A program made the position numbers and the translations under genes. Below are positions 1 through 63,400 of a stretch of 63,400 bases of DNA, piece by piece. Within the stretch, counting starts at the first letter, position 1; every line of letters begins with the position of its first letter. The notes under the pieces are model-generated. The model was not told the origin of the DNA and did no database searches. It saw only the letters and a list, made by a program, of their open reading frames with translations. This stretch comes from Oceanospirillaceae bacterium (GTDB lineage: Bacteria > Pseudomonadota > Gammaproteobacteria > Pseudomonadales > Balneatricaceae), in NCBI GenBank assembly GCA_013373085.1, contig JABXIM010000041.1, positions 1 through 63,400 of the forward strand, in the 5' to 3' direction.

Positions 1-71
1 CCGAAGGCGGTGTCGATGCCTTCGCGCTTCAGAACCTCAACGGCTGCTTCTATTGCTCTCATCCTGGCCAT
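1..71 (-). CDS. gcl: Glyoxylate carboligase (tartronate-semialdehyde synthase), N-terminal fragment
   Basis: Only the first 23 codons are inside the window; the gene runs off the left edge. The minus-strand ATG at 71-69 gives MARMRAIEAAVEVLKREGID, very close to the N-terminus of the Gcl family (MAKMRA..AA..VL..EGI.TAFG). Gcl is a thiamine-diphosphate enzyme that condenses two glyoxylates to tartronate semialdehyde and CO2. A GAGAG stretch just upstream could be the ribosome site. It is divergent from the TRAP operon at 657 and near a glyoxylate-type aminotransferase at 7308, which fits glyoxylate as a shared intermediate. The call rests on a short match, so it is good but not certain. Confidence 0.75.
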   Translation of the reverse strand, partial: MARMRAIEAAVEVLKREGIDTAF

Positions 72-656
72 GCTGTGTCTCTCAATCGCAATGTGAAAAA
101 TATATAATTCATAATTATTGTGTGCGACTCGATTGTAGTGACCGGGGCTTTTGAAAGTCAATACAGGATGCCGTATAACGGTATTGATGGTGTTCTATAG
201 GAAATAAATTGCTTATTTATCAGATATATACGATATTCTTAAGCATAAATAATAAATAATTATGTATTAAGATGTTGATTTTTACACGAGCCATGGTTAG
301 CTTGGGAACAGGGTTTAGCAGGGCCGAGAAGGCTTGCCGGGGCGAGGAATGAAGGCCGCGACAGCTGTCGCCGATTCCGCGAGGCCGCCTGGGCAGACCG
401 TCGGACCCGCGCTAACCCGGTGTCGCTTCTTCGGGTTCGTATTCAGTGCGGCTGGCGAGCTCTTTTAAGGAGCGATACAGCGCCATTGCCAATGTTGAGA
501 AACCAGCAGCAGAGAAGGTGCTCCATCGGGCCCGCAGCGCAGGTTTCTTGAGCGCGATTACAACTTTAAAAACGCAGCAAACGCCAAGGGTACGGTGAGC
601 GGACGAGGGTCCGCACGGCGAAGCCGGCGAACAACATTGAAACCAGAGGAATACCC
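72..656. promoter_or_regulatory. Divergent control region between gcl and the first TRAP operon
   Basis: This is 585 bases without a convincing complete gene. Bases about 95-275 are strikingly AT-rich against a GC-rich genome, as expected for back-to-back promoters. The motif ATTCATAATTAT occurs at 107-118, and an inverted 11/12 match is at 256-267; the same 12-mer recurs at 5640-5651 before the hydantoinase operon, so it may be a shared operator. From about 300 the GC content returns to normal. Bases 412-560 on the minus strand read open with ordinary-looking codons but match nothing I recognise. A small hairpin (CGGAC/GTCCG, 601-614) lies in the dctP leader. Confidence 0.45.
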
Positions 657-1679
657 ATGCAGAACAACAACACGTCATCCCGGATCGGTACAGTGACCAG
701 CGGTTGTGTAAAAGCGACGCTGGCCGCGGCGCTGTCGGCGGCCCTGTTCTCGGGCTCGGTTGCGGCGGATAACCTGCGTCTGGCGGGCAATTTCGCCACC
801 ACGCACTCGAGCAGCGTGGCGATGGAGCGTTTCAAGGAGCGCCTGCCGGAAGTCTCCGGCGGCGAGCTGACAGTGGACGTGTTTCCGGCGATGCAGCTGG
901 GTGGCGCCAAGGAGAATATCGACCAGGTACGCTCCGGCGTGCTGGAGATGACCTGGGTGGGCACCTCCTACCTGTCGCGTATCGTGCCGGAGCTCGAGGC
1001 CCTCAGCCTGCCGTTCGCCTATTCCAGTCGTGAAGAGGCGTTCAAGGTCGTCGATGGACCGGTTGGTGAGATGATCAGCGAGAAGCTGGCGGAAAAAGGC
1101 TTCGTCGCGCTTGGCTATATGGAGCTGGGTTCGCGTCAGGTGACCAACAGCCAGCACCCGATCAAGACCATCGCCGACTTCGATGGCCTGAAAATTCGCC
1201 TGCAGCCGAACGAAACTCATCTGGCAACCTTCCGCGCGCTGGGCGCAAGCCCGGTATCGATGGGCATCAACGAGGTTTACTCGGCGCTGCAGCAGGGGGT
1301 GATCGACGGCCAGGAGAATCCCTACAGCGTGATCGAGACCCAGAAGTTCAACGAGGTCCAGACCTACCTGAGCGACACCTCCCACTTCTTCGACTTCATT
1401 GCCGTGGTGGCCAACAAGCGCAAGTTCGAGAAGCTTGAGCCGGCGGAACAGCAGGCGGTGCGCGATGCCATGGCGGAAGCGGTGGCCTGGCAGCGGGCCA
1501 AGGCGGCGGAAGAGGATACCGCTGCGCGCGAGAAGCTGGTCGAAGCGAATATGGAGCTGGTCGAGGTGACCCCCGAGCTGCGTCAGCAGATGCGTGAGCG
1601 CACCGCGCCGGTGGTTGCCGAGCTGAAAGAGCGTCTCGGTGCCGACCTTATCGACGCTGTTCTGGCGGAAGTGCAGTAA
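657..1679 (+). CDS. dctP: TRAP transporter solute-binding protein (DctP family)
   Basis: Periplasmic substrate-binding subunit of a tripartite ATP-independent (TRAP) transporter, 340 aa, normal for the family. The N-terminus has a basic start and a hydrophobic signal segment ending near AALFSGSVAA, so the mature protein probably begins around residue 37. Family features include GGAKENIDQVRSGVLEM, the GLKIRLQPNE segment with the conserved substrate-carboxylate arginine, and the GVIDGQENP stretch. The start is supported by an AGAGGAA ribosome site at the right distance. The stop TAA overlaps the dctQ ATG by one base (TAATG), so the two are translationally coupled. The ligand is probably an organic acid; the sequence does not show which. 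Confidence 0.9.
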   Translation: MQNNNTSSRIGTVTSGCVKATLAAALSAALFSGSVAADNLRLAGNFATTHSSSVAMERFKERLPEVSGGELTVDVFPAMQLGGAKENIDQVRSGVLEMTWVGTSYLSRIVPELEALSLPFAYSSREEAFKVVDGPVGEMISEKLAEKGFVALGYMELGSRQVTNSQHPIKTIADFDGLKIRLQPNETHLATFRALGASPVSMGINEVYSALQQGVIDGQENPYSVIETQKFNEVQTYLSDTSHFFDFIAVVANKRKFEKLEPAEQQAVRDAMAEAVAWQRAKAAEEDTAAREKLVEANMELVEVTPELRQQMRERTAPVVAELKERLGADLIDAVLAEVQ

Positions 1680-2224
1680 TGAACGACCGGGTTCTTGACG
1701 GAATCCCGACGGCGGGGGAGGCCGTAACGCCTTCCCCGCTGGTCCGGCGCTTCCAACGGCTTTTGAATACTGCGGACCGCCTGTCCTACTGGGGCATCGC
1801 CGTGCTGATGACGCTGATGACCGGGCTGGTGACGGCACAGGTGGTGCTGCGTTATTTCTTCGGCGACTCCATCGACTGGGCCGACGAAATGTCCCGGCTG
1901 GCGTTCGTCTGGTCGATTTTCCTGGCATTGCCGCACGGCATCAAGCGCGGTATCCACGTCGGTATCGATATCCTGATCAACCGCTTTGGCTCGCGGATTC
2001 GCGAAGGCCTGATGCGATTGATGCTGGCGTTGAGCGCTGCACTGATGATGATCGTCATGTGGCAGGCGACGCTGGTGGCGCGTGATGCCTGGAGCGAAAT
2101 GATGCCGACGGTGGAACTGAGCGTGTCGGCGTTCTACATCGCGGTGATCGTGTCGATGGCCCACGCCTTCCTGCACCTGTTGTTCCTGGTCTGGCAGGGC
2201 ACCGACGCCTGGGGGGATGAGTGA
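1679..2224 (+). CDS. dctQ: TRAP transporter small permease (DctQ family)
   Basis: Small membrane subunit of the first TRAP system, 181 aa with four hydrophobic segments, as expected for DctQ. The family landmark is visible around residues 55-80: FFGDSIDWADEMSRLAFVWS followed by a glycine/histidine-rich loop before the next helix. It pairs with DctM to form the sodium- or proton-driven permease fed by the upstream binding protein. It overlaps dctP by one base at its start and dctM by one base at its stop (TGATG), so the three genes form one tightly coupled operon. Confidence 0.9.
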   Translation: MNDRVLDGIPTAGEAVTPSPLVRRFQRLLNTADRLSYWGIAVLMTLMTGLVTAQVVLRYFFGDSIDWADEMSRLAFVWSIFLALPHGIKRGIHVGIDILINRFGSRIREGLMRLMLALSAALMMIVMWQATLVARDAWSEMMPTVELSVSAFYIAVIVSMAHAFLHLLFLVWQGTDAWGDE

Positions 2225-3504
2225 TGGTTCTGGTATCGATTGGAATCTTTTTCGTACTGGCGCTGATGGGTATGCCGCTGGCGTTCGCGCTGGGGTTTTC
2301 CGCTCTGGGCGCCTTCGCCTTCGGTGGCATCGACATGGCGGTCATGCCGCAGAGCATGATGCACGCGGTCGATTCCTTCCCGCTGATGGCGATTCCGCTG
2401 TTCATGCTGGCCGGCGAGTTCATGGTTGGTGGCCAGATCATGCAGCGTGTGATCGATTTCGCCAACGCGGTGGTCGGCCGGGTCCAGGGTGGGCTGGCGC
2501 ACGTCACCATTCTTTCCGGGCTGGGTCTGGCGTCCGTGACCGGCGCGGCGGTGGCCGGTGCCAGTGCGCTCGGCACCACCATGATGCCGTCGATGCGCAA
2601 GCACTACGACAACGGCTTCGGCTCCGCGGTGGTGGCCTCGGCCTCAAATCTCGGTCCCATCATTCCGCCCAGCGCGGCGATGATCGTCTACGCGCTAATG
2701 GCCGGCTCCAGCGTCTCGGTCGGCGGCCTGTTCATGGCCGGTGTGGTGCCCGGCATCTTGCTTACAGTGGGCATGATGGCGCTGTGCACCTGGATTTCCT
2801 ACAAGCGCGGATACGAACCAACCGGCGAGCCTTTCTGCTGGCGCAACGTGCTGGTCCAGTGCCGTCGCGCCGGCGCCATCCTGCTGATGCCGGTGCTGGT
2901 AATTGGCGGTATCGTCGGCGGCGTCTTCACCGCCACCGAGGGCGCAGCCATCGCCGTGGTCTACTCGCTGCTGGTCGGCATCTTTGTGACCCGCAAGCTG
3001 AAAGTGGACGCGATACCCGGCTGCATGTTCCGCGCGGCGCTGACGTCGGCCGTGGTCGGCGCACTGATCGCCTTTGCCAAGCCGGTTACCTTCGTCTTTA
3101 CCCTCGACCTGCTGCCGCTGCACCTGTCGCAGTTCATCCAGGGCTTCACCGCCGACCCGATGGTGTTCATGGCGCTGGTGATGGGCATGCTGCTGCTGGT
3201 GGGCATGTTTCTCGAGTCGAACGCCGCCTACATCATGCTGGCGCCGCTGTTCGCTCCGATCGCGGTCGCATACGGTATCGATCCGCTGTATTTCGGCTTC
3301 CTTTTCGTGCTCAACCTGGTGGTGGGCATGATGACGCCGCCGGTTGGCGTGCTGCTGTTCGTGATGTGCGGTATTTCGCGGATCTCGATCGGCGAGCTGC
3401 TGAAGTCGGTCTGGCCGTTTATCGTGCTGCAGTACGCCGTACTGGCGTTGTGCTGGATCTTCCCCGATATCGTCACGGCGCTGCCACGCGCGCTGGGATA
3501 CTGA
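2224..3504 (+). CDS. dctM: TRAP transporter large permease (DctM family)
   Basis: Large membrane subunit of the TRAP transporter, 426 aa with about 12 hydrophobic segments. Family signatures include the N-terminal MGMPLAFALG segment, the ASNLGPIIPPSAAMIVYALM stretch in the middle and NLVVGMMTPPVGVLLFVMCG near the C-terminus. The ATG at 2224 is preferred because its A is the last base of the dctQ stop; a GTG one codon earlier is possible. Another frame is open through most of this interval, but its composition is that of a shadow frame. Operon with dctP and dctQ. Confidence 0.93.
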   Translation: MVLVSIGIFFVLALMGMPLAFALGFSALGAFAFGGIDMAVMPQSMMHAVDSFPLMAIPLFMLAGEFMVGGQIMQRVIDFANAVVGRVQGGLAHVTILSGLGLASVTGAAVAGASALGTTMMPSMRKHYDNGFGSAVVASASNLGPIIPPSAAMIVYALMAGSSVSVGGLFMAGVVPGILLTVGMMALCTWISYKRGYEPTGEPFCWRNVLVQCRRAGAILLMPVLVIGGIVGGVFTATEGAAIAVVYSLLVGIFVTRKLKVDAIPGCMFRAALTSAVVGALIAFAKPVTFVFTLDLLPLHLSQFIQGFTADPMVFMALVMGMLLLVGMFLESNAAYIMLAPLFAPIAVAYGIDPLYFGFLFVLNLVVGMMTPPVGVLLFVMCGISRISIGELLKSVWPFIVLQYAVLALCWIFPDIVTALPRALGY

Positions 3505-3585
3505 CCGGGAACTGCTGTTTGCTGTCCCGGATGCCCGTCTCGGGCACCGGGAGCCTTTCCGCAATGATTGAACAAGGATAAGAAT

Positions 3586-4314
3586 ATGACAGAGCGTACC
3601 CTGCTCGGCGTGCTGACGCCTTCCTCGAACACCGTGCTCGAACCGCTGACCGCGGAGATTCTGCATGAACTGCCCGACGTCAGCGCTCATTTTGGCCGTC
3701 TCCGGGTCACCGAGATCTCGCTGCGCGACCAGGCGCTGAGCCAGTTCGACAACGAACCCTTCCTGGCCGCCGCCAGCATGCTGGCCGATGCCCGGGTACA
3801 GTCGATCACCTGGAGCGGCACCTCGGCGGGGTGGCGTGGGTTCCAGGATGACATCGCGCTGTGCGAGGCGATCCAGGCCGAGACCGGTATTGCCGCCACC
3901 ACCTCGGTGTTGGCGCTGAACGAGATTTTTGAGAAGACCGGTGTAAAGAATTTCGGCCTGGTGACGCCCTACCTGGACGACGTGCAGGAAAAGATCGTCG
4001 AGAACTACCGCGAAGCTGGGTTCAACTGCGTGGCGGAAAGACACCTGGGCGACAAGGGCAACTTCTCCTTCTCCGAGTACGGCGAGGACTGCATCGCCGA
4101 GATGGTGCGGGCCGTGGCTGCGGAAGGGAAGGTCGACGCCATCACTATCTTCTGCACCAACCTGCGCGGCCCGCGGGTTGCCGCAGAGCTGGAAAAAGAG
4201 CTGGGTATCCCGATCTACGACACGATCGCCACCGGGGTCTGGAAGGGCATGCGTCTGGCCGGTGCCGATACCTCTCGTATCAAGGGCTGGGGGTCGGTGT
4301 TTGAGCTAAAGTAG
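3586..4314 (+). CDS. Maleate isomerase / Asp-Glu racemase superfamily enzyme
   Basis: 242 aa. The N-terminal GVLTPSSNTVLEPL motif is characteristic of the maleate cis-trans isomerase/arylmalonate decarboxylase branch of the Asp/Glu racemase superfamily, which uses two cysteines. Candidate catalytic thiols are in TIFCTNLRG (second half) and in the first half near ALCEA, but the canonical first cysteine is not obvious, so activity may differ from maleate isomerase. The ATG at 3586 was chosen because AAGGA lies 7 bases upstream; an earlier TTG lacks this. It follows dctM by about 80 bases and probably belongs to the same transcript. It may isomerise or racemise the imported acid. Hydantoin racemase or arylmalonate decarboxylase are alternatives. 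Confidence 0.75.
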   Translation: MTERTLLGVLTPSSNTVLEPLTAEILHELPDVSAHFGRLRVTEISLRDQALSQFDNEPFLAAASMLADARVQSITWSGTSAGWRGFQDDIALCEAIQAETGIAATTSVLALNEIFEKTGVKNFGLVTPYLDDVQEKIVENYREAGFNCVAERHLGDKGNFSFSEYGEDCIAEMVRAVAAEGKVDAITIFCTNLRGPRVAAELEKELGIPIYDTIATGVWKGMRLAGADTSRIKGWGSVFELK

Positions 4315-4375
4315 GATGACTGCCATGGATGGTGGAAACACTAAAAATGCATGGAGCAAGTTTTAGTGGGGTGAA

Positions 4376-4547
4376 GCGGCGTAACCTAATACAATCAAAC
4401 GGTTACCGCGCCGCCGGCACGCCGCGTAACCCATCAGCGGTTTCGAATCGCGTGTGGTGTTCGAAGCTTTTATGATGGGTTGCACCGCCGGACAATCCGA
4501 TGCCAGCCGGTCATGAACGTGCCGTTGGCGGTTTCACCCATCCTACG
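4376..4547. repeat. REP-like repeat locus
   Basis: A GC-rich block of short inverted repeats between the racemase-like gene and the transporter. GCCGCGTAACCCATCA (4421-4436) is identical to 22647-22662. ACCCATCCTACG (4536-4547) is 11/12 identical to the ACCCAACCTACG arm at 14166-14177 and, inverted, to 22589-22600. These shared pieces at three intergenic places suggest a family of repetitive extragenic palindromes. The block extends into the reading frame of the next gene and may have replaced its original leader. Confidence 0.6.
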
Positions 4548-5474
4548 GAAAGGAGTCGGATCATCGCCTGGTTTCTACCTCTGGGACTCTGCGTCGCGAT
4601 TGCCGTGGCGCTGCTGTGGCCCGGCCCCGGTCTCTGGCTCAACGAGCTGGACCTGCTGCCGGCGCTGGTGGCGCTGATCTTTCTGATCAACGGCCTGCAG
4701 ACGCGCACGGCGAGCCTGCGCGTCGAGCCGCGTTTCGGCCGCACCTTTGCCGTGGCTTTCCTGATCAACCTGTTGCTGTCGCCGCTGCTTGGCTGGCTCA
4801 TTGTGCGCCATGCCGGGCTCGATGACAGCCTTGGTCTCGGACTGCTGGTGATGGCGCTGGTGCCGCCGACACTGTCGTCCTGCATCGTGCTGACCGGCGT
4901 GGCGGGTGGGAAGACGCTATGGGCACTGTTGCTGACCCTGGGCCTCAATTTTCTCGGCATCCTGACGGTGCCGCTGCTGCTCGGCGCGCTGGTTGGCAGT
5001 TCGATCGAGCTCTCGCCCTGGCCGCTGCTGTTCAAACTGTTGCAGATCGTGTTGCTGCCATTCGTGCTGGGGCTGTTGTTGCGACCCCTGTGCGGAGCGC
5101 TGGCGGCGGCGCGGTGGCTCGGCCTGGTACCGACGCTCTGCGTTATCGCCAGTGTCTGGGTGACGTTGTCGGCCAGTCAGCAGTCGCTACTGCAGCTGTC
5201 GTTGCCGGCACTGGTGTACCTAGGGCTGCTGGTGTTGTTACTGCATGTCGCGTTGCTGGCACTGTCGGCGCTGTCGGCACCCCTCCTCAAGCTCGATCCG
5301 GCGGAACGCAGCGCGCTGCTGCTGACTGCGTCGCAAAAGACGCTGCCGGTTGCGGTCAGCGTTCTGGTCGGGCTCGGATCATCCACAGGAGTGGCGGTGA
5401 TCAGCTGCATCCTGTTCCATTTTCTCCAGTTGCTGCTGGATTCCTTCCTGGCGCCGAGATTGCGCGCCGCCTGA
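4500..5474 (+). CDS. Bile acid:sodium symporter (BASS/SBF-like) family transporter
   Basis: Membrane protein with about 9-10 hydrophobic helices, resembling the YfeH/SBF-like branch of the BASS superfamily, which imports organic anions with sodium. Typical segments are the MALVPPTLSSCIVLT stretch and the late LTASQKTLPVAVSVL helix. The start is uncertain. The ATG at 4500 lies in REP-like sequence with no ribosome site, whereas a perfect AAGGAG at 4550-4555 is followed only by two in-frame ATC codons at 4560 and 4563. The first in-frame GTG is at 4605. The listed start is therefore the longest possibility. It stands alone and is followed by a good terminator. Substrate unknown. Confidence 0.75.
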   Translation: MPAGHERAVGGFTHPTERSRIIAWFLPLGLCVAIAVALLWPGPGLWLNELDLLPALVALIFLINGLQTRTASLRVEPRFGRTFAVAFLINLLLSPLLGWLIVRHAGLDDSLGLGLLVMALVPPTLSSCIVLTGVAGGKTLWALLLTLGLNFLGILTVPLLLGALVGSSIELSPWPLLFKLLQIVLLPFVLGLLLRPLCGALAAARWLGLVPTLCVIASVWVTLSASQQSLLQLSLPALVYLGLLVLLLHVALLALSALSAPLLKLDPAERSALLLTASQKTLPVAVSVLVGLGSSTGVAVISCILFHFLQLLLDSFLAPRLRAA

Positions 5475-5547
5475 GCTCCCTCGCGCCCTGTTATGGGGCT
5501 GTTTTGGCGCTTTTTGCTACCTATTTGTGCGTGATTCCTTGGTAAAT

Positions 5548-5573
5548 AATCCGCTATTTTTGGCGGATTTTTT
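5548..5573 (+). terminator. Rho-independent terminator after the BASS transporter
   Basis: A 7-bp stem AATCCGC/GCGGATT with an 8-base loop is followed by a run of T at 5568-5573. It sits about 75 bases after the transporter stop and separates it from the hydantoinase operon. Confidence 0.8.
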
Positions 5574-5757
5574 ATATATTTTTGCGATTAAACAATGGGT
5601 TAATGAGCGCATACTGAGTGATAGATAAATTATTATTGCATTCATAATTATATCGAGAGTAGGATGAATCCATGCTCGAGGTTCCGGAGTCTGCACCCCA
5701 GAGTGAGCCTGGTGGTCAGCGGTTTCCGGACAATCGCTATCGAATGAGGATGCAATG
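5574..5757 (+). promoter_or_regulatory. AT-rich promoter region of the cyclic amidohydrolase operon
   Basis: AT-rich leader before the 5758 start. It carries ATTCATAATTAT at 5640-5651, identical to 107-118 in the gcl/dctP control region. This is a candidate common operator, perhaps for the GntR-family regulator encoded at 14184-14879. I could not fix -35/-10 boxes with confidence. Confidence 0.4.
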
Positions 5758-7191
5758 ATGTCTGATCTTTCCCAGCCCCAGTTCGACCTTGTCATCCGCA
5801 ACGGTCAGGTCGTCACCGCCGCCGATACCTCGCGCTGCGATATCGGTATCCGCGATGGCCGTATCGTTGCACTGGGCGAAAATCTCGGCGCCGGCCGCGA
5901 CGAGATCGACGCCGGCGGCAAACTTGTGCTGCCGGGTGGTGTCGATGCTCACTGTCACCTGGATCAGCCGATGCCGGAAGGCCTGAAAATGTCGGACGAT
6001 TTCACCAGCGGCACCCGCTCCGCGGCCTGCGGCGGCACCACCACGGTGATTCCGTTCGCCGCCCAGGAGAAGGGTCAGTCGCTGCGCGAGGCGGTACGCG
6101 ACTACCACCACCGGGCCGAGGGCAAGGCGCTGATCGATTATGCCTTCCACCTGATCGTGACCGACCCCACCGAAAAGGTGCTCAAAGAAGAACTGCCGGA
6201 GCTGATCCGCGAGGGGTGCACCTCGTTCAAGATCTACATGACCTACGACGATCTCAAGCTCGATGACGGCGAGATCCTCGACGTGCTGGCGGTGGCGCGC
6301 CAGGAGGGGGCGCTGGCGATGATCCACGCCGAGAACTCCGACTGCATCAACTGGCTGACCAAGCGCCTGCTGGCGGCCGGCCACACCGCGCCGCGCTTCC
6401 ACGCCGATGCCCGGCCGATGCTGGTGGAACGTGAAGCCACGCACCGCGCCATCGCGCTGTCGGAGCTGGTCGATGTGCCGATCCTGATCGTGCACGTATC
6501 CGGCTCCGAGGCCGTCGAGCAGATTCGCTGGGCGCGCAGCCACGGTCTAAGCATCTACGCCGAAACCTGTCCGCAGTACCTGTTCCTGACTGCCGAGGAC
6601 CTGGGCCTCGACGGTTACGAGGGTGCCAAGTGCGTCTGCAGCCCGCCGCCGCGCGACCAGTCCAACCAGCAGGTGATCTGGGACGGTCTGATCGACGGCC
6701 TGTTCACCATCTTTTCGTCGGATCACGCGCCGTTCAACTATGACGATCCGCAGGGCAAGAAACCGGGCGGTCAGGAAGTGGACTTCCACTATATTCCCAA
6801 CGGCATTCCGGGGCTGGAAACGCGCCTGCCGCTGCTGTTTTCCGAAGGCGTCAACAAGGGCCGGATCAGCGTCAACCGTTTCGTCGAGCTGACCTCGACG
6901 GACCCGGCCAAGCTCTACGGCCTCTATCCGCGCAAGGGCAGCATCGCCGTTGGCGCCGACGCCGACCTGGTGATCTGGGACGCCGAACGCGAGGTCACCA
7001 TCCGCAACGAGATGCTGCACCACGATACCGACTACACCCCGTACGAGGGCATGAGCATCAAGGGCTGGCCGGAGCTGACCCTGTCCCGCGGCGAGGTCGT
7101 CTGGGGCAACGGCGAGCCGAGCCAGAGCGTCGGCCGCGGCCGTTTCCTGCCCTGCGGCAAGCCGGACATGGCCAAGCCGCGGGTGCGCTGA
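5758..7191 (+). CDS. Dihydropyrimidinase / D-hydantoinase family cyclic amidohydrolase
   Basis: Metal-dependent amidohydrolase of 477 aa, the usual size, that opens cyclic ureides (dihydropyrimidines, hydantoins, or in close relatives allantoin). Visible elements: the HxH metal motif in GVDAHCHLD, the lysine that is carboxylated to bridge the metals in SFKIYMTYD, histidines in MIHAEN and IVHVSGSEA, and the metal Asp in FSSDHAPFN. The second of two adjacent ATGs is preferred (7 bases after GAGGA). It is the first gene of the operon with an aminotransferase, a TRAP transporter, an amidase and a hydratase-type enzyme. Dihydropyrimidinase-like is the family call; the true substrate could be another ureide. 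Confidence 0.88.
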   Translation: MSDLSQPQFDLVIRNGQVVTAADTSRCDIGIRDGRIVALGENLGAGRDEIDAGGKLVLPGGVDAHCHLDQPMPEGLKMSDDFTSGTRSAACGGTTTVIPFAAQEKGQSLREAVRDYHHRAEGKALIDYAFHLIVTDPTEKVLKEELPELIREGCTSFKIYMTYDDLKLDDGEILDVLAVARQEGALAMIHAENSDCINWLTKRLLAAGHTAPRFHADARPMLVEREATHRAIALSELVDVPILIVHVSGSEAVEQIRWARSHGLSIYAETCPQYLFLTAEDLGLDGYEGAKCVCSPPPRDQSNQQVIWDGLIDGLFTIFSSDHAPFNYDDPQGKKPGGQEVDFHYIPNGIPGLETRLPLLFSEGVNKGRISVNRFVELTSTDPAKLYGLYPRKGSIAVGADADLVIWDAEREVTIRNEMLHHDTDYTPYEGMSIKGWPELTLSRGEVVWGNGEPSQSVGRGRFLPCGKPDMAKPRVR

Positions 7192-7210
7192 ACCCTTTCG
7201 AACGATGGCC

Positions 7211-7233
7211 GGCTGCCAGGTTGCCTGGCAGCC
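7211..7233 (+). promoter_or_regulatory. Intercistronic hairpin
   Basis: Perfect 10-bp inverted repeat GGCTGCCAGG/CCTGGCAGCC with a TTG loop between the amidohydrolase and aminotransferase genes. No T-run follows, so it is more likely an RNA-stabilising or processing hairpin than a terminator. Confidence 0.55.
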
Positions 7234-7307
7234 CAATTCCACCACCAGGCAATGCAAGACCGGAGCCCTCGGGCACCGGCTTTTAATAACAACAAGGAGT
7301 TTTGCGA

Positions 7308-8507
7308 ATGACCTACAAGAGTGGCCGCCATTTTCTGCAGATCCCCGGCCCGAGCAACGTGCCAGACCGCATACTGCGCGCAATGGATCGTCCGACCATC
7401 GATCACCGTGGACCGGAATTCGCCGAGCTGGGCAAGTCGGTTTTGTCCGGTATCAGGCAGATCTTCAAGACCGACAACCCGGTGGTCATCTATCCGGCGT
7501 CGGGCACCGGCGCCTGGGAGGCGGCGCTGGTCAACACCCTGTGCGCCGGTGACCGGGTGCTGATGTACGAAACCGGCCAGTTCGCGACCCTCTGGCACGG
7601 CATGACAAAGAAGCTCGGCCTGGAAGCCGAATTCATTGCCGGTGACTGGCGTCACGGCGTCGATGCCGAGGCCATCGGCCGGCGACTCGCCGAGGACAGC
7701 GGCCATGCGATCAAGGCGGTGTGCGTGGTGCACCACGAAACCTCGACCGGCGTCACCAGCGATATCGCCGCAGTGCGCCGCGCCATCGATGCTGCCGGCC
7801 ATCCGGCGCTGCTGCTGGTCGACACCATCTCCGGTCTCGGCTCGGTCGACTTCCGTACCGACGAGTGGGGCGTGGACGTGGCGATCACCTGTTCGCAGAA
7901 AGGGCTGATGATGCCGCCGGGGCTGAGCTTCAACGCCATCAGTCCGAAAGCGCTGGCGGCGTCGAAGACCGCGACGCTGCCGCGTTCCTACTGGGACTGG
8001 GACGAGATGCTGCAGCACAACGCCAACGGTTTCTTCCCCTATTCGCCGGCCACCAACCTGCTGTATGGCCTCAAGGAGGCGATCGCGATGCTGCTGGAAG
8101 AGGGGCTGGACAATGTCTTCGCACGCCATGCCCGCTTCAGCGAAGCCACGCGCCGGGCGGTTCGCGCCTGGGGGCTGGAAGTGCTGAGCCTGGTGCCGTC
8201 CGAGCACAGCAACGTGCTGACCACGGTGCTGGTGCCCGAGGGCCACAGTGCCGACGGTCTGCGCAAGGTGATCCTGGAGAACTTCGACATGTCCCTCGGC
8301 ACCGGTCTCAACAAGCTGCAGGACCGGGCCTTCCGCATCGGCCACCTCGGCGATTTCAACGACCTGAGCCTGCTCGGCACCCTGGCCGGGGTCGAGATGG
8401 GCCTCGCGGTTGCGGGTATCCCGCACCGCAAGGGCGGCGTCCAGGCTGCGATCGACTACCTGGCCGAAACCGCGCCCGGCGTGCGGGCGCAGGACAAGGC
8501 CGCCTGA
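7308..8507 (+). CDS. Serine/alanine-glyoxylate aminotransferase family protein
   Basis: PLP-dependent class V aminotransferase, 399 aa. The N-terminus has the family signature FLQIPGPSNVPDRIL, followed by the PASGTGAWEAAL phosphate-binding region and the CSQKGLMMPPGL segment containing the PLP lysine. These match the serine-glyoxylate/alanine-glyoxylate aminotransferase group, which also includes PucG (ureidoglycine-glyoxylate aminotransferase). The ATG at 7308 lies 8 bases after AAGGAG. Glyoxylate as amino acceptor would fit both the upstream ureide-opening enzyme and the gcl gene at the left edge. Whether the donor is serine, alanine or a ureide cannot be read from sequence. Confidence 0.88.
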   Translation: MTYKSGRHFLQIPGPSNVPDRILRAMDRPTIDHRGPEFAELGKSVLSGIRQIFKTDNPVVIYPASGTGAWEAALVNTLCAGDRVLMYETGQFATLWHGMTKKLGLEAEFIAGDWRHGVDAEAIGRRLAEDSGHAIKAVCVVHHETSTGVTSDIAAVRRAIDAAGHPALLLVDTISGLGSVDFRTDEWGVDVAITCSQKGLMMPPGLSFNAISPKALAASKTATLPRSYWDWDEMLQHNANGFFPYSPATNLLYGLKEAIAMLLEEGLDNVFARHARFSEATRRAVRAWGLEVLSLVPSEHSNVLTTVLVPEGHSADGLRKVILENFDMSLGTGLNKLQDRAFRIGHLGDFNDLSLLGTLAGVEMGLAVAGIPHRKGGVQAAIDYLAETAPGVRAQDKAA

Positions 8508-8512
8508 ATACC

Positions 8513-8543
8513 GGTGAGTGATGCGCCTGACGCATCGCTCACC
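8513..8543 (+). promoter_or_regulatory. Strong intercistronic hairpin before dctP
   Basis: 13-bp stem (8513-8525 with 8531-8543, one G-T pair) and 5-base loop CCTGA, without a T-run. It sits directly after the aminotransferase stop and before the binding-protein gene, where such hairpins often protect the highly expressed dctP message. Confidence 0.55.
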
Positions 8544-8609
8544 GACTCCTTGCCGCTCGCGGCAATCACTGCAAAGCAAGTCACGACTATAAAAATAAGG
8601 AGTTTTGCC

Positions 8610-9644
8610 ATGAAAAAGACACTTCTGGCCGCAGTACTGGGCGCTTCCGTTCTCGCCGCACCGGCGATGGCGGAGGATGTCGTCAAGCTCCGGGTCGTCG
8701 GCCAGCCGCTGGCGACCGGCCTGATCCAGAAAAACAAGGAACAGCCGTTCTTCGAAAACCTGCAGGAGACCACGGGCTTGCCGCTCGAGGTCAATTACAA
8801 GCCGCTCGACACCACCGGTATCAAGGATGTCGAAGAGCTGCGAGTGCTGAAATCCGGCATGTTCGACCTGGTGTCGCTGCGCATGTCCCAGGTTTCCCGC
8901 GATGAGCCGACCATCCTTGGTCTCGACCTGGTGGGGCTGAGCCCGGATTACAAGTCCGGCCGTGAAGTGGCGAAAAAGTACAGCGAAGTGGTCGACAAGC
9001 GTCTGCAGGAACGCTTCAACACCAAGCTGCTCGGCGTCTGGCCTTTCGGCCCGCAGGTGCTGTTCTGCAAGCATCCGATTGCCAGCCTGTCCGACGTGAA
9101 GGGCCTGAAGGTGCGGGTCTACGATCAGAACCTGGCGCAGTTCGTCGAGTCGGTCGGCGGCATCCCCGTACCGCTGGGCTTCGGCGACGTGCATCAGAGC
9201 CTGGCGCTGGGCGTGGTGGACTGCGCCATCACCGGTCCCAGCTCGGCCAACTCCGCCGGCTGGCCCGAAGTGACCACCCACGTGCTGCCGCTGGGCTTCC
9301 AGATGGCGCTGAACGGTTACGGTATCAACCTCAAGACCTGGAACAAGTTCACCCCGGAGCAGCAGGAGAAACTCCAGGGCGCTTTCGACGACCTGGTGGA
9401 CGACATCTGGGCCTATTCGGAAGAGCTGTTCGAGGATGCCAAGAACTGCAACGTTGGCAAAGAGTGCAAGACCGGCACCCAGTTCGACCTGACCGAAGTG
9501 CAGGTCACCGATGAGGATCTGGCGATCCTGCGCAATGGTGTCAAGGAAATCTCCTATCCGACCTGGTCCGAGGTCTGCAACAAGACCAACCCGAGCTGCG
9601 CCGAGGACTGGAAGGCGGCGCTGGGCGAATCCGTCGGCCTGTAA
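8610..9644 (+). CDS. dctP: TRAP transporter solute-binding protein (DctP family), second system
   Basis: 344 aa periplasmic binding protein with a clear signal peptide (MKKTLLAAVLGASVLAAPAMA, cleaved before EDVVK). Conserved DctP features include KSGMFDLVSLR, VKGLKVRVYDQN with the ligand arginine, and LALGVVDCAITGPSS. The start is fixed by AAGGAG 7 bases upstream. It contains several cysteines, two near the C-terminus spaced as CNVGKEC and two as CNKTNPSC, unusual for the family and possibly disulfide-forming in the periplasm. It is only distantly like the DctP at 657, so the two systems probably import different ligands. It is followed by a hairpin and then dctQ and dctM. Confidence 0.9.
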   Translation: MKKTLLAAVLGASVLAAPAMAEDVVKLRVVGQPLATGLIQKNKEQPFFENLQETTGLPLEVNYKPLDTTGIKDVEELRVLKSGMFDLVSLRMSQVSRDEPTILGLDLVGLSPDYKSGREVAKKYSEVVDKRLQERFNTKLLGVWPFGPQVLFCKHPIASLSDVKGLKVRVYDQNLAQFVESVGGIPVPLGFGDVHQSLALGVVDCAITGPSSANSAGWPEVTTHVLPLGFQMALNGYGINLKTWNKFTPEQQEKLQGAFDDLVDDIWAYSEELFEDAKNCNVGKECKTGTQFDLTEVQVTDEDLAILRNGVKEISYPTWSEVCNKTNPSCAEDWKAALGESVGL

Positions 9645-9653
9645 CGGAGGGAT

Positions 9654-9675
9654 CGAGGCGGCGCGCGCCGCCTCG
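9654..9675 (+). promoter_or_regulatory. Perfect GC-rich palindrome between dctP and dctQ
   Basis: Perfect 22-base palindrome (11 + 11 bases, CGAGGCGGCGC arm) just after the dctP stop, followed by CTTTACG. It probably acts as a partial terminator or 3'-end protector giving more binding protein than permease. A further 120 bases without a gene separate it from dctQ. Confidence 0.55.
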
Positions 9676-9798
9676 CTTTACGCGCTCTCGCGGTCGCCGT
9701 CGTTGATCGCAGAGACTGCTGCAATCTTCTGTTGAAGCCGGTGGATGCTGTGACTGCGGACAACGCAGGCACCATTCGCTGCGAAAAGAGGTGTTTCC

Positions 9799-10443
9799 AT
9801 GAAACGTATCGAGACGCTTGCCAGCTTGCTGTTCGGGGGCATCTTCCTGCTGCTCTCGGTGCTGGTCTCGGTCGAGACCGTGCTGCGCAAATTCTTCAGC
9901 ATGTCGCTGCAGGGCGCGGACGAGCTGGGCGGCTACGCCCTGGCCGTTGGCGGTACCCTGGCTTTCTCGCTGGCCCTGCTGGGCCGTACCCATATTCGAA
10001 TCGACCTGTTCCATGAGCTGCTGCCGCGCCGCATGCAGTCGCTGATGAACTGGCTGTCGGCGGTGCTGATGGCCGTCTTCGCCGGCATCCTGGTGTGGAT
10101 CACCTGGCGCGTGATCACCGAGACGATGGATTACGGCAGCACCGCTGCCACGCCCTGGGCCACGCCGCTGATCTATCCGCAGAGTGTCTGGTTCGTCAGT
10201 CTGTGCACCTTCGCGCTGGTGGCGCTGGGCTTCGCGCTGCGGGCCACCTGGTTGCTGCTGCGCGGTGACAGCGAGACCCTGAACGTGGAATTCCATCCGC
10301 GTGGTGTCTCGGACGAAGTGAAGGAGGAGCTGAACGACTTCGAGCAGCGTTCCCAGCCCCAGGGCGGGAGCCGGGACCTTCAGCCGCAACGCAGTGAGGA
10401 CCGTGATGGCAACCACATCGCGGCCGGAGGGATGGCAAAATGA
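9799..10443 (+). CDS. dctQ: TRAP transporter small permease (DctQ family), second system
   Basis: 214 aa, four hydrophobic segments and a longer than usual hydrophilic C-terminal tail (residues about 155-214, rich in E, Q, R and S). The DctQ landmark is ETVLRKFFSMSLQGADELGG followed by a second helix and GRTHIRIDLF. It overlaps the following dctM by four bases (ATGA), indicating coupled translation. The ribosome site is AAGAGGTG before the ATG. Confidence 0.88.
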   Translation: MKRIETLASLLFGGIFLLLSVLVSVETVLRKFFSMSLQGADELGGYALAVGGTLAFSLALLGRTHIRIDLFHELLPRRMQSLMNWLSAVLMAVFAGILVWITWRVITETMDYGSTAATPWATPLIYPQSVWFVSLCTFALVALGFALRATWLLLRGDSETLNVEFHPRGVSDEVKEELNDFEQRSQPQGGSRDLQPQRSEDRDGNHIAAGGMAK

Positions 10444-11732
10444 GCGTATCGATCGTTTTTCTCACCTTTTTCGCGATGCTGGGGCTGTTGCTGCTGGGTC
10501 TGCCGATCGCCGTGACCATGGCACTGGTCGGCATGATCGGCGGTGTCGCCGTATTCGGCTGGCCCTTCCTGGAATCGACTGGCGCCGTCGTCTGGTCGGT
10601 GCAGAACGAAAACATCCTCACCGCAATCCCGCTGTTTATCCTGCTCGGCGAGCTGATGCTGCGCAGCGGCATCGCCGATCGCATGTACGTCGCGATGGCG
10701 GCCTGGCTCGGACGCCTGCCCGGTGGCCTGGTGCACACCAACATCGGCTGCTGCGCGCTGTTCGCGGCCACCTCGGGATCGTCGGTGGCCACCGCTGCCA
10801 CCATCGGCACCGTGGCGCTGCCGTCGCTGAACGAACGCAAGTACTCGATGAAGCAGGCGCTTGGCAGTCTCGCCGCCGGCGGCACCCTGGGCATCCTGAT
10901 CCCGCCCAGCGTCAACATGCTGATCTACGGCTCCCTGACCAACAACTCCATCGGCAAGCTGTTCATTGCCGGCCTTCTGCCCGGCATCGCGCTGAGCCTG
11001 CTGTTCATGTTCTATATCGGCGTTACCAACCTGGGCGAGGGCGGCAAGCGCGAGGAAAAGGTCTCGCTGCGCGACCGCATCCGCCTGTCGGCCAACCTGA
11101 TACCGCCGGCGGTGATCTTCGGCATCGTCATGGGCAGCATCTACGCCGGTATCGCCACCGCAACCGAATCTGCGGCGCTGGGCGTGATGGCCGCGCTGTA
11201 CTTCGCCTGGCGTTCGGGGCGCCTGAACCTGGCCTTCCTGCAGGGCTGCTTCGTCCAGACCGCCCGCATCACCGGCATGATCCTGCTGATCATCACCGCG
11301 GCCTTCGTGCTCAACCTGACCATCAGCCTGACGGGCGTGGTCGATGACCTCACCGGCTGGGTCACCTCGCTTGGCCTGACACCGACCATGCTGCTGCTGG
11401 TACTGATCGTCTTCTACCTCTGCCTCGGGATGTTCATGGACGTGCTGTCGATGCAGGTGGTGACCATTCCGATCACCTACCCGATCGTGGTGGCGCTGGG
11501 CGTGGACCCGATCTGGTACGGCGTCTTCGTGGTGCTGATGTGCGAGCTTGGCATGATCACGCCGCCGGTGGGCATGAACCTGTTCGTGGTGCAGAGCGTG
11601 CGCAAGGACGGCGGCAACATCCAGGACGTGATGTGGGGCGTGCTGCCGTACATGATGATGATGCTGGTGTTCGCGATCCTGCTGATGGCGTTCCCGCAGA
11701 TCGCCCTCTGGCTGCCGAACATGATGCATTGA
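10440..11732 (+). CDS. dctM: TRAP transporter large permease (DctM family), second system
   Basis: 430 aa, about 12 hydrophobic segments. It shows the DctM pattern: LLGLPIAVTMALVGMIGG at the N-terminus, LAAGGTLGILIPPSVNMLIY in the middle and CELGMITPPVGMNLFVVQS near the end. It starts inside the dctQ stop region (ATGA) and is followed 14 bases later by the amidase gene, so transport and catabolism are co-transcribed. Confidence 0.93.
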   Translation: MSVSIVFLTFFAMLGLLLLGLPIAVTMALVGMIGGVAVFGWPFLESTGAVVWSVQNENILTAIPLFILLGELMLRSGIADRMYVAMAAWLGRLPGGLVHTNIGCCALFAATSGSSVATAATIGTVALPSLNERKYSMKQALGSLAAGGTLGILIPPSVNMLIYGSLTNNSIGKLFIAGLLPGIALSLLFMFYIGVTNLGEGGKREEKVSLRDRIRLSANLIPPAVIFGIVMGSIYAGIATATESAALGVMAALYFAWRSGRLNLAFLQGCFVQTARITGMILLIITAAFVLNLTISLTGVVDDLTGWVTSLGLTPTMLLLVLIVFYLCLGMFMDVLSMQVVTIPITYPIVVALGVDPIWYGVFVVLMCELGMITPPVGMNLFVVQSVRKDGGNIQDVMWGVLPYMMMMLVFAILLMAFPQIALWLPNMMH

Positions 11733-11746
11733 GAAGGAGTTTTTTG

Positions 11747-13165
11747 ATGAAGGATGATTCCCTGGCAACCGGCCGCGAGCTCTGGCGCCTCGGCGCCGCC
11801 GAGCTGAGTGAGGGCTACCGGCGCGGCGACTTTACCCCGGTCGAGGTGCTGGATTCGGTCGAGGCGCGCATCGCGGAGCAGAACCCGCTGCTCAACGCCA
11901 TCGTCGCGCCGAACCCGGCGCGGCGGGCCGACGCCGAGGCCAGCGCCCGGCGCTGGGCCGCCGGCACCCCGCTCAGCGCGCTCGAAGGCGTGCCGGTCAG
12001 CGTCAAGGACAATATCCTGGTGCGCGGCCTGCCGGCGACCTGGGGCTCGAAGCTGTTCCGGGACTTCGTGCCCGATGCCGACGAGCTGCCGGTCTCAAGG
12101 CTGCGGGAGGCAGGGCTGGTGATCCTCGGCAAGACCAACGTGCCCGAGTTCACCCTCGAAGGTTATACCGACAACCCGCTGTTCGGCGTCACCCGCAACC
12201 CCTGGAACACCGAGCTGACGCCGGGCGGTTCCAGCGGAGGCGCGGTGGCGGCGGTCGCCGCGGGACTGGGCCCGCTGGCGATCGGTACCGACGGCGGCGG
12301 CTCGATTCGCCGTCCGGCCTCGCACACCGGTCTGGTCGGTCTCAAGCCGTCGATCGGCGCGGTGCCGCGGCAAAACAGCCTGCCGCAGATCCTGCTCGAC
12401 TTCGAAGTCATCGGCCCGATCGCGCGCAGCGTCGCCGACGTCCAACTGCTGTTCGACCTGCTGGCCGGTCCCGATGCCCGCGACCGCAAGTCGCTGTTCG
12501 CCGCCGGCGGGGCCCACGCCGGCGATAGCGTCGAAGGGCTCAACATCCTCTACGTGAAGGATTTCAGCGGTAATGCCCTGGATCCCGAAATCGACGCCAG
12601 CGTCGGGGCGGCGACCGTGCAGTTGCGCAAGCTCGGCCACCGGGTCACCGAAGGTCCGCTGCCGTTCAGCCTCGATTTCGTCAATGCGTTCTGGCCCCAG
12701 CTTGGCCAGGTGGGCGTGGCGTCGTTGTTCGAGCGTTATCCACAGGGCGCGGCGCTGGCGTCCGAGCGCTTCGTTGCGATGGCGGCCGCCGGGGCGAAGG
12801 TCGGGGCCGCCGAATACCTGCGCGCGCTGGAGTCCATCGATGCGTTCCGTCGCGAGGTCGGTGCGGCCTTCGAGGACATCGACGTGATCATGACGCCGTC
12901 GGCGGCAGCACTGCCCTGGCCGGCGGCCACGCCGTACCCGGAACGGATCGACGGCCGCGAGGTTGGCCCGCGCGGGCACGCCGTTTACACCGGCTGGGTC
13001 AATGCCTGCGGCCATCCCGCGATCAGCCTGCCGTCGGCGCCATCCCGCGACGGCTTGCCAATCGGCTTCCAGCTGGTGGGACGCTTCGGTGCCGACCGTC
13101 AGTTGCTGGCGCTGGCGGCCCAGTTCGAGGCGGAGTCGCCCTGGTGCAACCGCTGGCCGGAATAG
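11747..13165 (+). CDS. Amidase-signature family hydrolase
   Basis: 472 aa enzyme of the amidase-signature family, which hydrolyses carboxamides through a Ser-cisSer-Lys triad. The triad is visible: lysine in PVSVKDNILVRG, the glycine/serine-rich core TPGGSSGGAVAAVAAGLGP and the nucleophile region GTDGGGSIRRPA. The ATG at 11747 follows AAGGAG closely after dctM. Within this operon it could cleave the carbamoyl or amide product left by the cyclic amidohydrolase. Possible activities include N-carbamoyl amino acid amidase, allophanate hydrolase-like or a simple amidase; the sequence does not decide. Confidence 0.88.
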   Translation: MKDDSLATGRELWRLGAAELSEGYRRGDFTPVEVLDSVEARIAEQNPLLNAIVAPNPARRADAEASARRWAAGTPLSALEGVPVSVKDNILVRGLPATWGSKLFRDFVPDADELPVSRLREAGLVILGKTNVPEFTLEGYTDNPLFGVTRNPWNTELTPGGSSGGAVAAVAAGLGPLAIGTDGGGSIRRPASHTGLVGLKPSIGAVPRQNSLPQILLDFEVIGPIARSVADVQLLFDLLAGPDARDRKSLFAAGGAHAGDSVEGLNILYVKDFSGNALDPEIDASVGAATVQLRKLGHRVTEGPLPFSLDFVNAFWPQLGQVGVASLFERYPQGAALASERFVAMAAAGAKVGAAEYLRALESIDAFRREVGAAFEDIDVIMTPSAAALPWPAATPYPERIDGREVGPRGHAVYTGWVNACGHPAISLPSAPSRDGLPIGFQLVGRFGADRQLLALAAQFEAESPWCNRWPE

Positions 13166-13205
13166 GCCGGCACGAATTTTCAGACAGGACCAACAGGAAT
13201 CGAAG

Positions 13206-13979
13206 ATGTCACTGACCGAGAACCAGATTGAACGTGCCGCCTCGCTGCTTCTGAACGCCTACCGCGAGCAGCGGCAGATCGAGGCGTTGCCGGCCGAGCT
13301 TGAACCCGGCTGCGTGGAAGACGCCTATGCCATCCAGGACCGGGTCGCCGGCGAGCTGTCCAGCGGCCGGGTGCGGGCCTGGAAAACCGGTGCGCCGAAC
13401 CCGGAAACCACACCCTATGGTGCGCCGATTTTCGACCAGGCGGTACTGGAGTCGCCGGCCCTAATTGCGGCGGAGCAGCTGCATATGATCGGCGTCGAGG
13501 TGGAGCTCTGCTACCGCCTGGGGCGGGACCTGCCGGCCCGGGACGAACCCTACAGCGACGAGGAGGTAGCCGCGGCCATCGCCGGCGTGCAGGTGGCGGT
13601 CGAGGTTGTCGATACCCGCCTGCGACAGTGGCAGGAGTGCGCCGAGCTGTGGAAACTGGCGGATAACCAGATCAACGCCGCTCTGGTGATGGGGAGCGGC
13701 ACCGACGACTGGCGTGGGCTGGACCCGTCGCGGCTGACCGGGCAACTGGTCGTCAATGGTGTACTGCAGGTGGAGGGCCGCGGCTGTCATTCTGTCGGCG
13801 ATCCCTTCCGGCTGCTGCCCTGGATGGCCAATCACCTGACCGGGCGCAACGGTGGTCTGAAGCAGGGCGACCTGGTGACCACCGGCACCTGGACCGGCAT
13901 GGTGTTCGTTCGCCCCGGCGACGAGATTGTCGGGCGTTTTCCCGGCATCGGTGAAGCCAGGGTCAGTTTCCCTGTGTAA
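13206..13979 (+). CDS. 2-keto-4-pentenoate hydratase / 4-oxalocrotonate decarboxylase family protein
   Basis: 257 aa member of the MhpD/DmpH branch of the fumarylacetoacetate hydrolase superfamily. Family features: KTGAPNP early, the metal-binding GVEVELCYRLGRD with its ExE pattern, VAVEVVDTR, and the C-terminal GDLVTTGTWTGMVFVRPGDE. Such enzymes hydrate 2-oxo-pent-4-enoate or decarboxylate oxalocrotonate with Mg2+. No ring-cleavage dioxygenase is nearby, so the substrate here is probably a 2-keto acid from the amidase pathway rather than an aromatic product. Start supported by AGGAATCGAAG upstream. Last gene of the operon. Confidence 0.82.
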   Translation: MSLTENQIERAASLLLNAYREQRQIEALPAELEPGCVEDAYAIQDRVAGELSSGRVRAWKTGAPNPETTPYGAPIFDQAVLESPALIAAEQLHMIGVEVELCYRLGRDLPARDEPYSDEEVAAAIAGVQVAVEVVDTRLRQWQECAELWKLADNQINAALVMGSGTDDWRGLDPSRLTGQLVVNGVLQVEGRGCHSVGDPFRLLPWMANHLTGRNGGLKQGDLVTTGTWTGMVFVRPGDEIVGRFPGIGEARVSFPV

Positions 13980-13983
13980 CAAA

Positions 13984-14015
13984 AGAAAAGCCACTCTCAG
14001 CGGCTTTGCGGGTTT
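13984..14015 (+). terminator. Possible terminator of the catabolic operon
   Basis: Hairpin AAAGCC/GGCTTT (13987-13992 with 14002-14007) with a 9-base loop just after the hydratase stop, followed by GCGGGTTTTC. The stem is short and the T-run is broken, so this is tentative. Confidence 0.45.
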
Positions 14016-14034
14016 TCGAAGGCACGGACCGGAG

Positions 14035-14092
14035 GGTGGGTATAGGCGCAATATAAGCGGATCTTTCCGCTTATATTGCGCCTATACCCGCC
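14035..14092. repeat. Long near-perfect inverted repeat with a four-base loop
   Basis: Bases 14038-14061 and 14066-14089 are perfectly complementary over 24 bp, with loop TCTT; allowing one wobble the stem reaches 27 bp (14035-14092). It begins GGGTATAGGCGCAATATAAG. It lies between two convergent genes. It is too long for an ordinary terminator and resembles a mobile palindromic element or a strong transcription barrier. Confidence 0.75.
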
Positions 14093-14139
14093 ATATCGAT
14101 CGTATCGCAGATCGATTGGTGTCGGCTTGCAGAGCAGTT

Positions 14140-14177
14140 GTTGGGTTTCGCGGCTACGCCGCTCCACCCAACCTACG
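14140..14177. repeat. REP-like palindrome
   Basis: GTTGGGT (14140-14146) and ACCCAAC (14166-14172) bracket an inner GCGGC-TAC-GCCGC hairpin, followed by CTACG. The arm ACCCAACCTACG is repeated inverted and exactly at 22589-22600 and with one change at 4536-4547. This is a typical repetitive extragenic palindrome at the 3' end of convergent genes. Confidence 0.7.
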
Positions 14178-14183
14178 ATTCTG

Positions 14184-14879
14184 TTAGCTATTAGTTGTTT
14201 TGCCTACTTTCAGGGCTTCCACGGCCGAGTCGCCGGTGTGGCGCACGTGTTCGCGCAGAATGGCGCCGGCCTTTTCGCTGTCGTGCGCCCGCAGGGCGTC
14301 CAGCAGCGCCTGGTGTTCCTGCACCGATTCCTCCCAGCGCTGCTCGGTGCCGATCGCCATGTAACGGCCGCGGCTGGCCCGCATCAGCAGCTGTTCGTGC
14401 AGCGTCGCCAGCGTCTCGTTGCCGGCCATCTGCACGATCATGCGATGGATGTCCTGGTTGATCTGGAAGTAGTTGTGGCGGTCGCCGCTGCCGAAGTATT
14501 TCTCCATCCGCTGCTGCAACTGTCCGAGCTTCTTGAGTTCGGCTTCGCTGGCGCGCTCGGCGGCCAGTTCCGCGGCCATGCGCTCGAGGCCGCTGATTAG
14601 CTCGAACAGTTCGGCGAACTCTTCGGCGGTCAGTGTCGAGACGCGGGCGCCACGGTTCGGCTCGATGGTCACCAGACCCTCGGAGTGCAGTACCTTCAGA
14701 GCCTCTCGCAGCGGGGTGCGGGAAATCTCCAGCAGCTCGCAGAGGGCGCTCTCGTCGATGCGCTCTCCCTCCGGCAGCTCGCCTTCGATGATCATCGAGC
14801 GCAGATGCTCGGCGATCTCCTCGTGCAGTGAACGCCGTTTCATCGAGGGTTTCTTGCGGGTGGAGTAACTACTGGCCAT
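14184..14879 (-). CDS. GntR-family transcriptional regulator (FadR/FCD subgroup)
   Basis: 231 aa. Residues about 15-80 form the winged helix-turn-helix (SLHEEIAEHLRSMIIEGEL, then ISRTPLREALKVLHSEGLVT). Residues about 90-220 are the helical FCD effector domain with metal/ligand residues in the NQDIHRMIVQ and EHQALLDAL segments. FCD regulators commonly sense organic acids and repress neighbouring catabolic operons. It is convergent with the hydantoinase/TRAP operon and is the most likely local regulator. The start at 14879 is the first Met with an extended basic tail; a later Met (MKRRSL) is also possible. Confidence 0.88.
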   Translation of the reverse strand: MASSYSTRKKPSMKRRSLHEEIAEHLRSMIIEGELPEGERIDESALCELLEISRTPLREALKVLHSEGLVTIEPNRGARVSTLTAEEFAELFELISGLERMAAELAAERASEAELKKLGQLQQRMEKYFGSGDRHNYFQINQDIHRMIVQMAGNETLATLHEQLLMRASRGRYMAIGTEQRWEESVQEHQALLDALRAHDSEKAGAILREHVRHTGDSAVEALKVGKTTNS

Positions 14880-15145
14880 CTCGTCGGTCTCTTGTGTCGG
14901 TACTGTCCCTGAACCGGGCGGAGGGAAAATGGCGTTGCCTGCGGTTGTCAGCGCAGCCCGGCGTCGGTGTTATCACGAATAAAGAATTATAGCGTTTTCG
15001 ATAGCGGATGACAGCGCCTGGCTGGTGCTGAGGTTGCCGGCTCCGGGAGGGTGAGAACCCGGAACCGGCGGGGTGCTCGGTGGGTGACCCGGACACCGGG
15101 TCGCAAGCTGAATGCCCGGCACTCGGGTACCGGGCGATGGGCGGA
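14880..15145. promoter_or_regulatory. Gap holding the gntR promoter and the end of the cyd operon
   Basis: 266 bases without a gene. Bases 14975-15005 are AT-rich (AATAAAGAATTATAG) and probably contain the gntR promoter, read leftwards. Bases 15085-15101 contain a 7-bp stem GACCCGG/CCGGGTC and 15114-15137 another GCCCGG/CCGGGC pair. These could end transcripts of the cyd operon coming from the right, although no T-run is visible. Confidence 0.4.
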
Positions 15146-15277
15146 TCAGGCGATTAGCGTGGCGAACAGCAGTTTCAATGCGCTGGTCACCAGCAGCAGG
15201 GTGCCGAGTCCTGCGCCGTAGAGCAGCGCGAAATTGCGCCAGCCCGGGCGGGACGATTGCAGTCGCTCTTCGGTCAT
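15146..15277 (-). CDS. Small single-TM protein after cydB (CydX/DUF2474-like candidate)
   Basis: 43-aa ORF. Its ATG (15277-15275) shares a base with the cydB stop TGA (15279-15277), a TGATG coupling arrangement that strongly argues for real translation. The peptide has a polar N-terminus (MTEERLQSSRPGWRN) and then one long hydrophobic helix up to the C-terminus. Cytochrome bd oxidases generally carry a third, very small one-helix subunit (CydX, or DUF2474-type in CioAB operons) encoded directly after cydB, which stabilises the haem site. Position, size and topology fit; I cannot claim sequence homology by eye. Confidence 0.72.
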   Translation of the reverse strand: MTEERLQSSRPGWRNFALLYGAGLGTLLLVTSALKLLFATLIA

Positions 15278-16272
15278 CAGTATCCTTCCTCGAAGTCCTC
15301 GACCTTGCCGCTGAAGATGCGGTAACCCCAGAGGGTATAGGCGCAGATCAGCGGTACGAAGATCAACACGCCCGGCAGCATGAACTCCAGGCTGGAGGCC
15401 GGTGCCTGGGCCTGCCAGATCGTCAGCTGGCGCGGTACCAGATAGGGGAAGAGCCCCACTACCAGTCCGGCCAGGCCGAGTACGAACAGCGCCGCAGCGA
15501 GGAAAAACGACTGCTGTTCGTTGCGGTGCCGGCCGAGATCCCGCAGCAGTTTCTGCCCCACCCAGAGGCTCATCAGCGGCAGCGGGCTCAGCAGCAGCAG
15601 ATTGAAGCCGCTGAACCAGCGTTCACGGATCTGGGGCTCTGCGATCAGGGTCCAGACGCTGACCACGAACATGGCCGCCATCACCGCAACGACCAGTACG
15701 CGCCCCAGTTTCGCCGCCCGGAAGCGGATGGCGCCGCGGCTTTTCATGTGCAGGTAGCAGCAGGCGAGCAGCGCGTAGCCGGCCATTACCGAGAAGGCGG
15801 TCAGGATCGAGAACGGCGACAGCCAGTTGAGGCTCGAGCCGTCGATGGCGCCGGCTTCGACGCCCTGTACCACGGCGCCGAGCATCAGGCCCTGGCAGAA
15901 CGCGGCGACGGTCGAGCCGATCGAGAAGGCCCTGTCCCACCAACGCTTGGAACGGTGGGCCTTGAAGCGATACTCGAAGGCGACGCCGCGGAAGATCAGC
16001 GCGATCAGCATGATCATGATCGGCACATAGAGTGTCGAGAGGATGGCGCTGTAGGCGGCCGGAAAGGCGCCGAACAGGATGACACCGCCGAATACCAGCC
16101 AGGTCTCGTTGCCGTCCCAGACATGGGAGATCGAGCGCATCATCTGGTCACGCTGATCCTCCTGATCGAACCAGGGGTAGAGGATGCCGAGGCCGAGATC
16201 GAAGCCATCGAGTACCACGTACATCAGGATGGCGAAGCCCAGCAGCAGAAAGTAGAAGAATGCCAGTTCCAT
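15277..16272 (-). CDS. cydB: Cytochrome bd-type quinol oxidase subunit II
   Basis: 331 aa integral membrane protein with about 8-9 helices. The N-terminus shows the subunit II signature GFAILMYVVLDGFDLGLGIL and the VWDGNETWLV motif. The length (near 335 rather than 378) and sequence style fit the cyanide-insensitive CioB branch. With CydA it forms the bd oxidase, which reduces O2 to water with quinol electrons, has high oxygen affinity and resists cyanide, NO and sulfide. It overlaps cydA by one base and the following 43-aa ORF by one base. Confidence 0.95.
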   Translation of the reverse strand: MELAFFYFLLLGFAILMYVVLDGFDLGLGILYPWFDQEDQRDQMMRSISHVWDGNETWLVFGGVILFGAFPAAYSAILSTLYVPIMIMLIALIFRGVAFEYRFKAHRSKRWWDRAFSIGSTVAAFCQGLMLGAVVQGVEAGAIDGSSLNWLSPFSILTAFSVMAGYALLACCYLHMKSRGAIRFRAAKLGRVLVVAVMAAMFVVSVWTLIAEPQIRERWFSGFNLLLLSPLPLMSLWVGQKLLRDLGRHRNEQQSFFLAAALFVLGLAGLVVGLFPYLVPRQLTIWQAQAPASSLEFMLPGVLIFVPLICAYTLWGYRIFSGKVEDFEEGY

Positions 16273-17678
16273 CAGTGTGCCTTCTCGAGCTGTTCGAACT
16301 GTTTGACCCAGGCCAGGGCATAACCGGGCGCGTGGGTACCGATGACCTGGTCTTTCAAGGTCGAAGGGTCGGGCGCGCCTTTGCGGATCAGCTTGGCCAT
16401 GAAATAGAGGTAGACGCCGAGCAGCAGGCTGTAGGTGACGGCGAACAGCGTCAGCGAAAACAGCACGCGTTCAGCCGGCAGCGGCGATACCACGTCCACC
16501 GTGCGAATCAGGCCATTGACCAGCCACGGCTGACGCCCCACTTCGACCACGTACCAGCCGGAGACGGTGGCAATAACCCCCGCCGGCGTGAGCAGCACGC
16601 AGGCACGCAGCAGCCGTCGGTCGGTGAACATCCTGCCTTTGCGCCGCAGCCAGTAAGCGTAGAACGCCAGGGCAATCATCAGCACGCCGATGCCGACCAT
16701 GATCCGGAAGCTGAAGAAGACGACCGCTACCGGCGGACGGTCTTCGGGCGCGACCGATTTCAGGCCCTGCAGTTCGCCATTGAACTCGTGGGCCAGGATC
16801 AGGCTGGCCAGGTGCGGGATCGGGATTTCGAAATGGTTGGTTTCGTTTTCCATGTCCGGAAGGGCGAACAGCAGCAGCGGAGCGCCTTTTTCGGTTTCCG
16901 GCCAGATGCCTTCCATCGCCGCTACTTTTATCGGCTGGTGCTCCTTGACGTTGAGGCCGTGGAAGTCGCCGACCAGCGCCTGCAGCGGTGCCAGAAAGAG
17001 GGCTGCCCACAGGGCCATCGAGAGACCCTTGCGTGCCATTGGCTGATGACGCTGTTTCAGCAGGTACCAGGCACAGACGCCGGCCACTACGAAGGTCGCG
17101 GCAAGCATTGTCGCAAGCAGCATGTGCACCAGGCGGTACGGCATCGACGGGTTGAAGATAACCTCACTCCAACTGGCGACCTGATAGACGCCGTCGACAA
17201 CCTCGTAGCCGGCGGGCGTCTGCATCCAGGAGTTGGCGACGATGATCCAGAATGCCGACAGCCAGGTACCCAGCGCCACCACGACGGTTGAGAAGAAGTG
17301 CAGTTTCTCGCTGACCCGCTGCCAGCCGAACAGCATGACGCCGAGGAAGCCGGCTTCTAGGAAGAAGGCGGTCAGTACTTCGTAAGCCATCAGCGGACCC
17401 AGCACGGGACCGGTAATGCGCGAAAACTCGGAGAAGTTGGTACCGAATTCGTACGACAGCACGATACCCGACACTACGCCCATACCGAAGGTGATGGCGA
17501 AGGGTTTGATCCAGAACTTCGCCAGCTGCAGGTAGACCGGGTTGCGGGTCTTGAGCCAGAGGCCCTCCCAGACGGCGATGAAGGTCGCCATACCGATGGT
17601 CACCGACGGGAAAAGAATATGAAAGCTGACCGTGAGCGCGAATTGCACTCGCGACAACAGGGCGGCATCTAGTTCCAT
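16272..17678 (-). CDS. cydA: Cytochrome bd-type quinol oxidase subunit I (CioA-like, short Q-loop)
   Basis: 468 aa. It carries the haem ligands of subunit I: His20 in TVSFHILFPS, a His in PYRLVHMLLA for haem b558, and the Met in FFSFRIMVGIG. The GWYVVEVGRQPW motif is also present. The periplasmic Q-loop is short, which with the length (under 480) places it with CioA-type enzymes rather than E. coli CydA. The ATG follows a GGCGGAG ribosome site 10 bases after a 32-codon ORF. The operon is controlled by the region 17788-17954, which has a sigma54-type promoter. Confidence 0.95.
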   Translation of the reverse strand: MELDAALLSRVQFALTVSFHILFPSVTIGMATFIAVWEGLWLKTRNPVYLQLAKFWIKPFAITFGMGVVSGIVLSYEFGTNFSEFSRITGPVLGPLMAYEVLTAFFLEAGFLGVMLFGWQRVSEKLHFFSTVVVALGTWLSAFWIIVANSWMQTPAGYEVVDGVYQVASWSEVIFNPSMPYRLVHMLLATMLAATFVVAGVCAWYLLKQRHQPMARKGLSMALWAALFLAPLQALVGDFHGLNVKEHQPIKVAAMEGIWPETEKGAPLLLFALPDMENETNHFEIPIPHLASLILAHEFNGELQGLKSVAPEDRPPVAVVFFSFRIMVGIGVLMIALAFYAYWLRRKGRMFTDRRLLRACVLLTPAGVIATVSGWYVVEVGRQPWLVNGLIRTVDVVSPLPAERVLFSLTLFAVTYSLLLGVYLYFMAKLIRKGAPDPSTLKDQVIGTHAPGYALAWVKQFEQLEKAH

Positions 17679-17688
17679 TAGCTCCGCC

Positions 17689-17787
17689 TCAGCGCTGACG
17701 CAGCTTCTGAACCAGTGCCGGCGAGCAGGCGATGGTCAGTACGGCGGCCAGAGTCAGGAATTCGGTCATCAGCATAGAGAATTGCAT
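17689..17787 (-). CDS. Small hydrophobic protein encoded just before cydA
   Basis: 32-aa ORF: short N-terminus (MQFSMLMTE), one hydrophobic helix and a basic tail ending KLRQR. The ATG at 17787 has GGGAG at a good distance, and the stop is 10 bases before the cydA start, so it would be the first gene of the cyd transcript. It could be a fourth small oxidase subunit (compare CydX, CydY/CydH of other bd oxidases) or a leader peptide. No homology is claimed. Longer readings of this frame further upstream cross the promoter elements and are unlikely. Confidence 0.6.
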   Translation of the reverse strand: MQFSMLMTEFLTLAAVLTIACSPALVQKLRQR

Positions 17788-17822
17788 TTTGGGATCTCCC
17801 ATTAAAAGTTTTGCAGGAATAA

Positions 17823-17838
17823 AGCAGGATCCGTGCCA
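17823..17838 (-). promoter_or_regulatory. Sigma54 (RpoN) promoter for the cyd operon
   Basis: On the minus strand the sequence is TGGCACGGATCCTGCT, against the consensus TGGCACG-N4-TTGCW. The -24 half is perfect, the -12 GC is present at exact spacing, and only one base deviates. Transcription would start near 17812, about 25 bases before the 32-codon ORF. The divergently encoded NtrC-class regulator at 19960 is the obvious activator. Confidence 0.78.
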
Positions 17839-17863
17839 GCTTTGAAAAGGTGCGCCAGGTGCC

Positions 17864-17877
17864 TTGATTTCGGTCAA
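17864..17877. promoter_or_regulatory. FNR/ANR-like box
   Basis: TTGATTTCGGTCAA differs at one base from TTGAT-N4-ATCAA, the binding site of FNR/ANR oxygen sensors. Its centre is about 58 bases upstream of the predicted sigma54 start of the cyd operon. ANR is known to control cioAB in Pseudomonas, so an oxygen input here is plausible. Confidence 0.6.
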
Positions 17878-17898
17878 GCAGCTATGGAAAACTGCCCC

Positions 17899-17951
17899 AA
17901 GGTGTAAACTTGGTAGACAGTACCTTCGTCTAAGGTGTAAACGTTGTTTAC
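17899..17951. promoter_or_regulatory. Twin dyad sites, candidate enhancer (UAS) for the NtrC-class regulator
   Basis: AAGGTGTAAAC occurs at 17899-17909 and again at 17932-17942, 33 bp apart (about three helical turns). Each begins a dyad: GTAAACTTGGTAGAC (17904-17918, imperfect) and GTAAACGTTGTTTAC (17937-17951, nearly perfect). Their centres lie about 99 and 132 bases upstream of the predicted sigma54 transcription start. That is the usual enhancer position for bacterial enhancer-binding proteins. The second dyad ends 3 bases before the kinase start, so it may also autoregulate the kinase operon. Confidence 0.65.
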
Positions 17952-17954
17952 GGT

Positions 17955-19832
17955 GTGGCCACGGTGATTGCATTCGAACTGATGATGCTGGTGACCAGCG
18001 TCTGTGCGCTGGTAGTGTCGGGATGGCTGTGGCTGCAGGCCCGGCGTCGACGCAGTCTGCAGGCGCTGAGTGGCTTCGGCGCCATGATGGCGCTTTGGTG
18101 TGGCGGCCATATCGCCATACAGCAGGGTTGGCACCGGCTCGGTATCCTGCTGATTCTGGCGAACCCGCTGATGCCGACGTTCTTCCTGCATTTCGCTACC
18201 CGCTTCGTCTACCCCGGACGGGGGCGGGCACCGCGCTGGCTGGAGTGGCTGAGTCGCCATATGGCGGCCATCTATGCGATCAGTATCGCCGTGATACTGC
18301 TGAGCTGGTTCGGTCCCGGCGGGCGCACGGTGCCGCTGGGACCGTTCGACGCCTTCTTCGTGTTCCAGGGGCTGGGCTGGTTCAATATCGCCTACACGGT
18401 GGTAATCGGCGTGTTCGCGCACCTGGTGCTGGTCTGGGGCCTGAGTGTGCACAAGGGCAATCTGCGACGTTCGATCGTGGCGATGTTTGCCGCCGGCGGC
18501 TGGGGGCTGCTGCTTGCGACCAGTTTCATCTTCCCGTCCCTCGGTATCGATTGGTACCCGTACCCGATGCTGCTGATGCCGAGCTACGTGGTGCTGCTGG
18601 TATACGGCGTGGTGCGCTATCAGATTCTCGAAGCCAACGCCTTCGCCAAGCGCGCCTTGCCCTGGCTGGTGCTGATGCTGGTGCTGCTGGGTGTGATGAT
18701 GCTGATCAGTGCGCTGACTGCGGCCTTTCTTCCCGGTCCGCTGGCCGCAGTGCCGGTGTGGCAGCTGTGGTTGTGCAGCCTGCTGGCGCTGGCCGTGGCG
18801 CTGTTGCTCAAAAGACCCCTCAATGAGTTGTCGGACCAGTTGATCTATCCCGGCGTGCGGCTCAACGAGGGCTTGCTGGAACGCTGGACCAACCGCCTCA
18901 AGTCCGCCGGCAGTTGGGAGTCGCTTGAGGATCTGGCGGCCGAGTTGATCAGCAAGCAGCTCGGGCAGCCGGTCCGCATCCTGCTGCAGCAAGCGGGCGC
19001 GCCGGTACCGGCCGTCAGCAGTCGTGGCTTGCATATCCTCTGCCTGCATCGCGTCACCGGCTGGCGTTTTCGCCTCGAAGGCTGGGATGACGTCAAACCC
19101 GGTCTGCGCCTCACCGGTGAGGTATTCGGATCGCTGCTGGCGACCAGTTGCGGCCTGCTCGAGCGCTCGCTGCAGCTGGCCGAGGCCGAACGCCGCCGTC
19201 TCGCCAGTGAGCATCTGGTGGAGCTTGGCAGCCTGTCCGCGGTTATGGCCCATGAGCTGCGCAATCCGCTCAACGTTATTTCGATGGCGACGGCAGATCT
19301 GCCCAGCGAGCGACGGGCCCTGATCCAGGCGCAGCTCAAGCGCGCCGACCGTCAGATCTCGGATCTGCTGCTGTACTCCGGCCGTATCGAGCCGCAACCG
19401 CAACCGGTGCAGCTGGCGGCGATGCTGGAGAGCCTGCGACCGCTGTTCGACTGGCAGCAGACCGAATTCGAAACGGCAGTGCCGGCTGAGCTCTCGCTGC
19501 AGGCCGACCCGCACCGCCTGCAGCAGGTGTTCACCAACCTGATCGACAATGCGCTCAGTTTCGTGCGCAACAGCGCCGGCAGTCGTATCCGTGTCGATGC
19601 CGATGACAGCGGGCGCTGTATCCGGATCCACAACAACGGACCGGCGATCGATCCGTCGCTGCACGATAGCCTGTTCCAGCCGTTCGTCAGCCGCCGGGCC
19701 GGCGGCAGCGGGCTGGGCCTGGCGATAGTGAGACGGATTATGGACGCGCATGGCGGCGACGTCCGCCTGCGTACGGATCTCGGCTGGCCCGTAACCTTCG
19801 AACTGGTGTTTCCCGAGCGGGCAATGACATGA
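17955..19832 (+). CDS. Membrane sensor histidine kinase
   Basis: 625 aa. Residues 1 to about 285 contain about eight hydrophobic helices forming a membrane sensor module. A linker of about 130 residues follows, weakly GAF-like. The kinase core has the H-box with phospho-acceptor His433 in VMAHELRNPLN, the N-box NLIDNALSF and the glycine box GGSGLGLAIVRRIMDAHGG. A GTG start directly after the palindromic site is used, but the ribosome site is poor and GTG 17964 is an alternative. It is divergent from cydAB and upstream of its cognate sigma54 activator. Membrane redox state or quinol is a natural but unproven signal. Confidence 0.88.
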   Translation: MATVIAFELMMLVTSVCALVVSGWLWLQARRRRSLQALSGFGAMMALWCGGHIAIQQGWHRLGILLILANPLMPTFFLHFATRFVYPGRGRAPRWLEWLSRHMAAIYAISIAVILLSWFGPGGRTVPLGPFDAFFVFQGLGWFNIAYTVVIGVFAHLVLVWGLSVHKGNLRRSIVAMFAAGGWGLLLATSFIFPSLGIDWYPYPMLLMPSYVVLLVYGVVRYQILEANAFAKRALPWLVLMLVLLGVMMLISALTAAFLPGPLAAVPVWQLWLCSLLALAVALLLKRPLNELSDQLIYPGVRLNEGLLERWTNRLKSAGSWESLEDLAAELISKQLGQPVRILLQQAGAPVPAVSSRGLHILCLHRVTGWRFRLEGWDDVKPGLRLTGEVFGSLLATSCGLLERSLQLAEAERRRLASEHLVELGSLSAVMAHELRNPLNVISMATADLPSERRALIQAQLKRADRQISDLLLYSGRIEPQPQPVQLAAMLESLRPLFDWQQTEFETAVPAELSLQADPHRLQQVFTNLIDNALSFVRNSAGSRIRVDADDSGRCIRIHNNGPAIDPSLHDSLFQPFVSRRAGGSGLGLAIVRRIMDAHGGDVRLRTDLGWPVTFELVFPERAMT

Positions 19833-19963
19833 AGCGACCGGCGTTCTTTGACGAAACAACGCGCCATGGACGGCTCATATGGCGCGGCGATGTCCGCCTG
19901 CGTACGGATCTCGGCTGGCCGGTGACCTTTGAACTTAGTTTTCCTGCGGAGGCTTCGTCATGA
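19829..19963 (+). CDS. 44-codon linker ORF repeating the kinase C-terminus
   Basis: The ATG overlaps the kinase stop (ATGA at 19829-19832) and the stop overlaps the regulator ATG (ATGA at 19960-19963), so all three are translationally coupled. The 44-aa product begins MKRPAFFDETTRHG. It then has GDVRLRTDLGWPVTFEL, 17 residues identical to the last part of the kinase. At DNA level those 17 codons differ at five positions, all silent. It could be a scar of a partial duplication or a short protein copy of the kinase tail. The reading frame differs from that of the kinase, so it is not simple read-through. Confidence 0.55.
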   Translation: MKRPAFFDETTRHGRLIWRGDVRLRTDLGWPVTFELSFPAEASS

Positions 19964-21324
19964 GCAAGCCCAGAATTCTGCTGATCGACGACGAGCCGGC
20001 GTTTCGCTCGCTGTGCGAGCAGTGGCTGATCAGCGCCGGTTACGAGGTGCGTGGCGGCGCCAGCGTCGAGGAGGCGAGGGCGCTGCTCGGTCCGTTCGAT
20101 CCCGATCTGCTGCTGCTGGACCTGTCGCTGCCGCCGCACTTCGATCCAGCCGACACCCTCAAGGCCGTACCGGAGTTCGCCAGTCGGCCGGTGATCATCC
20201 TCACCGGTCATGCCGATCGCGAGCTGGCGCTGTACGCGATGCGACAGGGGGCCTGGGATTTCCTCGCCAAGCCGCTGGACCCGGATATGCTGGCGGTGGT
20301 GGTCAAGCGGGCGGTGACCAAGCACCAGCTTAGCCGCGAGCTGCAGCTGCTGCGCAACGGGCCGGCGAGCGGAACGCCGCTGGACCGGCTCATCGGTGTA
20401 TCGCCGTCGATGACCGGCGTGCGGGCGCTGGTGGAGCGGATTGCGCCGACCGATGCCCGGGTTCTGGTGACCGGGCCCTCCGGCACCGGCAAGGAGGTGA
20501 TATCCCGGGCGCTGCATGACCTCAGTTTGCGCGCCGAAGGCCCCTTCATCTCGGTGCATTGCGGGGCCATTCCAGCGGATCTGCTGGAAAGCGAGCTGTT
20601 CGGGTATGTGAAGGGCGCCTTTACCGGGGCCGACCGTGACCGCGACGGCCTGCTCAAGCTGGCCGACGGCGGCACGTTGTTCCTCGATGAAATCGGCGAA
20701 ATGCCGCTGCCGATGCAGGTCAAGCTGCTGCGGGTGTTGCAGGAGGGCAACTTTTACCCGGTCGGCGGGCGTACCCTGCAGCAGATCAACGTGAGGGTGG
20801 TCTCGGCCACCAATGCCAACCTGCCGGAGCGGGTTTCTCGGGGGGAGTTCCGCGAGGATCTGTACTACCGCATCAAGGGTGTCACGATTGAAACCCGGCC
20901 ACTGTCCGAGCGGCCTGAGGATATACCGCTGCTGGTGCGCCATTTCCTGTCGCAGCAGGCGCAGAACAGCGGCCAGCCGCCGCTGCATCTCGATCCGGAA
21001 GTGCTCGACTGGTTGCTGCGGCGCAAATGGCCGGGCAATGTGCGGGAATTGCGCAACAGCCTGGAGAGTATCTGTGCGCTGAGCCGGGGAGGGCGGGTGA
21101 CACTGGAGGATGTCGCGCTGCTTCATCCTGGTGCCCAGTCGGGTACGGCGGCTGACGAAATGATCGATTCCGATGCGCCGCTGGAGGAGCAGGTCAGGGC
21201 GCTGGAGATCCGCGTGATTCGCAGGGCGCTGGTGCAGTACGATGGCAACCGCACCCGGGCCGCCACGGCGCTGGGGCTCTCACGCCAGGGTCTGCTGAAG
21301 AAAATCGAACGCTACGGACTCTGA
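19960..21324 (+). CDS. NtrC-class sigma54-dependent response regulator
   Basis: 454 aa with three domains. The receiver is residues 1-120 (acidic D10/D11, phospho-acceptor Asp54 in [10 protein letters not shown], Lys104). The AAA+ domain is about 143-370 (Walker A GPSGTGKE at 172-179, the sigma54-contacting GAFTGA at 219-224, Walker [10 protein letters not shown]). The Fis-type helix-turn-helix is at the end ([18 protein letters not shown]). An intact GAFTGA means it activates sigma54 promoters, and one faces cydAB in the adjacent control region. It is translated in coupling with the upstream small ORF and kinase. Overall architecture is like PrsR/ZraR/NtrC regulators. Confidence 0.95.
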
Positions 21325-21426
21325 CGCGCGACGTTTACCGGGCCGGGATATTGTCGCTATTCATCGATGCAGCACCATCGGCAAGCCGGCCACCAGCGGA
21401 TCGATAACATGGAGAAGTAATGGATT

Positions 21427-21825
21427 ATGAACGGACACAGCAAAGTTATAGGTTATCTGCTCTGGATCTTCGGTTTCATGGGCGCACACCGTTTCTACTA
21501 TGGCCGCCCGGTTAGCGGCACCCTGTATTTTTTCACCCTGGGGCTGTTTCTGATCGGCTGGATCGTTGACCTGTTCCTGATTCCGGCGCTGGACCGCGAC
21601 GCCGAATTCAGTTTCCGTCCGGGTCCGAACGATTACAATATCGCCTGGATTCTGCTGACCTTCCTCGGTATTTTTGGCGTGCACCGCTTCTATCTGGGCA
21701 AATGGCTCAGTGGGTTGCTTTATCTGCTGACCGGCGGGTTCTTCCTGGTCGGTGTCATTTATGACTACTGGACGCTGAACGATCAGGTCAGCGAATTGAA
21801 CGGCGAAGCCGCAGCCCGGGGCTGA
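21427..21825 (+). CDS. TM2-domain membrane protein with two repeats
   Basis: 132 aa. Two copies of a TM2 module are visible: GYLLWIFGFMGAHRFYYGRP near residue 9, and ILLTFLGIFGVHRFYLGKW near residue 75. Each has the G-x-HRFY-x-G pattern between hydrophobic helices. TM2 proteins are small membrane proteins of unclear function. It starts about 100 bases after the response regulator and is followed by two more small membrane-protein genes. Whether it belongs to the two-component operon is not clear. Confidence 0.82.
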   Translation: MNGHSKVIGYLLWIFGFMGAHRFYYGRPVSGTLYFFTLGLFLIGWIVDLFLIPALDRDAEFSFRPGPNDYNIAWILLTFLGIFGVHRFYLGKWLSGLLYLLTGGFFLVGVIYDYWTLNDQVSELNGEAAARG

Positions 21826-21883
21826 CTGGCAGGGGTCTCACCCTGGCTCGGGACTATCACTGGCATGAGGGAATGATTGGCTA

Positions 21884-22258
21884 ATGGACGTGAAATACTC
21901 TGAATACCCGGCAATGTTCAAGAACAACCCCTTGGGTTTTCTGTTGTCGATCCTGCTGGTGCCAGTCGGTATCGGCATCATCATCCTGATGGTTTGGTAC
22001 CTCAAGTGCAAGTCGACGCGACTGGAAGTGACCGAGCGCGAACTGATTGTCGAGCGCGGTCTGCTGAGCAAGGACCGCACCGAACTGTCGCTCGCCAGCA
22101 TCCGCACGGTGAACGTCTACCAGTCGTTTTTCAACCGTATCTTCGGTGTCGGCAAGATTGCCGTCTATACCGCCGGTGACGAGGCCGAGGTGGAAGTGGC
22201 GGGCCTGCCGGATCCGCACCGGCTGCGGGAACTGATCAAGCAGGGGCAGCCGGCATGA
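21884..22258 (+). CDS. Bacterial PH-domain (bPH2-like) membrane protein
   Basis: 124 aa. An N-terminal hydrophobic hairpin (residues about 18-45) is followed by a soluble beta-rich domain with TRLEVTERELIVERGLLSKD and a later SIRTVNVYQSFFNRIFGVG stretch, typical of the bacterial PH domain group related to YdbS/YdbT. These proteins are membrane-associated and poorly characterised. It lies between the TM2 gene and another small membrane-protein gene in the same direction. Confidence 0.78.
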   Translation: MDVKYSEYPAMFKNNPLGFLLSILLVPVGIGIIILMVWYLKCKSTRLEVTERELIVERGLLSKDRTELSLASIRTVNVYQSFFNRIFGVGKIAVYTAGDEAEVEVAGLPDPHRLRELIKQGQPA

Positions 22259-22273
22259 GTGTGGGGCTGAACG

Positions 22274-22588
22274 ATGGCGCCTGATCAGGACTCCAGGGAC
22301 AAGCGCCAGGCTCGCGGCGTGTTGCTGGCGATTCTGGTGCTGCTGAGCCTGCTGTTGGCCGCCGGAGTGCTGTTGTTGCCGCAGTTGGCGCAGATTGCCG
22401 AAACCAGCCTGGAGCCCGGGCTCGGGCTGAAAAATGCCGCTGTCATCTCGTTTTTCGTCACGGTGGCGCTGATGGTGGTCTTCGCGATCGCCGCAGGCGA
22501 TGGCTTTATCGGCGAGATCCAGTTCATGCTTGCAGGGTTCGCATCCTTTTTCGTCGTGATCTGGCTGATGCTGGCATGGATCTTTTGA
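22274..22588 (+). CDS. Hypothetical small membrane protein
   Basis: 104 aa with a basic N-terminus (MAPDQDSRDKRQARG) and three hydrophobic segments (about residues 16-40, 53-72 and 82-103). No family is recognised. It starts 15 bases after the PH-domain gene stop and reads in the same direction, so the TM2, PH and this gene probably form one small operon with membrane-related function. Confidence 0.65.
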   Translation: MAPDQDSRDKRQARGVLLAILVLLSLLLAAGVLLLPQLAQIAETSLEPGLGLKNAAVISFFVTVALMVVFAIAAGDGFIGEIQFMLAGFASFFVVIWLMLAWIF

Positions 22589-22706
22589 CGTAGGTTGGGT
22601 CTGGCGGCGTCTGGCTCGATACTTCAAGCCAGCACCGGGATATACAGCCGCGTAACCCATCAAGGATTTCACCCCGGCAGCGGCGTTCCGCATAACCCGC
22701 CAACCG
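22589..22706. repeat. REP-like repeat locus
   Basis: The gap between the small membrane-protein gene and the lysR gene contains CGTAGGTTGGGT (22589-22600), the exact inverse of 14166-14177, and GCCGCGTAACCCATCA (22647-22662), identical to 4421-4436. It therefore combines pieces of the other two repeat loci and marks the end of convergent transcription units. Confidence 0.65.
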
Positions 22707-23630
22707 TCACAGCTCCAGTCCAAAGGTCGGCGTTTCGCGGTCCAGCCGCGTGACAAACTCGCTGACCAGCTCCCGAACCTTGAGTATTTCGGGGCGCTCG
22801 CCATTCTCGGTCCGGGACCAGAGCGCGATGTCACGCCGGGGTCCCTGTTTTCCCTCCACTTCGATCAGCTGCTCAGGCTCGATCTCGCCTGTCATCAGTG
22901 CCAGTCGGGCCGGCAGACGGACCAGCATATCGGTGGTGTCGAGCAGATGCATGACCGAGCGGATACTGCCGGTGAAAGCGATGCGTGCCGCTCTCGGCCC
23001 CGCCAGCTCACCCTGCCCGTCGAGGAAGCCAGCACTGGCACCGGCGATCATCCAGTTCTGTTGCGCAAGCACCTCTTTCGATATCGGTTGCCGGGCGCCG
23101 ACCAGCTTCGACCGCTTGCCGGCGAAGACCCCGGAGCGGTCCCGGAACAGCAGTTCGCGATCGAGCGCCGCCTGAGTCACCGAGAGGTGCGCGGGGGCCA
23201 GCAGAAAATCCAGACTCCCTTCCTGCATCAGGCGAATCTGCGCCGCGGCCGATCCGGTGCGGAAATGGAACACATAGCGCTTTTCGTGCAAAAAGTGTGT
23301 GGTCATCTCGCGAAAGGTCGCGAACTCCCACAGCGGGTCTATGCCGATCGTGAATTCGCTGTGATAGCCGCTGTGCCACTGCCGGATCACCTCCTCGCCA
23401 TGCTCCGAGTCGGCCAGAATGCGTTCGCCGATCTGAGCCAGGCGGGCACCGATTTCAGTCGGTACCACGCCGTAGCGTGTACGCTTCAACAGAGGCGCGC
23501 CAACCTTCATTTCCAGCTGCTGTATGCCCCGGCTCAGTGTGGGCTGGGTCACAAACAGCTGTTCCGATGCTCGACTCAGGGAACCCTGCTTGACGATGAT
23601 CGCTAACTGTTTCAACAGGTTGGGATTCAT
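22707..23630 (-). CDS. LysR-family transcriptional regulator
   Basis: 307 aa. The N-terminal winged helix-turn-helix is clear (KQLAIIVKQGSLSRASEQLF, VTQPTLSRGIQQLE). The rest is the periplasmic-binding-like effector domain. It is divergent from the aromatic hydroxylase gene at 23733 with about 100 bases between. That is the classic layout for a LysR activator of its neighbour with an aromatic acid as inducer, so 3-hydroxybenzoate is a candidate ligand. Confidence 0.9.
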   Translation of the reverse strand: MNPNLLKQLAIIVKQGSLSRASEQLFVTQPTLSRGIQQLEMKVGAPLLKRTRYGVVPTEIGARLAQIGERILADSEHGEEVIRQWHSGYHSEFTIGIDPLWEFATFREMTTHFLHEKRYVFHFRTGSAAAQIRLMQEGSLDFLLAPAHLSVTQAALDRELLFRDRSGVFAGKRSKLVGARQPISKEVLAQQNWMIAGASAGFLDGQGELAGPRAARIAFTGSIRSVMHLLDTTDMLVRLPARLALMTGEIEPEQLIEVEGKQGPRRDIALWSRTENGERPEILKVRELVSEFVTRLDRETPTFGLEL

Positions 23631-23673
23631 GTATGCGTTTTCTTTTAGTCTGAAAGCAAAAACTCATTTTTCC

Positions 23674-23693
23674 TTATATTTTAGTTTGGATAA
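23674..23693. promoter_or_regulatory. Candidate LysR operator in the divergent promoter
   Basis: TTAT-N12-ATAA dyad (23674-23677 and 23690-23693) in an AT-rich stretch between lysR and the hydroxylase gene. It has the interrupted-dyad form of LysR-type binding sites (T-N11-A core). By-eye match only. Confidence 0.35.
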
Positions 23694-23732
23694 AGTGGGT
23701 TTACAGCATGAACAACAAGAGAGGTTGGCCCG

Positions 23733-25667
23733 ATGCAGTTTCATATCGATGGTTTTTATCCCGGCGATCCCCGATTCTCCGATCCCCAGGACCGCGTGGT
23801 TGCGCCGCCGCTGAAGCGCCCGCTGCCCGAAAAAGTCGATGTGATGATCGTGGGTTGTGGCCCGGCAGGCCTCAACCTCGCAGCGCAGCTGTCCAGGTTC
23901 GGCGGCATCAAGGTCGCCATCGTCGACCAGAAGGATGACCGGCTGCTGGTGGGTCAGGCGGATGGGATCGCCTGCCGTACCGTTGAAATGTTCCAGGCGT
24001 ACGGCTTCGCTGATCAGATCATTCAGGAAGCCTACCAGGTAAACGAAGCGGCTTTCTGGAAGCCGGACGCCGACAAGCCCAGCCATATCGCGCGCAGCGG
24101 CAAGGTGCCGGACGTGGCGGACGATCTGTCCGAGATGCCTCACCTGATCATCAACCAGGCGCGTGTGCACGATATGTTTCTGGACGTGATGCGCCAGGGT
24201 CCGGGTAAGGTCGAGCCGCACTACCAGCGCAAGATGCTGAGCCTGGACGTTGATCCGAACGGCGGCGAGTATCCGGTCACCGTCCAGTTCGAACGTCTGG
24301 TGAACTACTCGCAATACACCCAGGAAATCGAAACCGTTAAAGCCAAGTACGTGGTGGGCTGTGATGGTGCCCGTTCCAGCGTGCGCAAGGCGATCGGTCA
24401 GGAACTGGTTGGCGACGCCCTGAACCAGGCCTGGGGCGTGATGGACGTGCTGCTGAATACGGATTTCCCGGATATCCGTCTGAAGTCTCTGATTCACTCC
24501 AACAACGAAGGCAACATGCTCATCATCCCGCGCGAGGGGGGCTATATGGTGCGTATGTACATCGAGCTGGACAAGCTCAAGGAGAACGAGCGCGTCGCCC
24601 GTGACCAGATGACCCCCGAGGTTCTGGTCGCGGGTGCCAACCGTATCCTGCAGCCATACTCGATCGATGCGAAACAGGTTGCCTGGTGGAGTGTTTACGA
24701 AATAGGCCAGCGTATCACTACGGCTTTCGATGATTCCGCTGAAGGTCGTCCGGCCCGTGTGTTCCTGGCCGGTGACGCCTGTCACACGCACAGCCCGAAA
24801 GCGGGACAGGGTCTGAACACCTCGGTGATGGATACCTGGAACCTTGGCTGGAAGCTGGCGCATGTGCTGACCGGTCGCGCCGCGCCTGAGATTCTGAAAA
24901 CCTACTCGGCGGAGCGTCGTGAGTATGGTCAGGCGCTGATCGACTTCGACCGGGAGTTCTCGGCCATGTTCAGTGCCAAACCCAAATCGGCGGAAAACCC
25001 CGATGGTGTCGATCCTGCAGAGTTCCAGCGCTATTTCCAGCTCTTCGGTCAGTACACCGCGGGTGTCTCGATCCAGTATCGTCCGTCGGTTGTGGTCGGT
25101 GAGGGTGCGCACCAGGATCTGGCGAAAGGCCTGACCGTGGGTAAGCGTTTTCACTCTGCTCCGGTGGTGCGTCACGGTGACGCCAAACCGATGCAACTGG
25201 GTCACTGCATCACCGCCGATGGCGCCTATCGCATCTTTGCCTTTGCCGGTGCTGGAGCGCCGATGTCGGGCGAGTGCGGTGTCAAGGCGCTGTGCGAATA
25301 CCTGCAGAATGACGCCAGTTCACCGCTGAAGAAGTACACCCCTGCTGATGCGGATCCGGATTCGGTGATCGATGTGCGTGCGGTATTCCAGCAGCATCAC
25401 CAGTCGATCGAGACGTCGGCTATCCACCCGGTTCTGGCGCCTCAGAAGGGCAAGTTCGGTCTGCGTGATTACGAGAAGGTATTCTGCGTGGATAACCGTC
25501 CGGCATCGTCCGGCGGCGGCAAGAATATCTACGATATGCGCGGCATCGACACGGAGCAGGGCTGCATCGTCATCGTGCGTCCCGACCAGTACGTCGCCGA
25601 CGTGCTGCCGCTGGACGACTATGCCGGCCTGAGCCGCTTCTTCCGGGAGGTGCTGGTCGAGGTCTGA
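23733..25667 (+). CDS. mobA: FAD-dependent 3-hydroxybenzoate 4-monooxygenase-like hydroxylase
   Basis: 644 aa, the size of the phenol 2-monooxygenase/3-hydroxybenzoate 4-hydroxylase group with a C-terminal thioredoxin-like domain. FAD-binding motifs are all present: VGCGPAGLNLA (GxGxxG), GCDGARSSVR (DG motif) and GDACHTHSPKAGQG (GD motif). The overall sequence resembles Comamonas MobA, which turns 3-hydroxybenzoate into protocatechuate using NADPH and O2. The gene stands alone with its LysR regulator and no ring-cleavage gene is in the window, so protocatechuate must be handled elsewhere. Specificity for 3-hydroxybenzoate over phenol is probable, not proven. Confidence 0.83.
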   Translation: MQFHIDGFYPGDPRFSDPQDRVVAPPLKRPLPEKVDVMIVGCGPAGLNLAAQLSRFGGIKVAIVDQKDDRLLVGQADGIACRTVEMFQAYGFADQIIQEAYQVNEAAFWKPDADKPSHIARSGKVPDVADDLSEMPHLIINQARVHDMFLDVMRQGPGKVEPHYQRKMLSLDVDPNGGEYPVTVQFERLVNYSQYTQEIETVKAKYVVGCDGARSSVRKAIGQELVGDALNQAWGVMDVLLNTDFPDIRLKSLIHSNNEGNMLIIPREGGYMVRMYIELDKLKENERVARDQMTPEVLVAGANRILQPYSIDAKQVAWWSVYEIGQRITTAFDDSAEGRPARVFLAGDACHTHSPKAGQGLNTSVMDTWNLGWKLAHVLTGRAAPEILKTYSAERREYGQALIDFDREFSAMFSAKPKSAENPDGVDPAEFQRYFQLFGQYTAGVSIQYRPSVVVGEGAHQDLAKGLTVGKRFHSAPVVRHGDAKPMQLGHCITADGAYRIFAFAGAGAPMSGECGVKALCEYLQNDASSPLKKYTPADADPDSVIDVRAVFQQHHQSIETSAIHPVLAPQKGKFGLRDYEKVFCVDNRPASSGGGKNIYDMRGIDTEQGCIVIVRPDQYVADVLPLDDYAGLSRFFREVLVEV

Positions 25668-25704
25668 AAACCTCGGGCATGATCGGTGATCGGTGGCTCA
25701 AACG

Positions 25705-25735
25705 AAAAACCCGGCATGGAAATGCCGGGTTTTTT
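25705..25735. terminator. Bidirectional terminator between mobA and ygfZ
   Basis: CCCGGCAT/ATGCCGGG stem with GGAA loop, flanked by an A-run on the left and a T-run on the right, serving both convergent genes. Confidence 0.9.
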
Positions 25736-25741
25736 GTCGCG

Positions 25742-26773
25742 CTACCGCTTGCTCTGGAACAGCTCCGGATCGAGCTGGTAGGGCAGGTCGAGGATCTCCA
25801 GCGCCGGTCCGCGCTGGCTGCCGAGCAGGATCGGCGTGCTCTCGGCAAGATCCTTGACAATCACGGCCAGCAACTCGTAGCTGTCCGGTCCCGACGGCGC
25901 TGCCAGCACCACCTGACCGATATTTTCCTTTTCCGCGCTGTGCAGTGCGGTACCCGGCGCTGGACGACTGTCGGTGCTGACCCGGGCGAGGAACATCGGC
26001 CGTTTCAGCTGTCCGCGGTGCTGCAGTCGGGTGACGATCTCCTGACCGGTGTAGCATCCCTTGGTAAAGCTGACGCCGTGCAGTGCCTGGAGATTGGTCA
26101 TCTGCGGAATGAACGCCTCGACGGTTTCCGGTCGCAGATCCGGAACGCCGGCGCGGATATCCTCCAGCTCCCAGGCGTCGGTGGTGCCCAGCGGCGCGAA
26201 TTCCACCAGTTCCGGCAGCTTTTTCAGCGCTTCTTCACGCGGCAGCCAGATTTCAAACCGTTTGCCCGGCACCCTCACCGCCAGCATGCCTTCGCTGGCG
26301 TAGACGCCATCGACTTCGCTGGGGACCTGACCGAGCACTTTCTCGACCAGAACCGCGGCGCCTGGTCCGCTGCACCCCAGACCGACGATATCGTCACTGA
26401 GGTCGGTGGCCTCGGCCTTGGAAAATATCATGTATTTTTTCAGCAGTGCCGCCGAGTTCGGCAGCAGCTCGCGCTGGCAGCGCAGCCAGAAACCATCCTG
26501 CACTCGCATCAGACGGTAGAGGCTGTGCATATGTCCCTTGATGTTGCAGTGCGCGCCGAGGCGGCTGCCAAGGGCGCTGACATCCTTCATGTCACAGCTG
26601 AGCTGACCCTGCAGAAACTTGTCCGCATCGGGACCGATGACGCTCATCAGGCTCTGGTGCAGCAGCGGGGTCACGCGGGTATCGGAGTCGCGGTCGTCGA
26701 CGCTGAGGATGCGGGTGCCGTCGTCATTCAGGCTTGCGCCCAGCGCCTGTACTTTGTCCAGCCAGTCACTCAT
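25742..26773 (-). CDS. ygfZ: YgfZ/GcvT-like folate-binding protein (iron-sulfur cluster repair, tRNA modification)
   Basis: 343 aa. The defining motif KGCYTGQEIVTR with its conserved cysteine is present at about residue 245. YgfZ is a folate-dependent protein of the GcvT superfamily that supports Fe-S enzymes such as MiaB. The gene overlaps psd by eight bases on the same strand; psd precedes it in transcription order. Downstream is the bidirectional terminator. Nothing unusual in length or composition. Confidence 0.92.
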   Translation of the reverse strand: MSDWLDKVQALGASLNDDGTRILSVDDRDSDTRVTPLLHQSLMSVIGPDADKFLQGQLSCDMKDVSALGSRLGAHCNIKGHMHSLYRLMRVQDGFWLRCQRELLPNSAALLKKYMIFSKAEATDLSDDIVGLGCSGPGAAVLVEKVLGQVPSEVDGVYASEGMLAVRVPGKRFEIWLPREEALKKLPELVEFAPLGTTDAWELEDIRAGVPDLRPETVEAFIPQMTNLQALHGVSFTKGCYTGQEIVTRLQHRGQLKRPMFLARVSTDSRPAPGTALHSAEKENIGQVVLAAPSGPDSYELLAVIVKDLAESTPILLGSQRGPALEILDLPYQLDPELFQSKR

Positions 26774-27659
26774 TTTCCTGTTTCTCTTCGTGTGCCGCGG
26801 TGGACAGGCGGGTGCCGATGGCCTCCCCCAGTCGCAGCGGACTTTCTGCGCCGAGCGATTCGCGCCAGCGCATGACGTCGGGACCGAACAGCAGTATCAC
26901 CGTGGAGCCCAGCTTGAAGCGGCCCATCTCCTCGCCGCGCGCCAGCCGGATACCTTGGTCGTCCTGCGCATCGAAGCGTGCACGGATGGGCTGGCGCGGC
27001 AGCGGCGCAACCTGACCGGCCCAGACGGTCTCGATGCCCGCGACGATCATCGCGCCGACCAGTACCATCGCCATCGGACCGAGTTCGGTATCGAAGATGG
27101 CGACCAGGCGTTCGTTGCGCGCGAACAGCTGATCGACATTGGCCGCGGTGGTCTGGTTGACCGAATACAGGTCACCCGGAATGTAAATGGTTTCGCGCAG
27201 TTTGCCGTCCACCGGCATATGCACCCGGTGATAATCCCTGGGTGATAAATAGATGGTGGCGAAGGAGCCATTTTTAAAGGCCTCGGCCAGTTCGCTGTTG
27301 CCGCCGAGAAGGGTGCTGAGGCCGTAGCCCCGCCCCTTGGCCTGAAAGATGCGGCCGTGATCGATGGCGCCGAGCTGGCTGATGGCACCGTCCGCCGGGC
27401 TGACGATGCTGTCCGGCGACGGGTCGATCGGACGGGCGTCCGGCTTGAGTCGGCGGGTGAAGAAAGCATTGAAGTTCTCATAGGCGCGCAGGTTCTCGAC
27501 CTCGGCTTCCCGCATGTTGACGCCGTAGCGTCCGGCGAACCAGCGAATGAAGGTGTTCTTGACCCAGGGGTCCCGACACTCGGCCAGGCGTCCTGCCAGG
27601 CGTGACACGCAGTGCTGCGGTACCAGTTGCTGTAGCAGAATGAACAGCTTGTCTTTCAC
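26766..27659 (-). CDS. psd: Phosphatidylserine decarboxylase proenzyme
   Basis: 297 aa. It makes phosphatidylethanolamine from phosphatidylserine in the inner membrane. The self-cleaving LGST motif is in GRFKLGSTVILLFG near residue 254, where serine becomes the pyruvoyl cofactor of the alpha chain. Other conserved parts are VSPADG, YHRVHMPVDG and GAMIVAGIET. First gene of the psd-ygfZ pair; its promoter should be in 27660-27750. Confidence 0.96.
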   Translation of the reverse strand: MKDKLFILLQQLVPQHCVSRLAGRLAECRDPWVKNTFIRWFAGRYGVNMREAEVENLRAYENFNAFFTRRLKPDARPIDPSPDSIVSPADGAISQLGAIDHGRIFQAKGRGYGLSTLLGGNSELAEAFKNGSFATIYLSPRDYHRVHMPVDGKLRETIYIPGDLYSVNQTTAANVDQLFARNERLVAIFDTELGPMAMVLVGAMIVAGIETVWAGQVAPLPRQPIRARFDAQDDQGIRLARGEEMGRFKLGSTVILLFGPDVMRWRESLGAESPLRLGEAIGTRLSTAAHEEKQENE

Positions 27660-27870
27660 TGTATGCGAATCCTTGTGGCGGTTGTTCGGCGTCAGAGCAG
27701 TCCGTCGGGACCGTCCTGTCGCTACGTTCGAATTCTATTGTATGTTGCGAGCGTCGGGGCGGATATCGGTGGCTCGCGCCCCGCCATCGGGTGAGGGCGC
27801 CAAACACCCCGCTAGCCGGGTGTGCGCTCAGTGCCGCCCGGTCTGTCACGGTCCCGAAGGCGCAATACTG
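27660..27870. promoter_or_regulatory. Gap between psd and the sulfurtransferase gene
   Basis: The part next to psd (27720-27750) is relatively AT-rich and probably holds its leftward promoter. A hairpin ACACCC/GGGTGT at 27804-27823, nested in GCGC arms, could terminate the sulfurtransferase transcript coming from the right. No gene is seen. Confidence 0.4.
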
Positions 27871-28686
27871 TCAGGTTTCGACTGGCGTGTCGTCACGGTT
27901 TCCCCACTCGAACCAGGAACCGTCGTAACAGCGTACGCGCTGGAAGCCGAGGTGCCGTGCCACTACGTAGGTAAGGCCGGAGCGGCGGTGAGTTTGACAA
28001 TGGGTGATGATCTCCTGTTCCGGCGTCAGCCCCCGGTCGCGCAACTCCGCCAGCAGTGCATCCGCCGGACGCAGACGCGTATCGCCGGATCCCATCATCG
28101 TATCGGTCCACTCAAACCAGATGGCGCCGGGTATGTGACCGCCTTTCCTGGCGTTGACCACCTTCTCGCCGCGGTACTCGTCCAGACCGCGCGCGTCCCA
28201 GACCTTCACGTCGGGACTGTCGAGATGGTCGAGTATGTAGCCGACATCGGCAAGGTAGCCGGGGTTTATGGTTGCGTCGAAATGGCTCGGCACCGGAGTG
28301 TTCTCGCCGGACTCCAGCGGCAGTCCGGCCGACTTCCAGGCCTGCAGCTGACCATTGAGGAATGAGCAGCGCTGATGGCCGACGCAGTGCAGGGTCCAGA
28401 TCAAGCGCCCGGCCTGCGGGCCCATCTGGTCGTCGTAGACCACGACCTGGTGCTCGGGAGTCAGGCTGAGTTCCGAGAACAGGGCCGATAACTGCTCGGC
28501 GCTCGGCAGTTTGTTCGGCACCGGCGGCTGGCCGCACAGCAGACGTGCCGGATCGACGTGGATGGCGTGGGGAATGTGGCCGAGACGGTAGGTTTCCGCC
28601 TTGGACAGATCGAGAACCAGCAGTGATGGATCGTCCAGGTGGCGGGCCAGTTCGGCCGCCTCGATCACGAGCGGGAGCTGAGTCAT
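27871..28686 (-). CDS. Thiosulfate/3-mercaptopyruvate sulfurtransferase (two-domain rhodanese)
   Basis: 271 aa with two rhodanese domains. The first (about 10-130) is inactive, and the second contains the active-site loop with cysteine in CQTHRRSG. Rhodaneses move sulfur from thiosulfate or mercaptopyruvate to cyanide or thiols. The ATG at 28686 has GGAG at good spacing; upstream extension is not needed. It follows the HDOD gene on the same strand. In the gammaproteobacterial order HDOD-rhodanese-psd this cluster is ordinary. The loop resembles thiosulfate-type more than CG-S-G-type mercaptopyruvate enzymes. Confidence 0.88.
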   Translation of the reverse strand: MTQLPLVIEAAELARHLDDPSLLVLDLSKAETYRLGHIPHAIHVDPARLLCGQPPVPNKLPSAEQLSALFSELSLTPEHQVVVYDDQMGPQAGRLIWTLHCVGHQRCSFLNGQLQAWKSAGLPLESGENTPVPSHFDATINPGYLADVGYILDHLDSPDVKVWDARGLDEYRGEKVVNARKGGHIPGAIWFEWTDTMMGSGDTRLRPADALLAELRDRGLTPEQEIITHCQTHRRSGLTYVVARHLGFQRVRCYDGSWFEWGNRDDTPVET

Positions 28687-28730
28687 CAGAGTCTCCGTTA
28701 AGTCAGAAGCAGGCGTTGAAATGCATACTA

Positions 28731-30368
28731 TCAAAGGGTTTGGCTGGCTGGCGGCGTCAGCATCCGTTCCAGCGCTTCGCTTGCACTTTCGCAGAGTTCG
28801 CGGAAACGGTCGCGATGGAACGTCGTCAGCGTACCTCTGTCGCCGGCAGCGAAGATCACGGCTACCGGACGCTCCCGCATGAATACCGACATCAGCAGGC
28901 CATCCCGCTCCGTCAGGGACAGTCTCAGCGTCTCCGGCAGCAACGGCAGCAGTCGGGGGCGGGTGCTGTCATCGATCCAGATGCAGGCAGGGCGGTTGCA
29001 GAGCTGGCGAAGCAGTATCGATTCGTTGAGGCCGAGTTGAAAGCGGGCCAGCGGGTCGCTGTCTTCGATGCCGATCACCTGCGCGGTTTTGAGCCTGTGC
29101 TGCGACGGCTGAACCACCTGCAGCGCCAACTGCGGCAAACCGAGCCCGCGCGACAGTCCCTGCATCAGCGCCTGCAGGATGTGTGCCGGGCGGCTGTGCT
29201 GCGCGTGCCCATGCCGCAGGCGCTGAAGGGTTTGGCGGAAGACGGTTGCATCGGCAAGGTCCGGAGTCTGTTCGGACGGGGAATCGTCCGGTGTATCCGC
29301 TAACGGTTTCCGCGGTGGCGGTTCCGGAAAACGTCCGCGGTACAGCTCCATTTCCCGATTTCCCAGTGGCTCTGCGGCAAGGGTGCTGTCCGGCATCATC
29401 AGCATTTCGGCTGCCGGCGCCAGGGTGCCGGGAACATGATATTGCTGCGCCGACAGGGCGCAGTTGCCGTGGATCAGGGAGGTGACTTCCGCAAGCTCCC
29501 GGTCGAGGTAGTCGGCGATGATGGCGTACATGCGCAAGACTCGCGTACCGCTCCATTGGCGGTTGAGCGTCAGCGTCAGCCAGTTGGCCAGCTTGACCGG
29601 AAAGAAGTGCTGTTGCACCAGGTGACTCAGTTCCTTGAGTTCGTCGCGGCTCAGCCCGGGTTCGCTGAGGGTGCGCTGGTGCAGTTTGTCGAGGGTGCGC
29701 AGTGATGGCGAGGTGTCGTGGTCCAGCGCCGCGATCACCAGTGGCGGCAGCTGCCAGGCACGGGCCAGTCCCAGTGAAATCTGCTGGGTGGTGCAGCCGA
29801 GCGTTTCGATTTCCGCCTGCACCGGATCGAGACCATCTTCGGCCACGCGGCACTGGATACGATTCATGTGCAGCGGCGCATGCATCCAGAGGCTCCAGAT
29901 GCCGACACCGTAACAGAGTGCTGCCGCCCAGCCCTTCTCGGCATAGGTGGCGTGGCGGGTACGCAGCCATTGGGCGCACTGGGTTGCGGCATGATGGCTG
30001 TTGGCGATAGCGCGAAAGTACTGCAGCTGGGCAACGCGGGATGGATGCAGGCGCAGGCCCTGGCTCTGCCGCGCCAACTGGCCGAGCCGGTCCAGCCCCA
30101 GTGAGCCTATCGCATGATCGATGCTGGTGACATCCGAGCCTTTGGCGGCATGCAGCTGTTGTGCTGCGCGGATCGCCAGCAGGCAAAGCACCGGGTCTGA
30201 CTTGACGATCGGAGTCACGCTCATCAGCGTGCTGCTGTGTGACGCAACTTCCTTACGCAGACGCTCGAGGCTCGAGTGCCGGGTCGGCAGCGGCTTTTCC
30301 GCAAGGTACCGGGTCCAGGCGTCGGCGTCCGTCAGATCGGGTGGGGCGCTCGTTTGCGTGTCCTTCAT
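28731..30368 (-). CDS. HDOD-domain protein
   Basis: 545 aa. The N-terminal half (about residues 30-240) has the HDOD fold: LMSVTPIVKSDPVLCLLAIR, DHAIGSLGLDRLGQLA and ALCYGVGIWSLWMHAP. The region about 330-380 is a low-complexity proline/acid-rich linker. The C-terminal 160 residues look like a GAF-type sensor (ALMQGLSRGLGLPQLALQVV onward). HDOD proteins act in signalling without a known enzymatic reaction. It lies between rsgA and the rhodanese gene on the same strand. Confidence 0.83.
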   Translation of the reverse strand: MKDTQTSAPPDLTDADAWTRYLAEKPLPTRHSSLERLRKEVASHSSTLMSVTPIVKSDPVLCLLAIRAAQQLHAAKGSDVTSIDHAIGSLGLDRLGQLARQSQGLRLHPSRVAQLQYFRAIANSHHAATQCAQWLRTRHATYAEKGWAAALCYGVGIWSLWMHAPLHMNRIQCRVAEDGLDPVQAEIETLGCTTQQISLGLARAWQLPPLVIAALDHDTSPSLRTLDKLHQRTLSEPGLSRDELKELSHLVQQHFFPVKLANWLTLTLNRQWSGTRVLRMYAIIADYLDRELAEVTSLIHGNCALSAQQYHVPGTLAPAAEMLMMPDSTLAAEPLGNREMELYRGRFPEPPPRKPLADTPDDSPSEQTPDLADATVFRQTLQRLRHGHAQHSRPAHILQALMQGLSRGLGLPQLALQVVQPSQHRLKTAQVIGIEDSDPLARFQLGLNESILLRQLCNRPACIWIDDSTRPRLLPLLPETLRLSLTERDGLLMSVFMRERPVAVIFAAGDRGTLTTFHRDRFRELCESASEALERMLTPPASQTL

Positions 30369-30381
30369 GCCTCTGCCTGGC

Positions 30382-31416
30382 TCAGTGGGCGCTGTTCTCG
30401 GCCAGCAGCGACTGGCGTATATGCTGGTAGCTTTTGACCCGGGACGCGCTTATATCGTTCTGTTCGATTGCTGCCTTGATGGCGCATCCGGGCTCCTGTT
30501 CATGGCGGCAGTCGCGGAAGCGGCAATGGCCGAGGTAGGGCTTGAACTCGCGAAAGCCCTCGATAAGCCGCTCCGGCTCCAGGTGCCAGAGACCGAATTC
30601 GCGGATACCCGGCGAGTCGATCAGATCACCGCCGTCCGGGAAATGGAACAGGCGGGCGGTGGTGGTGGTGTGCCGTCCCTTGCGGGTCTGAGCCGAGAGT
30701 TCGCCGACCCTGATGTCGACACCGGGTAGCAGGGCGTTGATCAGCGATGACTTGCCGACGCCGGACTGGCCGACGAAGACGCTGATGCGGTCATTGAGCA
30801 GCTGTTTCAGCGCATCGAGCCCGTGGGTGCTGGCGGTGGACGCGTGCAACACGCGGTAGCCGATACGCTCGTATTCGGCGAGCATGCCGAGAATCTCGTC
30901 GCGGTTGGCGTCGCTCAGCAGGTCGGTCTTGTTGAGCAGGATCACCGGCTCGATGCCGCTGAGCTCGGCGGCCACGAGGTAACGGTCAATCAGGTTGGCG
31001 TAGGGCGTCGGCTCTACTGCCACCGTGACCACGATAAAGTCGATATTCGCCGCCACCGGGCGCAGTTCGCCCTGGGGGTTGGGGCGCATCAGCTCGGAGT
31101 GGCGCGGCAACTGGGCCACCACCACGCCGCCCTCGCTGGCCGGACGCCAGATCACCCTGTCGCCGGTCACAAGCTGGCCGAGATTGGTGCGCATATGGCA
31201 CCGGTGCAGACTGCCGGGAGCATCGCCGTCGAGGGCCTCGACATCCACCTGGCGTCCGAAGTGGGAGATGATCAGACCGTGCTGTTCGTGCCCGAGATCA
31301 CCGCCCTCCAGTTGCTGGTCGACCGACTGGTCGCGGCGTTCGGCACGCTCTGCGCGCTCCTGTTGTATCTTCTCCACGCGCCAGGCCTGGCGGCGCGTCA
31401 GTTTACGCTTGGACAT
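30382..31416 (-). CDS. rsgA: Ribosome small-subunit biogenesis GTPase RsgA
   Basis: 344 aa, circularly permuted GTPase that matures the 30S subunit. The order is an OB-fold (about 45-110), G4 NKTD, G1 GQSGVGKSS and G3 DSPG, then a zinc finger with the pattern C-x4-C-x-H-x5-C in CRFRDCRHEQEPGC. A basic N-terminus MSKRKLTRRQ supports the start. It is divergent from orn, as in Pseudomonas and E. coli relatives. Confidence 0.96.
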   Translation of the reverse strand: MSKRKLTRRQAWRVEKIQQERAERAERRDQSVDQQLEGGDLGHEQHGLIISHFGRQVDVEALDGDAPGSLHRCHMRTNLGQLVTGDRVIWRPASEGGVVVAQLPRHSELMRPNPQGELRPVAANIDFIVVTVAVEPTPYANLIDRYLVAAELSGIEPVILLNKTDLLSDANRDEILGMLAEYERIGYRVLHASTASTHGLDALKQLLNDRISVFVGQSGVGKSSLINALLPGVDIRVGELSAQTRKGRHTTTTARLFHFPDGGDLIDSPGIREFGLWHLEPERLIEGFREFKPYLGHCRFRDCRHEQEPGCAIKAAIEQNDISASRVKSYQHIRQSLLAENSAH

Positions 31417-31547
31417 CGAGCTCCCGGGGGTAAGGTATTCGGACGGGACCTAAGGTATTCTATTCGGGAATAAATTAGTAGGCTCTGTTGACCTCTGCGG
31501 ACATGCCCTCGGGGTCGGCGGCCTGCTGAATGCCAACGGAGGGGGCA
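31417..31547. promoter_or_regulatory. Divergent promoter region rsgA/orn
   Basis: 131 bases. TAAGGTATTC occurs at 31431-31440 and again at 31451-31460, a 20-bp spaced direct repeat (two helical turns), followed by the AT-rich TATTCGGGAATAAATTAG. The repeat could belong to overlapping promoters or a regulator site; no known motif is recognised. Confidence 0.4.
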
Positions 31548-32123
31548 ATGAGCAACGCCAACGAAACCGGCGCGGACGCCAGCGCGCGCAGCACCAACCT
31601 GATCTGGATCGATCTCGAAATGACGGGTCTCGATCCGGATCGGGATCTGATCATCGAGATCGCCACCATCGTCACCGATGCCCAGCTCAACATTATCGAG
31701 GAAGGGCCGTCATTGGCGGTGCACCAGCCCGATGCTGCACTGGATGCGATGGACGAGTGGTGCACGCGTCAGCACGGCCAGTCGGGGCTGACCCAGCGGG
31801 TGCGTGACAGCCGCATCGACGCGGCCGAGGCCGAGCGCCAGACGCTGGCATTCCTGGCGCGCCACGTCGACAAGGGGGCATCGCCGATGTGCGGCAACAG
31901 CATCTGCCAGGACCGGCGCTTCCTCTATCGTTACATGCCCGAGCTCGAGGCTTTCTTCCACTACCGCAATCTCGATGTCAGCACCCTGAAGGAACTGGCG
32001 CGGCGCTGGAAACCCGAGACGCTGACCGGCTTCAGAAAGCAGGGATCGCATCTGGCGCTGGACGATATCCGCGACTCGATCAGCGAGCTGCGCCATTACC
32101 GCGAGCACTTCATCAAGCTTTGA
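31548..32123 (+). CDS. orn: Oligoribonuclease
   Basis: 191 aa DEDDh 3'-5' exonuclease that degrades two-base RNAs and is essential in many gammaproteobacteria. The N-terminal DEDD motif is in [13 protein letters not shown], followed by [13 protein letters not shown] and the C-terminal H/D in [11 protein letters not shown]. The ATG at 31548 has GGAGG five bases upstream; a longer start is not needed. Convergent with queG. Confidence 0.96.
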
Positions 32124-32167
32124 GGCGCAAGCCGCAATGGCAAGCGCCTCGCCCGTTATAACCGAAT

Positions 32168-33295
32168 TCACTCCGGCAGTTTTCCGGCTCGCGGGTGGTC
32201 GAGGATCGGCAAGGGCTCGGCCGCGTCCCGCCGGCGCAGGCGCTCCAGGGCCCAGTCGATGTGTTCCCGCACCAGTTCCGACGCGTCCGCGCGCTTTGCC
32301 TCGAGCGCCCGCTCGATACGCTCGCCGCCCCGGCTGTTGCCCAGCGCCACCGCCAGGTTGCGTTGCCAGCCTTCGTAACCGGTGCGGCGGATCGCCGATC
32401 CTTCGGTACGTTTCAGGAATTCCGCCTCGCTCCACTGGAACAGCTCGACCAGCTCGATATCATCGAGGCCGTGGCGCGGCTGAAAATCGGGTTCGTCGCT
32501 ATGCCGGGCGAAGCGGTTCCAGGGACAGATCAGCTGGCAGTCGTCGCAGCCGAAAATGCGGTTTCCGATCAGTGGTCGCAGCTCCAGTGGAATACTGCCC
32601 CTGTACTCGATCGTCAGGTAGGAAATGCAACGGCGCGCATCCAGGACATGGGGCTCGGGGAAAGCATGGGTCGGGCAGACGTCGAGACAGGCGCGACAGC
32701 GCCCGCAGTGGTCCTCCCGGTAGGGAGGATCCGTCGGTAGCGGCAGGTCGACGAACAGCTCGCCGAGCAGGAACCAGGAGCCCGCTTCGCGGTTGAGGAT
32801 CAGGGTGTGCTTGCCCTGCCAGCCGATACCGGCTTCGCGGGCGAGTGGTCGTTCCAGCACCGGCGCACTGTCGACAAAGGCGCGGTACCCGAGTTCGGCG
32901 CAGGCTTCTTCGATACGCTGGCCGAGGCGTGTCAGGCGCTTGCGCATGGTCTTGTGGTAGTCCCGCCCCAGGGTGTAACGGGCAATATAGGCCTTGTCGG
33001 CCTGCTTCAGCACCCCCAGGGTGCGGATATCGGGCGGCAGGTAGTCCATCCGCACCGACAGGATACGGCGGGTGCCGGGTACCAGTAGTGCCGGATCGAG
33101 GCGCTTGTCGAAATGATTCTCGAGATAGCCCATTTCTCCCTGGTGGCCTCGCTTGAGCCACTCCCGCAGGCGCGGGGCTTCAGCGGCCACGCCGTCGGTG
33201 CCGGTGATGCCGCATTGCTGGAAACCGAGTTCCCGGGCCCAGAGCTTGATCTGGCTCGCGAGCGTTTCGAGTTGCTGTTCTGAGAGCGTTGTCAT
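32168..33295 (-). CDS. queG: Epoxyqueuosine reductase QueG
   Basis: 375 aa. It makes the last step of queuosine synthesis in tRNA, reducing epoxyqueuosine with cobalamin and two 4Fe-4S clusters. Two ferredoxin-like motifs are visible: CGRCRACLDVCPT (about 190) and CDDCQLICPWNRF (about 245). The C-terminal HEAT-like repeat (NLAVALGNSRG) is also typical. Divergent from nnr, the usual arrangement. Confidence 0.95.
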   Translation of the reverse strand: MTTLSEQQLETLASQIKLWARELGFQQCGITGTDGVAAEAPRLREWLKRGHQGEMGYLENHFDKRLDPALLVPGTRRILSVRMDYLPPDIRTLGVLKQADKAYIARYTLGRDYHKTMRKRLTRLGQRIEEACAELGYRAFVDSAPVLERPLAREAGIGWQGKHTLILNREAGSWFLLGELFVDLPLPTDPPYREDHCGRCRACLDVCPTHAFPEPHVLDARRCISYLTIEYRGSIPLELRPLIGNRIFGCDDCQLICPWNRFARHSDEPDFQPRHGLDDIELVELFQWSEAEFLKRTEGSAIRRTGYEGWQRNLAVALGNSRGGERIERALEAKRADASELVREHIDWALERLRRRDAAEPLPILDHPRAGKLPE

Positions 33296-33352
33296 GCTGA
33301 GGGACGTCGTCGTGCCGATCCTCTATAATGGACGCAAATCAAGGAGATACCC

Positions 33353-34873
33353 ATGCCTGTCGTAAGAGCGGAACTGCCGGCCACATTATACACGGCGGAG
33401 CAGAGCCGTGCGTTGGATCGTACGGCCATCGAACAATACGGTCTTCCCGGCTTCAAACTGATGCAGCGTGCCGGTCATGCTGCTTTTGCATCGCTGCAGA
33501 GTCGCTGGCCCGGTACCCGGTCGCTGACGATACTCTGTGGCAGCGGCAATAACGGCGGTGACGGTTTCGTGGTGGCGGGACTCGCGCATCAGCATGGCCT
33601 GACCGTGCAGATGCTCTGCATCGGCGACAGTGCCTTCGAGGGCAAGCTTGGGGGCGAGGCGCTGGATGCGTGGCGCTGGGCCCGGGGACTCGGCATTGCG
33701 CCGGAGTTCTATGGCCCGGACTCTGAGTTCCGCGGTGAGGTGCTGGTCGATGCGATGCTGGGAACCGGCCTTGGAGGTCCGGTCCGGGGGCTGTACGAAC
33801 GCGCCATCCAGCAGTGCAATCGCAGTGCGCAGCCGGTGCTCGCAGTGGATATACCGTCGGGCTTGTGCAGCGATACCGGCGCGGTCCAGGGTGTGGCGGT
33901 GCGTGCGGACCTCACTGTGACCTTCATCGGCCTCAAGCAGGGGTTGTTCACCCATGAGGCCGTCGACTATACCGGCGATATCGAGTTCGACGGCCTGCTG
34001 GTGCCGGAGGCCGTCTACGAAGAGGTGCCGGTAAGCGCTTTCCGCACCCAGGCCGAAGATCTCCAGTCGACCCTGGGTCGCCGGCCGCGCAGCAGTCACA
34101 AGGGGCATTTCGGCCACGTGATGGTGATCGGGGGTGACCGCGGCTTTGGCGGTGCTGCAATCATGGCGGCGCAGGCGGCTCTGCGCGCCGGTGCCGGACT
34201 GGTGTCTCTGGCGACCCGGCCCGAACACGTCGCCGCAGCACTGACGCGGCAGCCGGAACTGATGGTCAGTGGCGTGAATTCCGGGCAGGATCTCGAGCCG
34301 CTGCTGGCGCGGCCGGATATCCTGGTCATCGGGCCGGGCCTCGGGCGGGGAGCCTGGGGCGATCAGTTGCTGCAGCAGGCGCTGGCCGCGGGCAAGCCGA
34401 TGGTGGTCGATGCCGACGGGCTCAATCTGCTCAACGACAAAGGGTGGCTCGGCGGTGCGCGCCGTGACAGCTGGATCCTGACGCCGCACCCGGGCGAAGC
34501 GGCCCGGCTGCTGGATGACGATACGGTGAGTATCAATAGCGACCGCTTCGAGTCTGTACAGCGGCTGCAGGCGCGCTGCGGCGGCGTAGCGGTGCTCAAG
34601 GGCGCCGGCAGCCTCAGCTGCGACGGCGACGCGCTGCATCTCTGTTCGGCGGGAAACCCCGGCATGGCCGGTGGCGGTATGGGCGATGTGCTGTCCGGTA
34701 TTATCGGCGGCCTGTGGGCGCAGCGGCTCAAGCCGATCGACGCGGCGCGGCTCGGTGTGTTCGTCCACGCCAGTGCTGCCGATCTCTGCGCGACGAGACG
34801 CGGCGAGCGGGGGCTGCTGGCGACGGATCTGCTCGGCGCGATCCCGCTGGTGAGCAATGGCGAGAATCCTTAA
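33353..34873 (+). CDS. nnr: Bifunctional NAD(P)H-hydrate epimerase / ADP-dependent dehydratase
   Basis: 506 aa, fusion of YjeF N-terminal epimerase (about 1-220; GSGNNGGDGFVVA motif) and the ribokinase-like dehydratase (about 230-506; NPGMAGGGMGDVLSGIIGG near the end). It repairs hydrated NADH and NADPH. First gene of the run nnr-tsaE-amiB-mutL-miaA-hfq. The ATG has GGAGATACCC before it. Normal length. Confidence 0.95.
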   Translation: MPVVRAELPATLYTAEQSRALDRTAIEQYGLPGFKLMQRAGHAAFASLQSRWPGTRSLTILCGSGNNGGDGFVVAGLAHQHGLTVQMLCIGDSAFEGKLGGEALDAWRWARGLGIAPEFYGPDSEFRGEVLVDAMLGTGLGGPVRGLYERAIQQCNRSAQPVLAVDIPSGLCSDTGAVQGVAVRADLTVTFIGLKQGLFTHEAVDYTGDIEFDGLLVPEAVYEEVPVSAFRTQAEDLQSTLGRRPRSSHKGHFGHVMVIGGDRGFGGAAIMAAQAALRAGAGLVSLATRPEHVAAALTRQPELMVSGVNSGQDLEPLLARPDILVIGPGLGRGAWGDQLLQQALAAGKPMVVDADGLNLLNDKGWLGGARRDSWILTPHPGEAARLLDDDTVSINSDRFESVQRLQARCGGVAVLKGAGSLSCDGDALHLCSAGNPGMAGGGMGDVLSGIIGGLWAQRLKPIDAARLGVFVHASAADLCATRRGERGLLATDLLGAIPLVSNGENP

Positions 34874-34903
34874 CTAATTGTGGCGATGGACGATAAAGAG
34901 TAA

Positions 34904-35371
34904 ATGATCGACAAGATGGAGCACGTTGCCAATGGCGAAGCAGCCATGGTGGCGTTCGGAGAGGCGCTTGGCAGGGCCTGCGCAGGCAGAGGGGTTATAT
35001 TTCTCGAGGGCGACCTCGGCATGGGCAAGACCACCCTTTGCCGTGGCATCCTGCGGGCCTACGGGCATCAAGGAGCGGTTAAGAGTCCGACCTATACGCT
35101 GGTAGAGCCCTATGAGCTGGGCGAATACCGGCTCTATCATTTCGACCTCTATCGCCTGGCCGATCCGGAAGAGCTGGAATATCTCGGTATTCGGGATTAT
35201 TTTGCTGATGAAGACCTCTGTCTTGTGGAGTGGCCTGCGCGCGGTGAGGGCTGGCTGCCGCTACCCGATCTCAAGGTCAGTATCGAGGTGCAGGGCGAGG
35301 GGCGGCGTATCCTGTGCGAAGCGATGACGGAGCGGGGACGCCGCCAGCTGTGCGCTCTGGGCAGCCTCTGA
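34904..35371 (+). CDS. tsaE: tRNA threonylcarbamoyladenosine biosynthesis ATPase TsaE
   Basis: 155 aa P-loop protein with Walker A EGDLGMGKTT (residues 35-44). It works with TsaB and TsaD to build t6A37 in ANN-decoding tRNAs. Conserved SPTYTLVEPY and LVEWPARGE segments are present. It lies 30 bases after nnr and 44 bases before amiB. Confidence 0.95.
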   Translation: MIDKMEHVANGEAAMVAFGEALGRACAGRGVIFLEGDLGMGKTTLCRGILRAYGHQGAVKSPTYTLVEPYELGEYRLYHFDLYRLADPEELEYLGIRDYFADEDLCLVEWPARGEGWLPLPDLKVSIEVQGEGRRILCEAMTERGRRQLCALGSL

Positions 35372-35415
35372 TACCTGTAGATCAGGCGGCGGACTATAAA
35401 AAGGGAGTAGGAACG

Positions 35416-36783
35416 GTGGGCGGTATCGCGAAGGGGATCCTATGGCTGCTGGCCGGACTCTGGTTCTGCTGGCAACCGGCGTTTGCGGCTGATATTCAGA
35501 ACGTGCGCGTCTGGCTGGCACCGGATCACACGCGGCTGGTGTTCGACCTGTCAGGGCCGGTTCGGCACAAGGTATTCGGGCTGGAAAACCCGAACCGACT
35601 GGTGGTCGACATGGCAGCGTCGCAGCTAAAGGCGCAGCTCGACGGGCTTGGCCTCGACGACAGCCCTGTTCGGCAGATACGGCACTCGCGCCAGCCGGAC
35701 GGTACCCAGCGCATCGTGCTCGACCTCAGTCGTGCTATCGAGCCGCGCAGCTTCGATCTGGCGCCCAACGCCCAGTACGGGCATCGGCTGGTGGTGGATC
35801 TGCTCGAAACCGGCGGCAATCGCAACCTGGCGGCGACCGAGACACGCGCTGAGCCTGCGCCGCAGCCGCTGCCGGCGGTGGATACCAGTGCGCTGCGCGA
35901 TATCATAGTCGTCATCGACGCCGGTCACGGCGGTGAGGATCCGGGCGCCGCAGGCCCCGGTGGCCTGCGCGAGAAGGATGTGGTGCTGTCCATTGCCCGC
36001 GAGGTCCATCGCCGACTGGAGAATACGCCGGGCTACAAACCGGTGCTGGTGCGTGATGGCGATTACTACGTCAGCCTGCGCGGCCGCACCAAACTGGCGC
36101 GCCGCCACAACGCCGACCTCTTTGTCTCCATCCACGCCGATGCGTTCAAGGACAAGCGTGCGCGCGGCGCTTCGGTCTGGATCATCTCCGATCGCGGCGC
36201 CACCAGTGAAGTCGGGCGCTGGCTGGCGCAGAAGGAAAACAGCGCGGATGCCATCGGTGGTGTCGTCAGCCTCGACGACAAGGACGAGGTGCTGGCGGGT
36301 GTGCTGCTGGACATGTCGATGACCTACAGCAAGGAGGGCAGCCGCCAGGTGGCGGACCGGGTGCACAACAACATCGGCAAGTTCGCCCGTATGCACAAAC
36401 CCTTTGTCGAGCAGGCGGGGTTCGTGGTGCTGAAGTCGCCGGGCATTCCGTCGATCCTGGTCGAAACCGGATTCATCTCCAATCCCGAAGAAGCGCGCAA
36501 ACTGCGTTCGAAAAGCTACCAGCGGGAAATGGCGGCGGCGATCGCCGACGGCATCCAGGATTACTTCTGGCAGCGTCCGCCCGCCATGACCCATGTCGCC
36601 CACCGCAAGAACGGCGGTGCCCTGCCGACACTGGCTTCGCGCACCTACAAGGTAGCGCGGGGCGATACCCTGTCGGTGATCGCAGTCCGTAACGGCGTGT
36701 CACTGGCGTCGCTGCGGGCGGTCAACGGTCTTGCCAACGATACCATCCGGGTCGGTCAGCTGTTGAAAATACCGTCCAGCTGA
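35416..36783 (+). CDS. amiB: N-acetylmuramoyl-L-alanine amidase AmiB
   Basis: 455 aa. A signal peptide (ends FCWQPAFA, mature from ADIQ) is followed by an AMIN domain (about 28-125) that localises to peptidoglycan. Then comes the zinc amidase_3 domain with VVIDAGHGGEDPGA and SIHADAF, and a C-terminal LysM repeat (YKVARGDTLSVIAVRNGVS). It splits septal murein during division. The GTG at 35416 is chosen because AGGGAGTAGGA precedes it and the signal peptide starts there; a longer start would put a polar stretch before the signal. Confidence 0.93.
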   Translation: MGGIAKGILWLLAGLWFCWQPAFAADIQNVRVWLAPDHTRLVFDLSGPVRHKVFGLENPNRLVVDMAASQLKAQLDGLGLDDSPVRQIRHSRQPDGTQRIVLDLSRAIEPRSFDLAPNAQYGHRLVVDLLETGGNRNLAATETRAEPAPQPLPAVDTSALRDIIVVIDAGHGGEDPGAAGPGGLREKDVVLSIAREVHRRLENTPGYKPVLVRDGDYYVSLRGRTKLARRHNADLFVSIHADAFKDKRARGASVWIISDRGATSEVGRWLAQKENSADAIGGVVSLDDKDEVLAGVLLDMSMTYSKEGSRQVADRVHNNIGKFARMHKPFVEQAGFVVLKSPGIPSILVETGFISNPEEARKLRSKSYQREMAAAIADGIQDYFWQRPPAMTHVAHRKNGGALPTLASRTYKVARGDTLSVIAVRNGVSLASLRAVNGLANDTIRVGQLLKIPSS

Positions 36784-36808
36784 CCTGGTGATTGGTCGCT
36801 CGCCTCCG

Positions 36809-36832
36809 GTAACACAGGCGCGCCTGTGTTAC
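36809..36832. repeat. Perfect 24-base palindrome before mutL
   Basis: Twelve bases GTAACACAGGCG followed directly by their exact reverse complement, between amiB and mutL, 44 bases before the mutL start. No T-run follows. Either an operator for an unknown dimeric regulator or an RNA hairpin. It overlaps where a mutL promoter could lie. Confidence 0.7.
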
Positions 36833-36876
36833 ATTGGGGCGCTTCTCAATCATCCCGGACAGATACTGCGTTTTTT

Positions 36877-38754
36877 ATGTCACGAATTCATCTGCTGTCG
36901 CCGCGACTGGCCAACCAGATCGCGGCCGGCGAGGTTGTCGAACGTCCCGCCTCGGTGGTCAAGGAATTGTTGGAAAACAGCCTTGATGCCGGTGCTTCCC
37001 AGATCGAGATCGATGTGGAGCAGGGCGGGGTCAAGCTGATTCGGCTGCGCGATAACGGCGACGGCATCGAACAGGATGACCTCTCGCTGGCGCTGAGTCG
37101 CCATGCCACGTCGAAAATCCTGGCACTGGAAGACCTGGAGGCGGTTGGCAGTCTCGGCTTCCGGGGCGAGGCGCTCGCCAGTATCAGTTCGGTGTCGCGA
37201 CTGACCCTGACCTCGCGTCGGGTGGGGAGCGATAATGCCTGGCAGGTGCAGACCGAGGGACGGGATATGGACACCAGCGTGACACCGGCGTCGCATCCGC
37301 AGGGTACCAGCGTCGAGGTGCGCGACCTGTTCTTCAACACGCCGGCGCGTCGCAAGTTCCTGCGCACCGAGCAGACCGAATTCAAGCACCTGGAGGAAGT
37401 GGTCAAGCGTCTCGCGCTGAGCCGCTCCGACGTCGCCTTTTCGCTGCGCCATAATGGCCGCGTGATCCATCAGTTGCGTCCGGCCCGGACCGAGGCCGAA
37501 CACGAACGGCGCATCGCCACCGTGTGCGGCCCCGCCTTCATCGATCAGTCGCTGTCACTGGACATTGCGGCGGAGGCCAGCGGCCTGAGGCTGTGGGGCT
37601 GGATCGGTCTGCCGACGTTTTCCCGCAGTCAGGCGGATCTGCAGTACTTTTTTGTCAACGGCCGCATCATCCGCGACAAGCTGGTGGCTCACGCCATTCG
37701 CCAGGCGTATCAGGACGTGCTGTTCCACGGTCGGCATCCGGCATTCGTGCTGTACCTCGAGCTGGACCCGAAGCTGGTTGATGTCAACGTGCACCCGACC
37801 AAGCACGAAGTGCGCTTTCGCGAGGGTCGGCTGGTGCACGATTTCATCTTCCGCACCCTGCACCGGGTGATTGCCGACGTCAGACCCGAGGCTGCGCCTG
37901 CGGAGGCCGCGCCCACGGCCATGACGCCTGCGCCCGGTTCGGCCGTCAGCGCGCCGCGGTACGAGCAGGGTCGAATGGCGCTTGGCAACAGTGCGCCGGC
38001 GCCGGCGGCGATACGTGACCAGGTCAGTGCCTATGGTGCCTTGCATCGGCCGGAACAGGCTTCCGCTGTGCCGCATATCTCGGGGAGTTCCGCTGGAGGT
38101 GGTGCAGCCCCGGCAGCAGCCGTGCCTTTCGCAGGAGCTGCCGCCATGGCGGCGTCGGCCGACGACAAGGCGCCTCCGCTGGGTTATGCCATCGCCCAGC
38201 TGCACGGCGTCTACATACTGTCGCAGAACGAGCAGGGGCTGGTGCTGGTGGACATGCACGCGGCGCACGAACGTATCGTTTATGAGCGAATGAAGCAGGC
38301 CTACGAAACCGAAGTGGTGCGCTCGCAGCCGCTGCTGGTGCCGCTTAACCTGGCGGTGAGCCAGCGCGAGGCGGATTGTGCCCAGGAGCAGGAGGCGGTG
38401 TTCCGACGCCTCGGCTTCGAACTGTCACGAATGGCCGAGGAGAGCCTGGTCATTCGCCAGGTACCGGTGGCACTGGCCAGGGGCAACGTCGAGCAGCTGG
38501 TACGGGACGTGCTATCCGATATGCTCACCTATGGCAGCAGCCAGCGCATCGAGCATCATATCAACGAACTGCTGGCGACTATGGCCTGTCATGGTGCCGT
38601 GCGCGCCAACCGACAGCTCACACTCCCGGAAATGAACGCCCTGCTGCGTGATATGGAGATTACCGAGCGCAGTGGTCAGTGCAACCACGGTCGTCCGACC
38701 TGGACGCAGCTGACCATGGCCGAGCTTGACAAGCTGTTTCTGCGGGGGCGCTGA
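36877..38754 (+). CDS. mutL: DNA mismatch repair protein MutL
   Basis: 625 aa. The N-terminal GHKL ATPase is clear: [20 protein letters not shown] with the catalytic Glu, [10 protein letters not shown] and [14 protein letters not shown] variable linker (about 350-440, A/P-rich) leads to the dimerisation domain ending in [16 protein letters not shown]. The [14 protein letters not shown] stretch begins the C-terminal domain. The endonuclease motif DQHAxxE is replaced by DMHAAHE, and the protein resembles E. coli MutL. ATG 36877 is used by alignment to the family start. Confidence 0.96.
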
Positions 38755-38755
38755 A

Positions 38756-39700
38756 ATGACGGACAAAAGACTGCCGCCGGCGATCTTCCTGATGGGGCCG
38801 ACCGCAGCCGGCAAAACGGCGCTGGCGATGGCGCTGCATGACCGTCTGCCCTGTGACATCATCAGTGTCGATTCGGCGCTGATCTACCGTGGCATGGACA
38901 TTGGCACTGCCAAGCCGACAGCGGACGAACTGGCACGTTATCCGCACCGTCTGGTCGATATCTGCGACCCGGCCGAAAGCTATTCCGCGGCGCGGTTTCG
39001 CGAGGACGCACTGGCCGAGATGGCGCGCATCTCGGCGGCCGGCCGCATTCCATTGCTGGTCGGTGGCACCATGCTCTATTTCAATGCCTTGCAGCACGGG
39101 CTGGCCGATCTGCCCCGGGCCGACGCCGATGTCCGCGCCCGGCTCGAGCGGGATGCCGCCAGCCATGGCTGGCCGGAGATGCATCGGCGTCTGGCTCAGG
39201 TCGACCCTGAGTCGGCCGAGCGTCTTAAACCGATGGACTCGCAGCGTATCCAGCGGGCGCTCGAGGTCTACGAGCTCAGCGGGCGGCCAATGAGCGAACT
39301 GTGGCGCGAGCAGCAGCGCACGGCATTGCCGTACAACCTGGTGTCGATGGCGGTGATGCCGCAGGCGCGCGCCGAACTGCATCGGCGTATCGAACTGCGC
39401 TACGATCAGATGCTGCAGCAGGGGCTGGTCGACGAGGTTGAGCGGGTGCTCCATGCGCGCGGCGATTTGGATCCGAGCTACCCGTCCGTGCGTTGTGTCG
39501 GTTACCGCCAGGTGTGGGAATACCTCGAGGGGCGCTGGGACTATGAAACCATGAGGTACAAGGGTATTGTAGCGACCCGCCAGCTCGCCAAGCGCCAGAT
39601 CACCTGGCTGCGAGGCTGGGACGATCTCCACTCGCTCGAGACGAACGATCCCGAACTGGTGGCTAAAGCCTTGAAGTTAGTCGACTCTGCCATTATATAA
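38756..39700 (+). CDS. miaA: tRNA dimethylallyltransferase MiaA
   Basis: 314 aa. It adds dimethylallyl to A37 of UNN-decoding tRNAs, the first step before MiaB. P-loop [11 protein letters not shown] near the N-terminus, [30 protein letters not shown] and the C-terminal [14 protein letters not shown] are typical. It starts within the two bases after the mutL stop (TGAAATG), showing strong coupling. Confidence 0.96.
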
Positions 39701-39830
39701 TGGACGGCTGGCAGAACTTGGCCGCTCGGCGACTGTCAGTACTGGGTCAGGGGCATCTGAGGGGGTAAGAATGGTGTCCCGGCCACATAACGTATAAACC
39801 TATAACGAATCTTTCAGGAAGGAGTTTGCA
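39701..39830 (+). promoter_or_regulatory. miaA-hfq gap with hfq leader
   Basis: 130 bases. TGCCATTATATAATGG overlaps the end of miaA and contains a TATAAT-like box (39693-39698), which could serve hfq. AAGGAGTTTGCA is the hfq ribosome site. Confidence 0.45.
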
Positions 39831-40070
39831 ATGTCAAAAGGGCAGTCTCTACAAGACCCTTACCTTAACGTACTGCGCAAGGAGCGCGTACCGGTTTCCA
39901 TCTTTCTCGTCAACGGGATCAAGCTGCAGGGGCAGATCGAGTCTTTCGATCAGTTCGTGATCCTGCTGAAGAATACCGTCAGCCAGATGGTTTACAAGCA
40001 CGCCATTTCGACCGTCGTTCCTTCGCGTCCGGTAAAACTGCCGCAGGGCGACGACAAACAGCCGGACTGA
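39831..40070 (+). CDS. hfq: RNA chaperone Hfq
   Basis: 79 aa hexameric Sm-like protein that pairs small RNAs with mRNAs. Sm1 ([20 protein letters not shown]) and Sm2 ([14 protein letters not shown], with the YKH uridine pocket) are intact, and QSLQDPYLN is the usual N-terminus. The C-terminal tail is short, as in Pseudomonas Hfq. Followed seven bases later by hflX. Confidence 0.98.
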
Positions 40071-40077
40071 GGTCATC

Positions 40078-41376
40078 TTGTTTTTCGAACGACCGGAGTC
40101 TGGAGAAAAAGCGGTCCTCGTTCACATCGATTTCGGTGATGAGCGCGAGGCCGAAAGTCCCCAGGAGCTCGAAGAGCTCGCACTCTCGGCAGGCGCGGAC
40201 CCGGTGGATTTTCTCCTCGGGTCCCGTGCCCATCCGAGCCCCAAATTCTTTCTCGGCAGCGGCAAGCTCGAAGAGCTGCGCGGACTGGTGAACCTTCACG
40301 GTGCCGAGCTTGTCATATTCAACCATGCGCTGTCCCCGGCTCAGGAACGCAATATCGAGCGTGAGATCAAGTGCCGCGTGCTCGACCGAACCGGTCTGAT
40401 CCTCGATATCTTCGCGCAACGTGCCCGCACCCACGAGGGCAAGTTGCAGGTCGAGCTGGCGCAGCTGGATCACATGTCGACGCGCCTGGTGCGCGGCTGG
40501 ACCCACCTCGAGCGCCAGAAAGGCGGTATCGGTCTGCGCGGCCCGGGTGAAACCCAGCTAGAAACCGACCGGCGTCTGCTGCGGGCGAGGATGAAGAGCA
40601 TCCACAAGCGGCTCGAGAAGGTGCGGCGGCAGCGTGACCAGGGGCGTAGAGCCCGTCAGCGGGCCGAAGTGCCGACGGTTTCGCTTGTCGGCTATACCAA
40701 CGCCGGCAAGTCTACGTTGTTCAATGCTCTGACCACCGCCGAGGTTTATGCCGCGGATCAGTTGTTCGCGACACTGGATCCGACGTTGCGCAAGGTGCAA
40801 CTGGCCGATGTCGGTCCGGCGATCCTGGCGGACACCGTTGGTTTCATCCGGCACCTGCCGCACAAGCTGGTGGAGGCATTTCGTGCAACACTGCAGGAGA
40901 CGTCCGAGGCCACTTTGCTGCTGCATGTGATCGACTGTCACGACGATGAGCGTACTGAGCATATCGAACAGGTCAAACACGTGCTGCGGGAAATCGGCGC
41001 CGACGAAATACCGGTGCTCGAGGTCTACAACAAGATTGACCTGCTTCAGGGGCAGGAAGCGAGAATCGACCGGGGCGAGGATGGTTTGCCCTGGCGTGTC
41101 TGGCTGTCGGCGGTAACCGGCGAGGGGGCCGAGCTCTTGTTTCAGGCGGTGAGCGAGCGCCTGTCCGACGACCTGTTTCACGATACGCTCTGTCTGAATC
41201 CGAGCGAGGGTCAGTTGCGGGCGCATCTCTATGCCCAGGGAGCGGTGGTGAGAGAGCGCATCGACGAGGCGGGGCGGATGCTGGTCGAGGTGCGGCTGCA
41301 GAAAAAGGACCTGCTGCAGCTGCTGAGTCGGCTCGGTATACCGACGGATCGTTATCTGGCGCAGGCGGCCTGCTGA
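40078..41376 (+). CDS. hflX: Ribosome-splitting GTPase HflX
   Basis: 432 aa. N-terminal HflX domain (to about 190), with GGIGLRGPGETQLE, then a GTPase with G1 GYTNAGKST, G3 DTVGFIRHLP and G4 NKID. It rescues stalled ribosomes under stress. The TTG start is supported by GAGG six bases upstream and is the only start giving the full N-terminus. Confidence 0.94.
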   Translation: MFFERPESGEKAVLVHIDFGDEREAESPQELEELALSAGADPVDFLLGSRAHPSPKFFLGSGKLEELRGLVNLHGAELVIFNHALSPAQERNIEREIKCRVLDRTGLILDIFAQRARTHEGKLQVELAQLDHMSTRLVRGWTHLERQKGGIGLRGPGETQLETDRRLLRARMKSIHKRLEKVRRQRDQGRRARQRAEVPTVSLVGYTNAGKSTLFNALTTAEVYAADQLFATLDPTLRKVQLADVGPAILADTVGFIRHLPHKLVEAFRATLQETSEATLLLHVIDCHDDERTEHIEQVKHVLREIGADEIPVLEVYNKIDLLQGQEARIDRGEDGLPWRVWLSAVTGEGAELLFQAVSERLSDDLFHDTLCLNPSEGQLRAHLYAQGAVVRERIDEAGRMLVEVRLQKKDLLQLLSRLGIPTDRYLAQAAC

Positions 41377-41462
41377 AACAGGTGACGACTAAGGTTGCAC
41401 CTGCTAGGGTGGCTACCTACAATTTTTTGAGTTGAATCAAGCATTTTGCAACGGAGAACGGT

Positions 41463-42650
41463 ATGGCTTGGAATGAGCCCGGTGGGAACGGAGATGGTAA
41501 CAACCATGATCCCTGGAGCGGCGACAAGCGTGGCGGCAACCGCGGTGGCGGTGATCAGGGGCCACCGGATCTTGACGAGGCGCTGCGCAAGCTTCAGGAC
41601 CGGCTCAATGGTATCTTCGGCAAGACCGGAGGTGGCGGCGGAGGCGGTGGCGGTACCTCCGGGTCCGGCTTCGTGTGGGTGCTGCTGGCCGTTGTTGTGA
41701 TTGGCTGGGCCGCCATGGGCTTCTACACGGTCGATCAGCAGGAGCGTGGCGTGGTGCTGCGTCTAGGCAAGTACTACGAGACCGTCAATCCCGGTCTGCA
41801 GTGGAACCCGCCGCTGATCGACGAAGTGACCAAGGTCAATACCACCCGTGTCCGGACGCATGACCACCGGGCGCTGATGCTGACCGAGGACGAGAACATC
41901 GTCGACATCGATATGACGGTGCAGTATCTGGTGACCGATCCCAAGGCCTACCGGCTGAATGTCCGCGATCCCGAGAACAGCCTGGCGCATGCCGCCGAGT
42001 CTGCCCTGCGTCAGGTGGTCGGCAGCTCGGAAATGCATTCGCTTCTGACCGAAGGGCGAGAAGCGCTGGCCATCGCCGTGCAGCAGCGTCTGCAGAACTA
42101 CATGCAGACCTACTCCACGGGCCTCAACATTTCCAAGATCAACGTTAAGAACGCCCAGGCGCCCACCCAGGTGCAGGATGCCTTCGATGACGTGATCAAG
42201 GCGCGCGAGGACGAGCAGCGGGTCAAGAACGAAGCCGAAGCCTATGCCAACGGTATCGTACCGGAAGCTCGCGGTGAGGCGCAGCGCATGCTCGAGGAGG
42301 CGAACGCCTACCGCGAGGAAGTGACCGCCCGTGCCGAGGGTGAGACCAAGCGCTTCCTGGCGCTGCTCGGCGAATACCAGAAGGCCCCCGAGGTGACCCG
42401 TGAGCGCCTCTACCTCGACACCATGCAGTCGGTGTTCGAAAAGAATCCGAAGGTGCTGGTCGATGTGCAGGGTGGCAACAACATGATGTATCTGCCTCTG
42501 GATAAGTTGATGCAGAACTCCACGGAGCGTCGTGAGGCGGCGCGCGGCGGGCAGCGGCTGGATGAGCAGTCGATGAGAGATTTAACGGACAGGGTGGTCG
42601 ACGAGTTGCGTCAGCGCCAGAGCACCACGACGCGTAGGGAGGGCCGCTAA
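41463..42650 (+). CDS. hflK: FtsH protease modulator HflK
   Basis: 395 aa. A glycine-rich N-terminus (about 1-65, with a run of glycines) precedes one TM helix (about 70-92) and a large SPFH/band-7 domain (VDQQERGVVLRLGKYYETVN onward). A coiled region and a polar C-terminus follow. HflK and HflC form a periplasmic-facing cage around FtsH. The stop overlaps the hflC start by one base. Confidence 0.95.
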   Translation: MAWNEPGGNGDGNNHDPWSGDKRGGNRGGGDQGPPDLDEALRKLQDRLNGIFGKTGGGGGGGGGTSGSGFVWVLLAVVVIGWAAMGFYTVDQQERGVVLRLGKYYETVNPGLQWNPPLIDEVTKVNTTRVRTHDHRALMLTEDENIVDIDMTVQYLVTDPKAYRLNVRDPENSLAHAAESALRQVVGSSEMHSLLTEGREALAIAVQQRLQNYMQTYSTGLNISKINVKNAQAPTQVQDAFDDVIKAREDEQRVKNEAEAYANGIVPEARGEAQRMLEEANAYREEVTARAEGETKRFLALLGEYQKAPEVTRERLYLDTMQSVFEKNPKVLVDVQGGNNMMYLPLDKLMQNSTERREAARGGQRLDEQSMRDLTDRVVDELRQRQSTTTRREGR

Positions 42651-43525
42651 TGAAGCCTAAGTCGATGGTTGTGCTGGTAGTGCTGCTGCTGGTCTTCATG
42701 GTGGGTTCGAAGTCGGTCTACATCGTCAAGGAGACCGAGCGTGCGGTGATGCTGCGGTTCGGTGAGATCGTCAATGACGACGTCAAGCCCGGCCTTCACT
42801 TCAAGATCCCGTTCGTCAACACCGTTCGCAAGTTCGACGGTCGTGTTCTGACGCTGGATGCGCGTCCGCAGTCTTTCCTGACGCTGGAGAAAAAGCGTCT
42901 GGTGGTGGATGCGTTCATCAAGTGGCGGATCGAGAACGTCGGCAAGTACTACACCGCGACGTCCGGTGATGAGTTCCGGGCTGGCGACGTGCTTTCGAGC
43001 CGCGTCGAGAACGAGCTGCGTAACCAGTTCGGTGCCCGCACGTTGAATCAGGTCGTCTCCGGCGAGCGTGAAGAGCTGATGGACGAGGTCATTCGTCAGC
43101 TCAGCGAGGTCGCTCAGCAGGAGCTCGGCATCAATGTAATCGATGTCCGCGTCAAGCGGGTCGAGCTGCCGGCAGAGGTCTCCGAATCGGTTTACGAGCG
43201 GATGCGCACCGAGCGGCAGCGCGAGGCGCGGGAGCTGCGGGCGCGTGGTCGTGAGCTGGCGGAGGGTATTCGAGCCGATGCCGATCGCCAGGTCACCGTC
43301 ATCAAGGCCGAAGCCTATCGTGAGGCGGAGGAGATCCGCGGTGAAGGGGATGCCACGGCAGCCAGCGTTTACTCGGACGCCTTCAGTCGTGATCCGGAGT
43401 TTTACTCCTTCCATCGCAGCCTCAATGCCTATCGCAATTCGTTCGGTGGCGAGGGCGGCGATGTGTTGCTGCTCGATCCCAGCAGCGAGTTCTTCAAGTA
43501 TCTGTCGGAGCCCGAGCGGCGCTGA
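42650..43525 (+). CDS. hflC: FtsH protease modulator HflC
   Basis: 291 aa, partner of HflK. One N-terminal TM helix (SMVVLVVLLLVFMVGSKSVY), then an SPFH domain beginning VKETERAVMLRFGEI and an alpha-helical region ending near EFFKYLSEPE. The start ATG shares its first base with the hflK stop (TAATG), so the pair is made in equal amounts. A terminator follows 75 bases later. Confidence 0.96.
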   Translation: MKPKSMVVLVVLLLVFMVGSKSVYIVKETERAVMLRFGEIVNDDVKPGLHFKIPFVNTVRKFDGRVLTLDARPQSFLTLEKKRLVVDAFIKWRIENVGKYYTATSGDEFRAGDVLSSRVENELRNQFGARTLNQVVSGEREELMDEVIRQLSEVAQQELGINVIDVRVKRVELPAEVSESVYERMRTERQREARELRARGRELAEGIRADADRQVTVIKAEAYREAEEIRGEGDATAASVYSDAFSRDPEFYSFHRSLNAYRNSFGGEGGDVLLLDPSSEFFKYLSEPERR

Positions 43526-43598
43526 TGCGCCCTCCCATCCGACGGCTTTAATCCGGCGGAAGCGGGTGCAATTTTTCGCCCGTTCCGTGGTAGAATAC

Positions 43599-43626
43599 AA
43601 AAACCGGGTCCCGACCCGGTTTTTTT
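43599..43626 (+). terminator. Terminator after hflC
   Basis: ACCGGGT/ACCCGGT stem with CCCG loop, preceded by an A-run and followed by seven T (43620-43626). It ends the long amiB-hflC run; TAGAAT at 43591-43596 just before it may be a -10 box. Confidence 0.88.
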
Positions 43627-43659
43627 GTGGCAGCAGCGCGCCGAAAAACGAGGTTTTTC

Positions 43660-43857
43660 ATGACATCAGGCTTCTGGCGAGAGCTTCTGATCGGCTTGTG
43701 CCTGATGCTGGTGATCGAAGGGGTTCTGCCTTTTTTGTACCCGCAGCGCTGGCGCCGAATGGTGGTGCAGCTGTCACAGATCGACGATGGTACCCTGCGG
43801 CTTTTCGGACTGCTGAGTATGCTGGCCGGGGTCGTGCTGCTGTACTGGATCAACTGA
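43660..43857 (+). CDS. DUF2065 small membrane protein (YjeT-like)
   Basis: 65 aa with two hydrophobic helices (about 8-27 and 47-64) joined by PQRWRRMVVQLSQIDDGTLR. This is the DUF2065/YjeT family, regularly found between hflC and hisZ or purA in gammaproteobacteria and without a known function. ATG 43660 is chosen over an earlier start because GAGG lies six bases upstream and because the earlier one runs from the terminator. Confidence 0.88.
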   Translation: MTSGFWRELLIGLCLMLVIEGVLPFLYPQRWRRMVVQLSQIDDGTLRLFGLLSMLAGVVLLYWIN

Positions 43858-43888
43858 ACAGAACATCGGGAAAGTTTGGAGTTACTGC

Positions 43889-46406
<2,518 letters not shown>

Positions 46407-46413
46407 TTGCGGC

Positions 46414-46454
46414 AGACACAAAAAAAACCGGCTTCGGCCGGTTTTTTTGTGTCT
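46414..46454. terminator. Bidirectional terminator purA/suhB
   Basis: Long stem: AGACACA, an A-run, CCGGC, TTCG tetraloop, GCCGG, a T-run and TGTGTCT. The A and T runs serve both convergent genes and the very stable UUCG loop caps the stem. Confidence 0.93.
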
Positions 46455-46498
46455 GGGTGAGTAGTGGGTGGTTATCCGCCGACTGCTTACCAGTCTCT

Positions 46499-47311
46499 TT
46501 ACTTGAGCTGTTCGCTCAGTGCCGGGCGCAGTGTCTGCAGCAGTGCCTTGAACATCTTCGGGTTTCCGGCGACCAGATTGCCGCTGGTTCGATAGGCCGC
46601 GCCGCCGCTGAAATCGCCAACCAGGCCGCCCGCTTCCTGCAGCAACAGGATGCCGGCTTCCATTTCCCACTGGTTCAGGCCGGTCTGGTAAAAGCCGTCC
46701 AGCCGGCCGGCAGCGGTGTACGCCAGGTTCAGTACCGGCGAGCCGCCGTTGTAGATACTGCCGCCGGCCATGTTGATGTTCTTGAACATCTCCAGGTATT
46801 CGTTCAGGAACGGCTTGTCGCTGCTGCGGCCGAAGAAGCCGCTGCCGATCAGGGCGCCTTCGACGAAGCGACGATTGCTGACCCGCAGGCGCTTGCCGTT
46901 GAAGTGCGCGCCATGGCCGCGGCTTGCGGTGAACTCTTCACCGACGATCGGATTGACCACGATGGCGTGTTCGATGCGATTGTTCAGGTGTCCGGCGATG
47001 CTGAGCGCGAACACGGGCAGGCCGTTGGCGAAATTCAGGATGCTGTCGACCGGGTTGATGTTCCAGGTAAAGGCCGGGCCTTCGCGCAAGGGGGCGTGCT
47101 CGCCGGTGTACTCGCCGACCAGTGTGTGGCTTGGATAAGCCTTCTGGATGGTGTGCACGATGGTCTGCTCAGCGTGCTTGCAGGTCTCGTTGAGGAAGTC
47201 TGCTACGCTGGCCTGCTCGGATTTGATCAAATCCAGGCGCTCAACGGCGCGGGCAATCTGTTCTCCTGCAAGGCGTGCTGCGCGCAGGGCAATATTAACC
47301 ATCGGTTGCAT
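46499..47311 (-). CDS. suhB: SuhB-like inositol-monophosphatase family protein with altered active site
   Basis: 270 aa with a full-length SuhB-like sequence (MQPMVNIALRAARLAGEQIA; EEFTASRGHGAHFNGKRLRV; NLVAGNPKMFKALLQ). The usual metal and catalytic residues are changed. DPLDGTTNF of active enzymes is NPVDSILNF (Asp to Asn at 86, Gly-Thr-Thr lost). The C-terminal WDxAAG is WEMEAG (Asp to Glu at 216), and the Asp of xVDxAAE is Cys44. Glu67 of the GEES motif and Asp89 remain. It is therefore probably weak or inactive as a phosphatase. In E. coli SuhB has a second, non-catalytic role in rRNA antitermination with NusA, which could be the retained function. Next to trmJ, as in relatives. Confidence 0.85.
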   Translation of the reverse strand: MQPMVNIALRAARLAGEQIARAVERLDLIKSEQASVADFLNETCKHAEQTIVHTIQKAYPSHTLVGEYTGEHAPLREGPAFTWNINPVDSILNFANGLPVFALSIAGHLNNRIEHAIVVNPIVGEEFTASRGHGAHFNGKRLRVSNRRFVEGALIGSGFFGRSSDKPFLNEYLEMFKNINMAGGSIYNGGSPVLNLAYTAAGRLDGFYQTGLNQWEMEAGILLLQEAGGLVGDFSGGAAYRTSGNLVAGNPKMFKALLQTLRPALSEQLK

Positions 47312-47436
47312 CAGTCGGGAACCTAAAATCTCATCGAACCAAACGCGGCATTATACAGAAGCAGCGGCGTTGGCAGAATACTCTTTCGCGCGACTTCTGT
47401 TAATATATTGCCCCTTTGAATTCGCAGGCCCGGAAG

Positions 47437-48171
47437 ATGCTCGAGAATATCCGCATCGTACTCGTCAATACCACTCACCCCGGCAATATCGGCGGGGTGG
47501 CGCGCGCCATGAAAAACATGGGGTTGTCTGACCTCTGCCTGGTGGCGCCCAAAAGCTTTCCCAGCGAGGTCGCCGTTGCCCGGGCGTCCGGGGCCACGGA
47601 TCTGCTGGATGCGGCTTGCGTAAGCGAAACCCTAGAGGAGGCCGTGGCCGACTGTCACCTGGTGGTCGGTACCAGTGCCCGCGGACGCCATATTCCCTGG
47701 CCGGTTATCGATCCGCGCGAACTCGCCGGTATCGTGTCCGAGGTGCGGCCCGAGCTGCGCGTGGCGATCGTGTTCGGTCGTGAGGACCGCGGCCTGACCA
47801 ATGACGAGCTCCAGCTGTGTCATCATCACGTGCATATTCCGGCGAACGAAGACTTCAGTTCGCTGAACCTGGCAGCCGCGGTGCAGGTAATTGCCTATGA
47901 ACTGCGCATGATGGCGCTGTCCGAGCGCCGCGAGCAGGCGCCACGCTGGGGCACGCCATGGGACATTGAGTTGGCTGAGAGCGGGGAGATCGAGCGGATG
48001 TTCGATCACCTCGAGCGCACGCTGGTTGAAGTCGAGTTTCTGGATCCGGAAAATCCGCGTCAGCTGATGCCCCGAATGCGCCGGCTGCTGTTGCGGGCGG
48101 TTCCGGACAAGGTGGAGGTCAACGTGCTGCGTGGCATTCTGACGGCGGTCAACAAGAAGACCCGCGGCTAG
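47437..48171 (+). CDS. trmJ: tRNA (cytidine/uridine-2'-O-)-methyltransferase TrmJ
   Basis: 244 aa SPOUT methyltransferase acting on position 32 of tRNAs. Conserved VLVNTTHPGNIGGVARAMKN, GTSARGRHIPW, IVFGREDRGLTNDEL and the knotted SLNLAAAVQVIAYEL segment are visible. ATG 47437 aligns to the family start; a TTG 21 bases earlier is possible. Divergent from suhB. In many relatives cysE follows; here a repeat and then iscR follow. Confidence 0.93.
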   Translation: MLENIRIVLVNTTHPGNIGGVARAMKNMGLSDLCLVAPKSFPSEVAVARASGATDLLDAACVSETLEEAVADCHLVVGTSARGRHIPWPVIDPRELAGIVSEVRPELRVAIVFGREDRGLTNDELQLCHHHVHIPANEDFSSLNLAAAVQVIAYELRMMALSERREQAPRWGTPWDIELAESGEIERMFDHLERTLVEVEFLDPENPRQLMPRMRRLLLRAVPDKVEVNVLRGILTAVNKKTRG

Positions 48172-48263
48172 GGGCTGTTTTCGCGCAATCCGGCGTTGCT
48201 CGGCGCTTATTTGGCGCAACCAGACTGCGCGACTCGGGCCTTGCTTTGTGCGAAAACAGTCCC
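48171..48263. repeat. 93-base hairpin element between trmJ and iscR
   Basis: 18-bp arms (48171-48188 and 48246-48263; two wobble pairs) of the type GGGCTGTTTTCGCGCAA / TTGTGCGAAAACAGTCCC. The inside again has short GCGC/GGCGC repeats. It begins exactly at the trmJ stop. The compact size and terminal inverted repeats suggest a MITE- or REP-pair-like element or a large terminator. No gene is seen in the 305-base gap. Confidence 0.55.
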
Positions 48264-48394
48264 GGCAGGACATATCCACAAATGTCAGCAGCCCCTGGGG
48301 TGTGTCGCTTTCGGGAAAGTTGTTGCCGCGCGGCTTTTCGCCACTGGTTACGGGCGTGTTAACATGGCGACGCCGGTGCCGGATTAGCTGACTG

Positions 48395-48441
48395 AATTGC
48401 TTGGTTAAATAGTTGATCGTTTTTGTGGGTTATTGCATAAT
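48395..48441 (+). promoter_or_regulatory. iscR promoter with possible IscR site
   Basis: -35 TTGATC (48413-48418) and -10 CATAAT (48436-48441), spacer 17. GGTTAAATAGT just before and over the -35 resembles the core of a type-1 IscR site (8 of 11 positions), consistent with the known autorepression of iscR by its Fe-S form. Confidence 0.6.
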
Positions 48442-48476
48442 GCTCGCAAGAATCGCCCGGTGTCGAGAGGAATCTT

Positions 48477-48977
48477 ATGCGATTGACCACCAAAGGCCGC
48501 TATGCCGTGACCGCCATGTTGGACCTGGCGTTGCACGAAGGCAGAGGGCCGATCAGCCTGGCTGATATTTCGGAGCGTCAGGGTATATCGCTGTCGTATC
48601 TGGAGCAGCTGTTCGCCAAGCTGCGTCGTAACGACCTGGTTCGTAGCGTTCGTGGGCCGGGTGGTGGTTATCAGCTGAGTCGTGAACAGGGGCGCATCAA
48701 TGTGGCAGAGGTCATCGATGCGGTCAATGAATCCGTCGATGCGACCGGATGTCACGGAAAGGGTGATTGTCAGTCGGGTCAGACCTGTCTTACGCATAAC
48801 CTCTGGTGTGATCTCAGTGATCAGATTCATGCATTCCTGAGCGGCATCAGTCTGTGTGACCTGGTTCAGCGTAAGGATGTGCAGGAAGTCGCGCTGCGGC
48901 AGGACCGCAGGCGCGAGGACCAGTTGATCATGAGTACGGGCGAGCAAGCTCCAGCCGAGCGCAAGGCGGCGGTGTAA
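48477..48977 (+). CDS. iscR: Iron-sulfur cluster regulator IscR
   Basis: 166 aa Rrf2-family repressor. Winged helix [20 protein letters not shown] with [16 protein letters not shown], and the cluster ligands Cys-x5-Cys-x5-Cys with a following His in [16 protein letters not shown]. It senses 2Fe-2S supply and controls the isc operon. First gene of iscRSUA-hscBA-fdx-iscX. The C-terminal tail is polar and slightly longer than in E. coli. Confidence 0.97.
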
Positions 48978-49000
48978 CCGATTTGTACCGGAGATAGAGA

Positions 49001-50215
49001 ATGAAGTTGCCGATTTATCTGGATTATTCTGCCACCACACCGGTCGATCCGCGGGTGGCGGAGAAGATGATTGAGTGTCTGACGACGGAAGGGAACTTCG
49101 GTAACCCTGCGTCCCGCTCGCACCTGTTCGGCTGGAAGGCCGAGGAGGCAGTCGAGAACGCACGGCGTCAGGTTGCGGACCTGATCAACGCAGATCCGCG
49201 CGAAATCGTCTGGACTTCCGGTGCCACCGAATCCGATAACCTCGCCATCAAGGGGGCGGCCCACTTCTACCAGAAGAAGGGTAAGCACATCATTACATCC
49301 AAGATCGAGCACAAGGCCGTTCTGGATACCACGCGACAGCTCGAGCGGGAAGGCTTCGAGGTGACTTACCTGGAGCCGAACAAGGACGGCCTCATCGAAC
49401 CGTCGGTTGTGGCCGACGCGATTCGCGAGGACACCATTCTGGTGTCGCTGATGCATGTGAACAACGAGATTGGCACCATTACCGATATTGCCGCCATCGG
49501 CGAGATTACCCGTGCCAAAGGCATTATCTTCCACGTTGACGCAGCCCAGAGCGCCGGCAAGATCGAAATCGATCTCGACAAGATGAAAGTGGATCTGATG
49601 TCGTTCTCGGCTCACAAGATCTATGGCCCAAAGGGTATCGGAGCTCTCTACGTGCGACGCAAGCCGCGCGTGCGCATCGAGGCGCAGATGCATGGCGGCG
49701 GTCACGAGCGTGGTATGCGCTCCGGTACCCTGGCAACACATCAAATCGTCGGCATGGGCGAAGCCTTCCGGATCGCCAAAGAGGAAATGGCGCAGGAGAA
49801 CGAGCGTATCGTGTCACTGCGTGACCGTCTTCTCGATGGTGTCAAAAATATGGAAGAGGTGTATGTCAACGGCTCGTTGACCCAGCGTGTTCCGGGCAAT
49901 CTCAATATCAGCTTTGCGTTCGTCGAAGGCGAATCGCTGCTGATGTCGCTGAAGGACCTGGCGGTATCCTCGGGTTCCGCCTGCACCTCTGCGAGTCTTG
50001 AACCGTCCTACGTGCTGCGAGCACTGGGTCTGAATGACGAGCTGGCCCACAGCTCCATTCGTTTCTCCATCGGTCGTTTCACCACCGAGGAAGAGATCGA
50101 CCACGTGGTGGACGAGATCCAGGGGGCTGTCGGCAAGCTGCGCGAGCTGTCTCCGCTCTGGGACATGTTCAAGGATGGCGTTGATTTGAGCAAGGTCGAG
50201 TGGGTTCACCACTAA
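49001..50215 (+). CDS. iscS: Cysteine desulfurase IscS
   Basis: 404 aa PLP enzyme that takes sulfur from cysteine for Fe-S clusters and tRNA thiolation. Conserved [15 protein letters not shown], the PLP lysine in [10 protein letters not shown], and the mobile active-cysteine loop [17 protein letters not shown]. Ends with the usual C-terminal [17 protein letters not shown]. 23 bases after iscR. Confidence 0.98.
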
Positions 50216-50245
50216 GCATCTGCGGACGATTATAGGAGGTCAATC

Positions 50246-50629
50246 ATGGCTTACAGCGAACAGGTTATAGATCACTACGAAAACCCCCGTAACGTCGGCA
50301 AGATGGATGCGGGCGATGCCACCGTCGGTACCGGTATGGTCGGCGCACCGGCCTGCGGCGACGTTATGCGGCTGCAGATCAAGGTCGGCGAGAACGGTGT
50401 CATCGAAGACGCCAAGTTCAAAACCTACGGCTGCGGTTCCGCTATCGCGTCCAGCTCTCTGGTCACCGAGTGGGTCAAGGGCATGACGCTGGATCAGGCG
50501 GCCGATTTGAAGAACACCCAGATCGCCGACGAGCTGGCGCTGCCGCCGGTCAAGATCCACTGCTCGGTGCTGGCCGAGGACGCGATCAAGGCGGCTATCG
50601 AAGACTATCGCAAGAAGCAGGGCCAGTAA
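50246..50629 (+). CDS. iscU: Iron-sulfur cluster scaffold IscU
   Basis: 127 aa. The three cluster cysteines are in GAPACGDVM, YGCGSAI and IHCSVLAED, with the stabilising Asp in ACGD. The HscA-binding LPPVK is present. Receives sulfur from IscS and builds 2Fe-2S clusters. Ribosome site AGGAGG in TATAGGAGGTCA. Confidence 0.98.
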   Translation: MAYSEQVIDHYENPRNVGKMDAGDATVGTGMVGAPACGDVMRLQIKVGENGVIEDAKFKTYGCGSAIASSSLVTEWVKGMTLDQAADLKNTQIADELALPPVKIHCSVLAEDAIKAAIEDYRKKQGQ

Positions 50630-50688
50630 GCCCTGCAAAGATTTTTTCTGAAGCACCGCCTGCCGGCGGTGCAGGGATGAGTTGACCT

Positions 50689-51012
50689 ATGGCAATTTCC
50701 ATGACGCCGGCTGCTGTGAAGCATGTGGTCGGTTATCTCGAAAAGCGGGGCCACGGTGAAGGCATTCGTCTGGGAGTGCGTACGACGGGATGTTCCGGCA
50801 TGGCCTACGTGCTTGAATTCGTCGACGATATTCAGGACGAAGATCAGGTGTTCGAGACCGAGGGCGTCAAGGTCGTGGTTGATCCCAAGAGCCTGATCTA
50901 TCTGGATGGAACGGAGCTCGATTACGTCCGTGAGGGGTTGAACGAAGGCTTTCAGTTCAATAACCCCAACGTTCGCAACGAGTGCGGGTGCGGCGAGAGC
51001 TTCAACATCTGA
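50689..51012 (+). CDS. iscA: A-type iron-sulfur carrier IscA
   Basis: 107 aa. The three conserved cysteines are in [10 protein letters not shown] and the C-terminal CGCGESF. It carries clusters or iron towards 4Fe-4S targets. A 60-base gap after iscU contains a short GC-rich hairpin (CACCGCCTGCCGGCGGTG) but no separate promoter is clear. Confidence 0.97.
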
Positions 51013-51038
51013 TCTGAATCCCGACCGTCCGGAGTCGC

Positions 51039-51572
51039 ATGGACATCAAGCAGAACTATTTCGAGTTTTACGGCCTGCCCGAGGCCTACGACCTGGATCT
51101 TGGGCAGCTTGCCGACCGCCACCTAGAGCTCCAGAAGCAGCTTCATCCCGATCGTTTTGCACACCTGTCGGATCAGGAGCGTCGGCTCTCCGCCCAGTAT
51201 ACCGCCTATCTCAACGAAGGCTATGCGACGCTGCGCTCGCCGCTTTTGCGGGCGCAGTATCTGTTGAAGCAGCGGGGTATCGATACTCACAACGAAAGCA
51301 GCGCTTCCATCGATCCGATGTTCCTGATGCAGCAAATGGAGCTGCGGGAGCGGGTCGAGGAGGCGCCCTCGCATGCCGATCCCGATAGCGAGCTCGCGGC
51401 GCTCGACCAGGAAGTGGTTGCGGCGATGAGCGAGCAGCAGGCGGCATTTCGTCGTGCGATCGGCGGAACGTCGGAGGCTGAGCTGGAGGCCGCTGCGGCG
51501 GCGGTGCGCAAAATGCAGTTTCTGGACAAGTTGAGTCGCGAAATCGAGCGTCTCGAAGACGAGTTGTACTGA
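51039..51572 (+). CDS. hscB: J-domain co-chaperone HscB
   Basis: 177 aa. The N-terminal J domain has the HPD motif in [10 protein letters not shown]. The C-terminal three-helix domain (about 90-177) binds IscU. It stimulates HscA for cluster release from IscU. Located between iscA and hscA as in the standard operon. Confidence 0.96.
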
Positions 51573-51588
51573 TTACCGAGTTGAATAC

Positions 51589-53469
51589 ATGGCATTGTTG
51601 CAAATAGCAGAACCCGGACAGAGCCCCGATCCCCACAAGCGCAAGCTCGCCGTGGGTATAGATCTGGGTACCACGAATTCGCTGGTTGCGACGGTGCGCA
51701 GCGGAGAGTCGGTGACTCTGCCGGACGAGCAGGGTCGGCATACGTTGCCGTCGGTGGTGCGCTATCAGGCAAGCGCGTTGCCGGAGGTTGGTTATGAGGC
51801 CCATGCGCGCGCAGTTGAGGATCCGCACAACACCATCCAGTCCGTCAAGCGTCTGATGGGGCGGGGTATCGCCGATGTTCGCAAGCTCGGAGAGCAGTTG
51901 CCTTATCATTTCGAGCGTACCGACGAAGGTATGCCTTACTTGGTCACTGCGGCGGGGTCCAAGAGCCCGGTTGAAGTGTCTGCCGATATTCTTCGCACCT
52001 TGCAGCGTCGGGCGGAGTTGTCACTCGGCGGCGAGCTGACCGGTGCGGTAATCACGGTGCCGGCATACTTCGACGATGCACAACGTCAGGCCACCAAGGA
52101 TGCCGCGACGCTGGCCGGCCTCAAGGTGCTGCGGTTGCTGAGCGAGCCGACTGCAGCGGCCGTTGCCTACGGTCTCGATCAGAGCGCCGAAGGCGTGATC
52201 GCTGTTTACGATCTGGGTGGCGGCACCTTCGATATTTCCATCCTGCGCCTGAGCAAGGGCGTGTTCGAAGTGCTGGCCACTGGTGGCGACAGCGCCCTGG
52301 GCGGTGATGATCTGGATCTGGCGCTGGCCAACTGGCTGATCGGCGAGCTGGGCCTGGGGCAGGATCTTAGTGCTGCCGAGGCGCGCTACCTGACAGAGCA
52401 GTCCCGTAGCATCAAGGAGCGACTGACCGATGCATCGCAGGTCGAGGTCGAGCTGTCGGTGGCGGGGGCGCACAAAACCCTGACCGTTACCCGGGATACC
52501 TTTGGCGAGCTGATCAAGCAACATGTCGCCCATACCATCCGTGCCTGCCGCCGGGCGCTGAAAGACGCCGGCGTGAGCGCGGACGAGGTCAAGGACGTGG
52601 TCTTGGTGGGCGGTTCGACGCGGGTGCCGCAGGTACGCGAGGCGGTGGCGCAGTTCTTTGGCCGTCCGCCCCATATCGATATCGACCCGGATCGTGTCGT
52701 GGCCCTGGGGGCTGCGCTGCAGGCCGATGTGCTGGCCGGTAACAAGCCGGACAGCGACATGCTGCTGCTGGATGTTATTCCGCTGTCGCTGGGGCTGGAG
52801 ACCATGGGTGGGCTGGTCGAGAAGCTGGTGCATCGCAATACCGCGATTCCCGTCGCGAAGGCACAGGAGTTCACTACGTTCCAGGACGGTCAGACGGCCA
52901 TGGCGATTCACGTGCTTCAGGGCGAGCGCGAGCTGGTCGATGACTGCCGTTCGCTGGCGCGTTTCGTGTTGCGCGGTATTCCGCCGATGGCGGCCGGTGC
53001 TGCCAAGATTCGGGTGTCTTTCCAGGTCGATGCCGACGGTCTGTTGAGCGTTGCGGCCCAGGAGCTGTCGACCGGTGTCCAGAGCAGTATCCAGGTCAAG
53101 CCGTCCTATGGCCTCAGCGACGGTGAAATCGAACGTATGCTCAAGGATTCGTACAGCTACGCTCAGGAAGATCTGGCGATGCGGAACCTGCGTGAGCAGC
53201 AGGTCGAGGCTGATCGGCTGCTGCAGTCGCTGGAGCAGGCGATCGCCGCTGATGGTACCGAACTGCTGGCCGCGGCTGAACGCGAGCGCCTGGAGGCATC
53301 TATGCGGGAGTTACGCTCGCTGCGTGCGGGGAGCGACTACAAGGCGATCGAAGCCGGCGTCAAGGCGCTGGCTCAGGCCAGTGACGAATTTGCCGCCCGG
53401 CGCATGGATGCGGGAATCCAGCGTGCGCTGCGCGGTCACAGTGTTGATGAAATCGAGGAGGGTCGTTAA
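51589..53469 (+). CDS. hscA: Hsp70-type chaperone HscA
   Basis: 626 aa. ATPase domain begins [15 protein letters not shown] and includes [21 protein letters not shown] and [14 protein letters not shown]. The substrate domain (about 400-510) recognises LPPVK of IscU and a helical lid follows. Transfers clusters with HscB. The stop TAA overlaps the fdx start by one base. Confidence 0.97.
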
Positions 53470-53807
53470 TGCCACAGATTATTTTCCTGCCCCACGAAGA
53501 GCTTTGCCCTGATGGCAAGGTCATAGAAGTGGAGCCGGGTGTATCGATCTGTGACGCGGCGCTGGCCAACGGTGTTGAAATCGAACACGCCTGCGAAAAA
53601 TCCTGTGCCTGCACCACCTGTCACGTCATCGTGCGTGAGGGGTTCGACTCGCTCGGCGAAGCCGACGAGCTGGAAGAGGATATGCTCGACAAGGCCTGGG
53701 GGCTGGAGCCGGAGTCGCGTCTGAGCTGCCAGGCTCTGGTCGAAGAGGAAGACCTGGTTGTCGAGATACCCAAGTACACCATCAACCAGGTGTCCGAGCG
53801 ACACTGA
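53469..53807 (+). CDS. fdx: 2Fe-2S ferredoxin of the isc operon
   Basis: 112 aa. Cluster ligands follow the adrenodoxin-type pattern C-x5-C-x2-C (CEKSCACTTC) and a later cysteine in LSCQA. It feeds electrons to Fe-S assembly. One-base overlap with hscA and 13 bases to iscX. Confidence 0.97.
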   Translation: MPQIIFLPHEELCPDGKVIEVEPGVSICDAALANGVEIEHACEKSCACTTCHVIVREGFDSLGEADELEEDMLDKAWGLEPESRLSCQALVEEEDLVVEIPKYTINQVSERH

Positions 53808-53820
53808 CGGAGAGGCCGCA

Positions 53821-54021
53821 ATGGGATTGAAATGGGTTGATGTCAACGATATCGCCATCGAGCTGAGCGAACGCTTTCCCGATGTAGACCCGATGCGGGT
53901 CAGTTTTCCCGATCTGTACCGCTGGGTGATGGAGCTCGACGAGTTCGATGACGATCCGGATCACTGCGGGGAGAAGATCCTCGAGGCCATCCAGATGGCC
54001 TGGATCGAAGAACAGGATTGA
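53821..54021 (+). CDS. iscX: Iron-sulfur assembly protein IscX
   Basis: 66 aa acidic protein, family start MGLKWVDVNDIAIELSER, with VSFPDLYRWVMEL and ILEAIQMAWIEEQD. It binds IscS and iron and modulates the desulfurase. Last gene of the operon, followed at once by a terminator. Confidence 0.95.
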   Translation: MGLKWVDVNDIAIELSERFPDVDPMRVSFPDLYRWVMELDEFDDDPDHCGEKILEAIQMAWIEEQD

Positions 54022-54025
54022 CGAC

Positions 54026-54051
54026 AAACCCGGCCCGCGCCGGGTTTTTTT
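54026..54051 (+). terminator. Terminator of the isc operon
   Basis: CCCGGC/GCCGGG stem with CCGC loop (54029-54044), A-run before and seven T after (54045-54051). Confidence 0.92.
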
Positions 54052-54140
54052 GTACAGGGACGCACTTATCCTGCGAGCGCAGGGATGCGTAAAAGCCGGG
54101 CTTGATTGCAGGCTGTACTGTTTTTGTAATGGCCTTCGCG

Positions 54141-54146
54141 TATAAT
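54141..54146 (+). promoter_or_regulatory. ndk promoter -10 box
   Basis: Perfect TATAAT, 45 bases before the ndk ATG. The -35 region (CTGTTT near 54118) is weak. It fits the strong, separate expression of ndk after the isc terminator. Confidence 0.65.
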
Positions 54147-54190
54147 GCCGCGTCTAATTTTTGAACACTGCCGCTAATTGGGGAAATACC

Positions 54191-54598
54191 ATGGCTATCG
54201 AACGTACTCTGTCCATCATCAAGCCTGACGCCGTTGCCAAGAATGTGATCGGCGAGATCGAAAGCCGATTCGAAAAAGCGGGCCTGAAGCTCGTTGAAAT
54301 GCAGATGAAGCGCCTGTCCAAGGAAGAAGCCGAAGGCTTCTACGCTGAGCACAAAGAGCGCCCCTTCTTCGGCGACCTGGTCAGCTTCATGACCTCCGGT
54401 CCGGTCGTCGTCCAGGTTCTGGAAGGCGAAAACGCCATCGCGCTGAACCGTGAGCTGATGGGTGCGACCAACCCGAAAGAAGCTGCTGAAGGCACCATTC
54501 GTCGTGATTTCGCCGAGTCCATCGACGCCAACGCCGTTCACGGCTCCGACTCCCCGGCTTCCGCCGAGCGCGAAATCGCTTACTTCTTCGGCAAGTAA
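54191..54598 (+). CDS. ndk: Nucleoside diphosphate kinase
   Basis: 135 aa. Balances NTP pools through a phosphohistidine, seen in [12 protein letters not shown]-terminus [18 protein letters not shown] matches the family. Codon use is strongly biased, as in highly expressed genes. ATG 54191 is preferred over an upstream start within the leader. Confidence 0.98.
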
Positions 54599-54668
54599 GA
54601 CTTCGGCGAGTAAGATCCACACTGTGCCCGGTTCGCCGGGCACAGTCCCAGAATACCGAGTGACTCCG

Positions 54669-55805
54669 ATGACCGAATCCGTGACCAAAACCAATCTGCT
54701 GGGCCTGTCCCCCGCCAAGCTTGAAGCCTTTTTCGCCGAGCTGGGCGAGAAGCGCTTTCGCGCAACACAGGTGATGAAATGGATTCATCAGTTGGGCGCC
54801 GAAAGCTTTGACGAGATGACCAACATCAGCAAAGCGCTGCGCCAGAAACTGAGCGAAGTCGCGGAGATCCGGCCGCCGGAGGTCGTGACTCAGGACATCT
54901 CCCGGGACGGTACCCGCAAGTGGGTCGTCCGCGTCGACGGTGGTTCCTGCGTCGAGACCGTGCTGATTCCCGACGGCGACCGCAAGACGCTCTGTATATC
55001 CTCCCAGGTCGGCTGCTCGCTGGACTGCAGCTTCTGCTCGACCGGGAAGCAGGGATTCAACCGTAATCTGACCGCCGCCGAAGTGATCGGCCAGGTCTAT
55101 ATCGCCATCAAGTCATACGGTCCGATGGACCCGAACGCTGAGCGCCGTGTTACCAATGTGGTGCTGATGGGGATGGGCGAACCGCTAATGAATTTCGACA
55201 ACGTCGTCGACGCCACCGAGCTGATGCTGGACGATAACGCCTACGGACTGTCCAAGCGTCGTGTGACGCTGAGCACCTCCGGCGTGGTCCCGGCGCTGGA
55301 CCGGTTGCGCGAGGTCAGCGACGTGTCCCTTGCCATTTCGTTGCACGCGCCCAACGACGAGCTGCGCAACGAGCTGGTCCCGATCAACAAGCGCTACCCG
55401 ATCAGCATGCTGATTGAGTCGTGCAACCGTTATCTCGACGGCCTCAACGACAAGCGTGTTGTGACGGTGGAGTATACCCTGATCGCCGGTGTCAATGATC
55501 AGCCGCATCACGCTCGTGAACTGATCAAGGTGCTGCGCAAGCTGCCGTGCAAACTCAACCTGATTCCGTTCAATCCTTTTCCGAACTCGGGCTACGAGCG
55601 CCCGTCGGAGGAGGCGATCCAGGCGTTCAAGCAGATCATGCTCAACGCCAATTTCATTACCACCGTTCGCCGTACCCGCGGTGACGAAATCGACGCAGCC
55701 TGCGGGCAGCTGGTCGGCCAGGTGATGGACCGTACCCGTCGTAGTAAAAAATTCATCCCTGTGGTACAAGAGGAAGCCGGTCTCGAGACCGACCGCAGAG
55801 TCTAG
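54669..55805 (+). CDS. rlmN: Dual-specificity 23S rRNA/tRNA adenine-C2 methyltransferase RlmN
   Basis: 378 aa radical SAM enzyme methylating A2503 of 23S rRNA and A37 of some tRNAs. CxxxCxxC is in [11 protein letters not shown], the downstream GMGEPLMN motif is present and the substrate cysteine is in the C-terminal DAACGQL. ATG 54669 is chosen; earlier in-frame codons overlap ndk. Followed by pilW 21 bases later, the standard order. Confidence 0.96.
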
Positions 55806-55826
55806 GAAGCGACCGGGAGGTGTAGT

Positions 55827-56603
55827 TTGAGCGGGATGCGCAAGGCTGTAGGTTTGGCACTGCTACTGGTGTTGTCAGGCTGTTCCAGTAATTCCACGCA
55901 GCAGGGCATGCAGAGCGCGTCACCGGAAAAAAGCGTCGAGGCCTACACCCAGCTCGGACTCCAGTACCTGCGCGCCGGTGACACCTTGAGTGCCAAGGAC
56001 GCGCTGCAGCGAGCGCTGGAGATCGATGATGACTACGCCGATATATACAACGGACTGGCGCTGATATTCCAGGTTGAACAGGAATACGATCTAGCGGAGC
56101 AGAATTTTCGCGAGGCGGTATCTCTGGATTCCGATTCGGCCGTCTTTCACAATAACTTCGGTGCCTTCCTTTATGCCCGCGGGCGTTACGAGGAGGCCTG
56201 CAAGGAACTGGCCCGGGCGACCGAAGACCCCTTTTACCCGCGTCGTGCCCAGTCATTCGAAAACCTGGGGCGCTGCTATCAAATGATCGGTCGCGAGGAC
56301 GCCGCGCAGCACGCCTTCGAACGCGCCTTGCGTCTGAGTCCGTCCCGCCCGGTGGCGCTGCTGGAGCTGACCGATTTACACCTCAGGGCTGGACGCCTCG
56401 CGGAAGCCCAGGGCTATTATGATCGGTTCTCGGTGCTTATCGATCGTCGGCAGATCGAACACAGTGCGCAGAGCCTGTGGCTCGGCATTCAGTTGGCACG
56501 ACTCAATGGTAATGGGTCCCGTGCCGCCACCTATTCTCTATTGCTGAAAAGTCTTTTTCCGCAGTCAACGGAATATGCTTTGTATAAGGAGTCGATGCAG
56601 TGA
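55827..56603 (+). CDS. pilW: Type IV pilus biogenesis lipoprotein PilW/PilF
   Basis: 258 aa outer-membrane pilotin with TPR repeats. Signal peptide with lipobox LVLSGCSS, then about six TPR units (AYTQLGLQYLRAGDTLSAKD, IYNGLALIFQVEQEYDLAEQ and others). It helps PilQ secretin assembly. The TTG start follows GGGAGGTG with correct spacing; ATG 55836 is the alternative. Its last codons overlap the rodZ GTG (GTGA). Confidence 0.93.
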   Translation: MSGMRKAVGLALLLVLSGCSSNSTQQGMQSASPEKSVEAYTQLGLQYLRAGDTLSAKDALQRALEIDDDYADIYNGLALIFQVEQEYDLAEQNFREAVSLDSDSAVFHNNFGAFLYARGRYEEACKELARATEDPFYPRRAQSFENLGRCYQMIGREDAAQHAFERALRLSPSRPVALLELTDLHLRAGRLAEAQGYYDRFSVLIDRRQIEHSAQSLWLGIQLARLNGNGSRAATYSLLLKSLFPQSTEYALYKESMQ

Positions 56604-57604
56604 CCCAGGTACCACCTTCCGAGCCGGATGCGCAAGCGGCGGGTTTTCCGGGAGAGAGTCTCGTCAAGGCTCGGGAGCAGCTGGGCTTGTCGGCGGAGCA
56701 GGTCGCGACCGAGCTACGGCTTTCGCCGCAGCAGGTCGAGGCGATTGAGCAATCCGATTTCAGCAAGCTGCCCAGCGCGGTGTTCACGCGCGGGTACATT
56801 CGCGCCTACGCCCGCCTGGTGAACCTTGACGGTGACGAGCTTGTACGCCAGTACGATCGCAGTTTTGGCGGCGAACGTGAGATGGCCCCGATCCGTACGG
56901 TGTCCAAGGTCCGGCCGGCGGGCTCGAGCGGTCCGGTAATAACGGTTGGCTCCCTGCTGCTGTTGGTCGTCGTTATCGTCGGCGCAACTTTCTGGTGGTG
57001 GCAGACGCAGTATGGCCATGAGGTCACGTCCAACTCAGTACCGGAGACCGGAGTGGCGGTGGATACCGCCGATGGTGAAACGCTGCTATTCAAAGCGGAC
57101 GATAGTGAGGATACGCTCGCAGCCGATACCGTCCAGCAATCCTTCGAATCACAGCCGCAGGCCGATGCGGTTGAGGCGCCTGCTGTAAGCCTGGCCATGG
57201 GATCTCTTGAGCCTGCGTCTTCGGCAGCAGAGACACCTCTGTCACAAGAGCTTGAGGCTGATGCGCCGGCGCCGGTCGATGGCGGAGCGCAGGAAGCGGT
57301 CGCGGAAGTGAACGGTGCGTCTCAGGCGGCGCCGGCGGAGTCCGTGGCGGTTGCCGGCGAAGGCCTGTTTCTGCGCTTCAGCGACGATTGTTGGGTCACG
57401 ATCAAGGATACCAGTGGCAAGACACTGTTCAACAACCTGCGCAAGGCAGGGCAGGAGCTGCACCTGAAACAGGGCGGTCCGTTGAACGTGCTGCTGGGGC
57501 GGGTATCGGCGATCAGTGAAATCACTTTTGACGGCGCCGCGGTTGACCTGGCGCCGTACAGCAACAAGAATGTTGCGCGTCTCAGGGTGCCGGTTGCCCA
57601 ATAA
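56600..57604 (+). CDS. rodZ: Cell-shape protein RodZ
   Basis: 334 aa. N-terminal helix-turn-helix (about 20-95: LVKAREQLGLSAEQVATELR), one TM helix near 115-135 (VGSLLLLVVVIVGATFWWW), a periplasmic low-complexity acidic/alanine stretch and a C-terminal DUF4115 beta domain (LFLRFSDDCWVTIKDTSG). Links MreB to the cell-wall elongation machine. GTG start overlapping pilW. Confidence 0.93.
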   Translation: MTQVPPSEPDAQAAGFPGESLVKAREQLGLSAEQVATELRLSPQQVEAIEQSDFSKLPSAVFTRGYIRAYARLVNLDGDELVRQYDRSFGGEREMAPIRTVSKVRPAGSSGPVITVGSLLLLVVVIVGATFWWWQTQYGHEVTSNSVPETGVAVDTADGETLLFKADDSEDTLAADTVQQSFESQPQADAVEAPAVSLAMGSLEPASSAAETPLSQELEADAPAPVDGGAQEAVAEVNGASQAAPAESVAVAGEGLFLRFSDDCWVTIKDTSGKTLFNNLRKAGQELHLKQGGPLNVLLGRVSAISEITFDGAAVDLAPYSNKNVARLRVPVAQ

Positions 57605-57785
57605 TCAGGTGCTGGGACTGAATCAGGCGGAAAGCGCTTTCCGCCTGGCATTATGATGTGCGGACGTATCACCGCGGGCACTCCCTGATACCGGGGATTC
57701 ACAAAACAGCGTCCGGTTTTCAAGGACAACGGTCAGGCGGCGTGGCATGTCCCGCCGGCCGTAGGTTAAAGAGCAGGTTTAGATT
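57605..57785. promoter_or_regulatory. rodZ-hisS gap with a perfect palindrome; no ispG here
   Basis: 181 bases. AGGCGGAAAGC followed by its exact reverse complement forms a 22-base palindrome (57625-57646), a likely RNA hairpin. No reading frame is seen. In Pseudomonas and many relatives ispG sits at this place; it is missing here. Confidence 0.6.
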
Positions 57786-59063
57786 TTGGCCAAGATTAAA
57801 GCCATTCGTGGAATGAACGACATTCTGCCGGAGCAGACGCCGGTCTGGCAGTACTTCGAGCAGCAGGTGCAGTCGGTTCTATCGAGCTACGGCTACAGTG
57901 AGATTCGCACCCCGGTCGTTGAGCAGACCGATCTGTTCAAGCGCTCGATCGGCGAAGTCACCGACATCGTCGAAAAGGAAATGTATACCTTCGAAGACCG
58001 TAATGGCGACAGCCTGACGCTGCGTCCAGAAGGAACCGCCAGCTGCGTGCGTGCGGCGGAAGAGCACGGGCTGCTCTACAACCAGGTCCAACGCCTCTGG
58101 TATCGCGGCCAGATGTTTCGCCATGAACGGCCGCAGAAGGGACGCTATCGCCAGTTTCATCAGATCGGTGTCGAGGCGTTTGGCATGCAGGGGCCGGATA
58201 TCGATGCCGAAGTGATTCTCCTCACCGCGCGTCTCTGGCGCCAGTTGGGGTTGCTCGATTCCGTTACGCTGCAGCTCAACACTCTCGGCAGCAGTGAGGC
58301 GCGTGCGCGCTTCAAGCAGGACCTTGTCAGCTACCTCAGTGACCGCAAGGATCTGCTCGACGAGGACAGTCAGCGTCGCCTCGAGTCCAACCCGCTGCGA
58401 ATACTCGACAGCAAGGAAGCCGCAACTCAGGCTCTGCTCGACGATGCCCCGCACTTTCACGATTACCTCGATGACGAATCGCGCGAGCACTTCGAATCGC
58501 TCAAGGCGCTTCTCGACAAGGCGGGTATCGCTTACGAGGTCAACCCGCGTCTGGTACGCGGGCTCGATTACTACTGCAAGACGGTATTCGAATGGGTTAC
58601 GCAGGAACTCGGATCCCAGGGGACGGTCTGTGCAGGTGGTCGCTACGATGGCCTGGTGGAGCAGCTGGGCGGCAAGGCGACGCCGGCAGTCGGGTTCGCA
58701 ATGGGCATCGAGCGCTTGATCCTGCTGTTGGAAACCCTGGAGGCTGTTCCCGCCTCGGTACATCAGACTGTCGATGTCTACATTGCGTCAATGGGCGAGA
58801 CAGCAGCCAGCGAAGCGCTACTGCTGGCCGAGGAATTGAGGCAGGCGAGCCCGTTTCGGGTGCAGCTGCACTGCGGCGGTGGCAGTTTCAAGAGTCAGAT
58901 GAAGAAAGCGGATCGCAGCGGCGCCGCTGTGGCGCTGATACTCGGTGAAGACGAAGTCGCACGCGGCGAGGTTACCCTCAAGCCACTGCGTACCGACTCC
59001 GGGCAGCTGCAGATAACCCGCGACCGGCTGGTGGAGACCCTGGCCGGTATTATCAACGTTTAA
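57786..59063 (+). CDS. hisS: Histidyl-tRNA synthetase
   Basis: 425 aa class II synthetase. N-terminal [20 protein letters not shown], motif 2 ([18 protein letters not shown]), HisA motif [15 protein letters not shown] and the C-terminal anticodon domain. The TTG start at 57786 gives the family N-terminus; no ATG is available nearby. Confidence 0.97.
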
Positions 59064-59084
59064 AAACGGCAATAGGAGTCGCAC

Positions 59085-59744
59085 GTGGCGGAGCTGCGTA
59101 CAGAAGAAGAGCAGGTCGAGGCGATCAAGCGTTGGTGGCAGAGTAACGGCAAATCGATGCTGCTGACGGTCGCAATTGCGCTGGCACTGGTCATGGGCTG
59201 GAAGGCCTGGCAACAGCGGCAGGCTGCGGAAGCGGCCAACGCCTCGGCTGTGTACCAGAATTTGCTGGAGTCGGTGAACGCTGCGCTGGGGGCGGATCAG
59301 GATGCCGCCCAGCTGAGCACCGCCGACCATCTGGCAGAAACGCTGAAGTCCGAATATGCGGACAGCGCTTATGCCCGCCTGGGGGCGTTGCTGATGGCGC
59401 GCCTTGCGGTCGAGCAAGGCAAGCCGGATCAGGCGCTTGTCGAGCTTGACTGGGTGCTGGCGCAGGAGCCGCAGGGACCGCAAAAGATCGTGGCGCAGCT
59501 GCGCAAGGCGAGAGTGCTGGGCGGTCAGGGTAAATTCGACGAGGCACTGGCTTCGTTGGAAGGTCTGGATGCCGGTGAATTCGAGGCCAGCTTCCAGGAG
59601 CTCAAGGGCGACCTGCTGCAGGGCAAGGGGCAGACAGATGAAGCCCGGGAAGCTTATCGGCAGGCGATGCAGGCTGCCGAGACCGGAGGTTCGCGCCCTC
59701 TGTTGCAGATGAAACTGGACAATCTTGCGGTAGAGGAAGGGTAA
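59085..59744 (+). CDS. yfgM: Periplasmic/inner-membrane TPR protein YfgM (ancillary SecYEG translocon subunit)
   Basis: 219 aa. Short cytosolic N-terminus (ELRTEEEQVEAIKRWWQSNG), one TM helix (about 25-43) and a periplasmic TPR-like domain. In E. coli YfgM works with PpiD at the SecYEG exit. GTG start with AGGAG before it. The stop is directly followed by bamB. Confidence 0.92.
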   Translation: MAELRTEEEQVEAIKRWWQSNGKSMLLTVAIALALVMGWKAWQQRQAAEAANASAVYQNLLESVNAALGADQDAAQLSTADHLAETLKSEYADSAYARLGALLMARLAVEQGKPDQALVELDWVLAQEPQGPQKIVAQLRKARVLGGQGKFDEALASLEGLDAGEFEASFQELKGDLLQGKGQTDEAREAYRQAMQAAETGGSRPLLQMKLDNLAVEEG

Positions 59745-60893
59745 ATGAACAAGCTGTTCCGTGTACTGACGGCCGGGATGCTGGCGGCTTCACTGACCGG
59801 CTGCAGCCTTTGGGGTGCAAACGACGAAATCGAGCCGGCGGAACTTGTCGACTTCGAAGCGGAGCGATCGGTCGAAGTCCTGTGGGACGCCTCGGTCGGC
59901 TCGGGTCTGGGTGAAAAGTATCATGAGTTCACCCCGGCAACGGATGGCGCACGGATCTACGCCAACGATGTCGAGGGTATCGTTGCCGCCTTCTCTCTGA
60001 ATACAGGTGACGAGGTTTGGGAAACCGATCTCGATACCGTGATTGGTGCCGGTGTCGGTGTCGGGGCCGGCCAGGTAGCGGTTGTCGCCGAGTCCGGCGA
60101 AGTGATCGTCCTCGATAGCGATAACGGCCAGGAACTGTGGCGCTATCAGCTCAGCTCCGAGGCGGTTGCAGCACCTCAATTCAACCGCGATCTGGTGGTG
60201 GTGCAGCAGGTCAATGGCAAGCTTACCGCGCTGGATGCGACCAGTGGCGAGCACCGCTGGACCTATGACAGCCAGGTTCCCAGCCTGAGCCTGCGTGGTA
60301 CCTCGGCGCCGCTGGTGGTAGCGGATGCGACATTCACCGGTTTTGCCAACGGCAAGTTTGTGGCGGTATCTAACGGTAACGGGAATATGCTCTGGGAGCA
60401 GCTCATTGCCGAGCCGCAGGGACGATCCGAGCTGGAGCGTATGGTTGATGTCGATGGCCGTCCGCTGCTGGCGAACAATACCCTGTACGTGAGCAGTTAT
60501 CAGGGGCGTCTGGTGTCGATCAACCCCTTTAACGCTCAGATTCAGTGGGCCAAGGATAGCTCCAGCTACCATACGCCCGCGGCAGGCTTCGGCAACATCT
60601 ACGTGGTCGAGTCCGATGATCATGTACAGGCCTACGATGCCGGCAGCAGTGCCAGTGTCTGGAGTCAGCCACAGCTCGAGAACCGGCGCGTGACCGCTCC
60701 GGCGTTGCTTGGCAACTACCTGGTGGTGGGTGACCGGGAGGGTTATCTGCATTTCCTGTCCCAGGTCGACGGACATTTCGTGGCGCGTTATCGCGCCGAT
60801 TCGGACGGGCTGGTAGGTGATATGCTGTCCGTCAATGATGTGCTCTATGTGCTGGGCAATGGCGGCCGTCTGCTGGCATTAAGGCTCAACTGA
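59745..60893 (+). CDS. bamB: Outer-membrane assembly lipoprotein BamB
   Basis: 382 aa. Lipobox LTGCS (residue about 20), then an eight-bladed PQQ-like beta-propeller with repeated GDEVWE, NGQELWRYQL, GEHRWTY motifs. Component of the BAM complex for beta-barrel insertion. Starts at the base after the yfgM stop. Confidence 0.95.
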   Translation: MNKLFRVLTAGMLAASLTGCSLWGANDEIEPAELVDFEAERSVEVLWDASVGSGLGEKYHEFTPATDGARIYANDVEGIVAAFSLNTGDEVWETDLDTVIGAGVGVGAGQVAVVAESGEVIVLDSDNGQELWRYQLSSEAVAAPQFNRDLVVVQQVNGKLTALDATSGEHRWTYDSQVPSLSLRGTSAPLVVADATFTGFANGKFVAVSNGNGNMLWEQLIAEPQGRSELERMVDVDGRPLLANNTLYVSSYQGRLVSINPFNAQIQWAKDSSSYHTPAAGFGNIYVVESDDHVQAYDAGSSASVWSQPQLENRRVTAPALLGNYLVVGDREGYLHFLSQVDGHFVARYRADSDGLVGDMLSVNDVLYVLGNGGRLLALRLN

Positions 60894-60911
60894 GCTCAGA
60901 TGAATTTCACA

Positions 60912-60947
60912 GGCGGCTATTCGCATAGGCGAGTAGCCGCCGTTTTT
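60912..60947 (+). terminator. Terminator between bamB and der
   Basis: 13-bp stem GGCGGCTATTCGC/GCGAGTAGCCGCC (one wobble) with ATAG loop and five T. It shows that der has its own promoter, although the two genes are often thought to be co-transcribed. Confidence 0.82.
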
Positions 60948-60964
60948 GTTTCGGTAAATAGAAA

Positions 60965-62392
60965 ATGCTACCGGTAATCGCACTTGTAGGTCGACCCAAC
61001 GTCGGAAAATCAACCCTCTTCAACCGCCTCACCCGAAGCCGCGATGCTCTGGTTGCGGATCTTCCCGGACTGACCCGTGACCGCAAATACGGCGAGGGGC
61101 GAGTGGGGGATCGCGACTACCTGGTGGTTGACACCGGCGGCATCAGCGGAGACGAGCAGGGGATTGATTCGGCTATGGCCAAACAGTCGCTGCTGGCGAT
61201 AGACGAGGCCGACATCGTCCTGTTCCTGGTCGATGGCCGCGCCGGCCTCAACCCGGCCGACGAGATGATCGCCGACCACCTGCGTCGCAGCGAGAAAGCC
61301 TGCCATCTGGTCGTCAACAAGACCGACGGTCTGGATCCGGAAGTGGCGATGGCCGAGTTCCACGGACTCGGTCTCGGGCAGCCGCTGCCGATCGCAGCAT
61401 CCCAGAATCGTGGTGTGCGGCTGTTGATCGAGGAAGTGCTCGGTGAGCTTCCGGAGGAGGAGGCGGAAGAGCTGCCGGACGAAGTCGAGCAGAGTACCCG
61501 AATCGCCGTGGTCGGACGCCCGAACGTTGGCAAGTCGACCCTGGTCAACCGGATGCTCGGTGAAGAGCGCGTGGTCGTCTACGATGAGGCCGGTACCACG
61601 AGGGACAGTATCTACATCCCCTACGAGCGGGACGGACAGGCCTATACCCTGATCGATACGGCGGGTGTACGTCGTCGCAAGAACATCAAGGAAGCGGTGG
61701 AGAAGTTCTCCATCATCAAAACGCTGCAGGCGATCGAGGATGCCAACGTGGTGGTCTGTGTCATCGATGCTCGCCAGGGCGTGACCGACCAGGACCTGCA
61801 CATGCTCGGTTTCGTGCTGGACGCCGGCAGGGCGCTGGTTGTGGCGCTGAATAAGTGGGATGGCATGAGCGAGGATCAGAAGCTCAAGGTCAAGGAGCAG
61901 ATCCAGCGTCGCCTGGAGTTTGTCGGCTTCGCCCGTTTCCATTTCATCTCGGCGCTGCACGGTAGTGGTGTCGGTGATATGTACCGGTCGGTTGACGAGG
62001 CCTACGACTGCGCCATGGCGAAATGGCCGACCAACCGACTGACGCGTCTGCTCGAGGATGTGATCGCCGAGCATCAGCCGCCGATGGTTCGAGGGCGCCG
62101 TATCAAGATGCGTTATGCGCACCAGGGGGGCTCGAACCCGCCGATCATCGTGGTTCACGGCAATCAGCTTGACGAGCTGCCCAATTCCTACAAACGCTAT
62201 CTGCAGAACAAGTTCACTCAGGTGCTGGGCATTCGCGGTACGCCGGTGCGTTTCGAGTTCCGTGTCGGCGAGAACCCCTATGAGGGGCGCAAGAACCAGC
62301 TGACGGCTCGCCAGTTGGCGAAAAAACAGCGCTTCAAGCTTCACGTCCAGGACCTGAAAAAGCAGTCCAAGCGCAAGGCGCGCAAGAAATGA
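60965..62392 (+). CDS. der: Ribosome assembly GTPase Der (EngA)
   Basis: 475 aa with two tandem GTPase domains: G1 [12 protein letters not shown] at the N-terminus and [12 protein letters not shown] near residue 185, each followed by DTGG/DTAG G3 and NKTD/NKWD G4. A C-terminal KH-like domain ends in a basic tail. Acts in 50S assembly. Overlaps murI by four bases (ATGA). Confidence 0.97.
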
Positions 62393-63246
62393 CGGAGCCT
62401 TCCGACCGTAGTCGGCTGCCGATAGGGGTTTTCGATTCCGGTGTGGGGGGGCTTACCGTCCTCAACGCGTTGCGGCGTCTCCTGCCACACGAGAATCTTA
62501 TCTATCTTGGCGATACTGCGCGGGTGCCTTACGGCACCAAAAGCTCGTTGTCGGTTACGCGCTATGCCGAACAGGCTGCGATGCTGCTGATCGAACGCCA
62601 GGTCAAGCTGCTCGTCATCGCCTGCAATACCGCTTCGGCAGTAGCGGTGGAGCCCTTGCGCCTGAGATTTCCCGGGGTGCCGGTTGTCGGCGTCATCGAG
62701 CCGGGCGCAGAGGCCTGCTGCGCGGAGACGCGAAACGGCCATGTGGGGGTCATCGCGACCGAAAGCACGGTCAACAATCAGGCGTACCAGAAGGCGATCA
62801 TGGCGCTGAGGCCGGATGTACGCATTCGAGCCCAGGGCTGTTCGCTGTTCGTATCGCTGGCCGAGGAGGGTTGGCACGATGGCGAGCTGGTCGAACAAAT
62901 CGTCGCCCGCTGCATGGCGCCGTTGCTCGATGAGGCCGAAGGTGACGCTGGCATTGACACCCTGGTGTTGGGCTGTACCCATTTTCCGGCGCTGAAGGGC
63001 GCCATTGCCAAGGTTGTGGGTGGCGATGTGCGTCTGGTCGATTCAGCGCTGACGACCTCCCGGGTTGTCCAGCAGCAGCTGGCGGATGCCGGTCTGGCCC
63101 GTGGCCGGGAAGAGCCAGGGCACGTTTCATTTCTGGTCACGGATGGCCCGGAGCGTTTCGCCCGCGTGGCGTCCTACTTCTTTGAGGAAAAGGTGAACGC
63201 AGCTCAGGTGGAGCTCGTTGATCTGCAGCATTTTGCAACTTGCTGA
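62389..63246 (+). CDS. murI: Glutamate racemase
   Basis: 285 aa. Makes D-glutamate for peptidoglycan with two cysteines, visible in VIACNTASA and LGCTHFPAL, plus the N-terminal [13 protein letters not shown] and [10 protein letters not shown]. Translationally coupled to der by ATGA. About 90 bases before an rRNA-type promoter; murI next to an rRNA operon is also known from E. coli. Confidence 0.96.
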
Positions 63247-63335
63247 TCGCTTCCGCACCAGGCTGTCGGACTATACTTGGAAGTGTCGGTAATGCCGTTG
63301 GAAAAGCAGGAAGCGAAAAAAGTTGAACTTGGCTG

Positions 63336-63363
63336 TTGACTCTCCCGCTGGGGTCTGTAGAAT
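63336..63363 (+). promoter_or_regulatory. Strong rRNA-type promoter at the right edge
   Basis: -35 TTGACT (63336-63341) and -10 TAGAAT (63358-63363) with a 16-bp spacer, as in rRNA P1 promoters. A GC-rich discriminator region and CCTCC follow, and A-rich sequence (GCGAAAAAAG, 63313-63322) lies upstream as a possible UP element. It points out of the window, so an rRNA (or other stable RNA) operon probably begins beyond 63400. Confidence 0.7.
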
Positions 63364-63400
63364 TCGCCTCCTCGCTTGAGACGACGGCCTGAAACGGCTC

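Follow-up and report, generated by a model that had tools for sequence, protein, structure and literature searches.

A candidate two-component, sigma54-dependent switch beside the genes of a CIO-type cytochrome bd oxidase

The control of alternative oxidases decides how bacteria survive respiratory poisons and low oxygen. In an Oceanospirillaceae bacterium the genes cydAB lie back to back with those of a membrane histidine kinase and an NtrC-class regulator, and the question raised by this locus is whether the pair is there to control the oxidase. The DNA analysed is a stretch of 63,400 nucleotides (contig JABXIM010000041.1), here called the window. An initial annotation of it took the arrangement for a self-contained module in which the oxidase is turned on through RpoN. 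The layout of the genes, the sites between them and their conservation indicate that the locus is very probably a dedicated two-component, sigma54-dependent switch for the bd oxidase. The module is a new combination of known parts.

The locus and its control region

The features of the locus, by position in the window, are:

15146-15277, minus strand: trailing small ORF, 43 aa, with one hydrophobic span, overlapping the cydB stop
15277-16272, minus strand: cydB, bd oxidase subunit II (PF02322, E=5.8e-95; TIGR00203, 158.7 bits, cut-off 117.3)
16272-17678, minus strand: cydA, short CIO-type bd oxidase subunit I, 468 aa (PF01654, E=2.8e-170)
17689-17787, minus strand: leader small ORF, 32 aa, with a single hydrophobic span and GGGAG upstream
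17823-17838, minus strand: predicted sigma54 -24/-12 promoter of the cyd operon, score 15/16
17864-17877, strand not applicable: FNR/ANR-type box TTGATTTCGGTCAA, a pattern match, invariant in 7 aligned Marinobacterium
17903-17919, strand not applicable: proximal dyad TGTAAACTTGGTAGACA, 17 bp, proposed regulator site
17936-17952, strand not applicable: distal dyad TGTAAACGTTGTTTACG, 17 bp, proposed regulator site
17955-19832, plus strand: membrane histidine kinase, 625 aa (matches to HisKA_7TM, HisKA and HATPase)
19960-21324, plus strand: NtrC-class response regulator, 454 aa (matches to Response_reg, Sigma54_activat and HTH_8)

The order of transcription on the minus strand is the leader ORF, cydA, cydB and the trailing ORF, with the kinase and regulator on the plus strand, and the profile matches for all four main genes agree with the divergent arrangement that had been annotated. 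By its CydA and CydB domains and its short CydA, the oxidase is a CIO-type cytochrome bd; the 468 aa CydA groups with proteins of CioA length, apart from CydA of 523-527 aa. Between the kinase start and the leader ORF are 167 bp; read from the kinase, these contain the distal dyad, the proximal dyad, the FNR-type box and the sigma54 site. The FNR-type box and both small ORFs are additions to the initial annotation. The dyads are 33 bp apart and the distal one ends 2 bp before the kinase start codon. After the regulator, at 21427-22588, are genes for a TM2-domain protein, a bacterial PH-domain protein and a small membrane protein; a TM2 gene is near the module in both named Marinobacterium and was not found in the available flanks of the other 37 named loci.

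The sigma54 site reads TGGCACGGATCCTGCT on the minus strand and is directed at cydAB. It has one mismatch to TGGCACGNNNNTTGCW, which we take to be the consensus, with GG-N10-GC at -24/-12 in a TGGCAC/TTGCA context. None of 300 shuffles of the region gave a score as high as its 15, and the best score on the opposite strand is 13. There is one rpoN match in the genome. We infer that the cyd operon would be transcribed from this promoter in an RpoN-dependent manner.

Conservation and distribution of the module

A profile search of genome contigs with the kinase identified at least 39 named full-length relatives (E of 1e-127 or better; the next at 5e-30) in genera that include Marinobacterium, Marinomonas, Rheinheimera, Zobellella and Hahella. 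The nearest named relatives among the matches listed are from two Marinobacterium (87% and 79% identity). The counts use the 39 full-length relatives among the best 80 loci, leaving out 41 partial matches (E of 5e-30 or weaker). For all 39 among the matches listed, cydA and cydB are divergent from the kinase and the regulator follows the kinase. One of these, L035, has a broken cydA frame in a Marinomonas pontica draft (matched over 1-222 only) and was kept as found in the counts. In a sample of the order, 26 of 390 genomes have kinase profile matches and the divergent layout is present in 26/26, own genome included. Kinase identity among linked loci goes down to ~40%.

The module is patchily distributed, judging from the whole-genome samples, which partly share genomes with one another and with the named loci. 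Of the 57 genomes in a first search of relatives, 9 have a full-length kinase, in each case with cydA divergent from it, and the class sample had one profile match in 369 genomes, that of the own genome. There are eight matches among the 299 genomes of the phylum sample: G878 and G951 have divergent cydAB, four genomes are without it, and the remaining two, G000 and G061, are included in the earlier counts.

Kinase, regulator and CydA trees, for which 21 of the 39 linked loci were taken, agree in their main groups, as expected of genes inherited together. The 21 linked CydA fall on one side of a branch (98/99), with 17 unlinked CioA-type and 5 long forms on the other. The kinase tree places genera of the Aeromonadaceae beside Marinobacterium (98/97); the CydA tree does so with lower support (84/83), and the regulator tree leaves this grouping open. 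The agreement of the main groups and the position of the Aeromonadaceae suggest that the module may have been transferred as a block.

The two matched dyads first seen in the window recur in all 40 loci (the window and the 39 named) as a pair of 17-bp elements spaced 33-36 bp. These pairs score 16-20 of 20; when the loci are shuffled, 0.025% of the shuffles score at least 16. The top-ranked sigma54 site, with best scores of 13-15 in the 40 loci, is 76-81 bp from the proximal dyad in 37, or in 38 if a tied site is counted, since L066 has its first-ranked site at 50 bp and an equal-scoring one at 80. The exceptions are L061 and L064, where the best promoter is 90 and 112 bp away. In L055 the -12 element is CGC and there are ~480 extra bases before cydA. 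A chance sigma54 match was rejected on this conservation at near-fixed spacing across other genera, and the claim of a site with one mismatch facing cydAB stands. The initial annotation had looked to orthologous loci for a decision, and in these the promoter and dyads are retained across many genera. The Fisher p over 15 genus labels is 1.2e-26, a value that assumes independent lineages although they are not independent; the labels were assigned by us, with L067, a MAG whose name goes no further than class, placed under Rheinheimera. In the alignment of 7 Marinobacterium, the long stretches without any change ahead of the leader ORF correspond to the two dyads, TTGACCGAAATCAAGG and both halves of the -24/-12 site; the core between the halves is variable. 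The regulator is presumed to bind at the dyads on the strength of this conservation.

Forty-two genomes without the module served as controls; 23 have cydA matches, at 26 loci in total. The 17 unlinked CioA-type cydA have best sigma54 scores of 10-13, and no dyad pair of 16 or more was found among them. By the criterion used for the 40 loci, a pair occurs in 1/26 control loci (L183, CioA-type, score 15). The idea that such dyads and sigma54 sites are common upstream of any cydA was rejected on these lower scores. The nine control loci with a longer CydA have best sigma54 scores of 11-15, 5/9 being at 13-15 (L188-L192). Next to cydAB, each of these five carries a gene for a PAS_4-AAA-HTH_8 activator, which is divergent in four loci and, in the fifth, convergent on the cydB side. 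The module is therefore not alone in having sigma54 sites near cydA: the family also contains a second sigma54 arrangement, unrelated to it. The genome's own second cydAB (L216, contig C67 of G000) is next to ccoG and lacks the module. Its cydA has a best sigma54 score of 11/16 and no exact-core FNR box in the 500 bp upstream, but this is a weak control because nearly all of that sequence codes for ccoG.

The first gene after the sigma54 site in the window is the leader ORF. An ORF of this kind (ATG start, 26-55 aa, one hydrophobic span) is present between the sigma54 site and cydA in 39/40 loci, absent only in L064, with 0.43 expected; the count uses a distance limit of 130 nt, and a tighter limit gave 25/40, with 0.38 expected. 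Over pairs of the 7 Marinobacterium, the summed differences by codon position are 148/64/258. The codon differences are 142 synonymous and 193 nonsynonymous, and so the leader peptide is constrained, but not strongly. After cydB, an aromatic-rich (LYxxG-like) peptide was seen by eye in 20 of the 21 listed loci, not in L062. Ten leader and trailing peptides had no credible family match in Pfam or NCBIfam, and six leader examples scanned for families gave noise-level matches only. It is a guess that the leader peptide might be an oxidase subunit or assembly factor.

Regulator, kinase and the possible signal

The regulator is made up of REC, AAA+ and a Fis-type HTH, which places it in the NtrC class. 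Its GAFTGA loop, annotated as intact, is at 219-224 and is invariant, as is D54, in 24 aligned regulators. Such a regulator and a membrane HisKA kinase are shared with the NtrC-class sigma54 two-component systems. None of the best 25/91 and 25/74 NCBIfam models for the two proteins reached its cut-off; among these best models, the nearest by profile are NtrC (385.2 of 558.6 bits), AtoC and PrsR for the regulator and AtoS and ZraS for the kinase. Scores for the PrsK/PrsR (XrtA/PEP-CTERM) equivalogs are 378.1 of 502.6 bits for the regulator and 58.4 of 300 for the kinase. The apparent target of the module is a bd oxidase, unlike those of the NtrC-class systems nearest by profile. A short CydA with CydB is common to the module and CioAB; here, however, there is a dedicated divergent sigma54 system, a leader small ORF and a separate branch in the CydA tree.

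Activators of the FisR type are defined by an N-terminal regulatory domain that is not a phospho-receiver. The module regulator has Response_reg and no PAS match. The parts of the FisR report consulted describe, as in the module, a sigma54 activator divergent from its target but, unlike the regulator here, one without a receiver domain or kinase; FisR activates sulfide-oxidation genes and cydAB is induced by sulfide, FisR control of cydAB not being shown in those parts (PMC7315123). On our own reading, rather than by a profile match, the PAS_4-AAA-HTH_8 activators of the five long loci resemble FisR. TspSR and TcsSR, as far as the account consulted goes, are sigma54 two-component systems beside sox or tetH-doxDA, likened by description to the module as kinase-regulator pairs next to a membrane energy-metabolism operon; they differ in serving sulfur oxidation in Acidithiobacillia, and that text contains neither of the terms cyd and cytochrome (PMC12194929). 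Term look-up found no mention of cyd or oxidase in PMC4641369 or PMC3162934. A link through the cydA2B2 and rpoN mutations of Cupriavidus was discarded, since in the portion consulted the rpoN mutations did not raise CO tolerance (PMC10164946). No bd oxidase under a dedicated kinase and sigma54 activator was found in the open-access literature, in the parts consulted (including PMC2621215 and PMC4626219), which agrees with the initial annotation's statement that none is described, although a description elsewhere is possible.

In predicted structure models the kinase has a seven-helix bundle, two more long helices, a small alpha/beta linker, HisKA and HATPase. Residues H52, H156 and C399 are invariant in 40/40 kinases, with H52 and C399 lost in four distant kinases that have a different target cluster. 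In the model, H52 and H156 are in predicted membrane helices and C399 is on the long helix leading into HisKA. A bis-histidine haem at H52-H156 was considered and set aside, as the predicted helix positions seem to be at different depths. Foldseek matches to the whole kinase were dominated by the kinase domain; the single PDB match of the 7TM profile, to ATP synthase subunit c (E=0.011), was taken as chance.

It is proposed that the kinase reads a membrane state, of which quinone over-reduction or some other sign of blocked main oxidases is the likeliest, and would phosphorylate the neighbouring NtrC-class regulator. The regulator would then bind the two close dyads, located ~100 and 130 bp before the predicted start. 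The DNA between the dyads and the promoter would be bent by FNR/ANR or IHF, allowing for a contact between the regulator and sigma54 polymerase that would fire the leader ORF, cydA, cydB and the trailing ORF. A membrane redox or respiratory-inhibitor signal, as first suggested, is plausible.

It is possible, if somewhat unlikely, that the kinase responds directly to a diffusible inhibitor and not to quinone or redox state; the wiring would be unchanged. Bd oxidases tolerate such inhibitors (cyanide, sulfide, NO and CO). In five genomes of the same family that lack the module, a PAS_4-sigma54 activator adjoins long-form cydAB, and there are sigma54-like sites close to cydA (L197-L201; G024, G025, G009, G017 and G021), and two of these loci have a SoxC-type sulfite dehydrogenase gene (L198) or an SQR-like gene that scores below the cut-off (L201) nearby. 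However, HisKA_7TM is the only known sensor domain that domain profiles identified in the kinase, with no PAS match, and the invariant histidines of the kinase are in predicted membrane helices, with C399 on the helix into HisKA. A signal in the state of the membrane is preferred for this step.

FNR and IHF sites and the remaining alternatives

The FNR core TTGAN6TCAA is present near the promoter in 22/40 loci, with 0.17 expected. A looser pattern, allowing two mismatches, is found in 33/40 loci; single weak matches mean little, as 6.2 are already expected with this pattern. IHF-like sites, with one mismatch allowed, are present between dyad and promoter in 25/40 loci, with 7.6 expected, and 23 of these are at -28/-29, where an ATCAA block is common to the FNR and IHF patterns. 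An FNR-type box inside the control region, with IHF-like sites elsewhere at about the same place, makes it probable that global oxygen and DNA-architecture regulators take part in cyd control, and FNR may replace IHF as the bending protein. The wiring through a dedicated kinase and sigma54 activator is supported by the sequence conservation of the promoter and dyads, but to call it 'self-contained', as in the initial annotation, is too strong in light of the FNR-type box. The module is dedicated, yet probably not isolated from oxygen control, and the box leaves room for an extra cyd start without sigma54.

This box raises the alternative that cydAB is mainly under ANR/FNR, with the kinase-regulator pair and sigma54 site as a second input that is minor or confined to certain conditions. 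ANR is known to control the cio genes of Pseudomonas, and the box is inside the control region. However, no FNR-like box was found near the promoter in 7/40 loci even with two mismatches allowed, and the exact cores are upstream in 7 loci (-36 to -39 from the start of the -24 element) and downstream in 15 (+31 to +44), while the dyads and sigma54 site hold their spacing. Nor was a sigma70-like hexamer pair found at 17650-18000, a weak result with 0.2 expected. Predominant ANR/FNR control is thus improbable, and the dedicated sigma54-dependent switch is retained.

A fuller reading of this switch can be offered, although it is rather unlikely to be right. The kinase would be a GPCR-like seven-helix receptor for the quinone pool, with a pocket formed by H52 and its neighbours and a redox switch, C399, beside HisKA. 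The sigma54 promoter would use FNR/ANR where sister lineages use IHF, so that oxygen gates DNA bending. In Marinobacterium the promoter would then act as an AND gate, requiring both low oxygen and blocked respiration; in Marinomonas, which has its FNR box downstream of the promoter, the logic would be the opposite.

If the proposed switch is true, it would add a layer of control for bd oxidases that is conserved in several families of Gammaproteobacteria, many of which are marine. With one kinase, one regulator and one operon, the system would be experimentally simple for studying how respiratory state is read by a membrane protein, and the loci can be compared as a series where FNR and IHF sites seem to swap places on one promoter.

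Within the genome, the dyad pattern has 33 matches per strand with one mismatch or fewer, and the pattern read backward, as a control, has 54. Isolated dyads are uninformative because the control outnumbers them, and a search for a wider regulon by this pattern was abandoned. One other match that was inspected, on contig C16, is inside a coding region.

That the pair has another main target and neighbours cydAB by chance is very improbable: four relatives of another class do face a cluster with an SDR-DoxX_3 fusion, but the linkage holds in 39/39 (among the matches listed) and 26/26 over deep divergence of the kinase, and two of the genome's 33 dyad matches are within 1 kb of each other only at the cyd locus. 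Since those four distant kinase-regulator pairs (L147-L150) face other genes, a tie to bd oxidase is not general in the wider kinase family. The SDR-DoxX_3 fusion is found in 4/4 of the clusters and DUF2269 in 3/4, and dyad-like and sigma54-like sequences are present between the facing genes.
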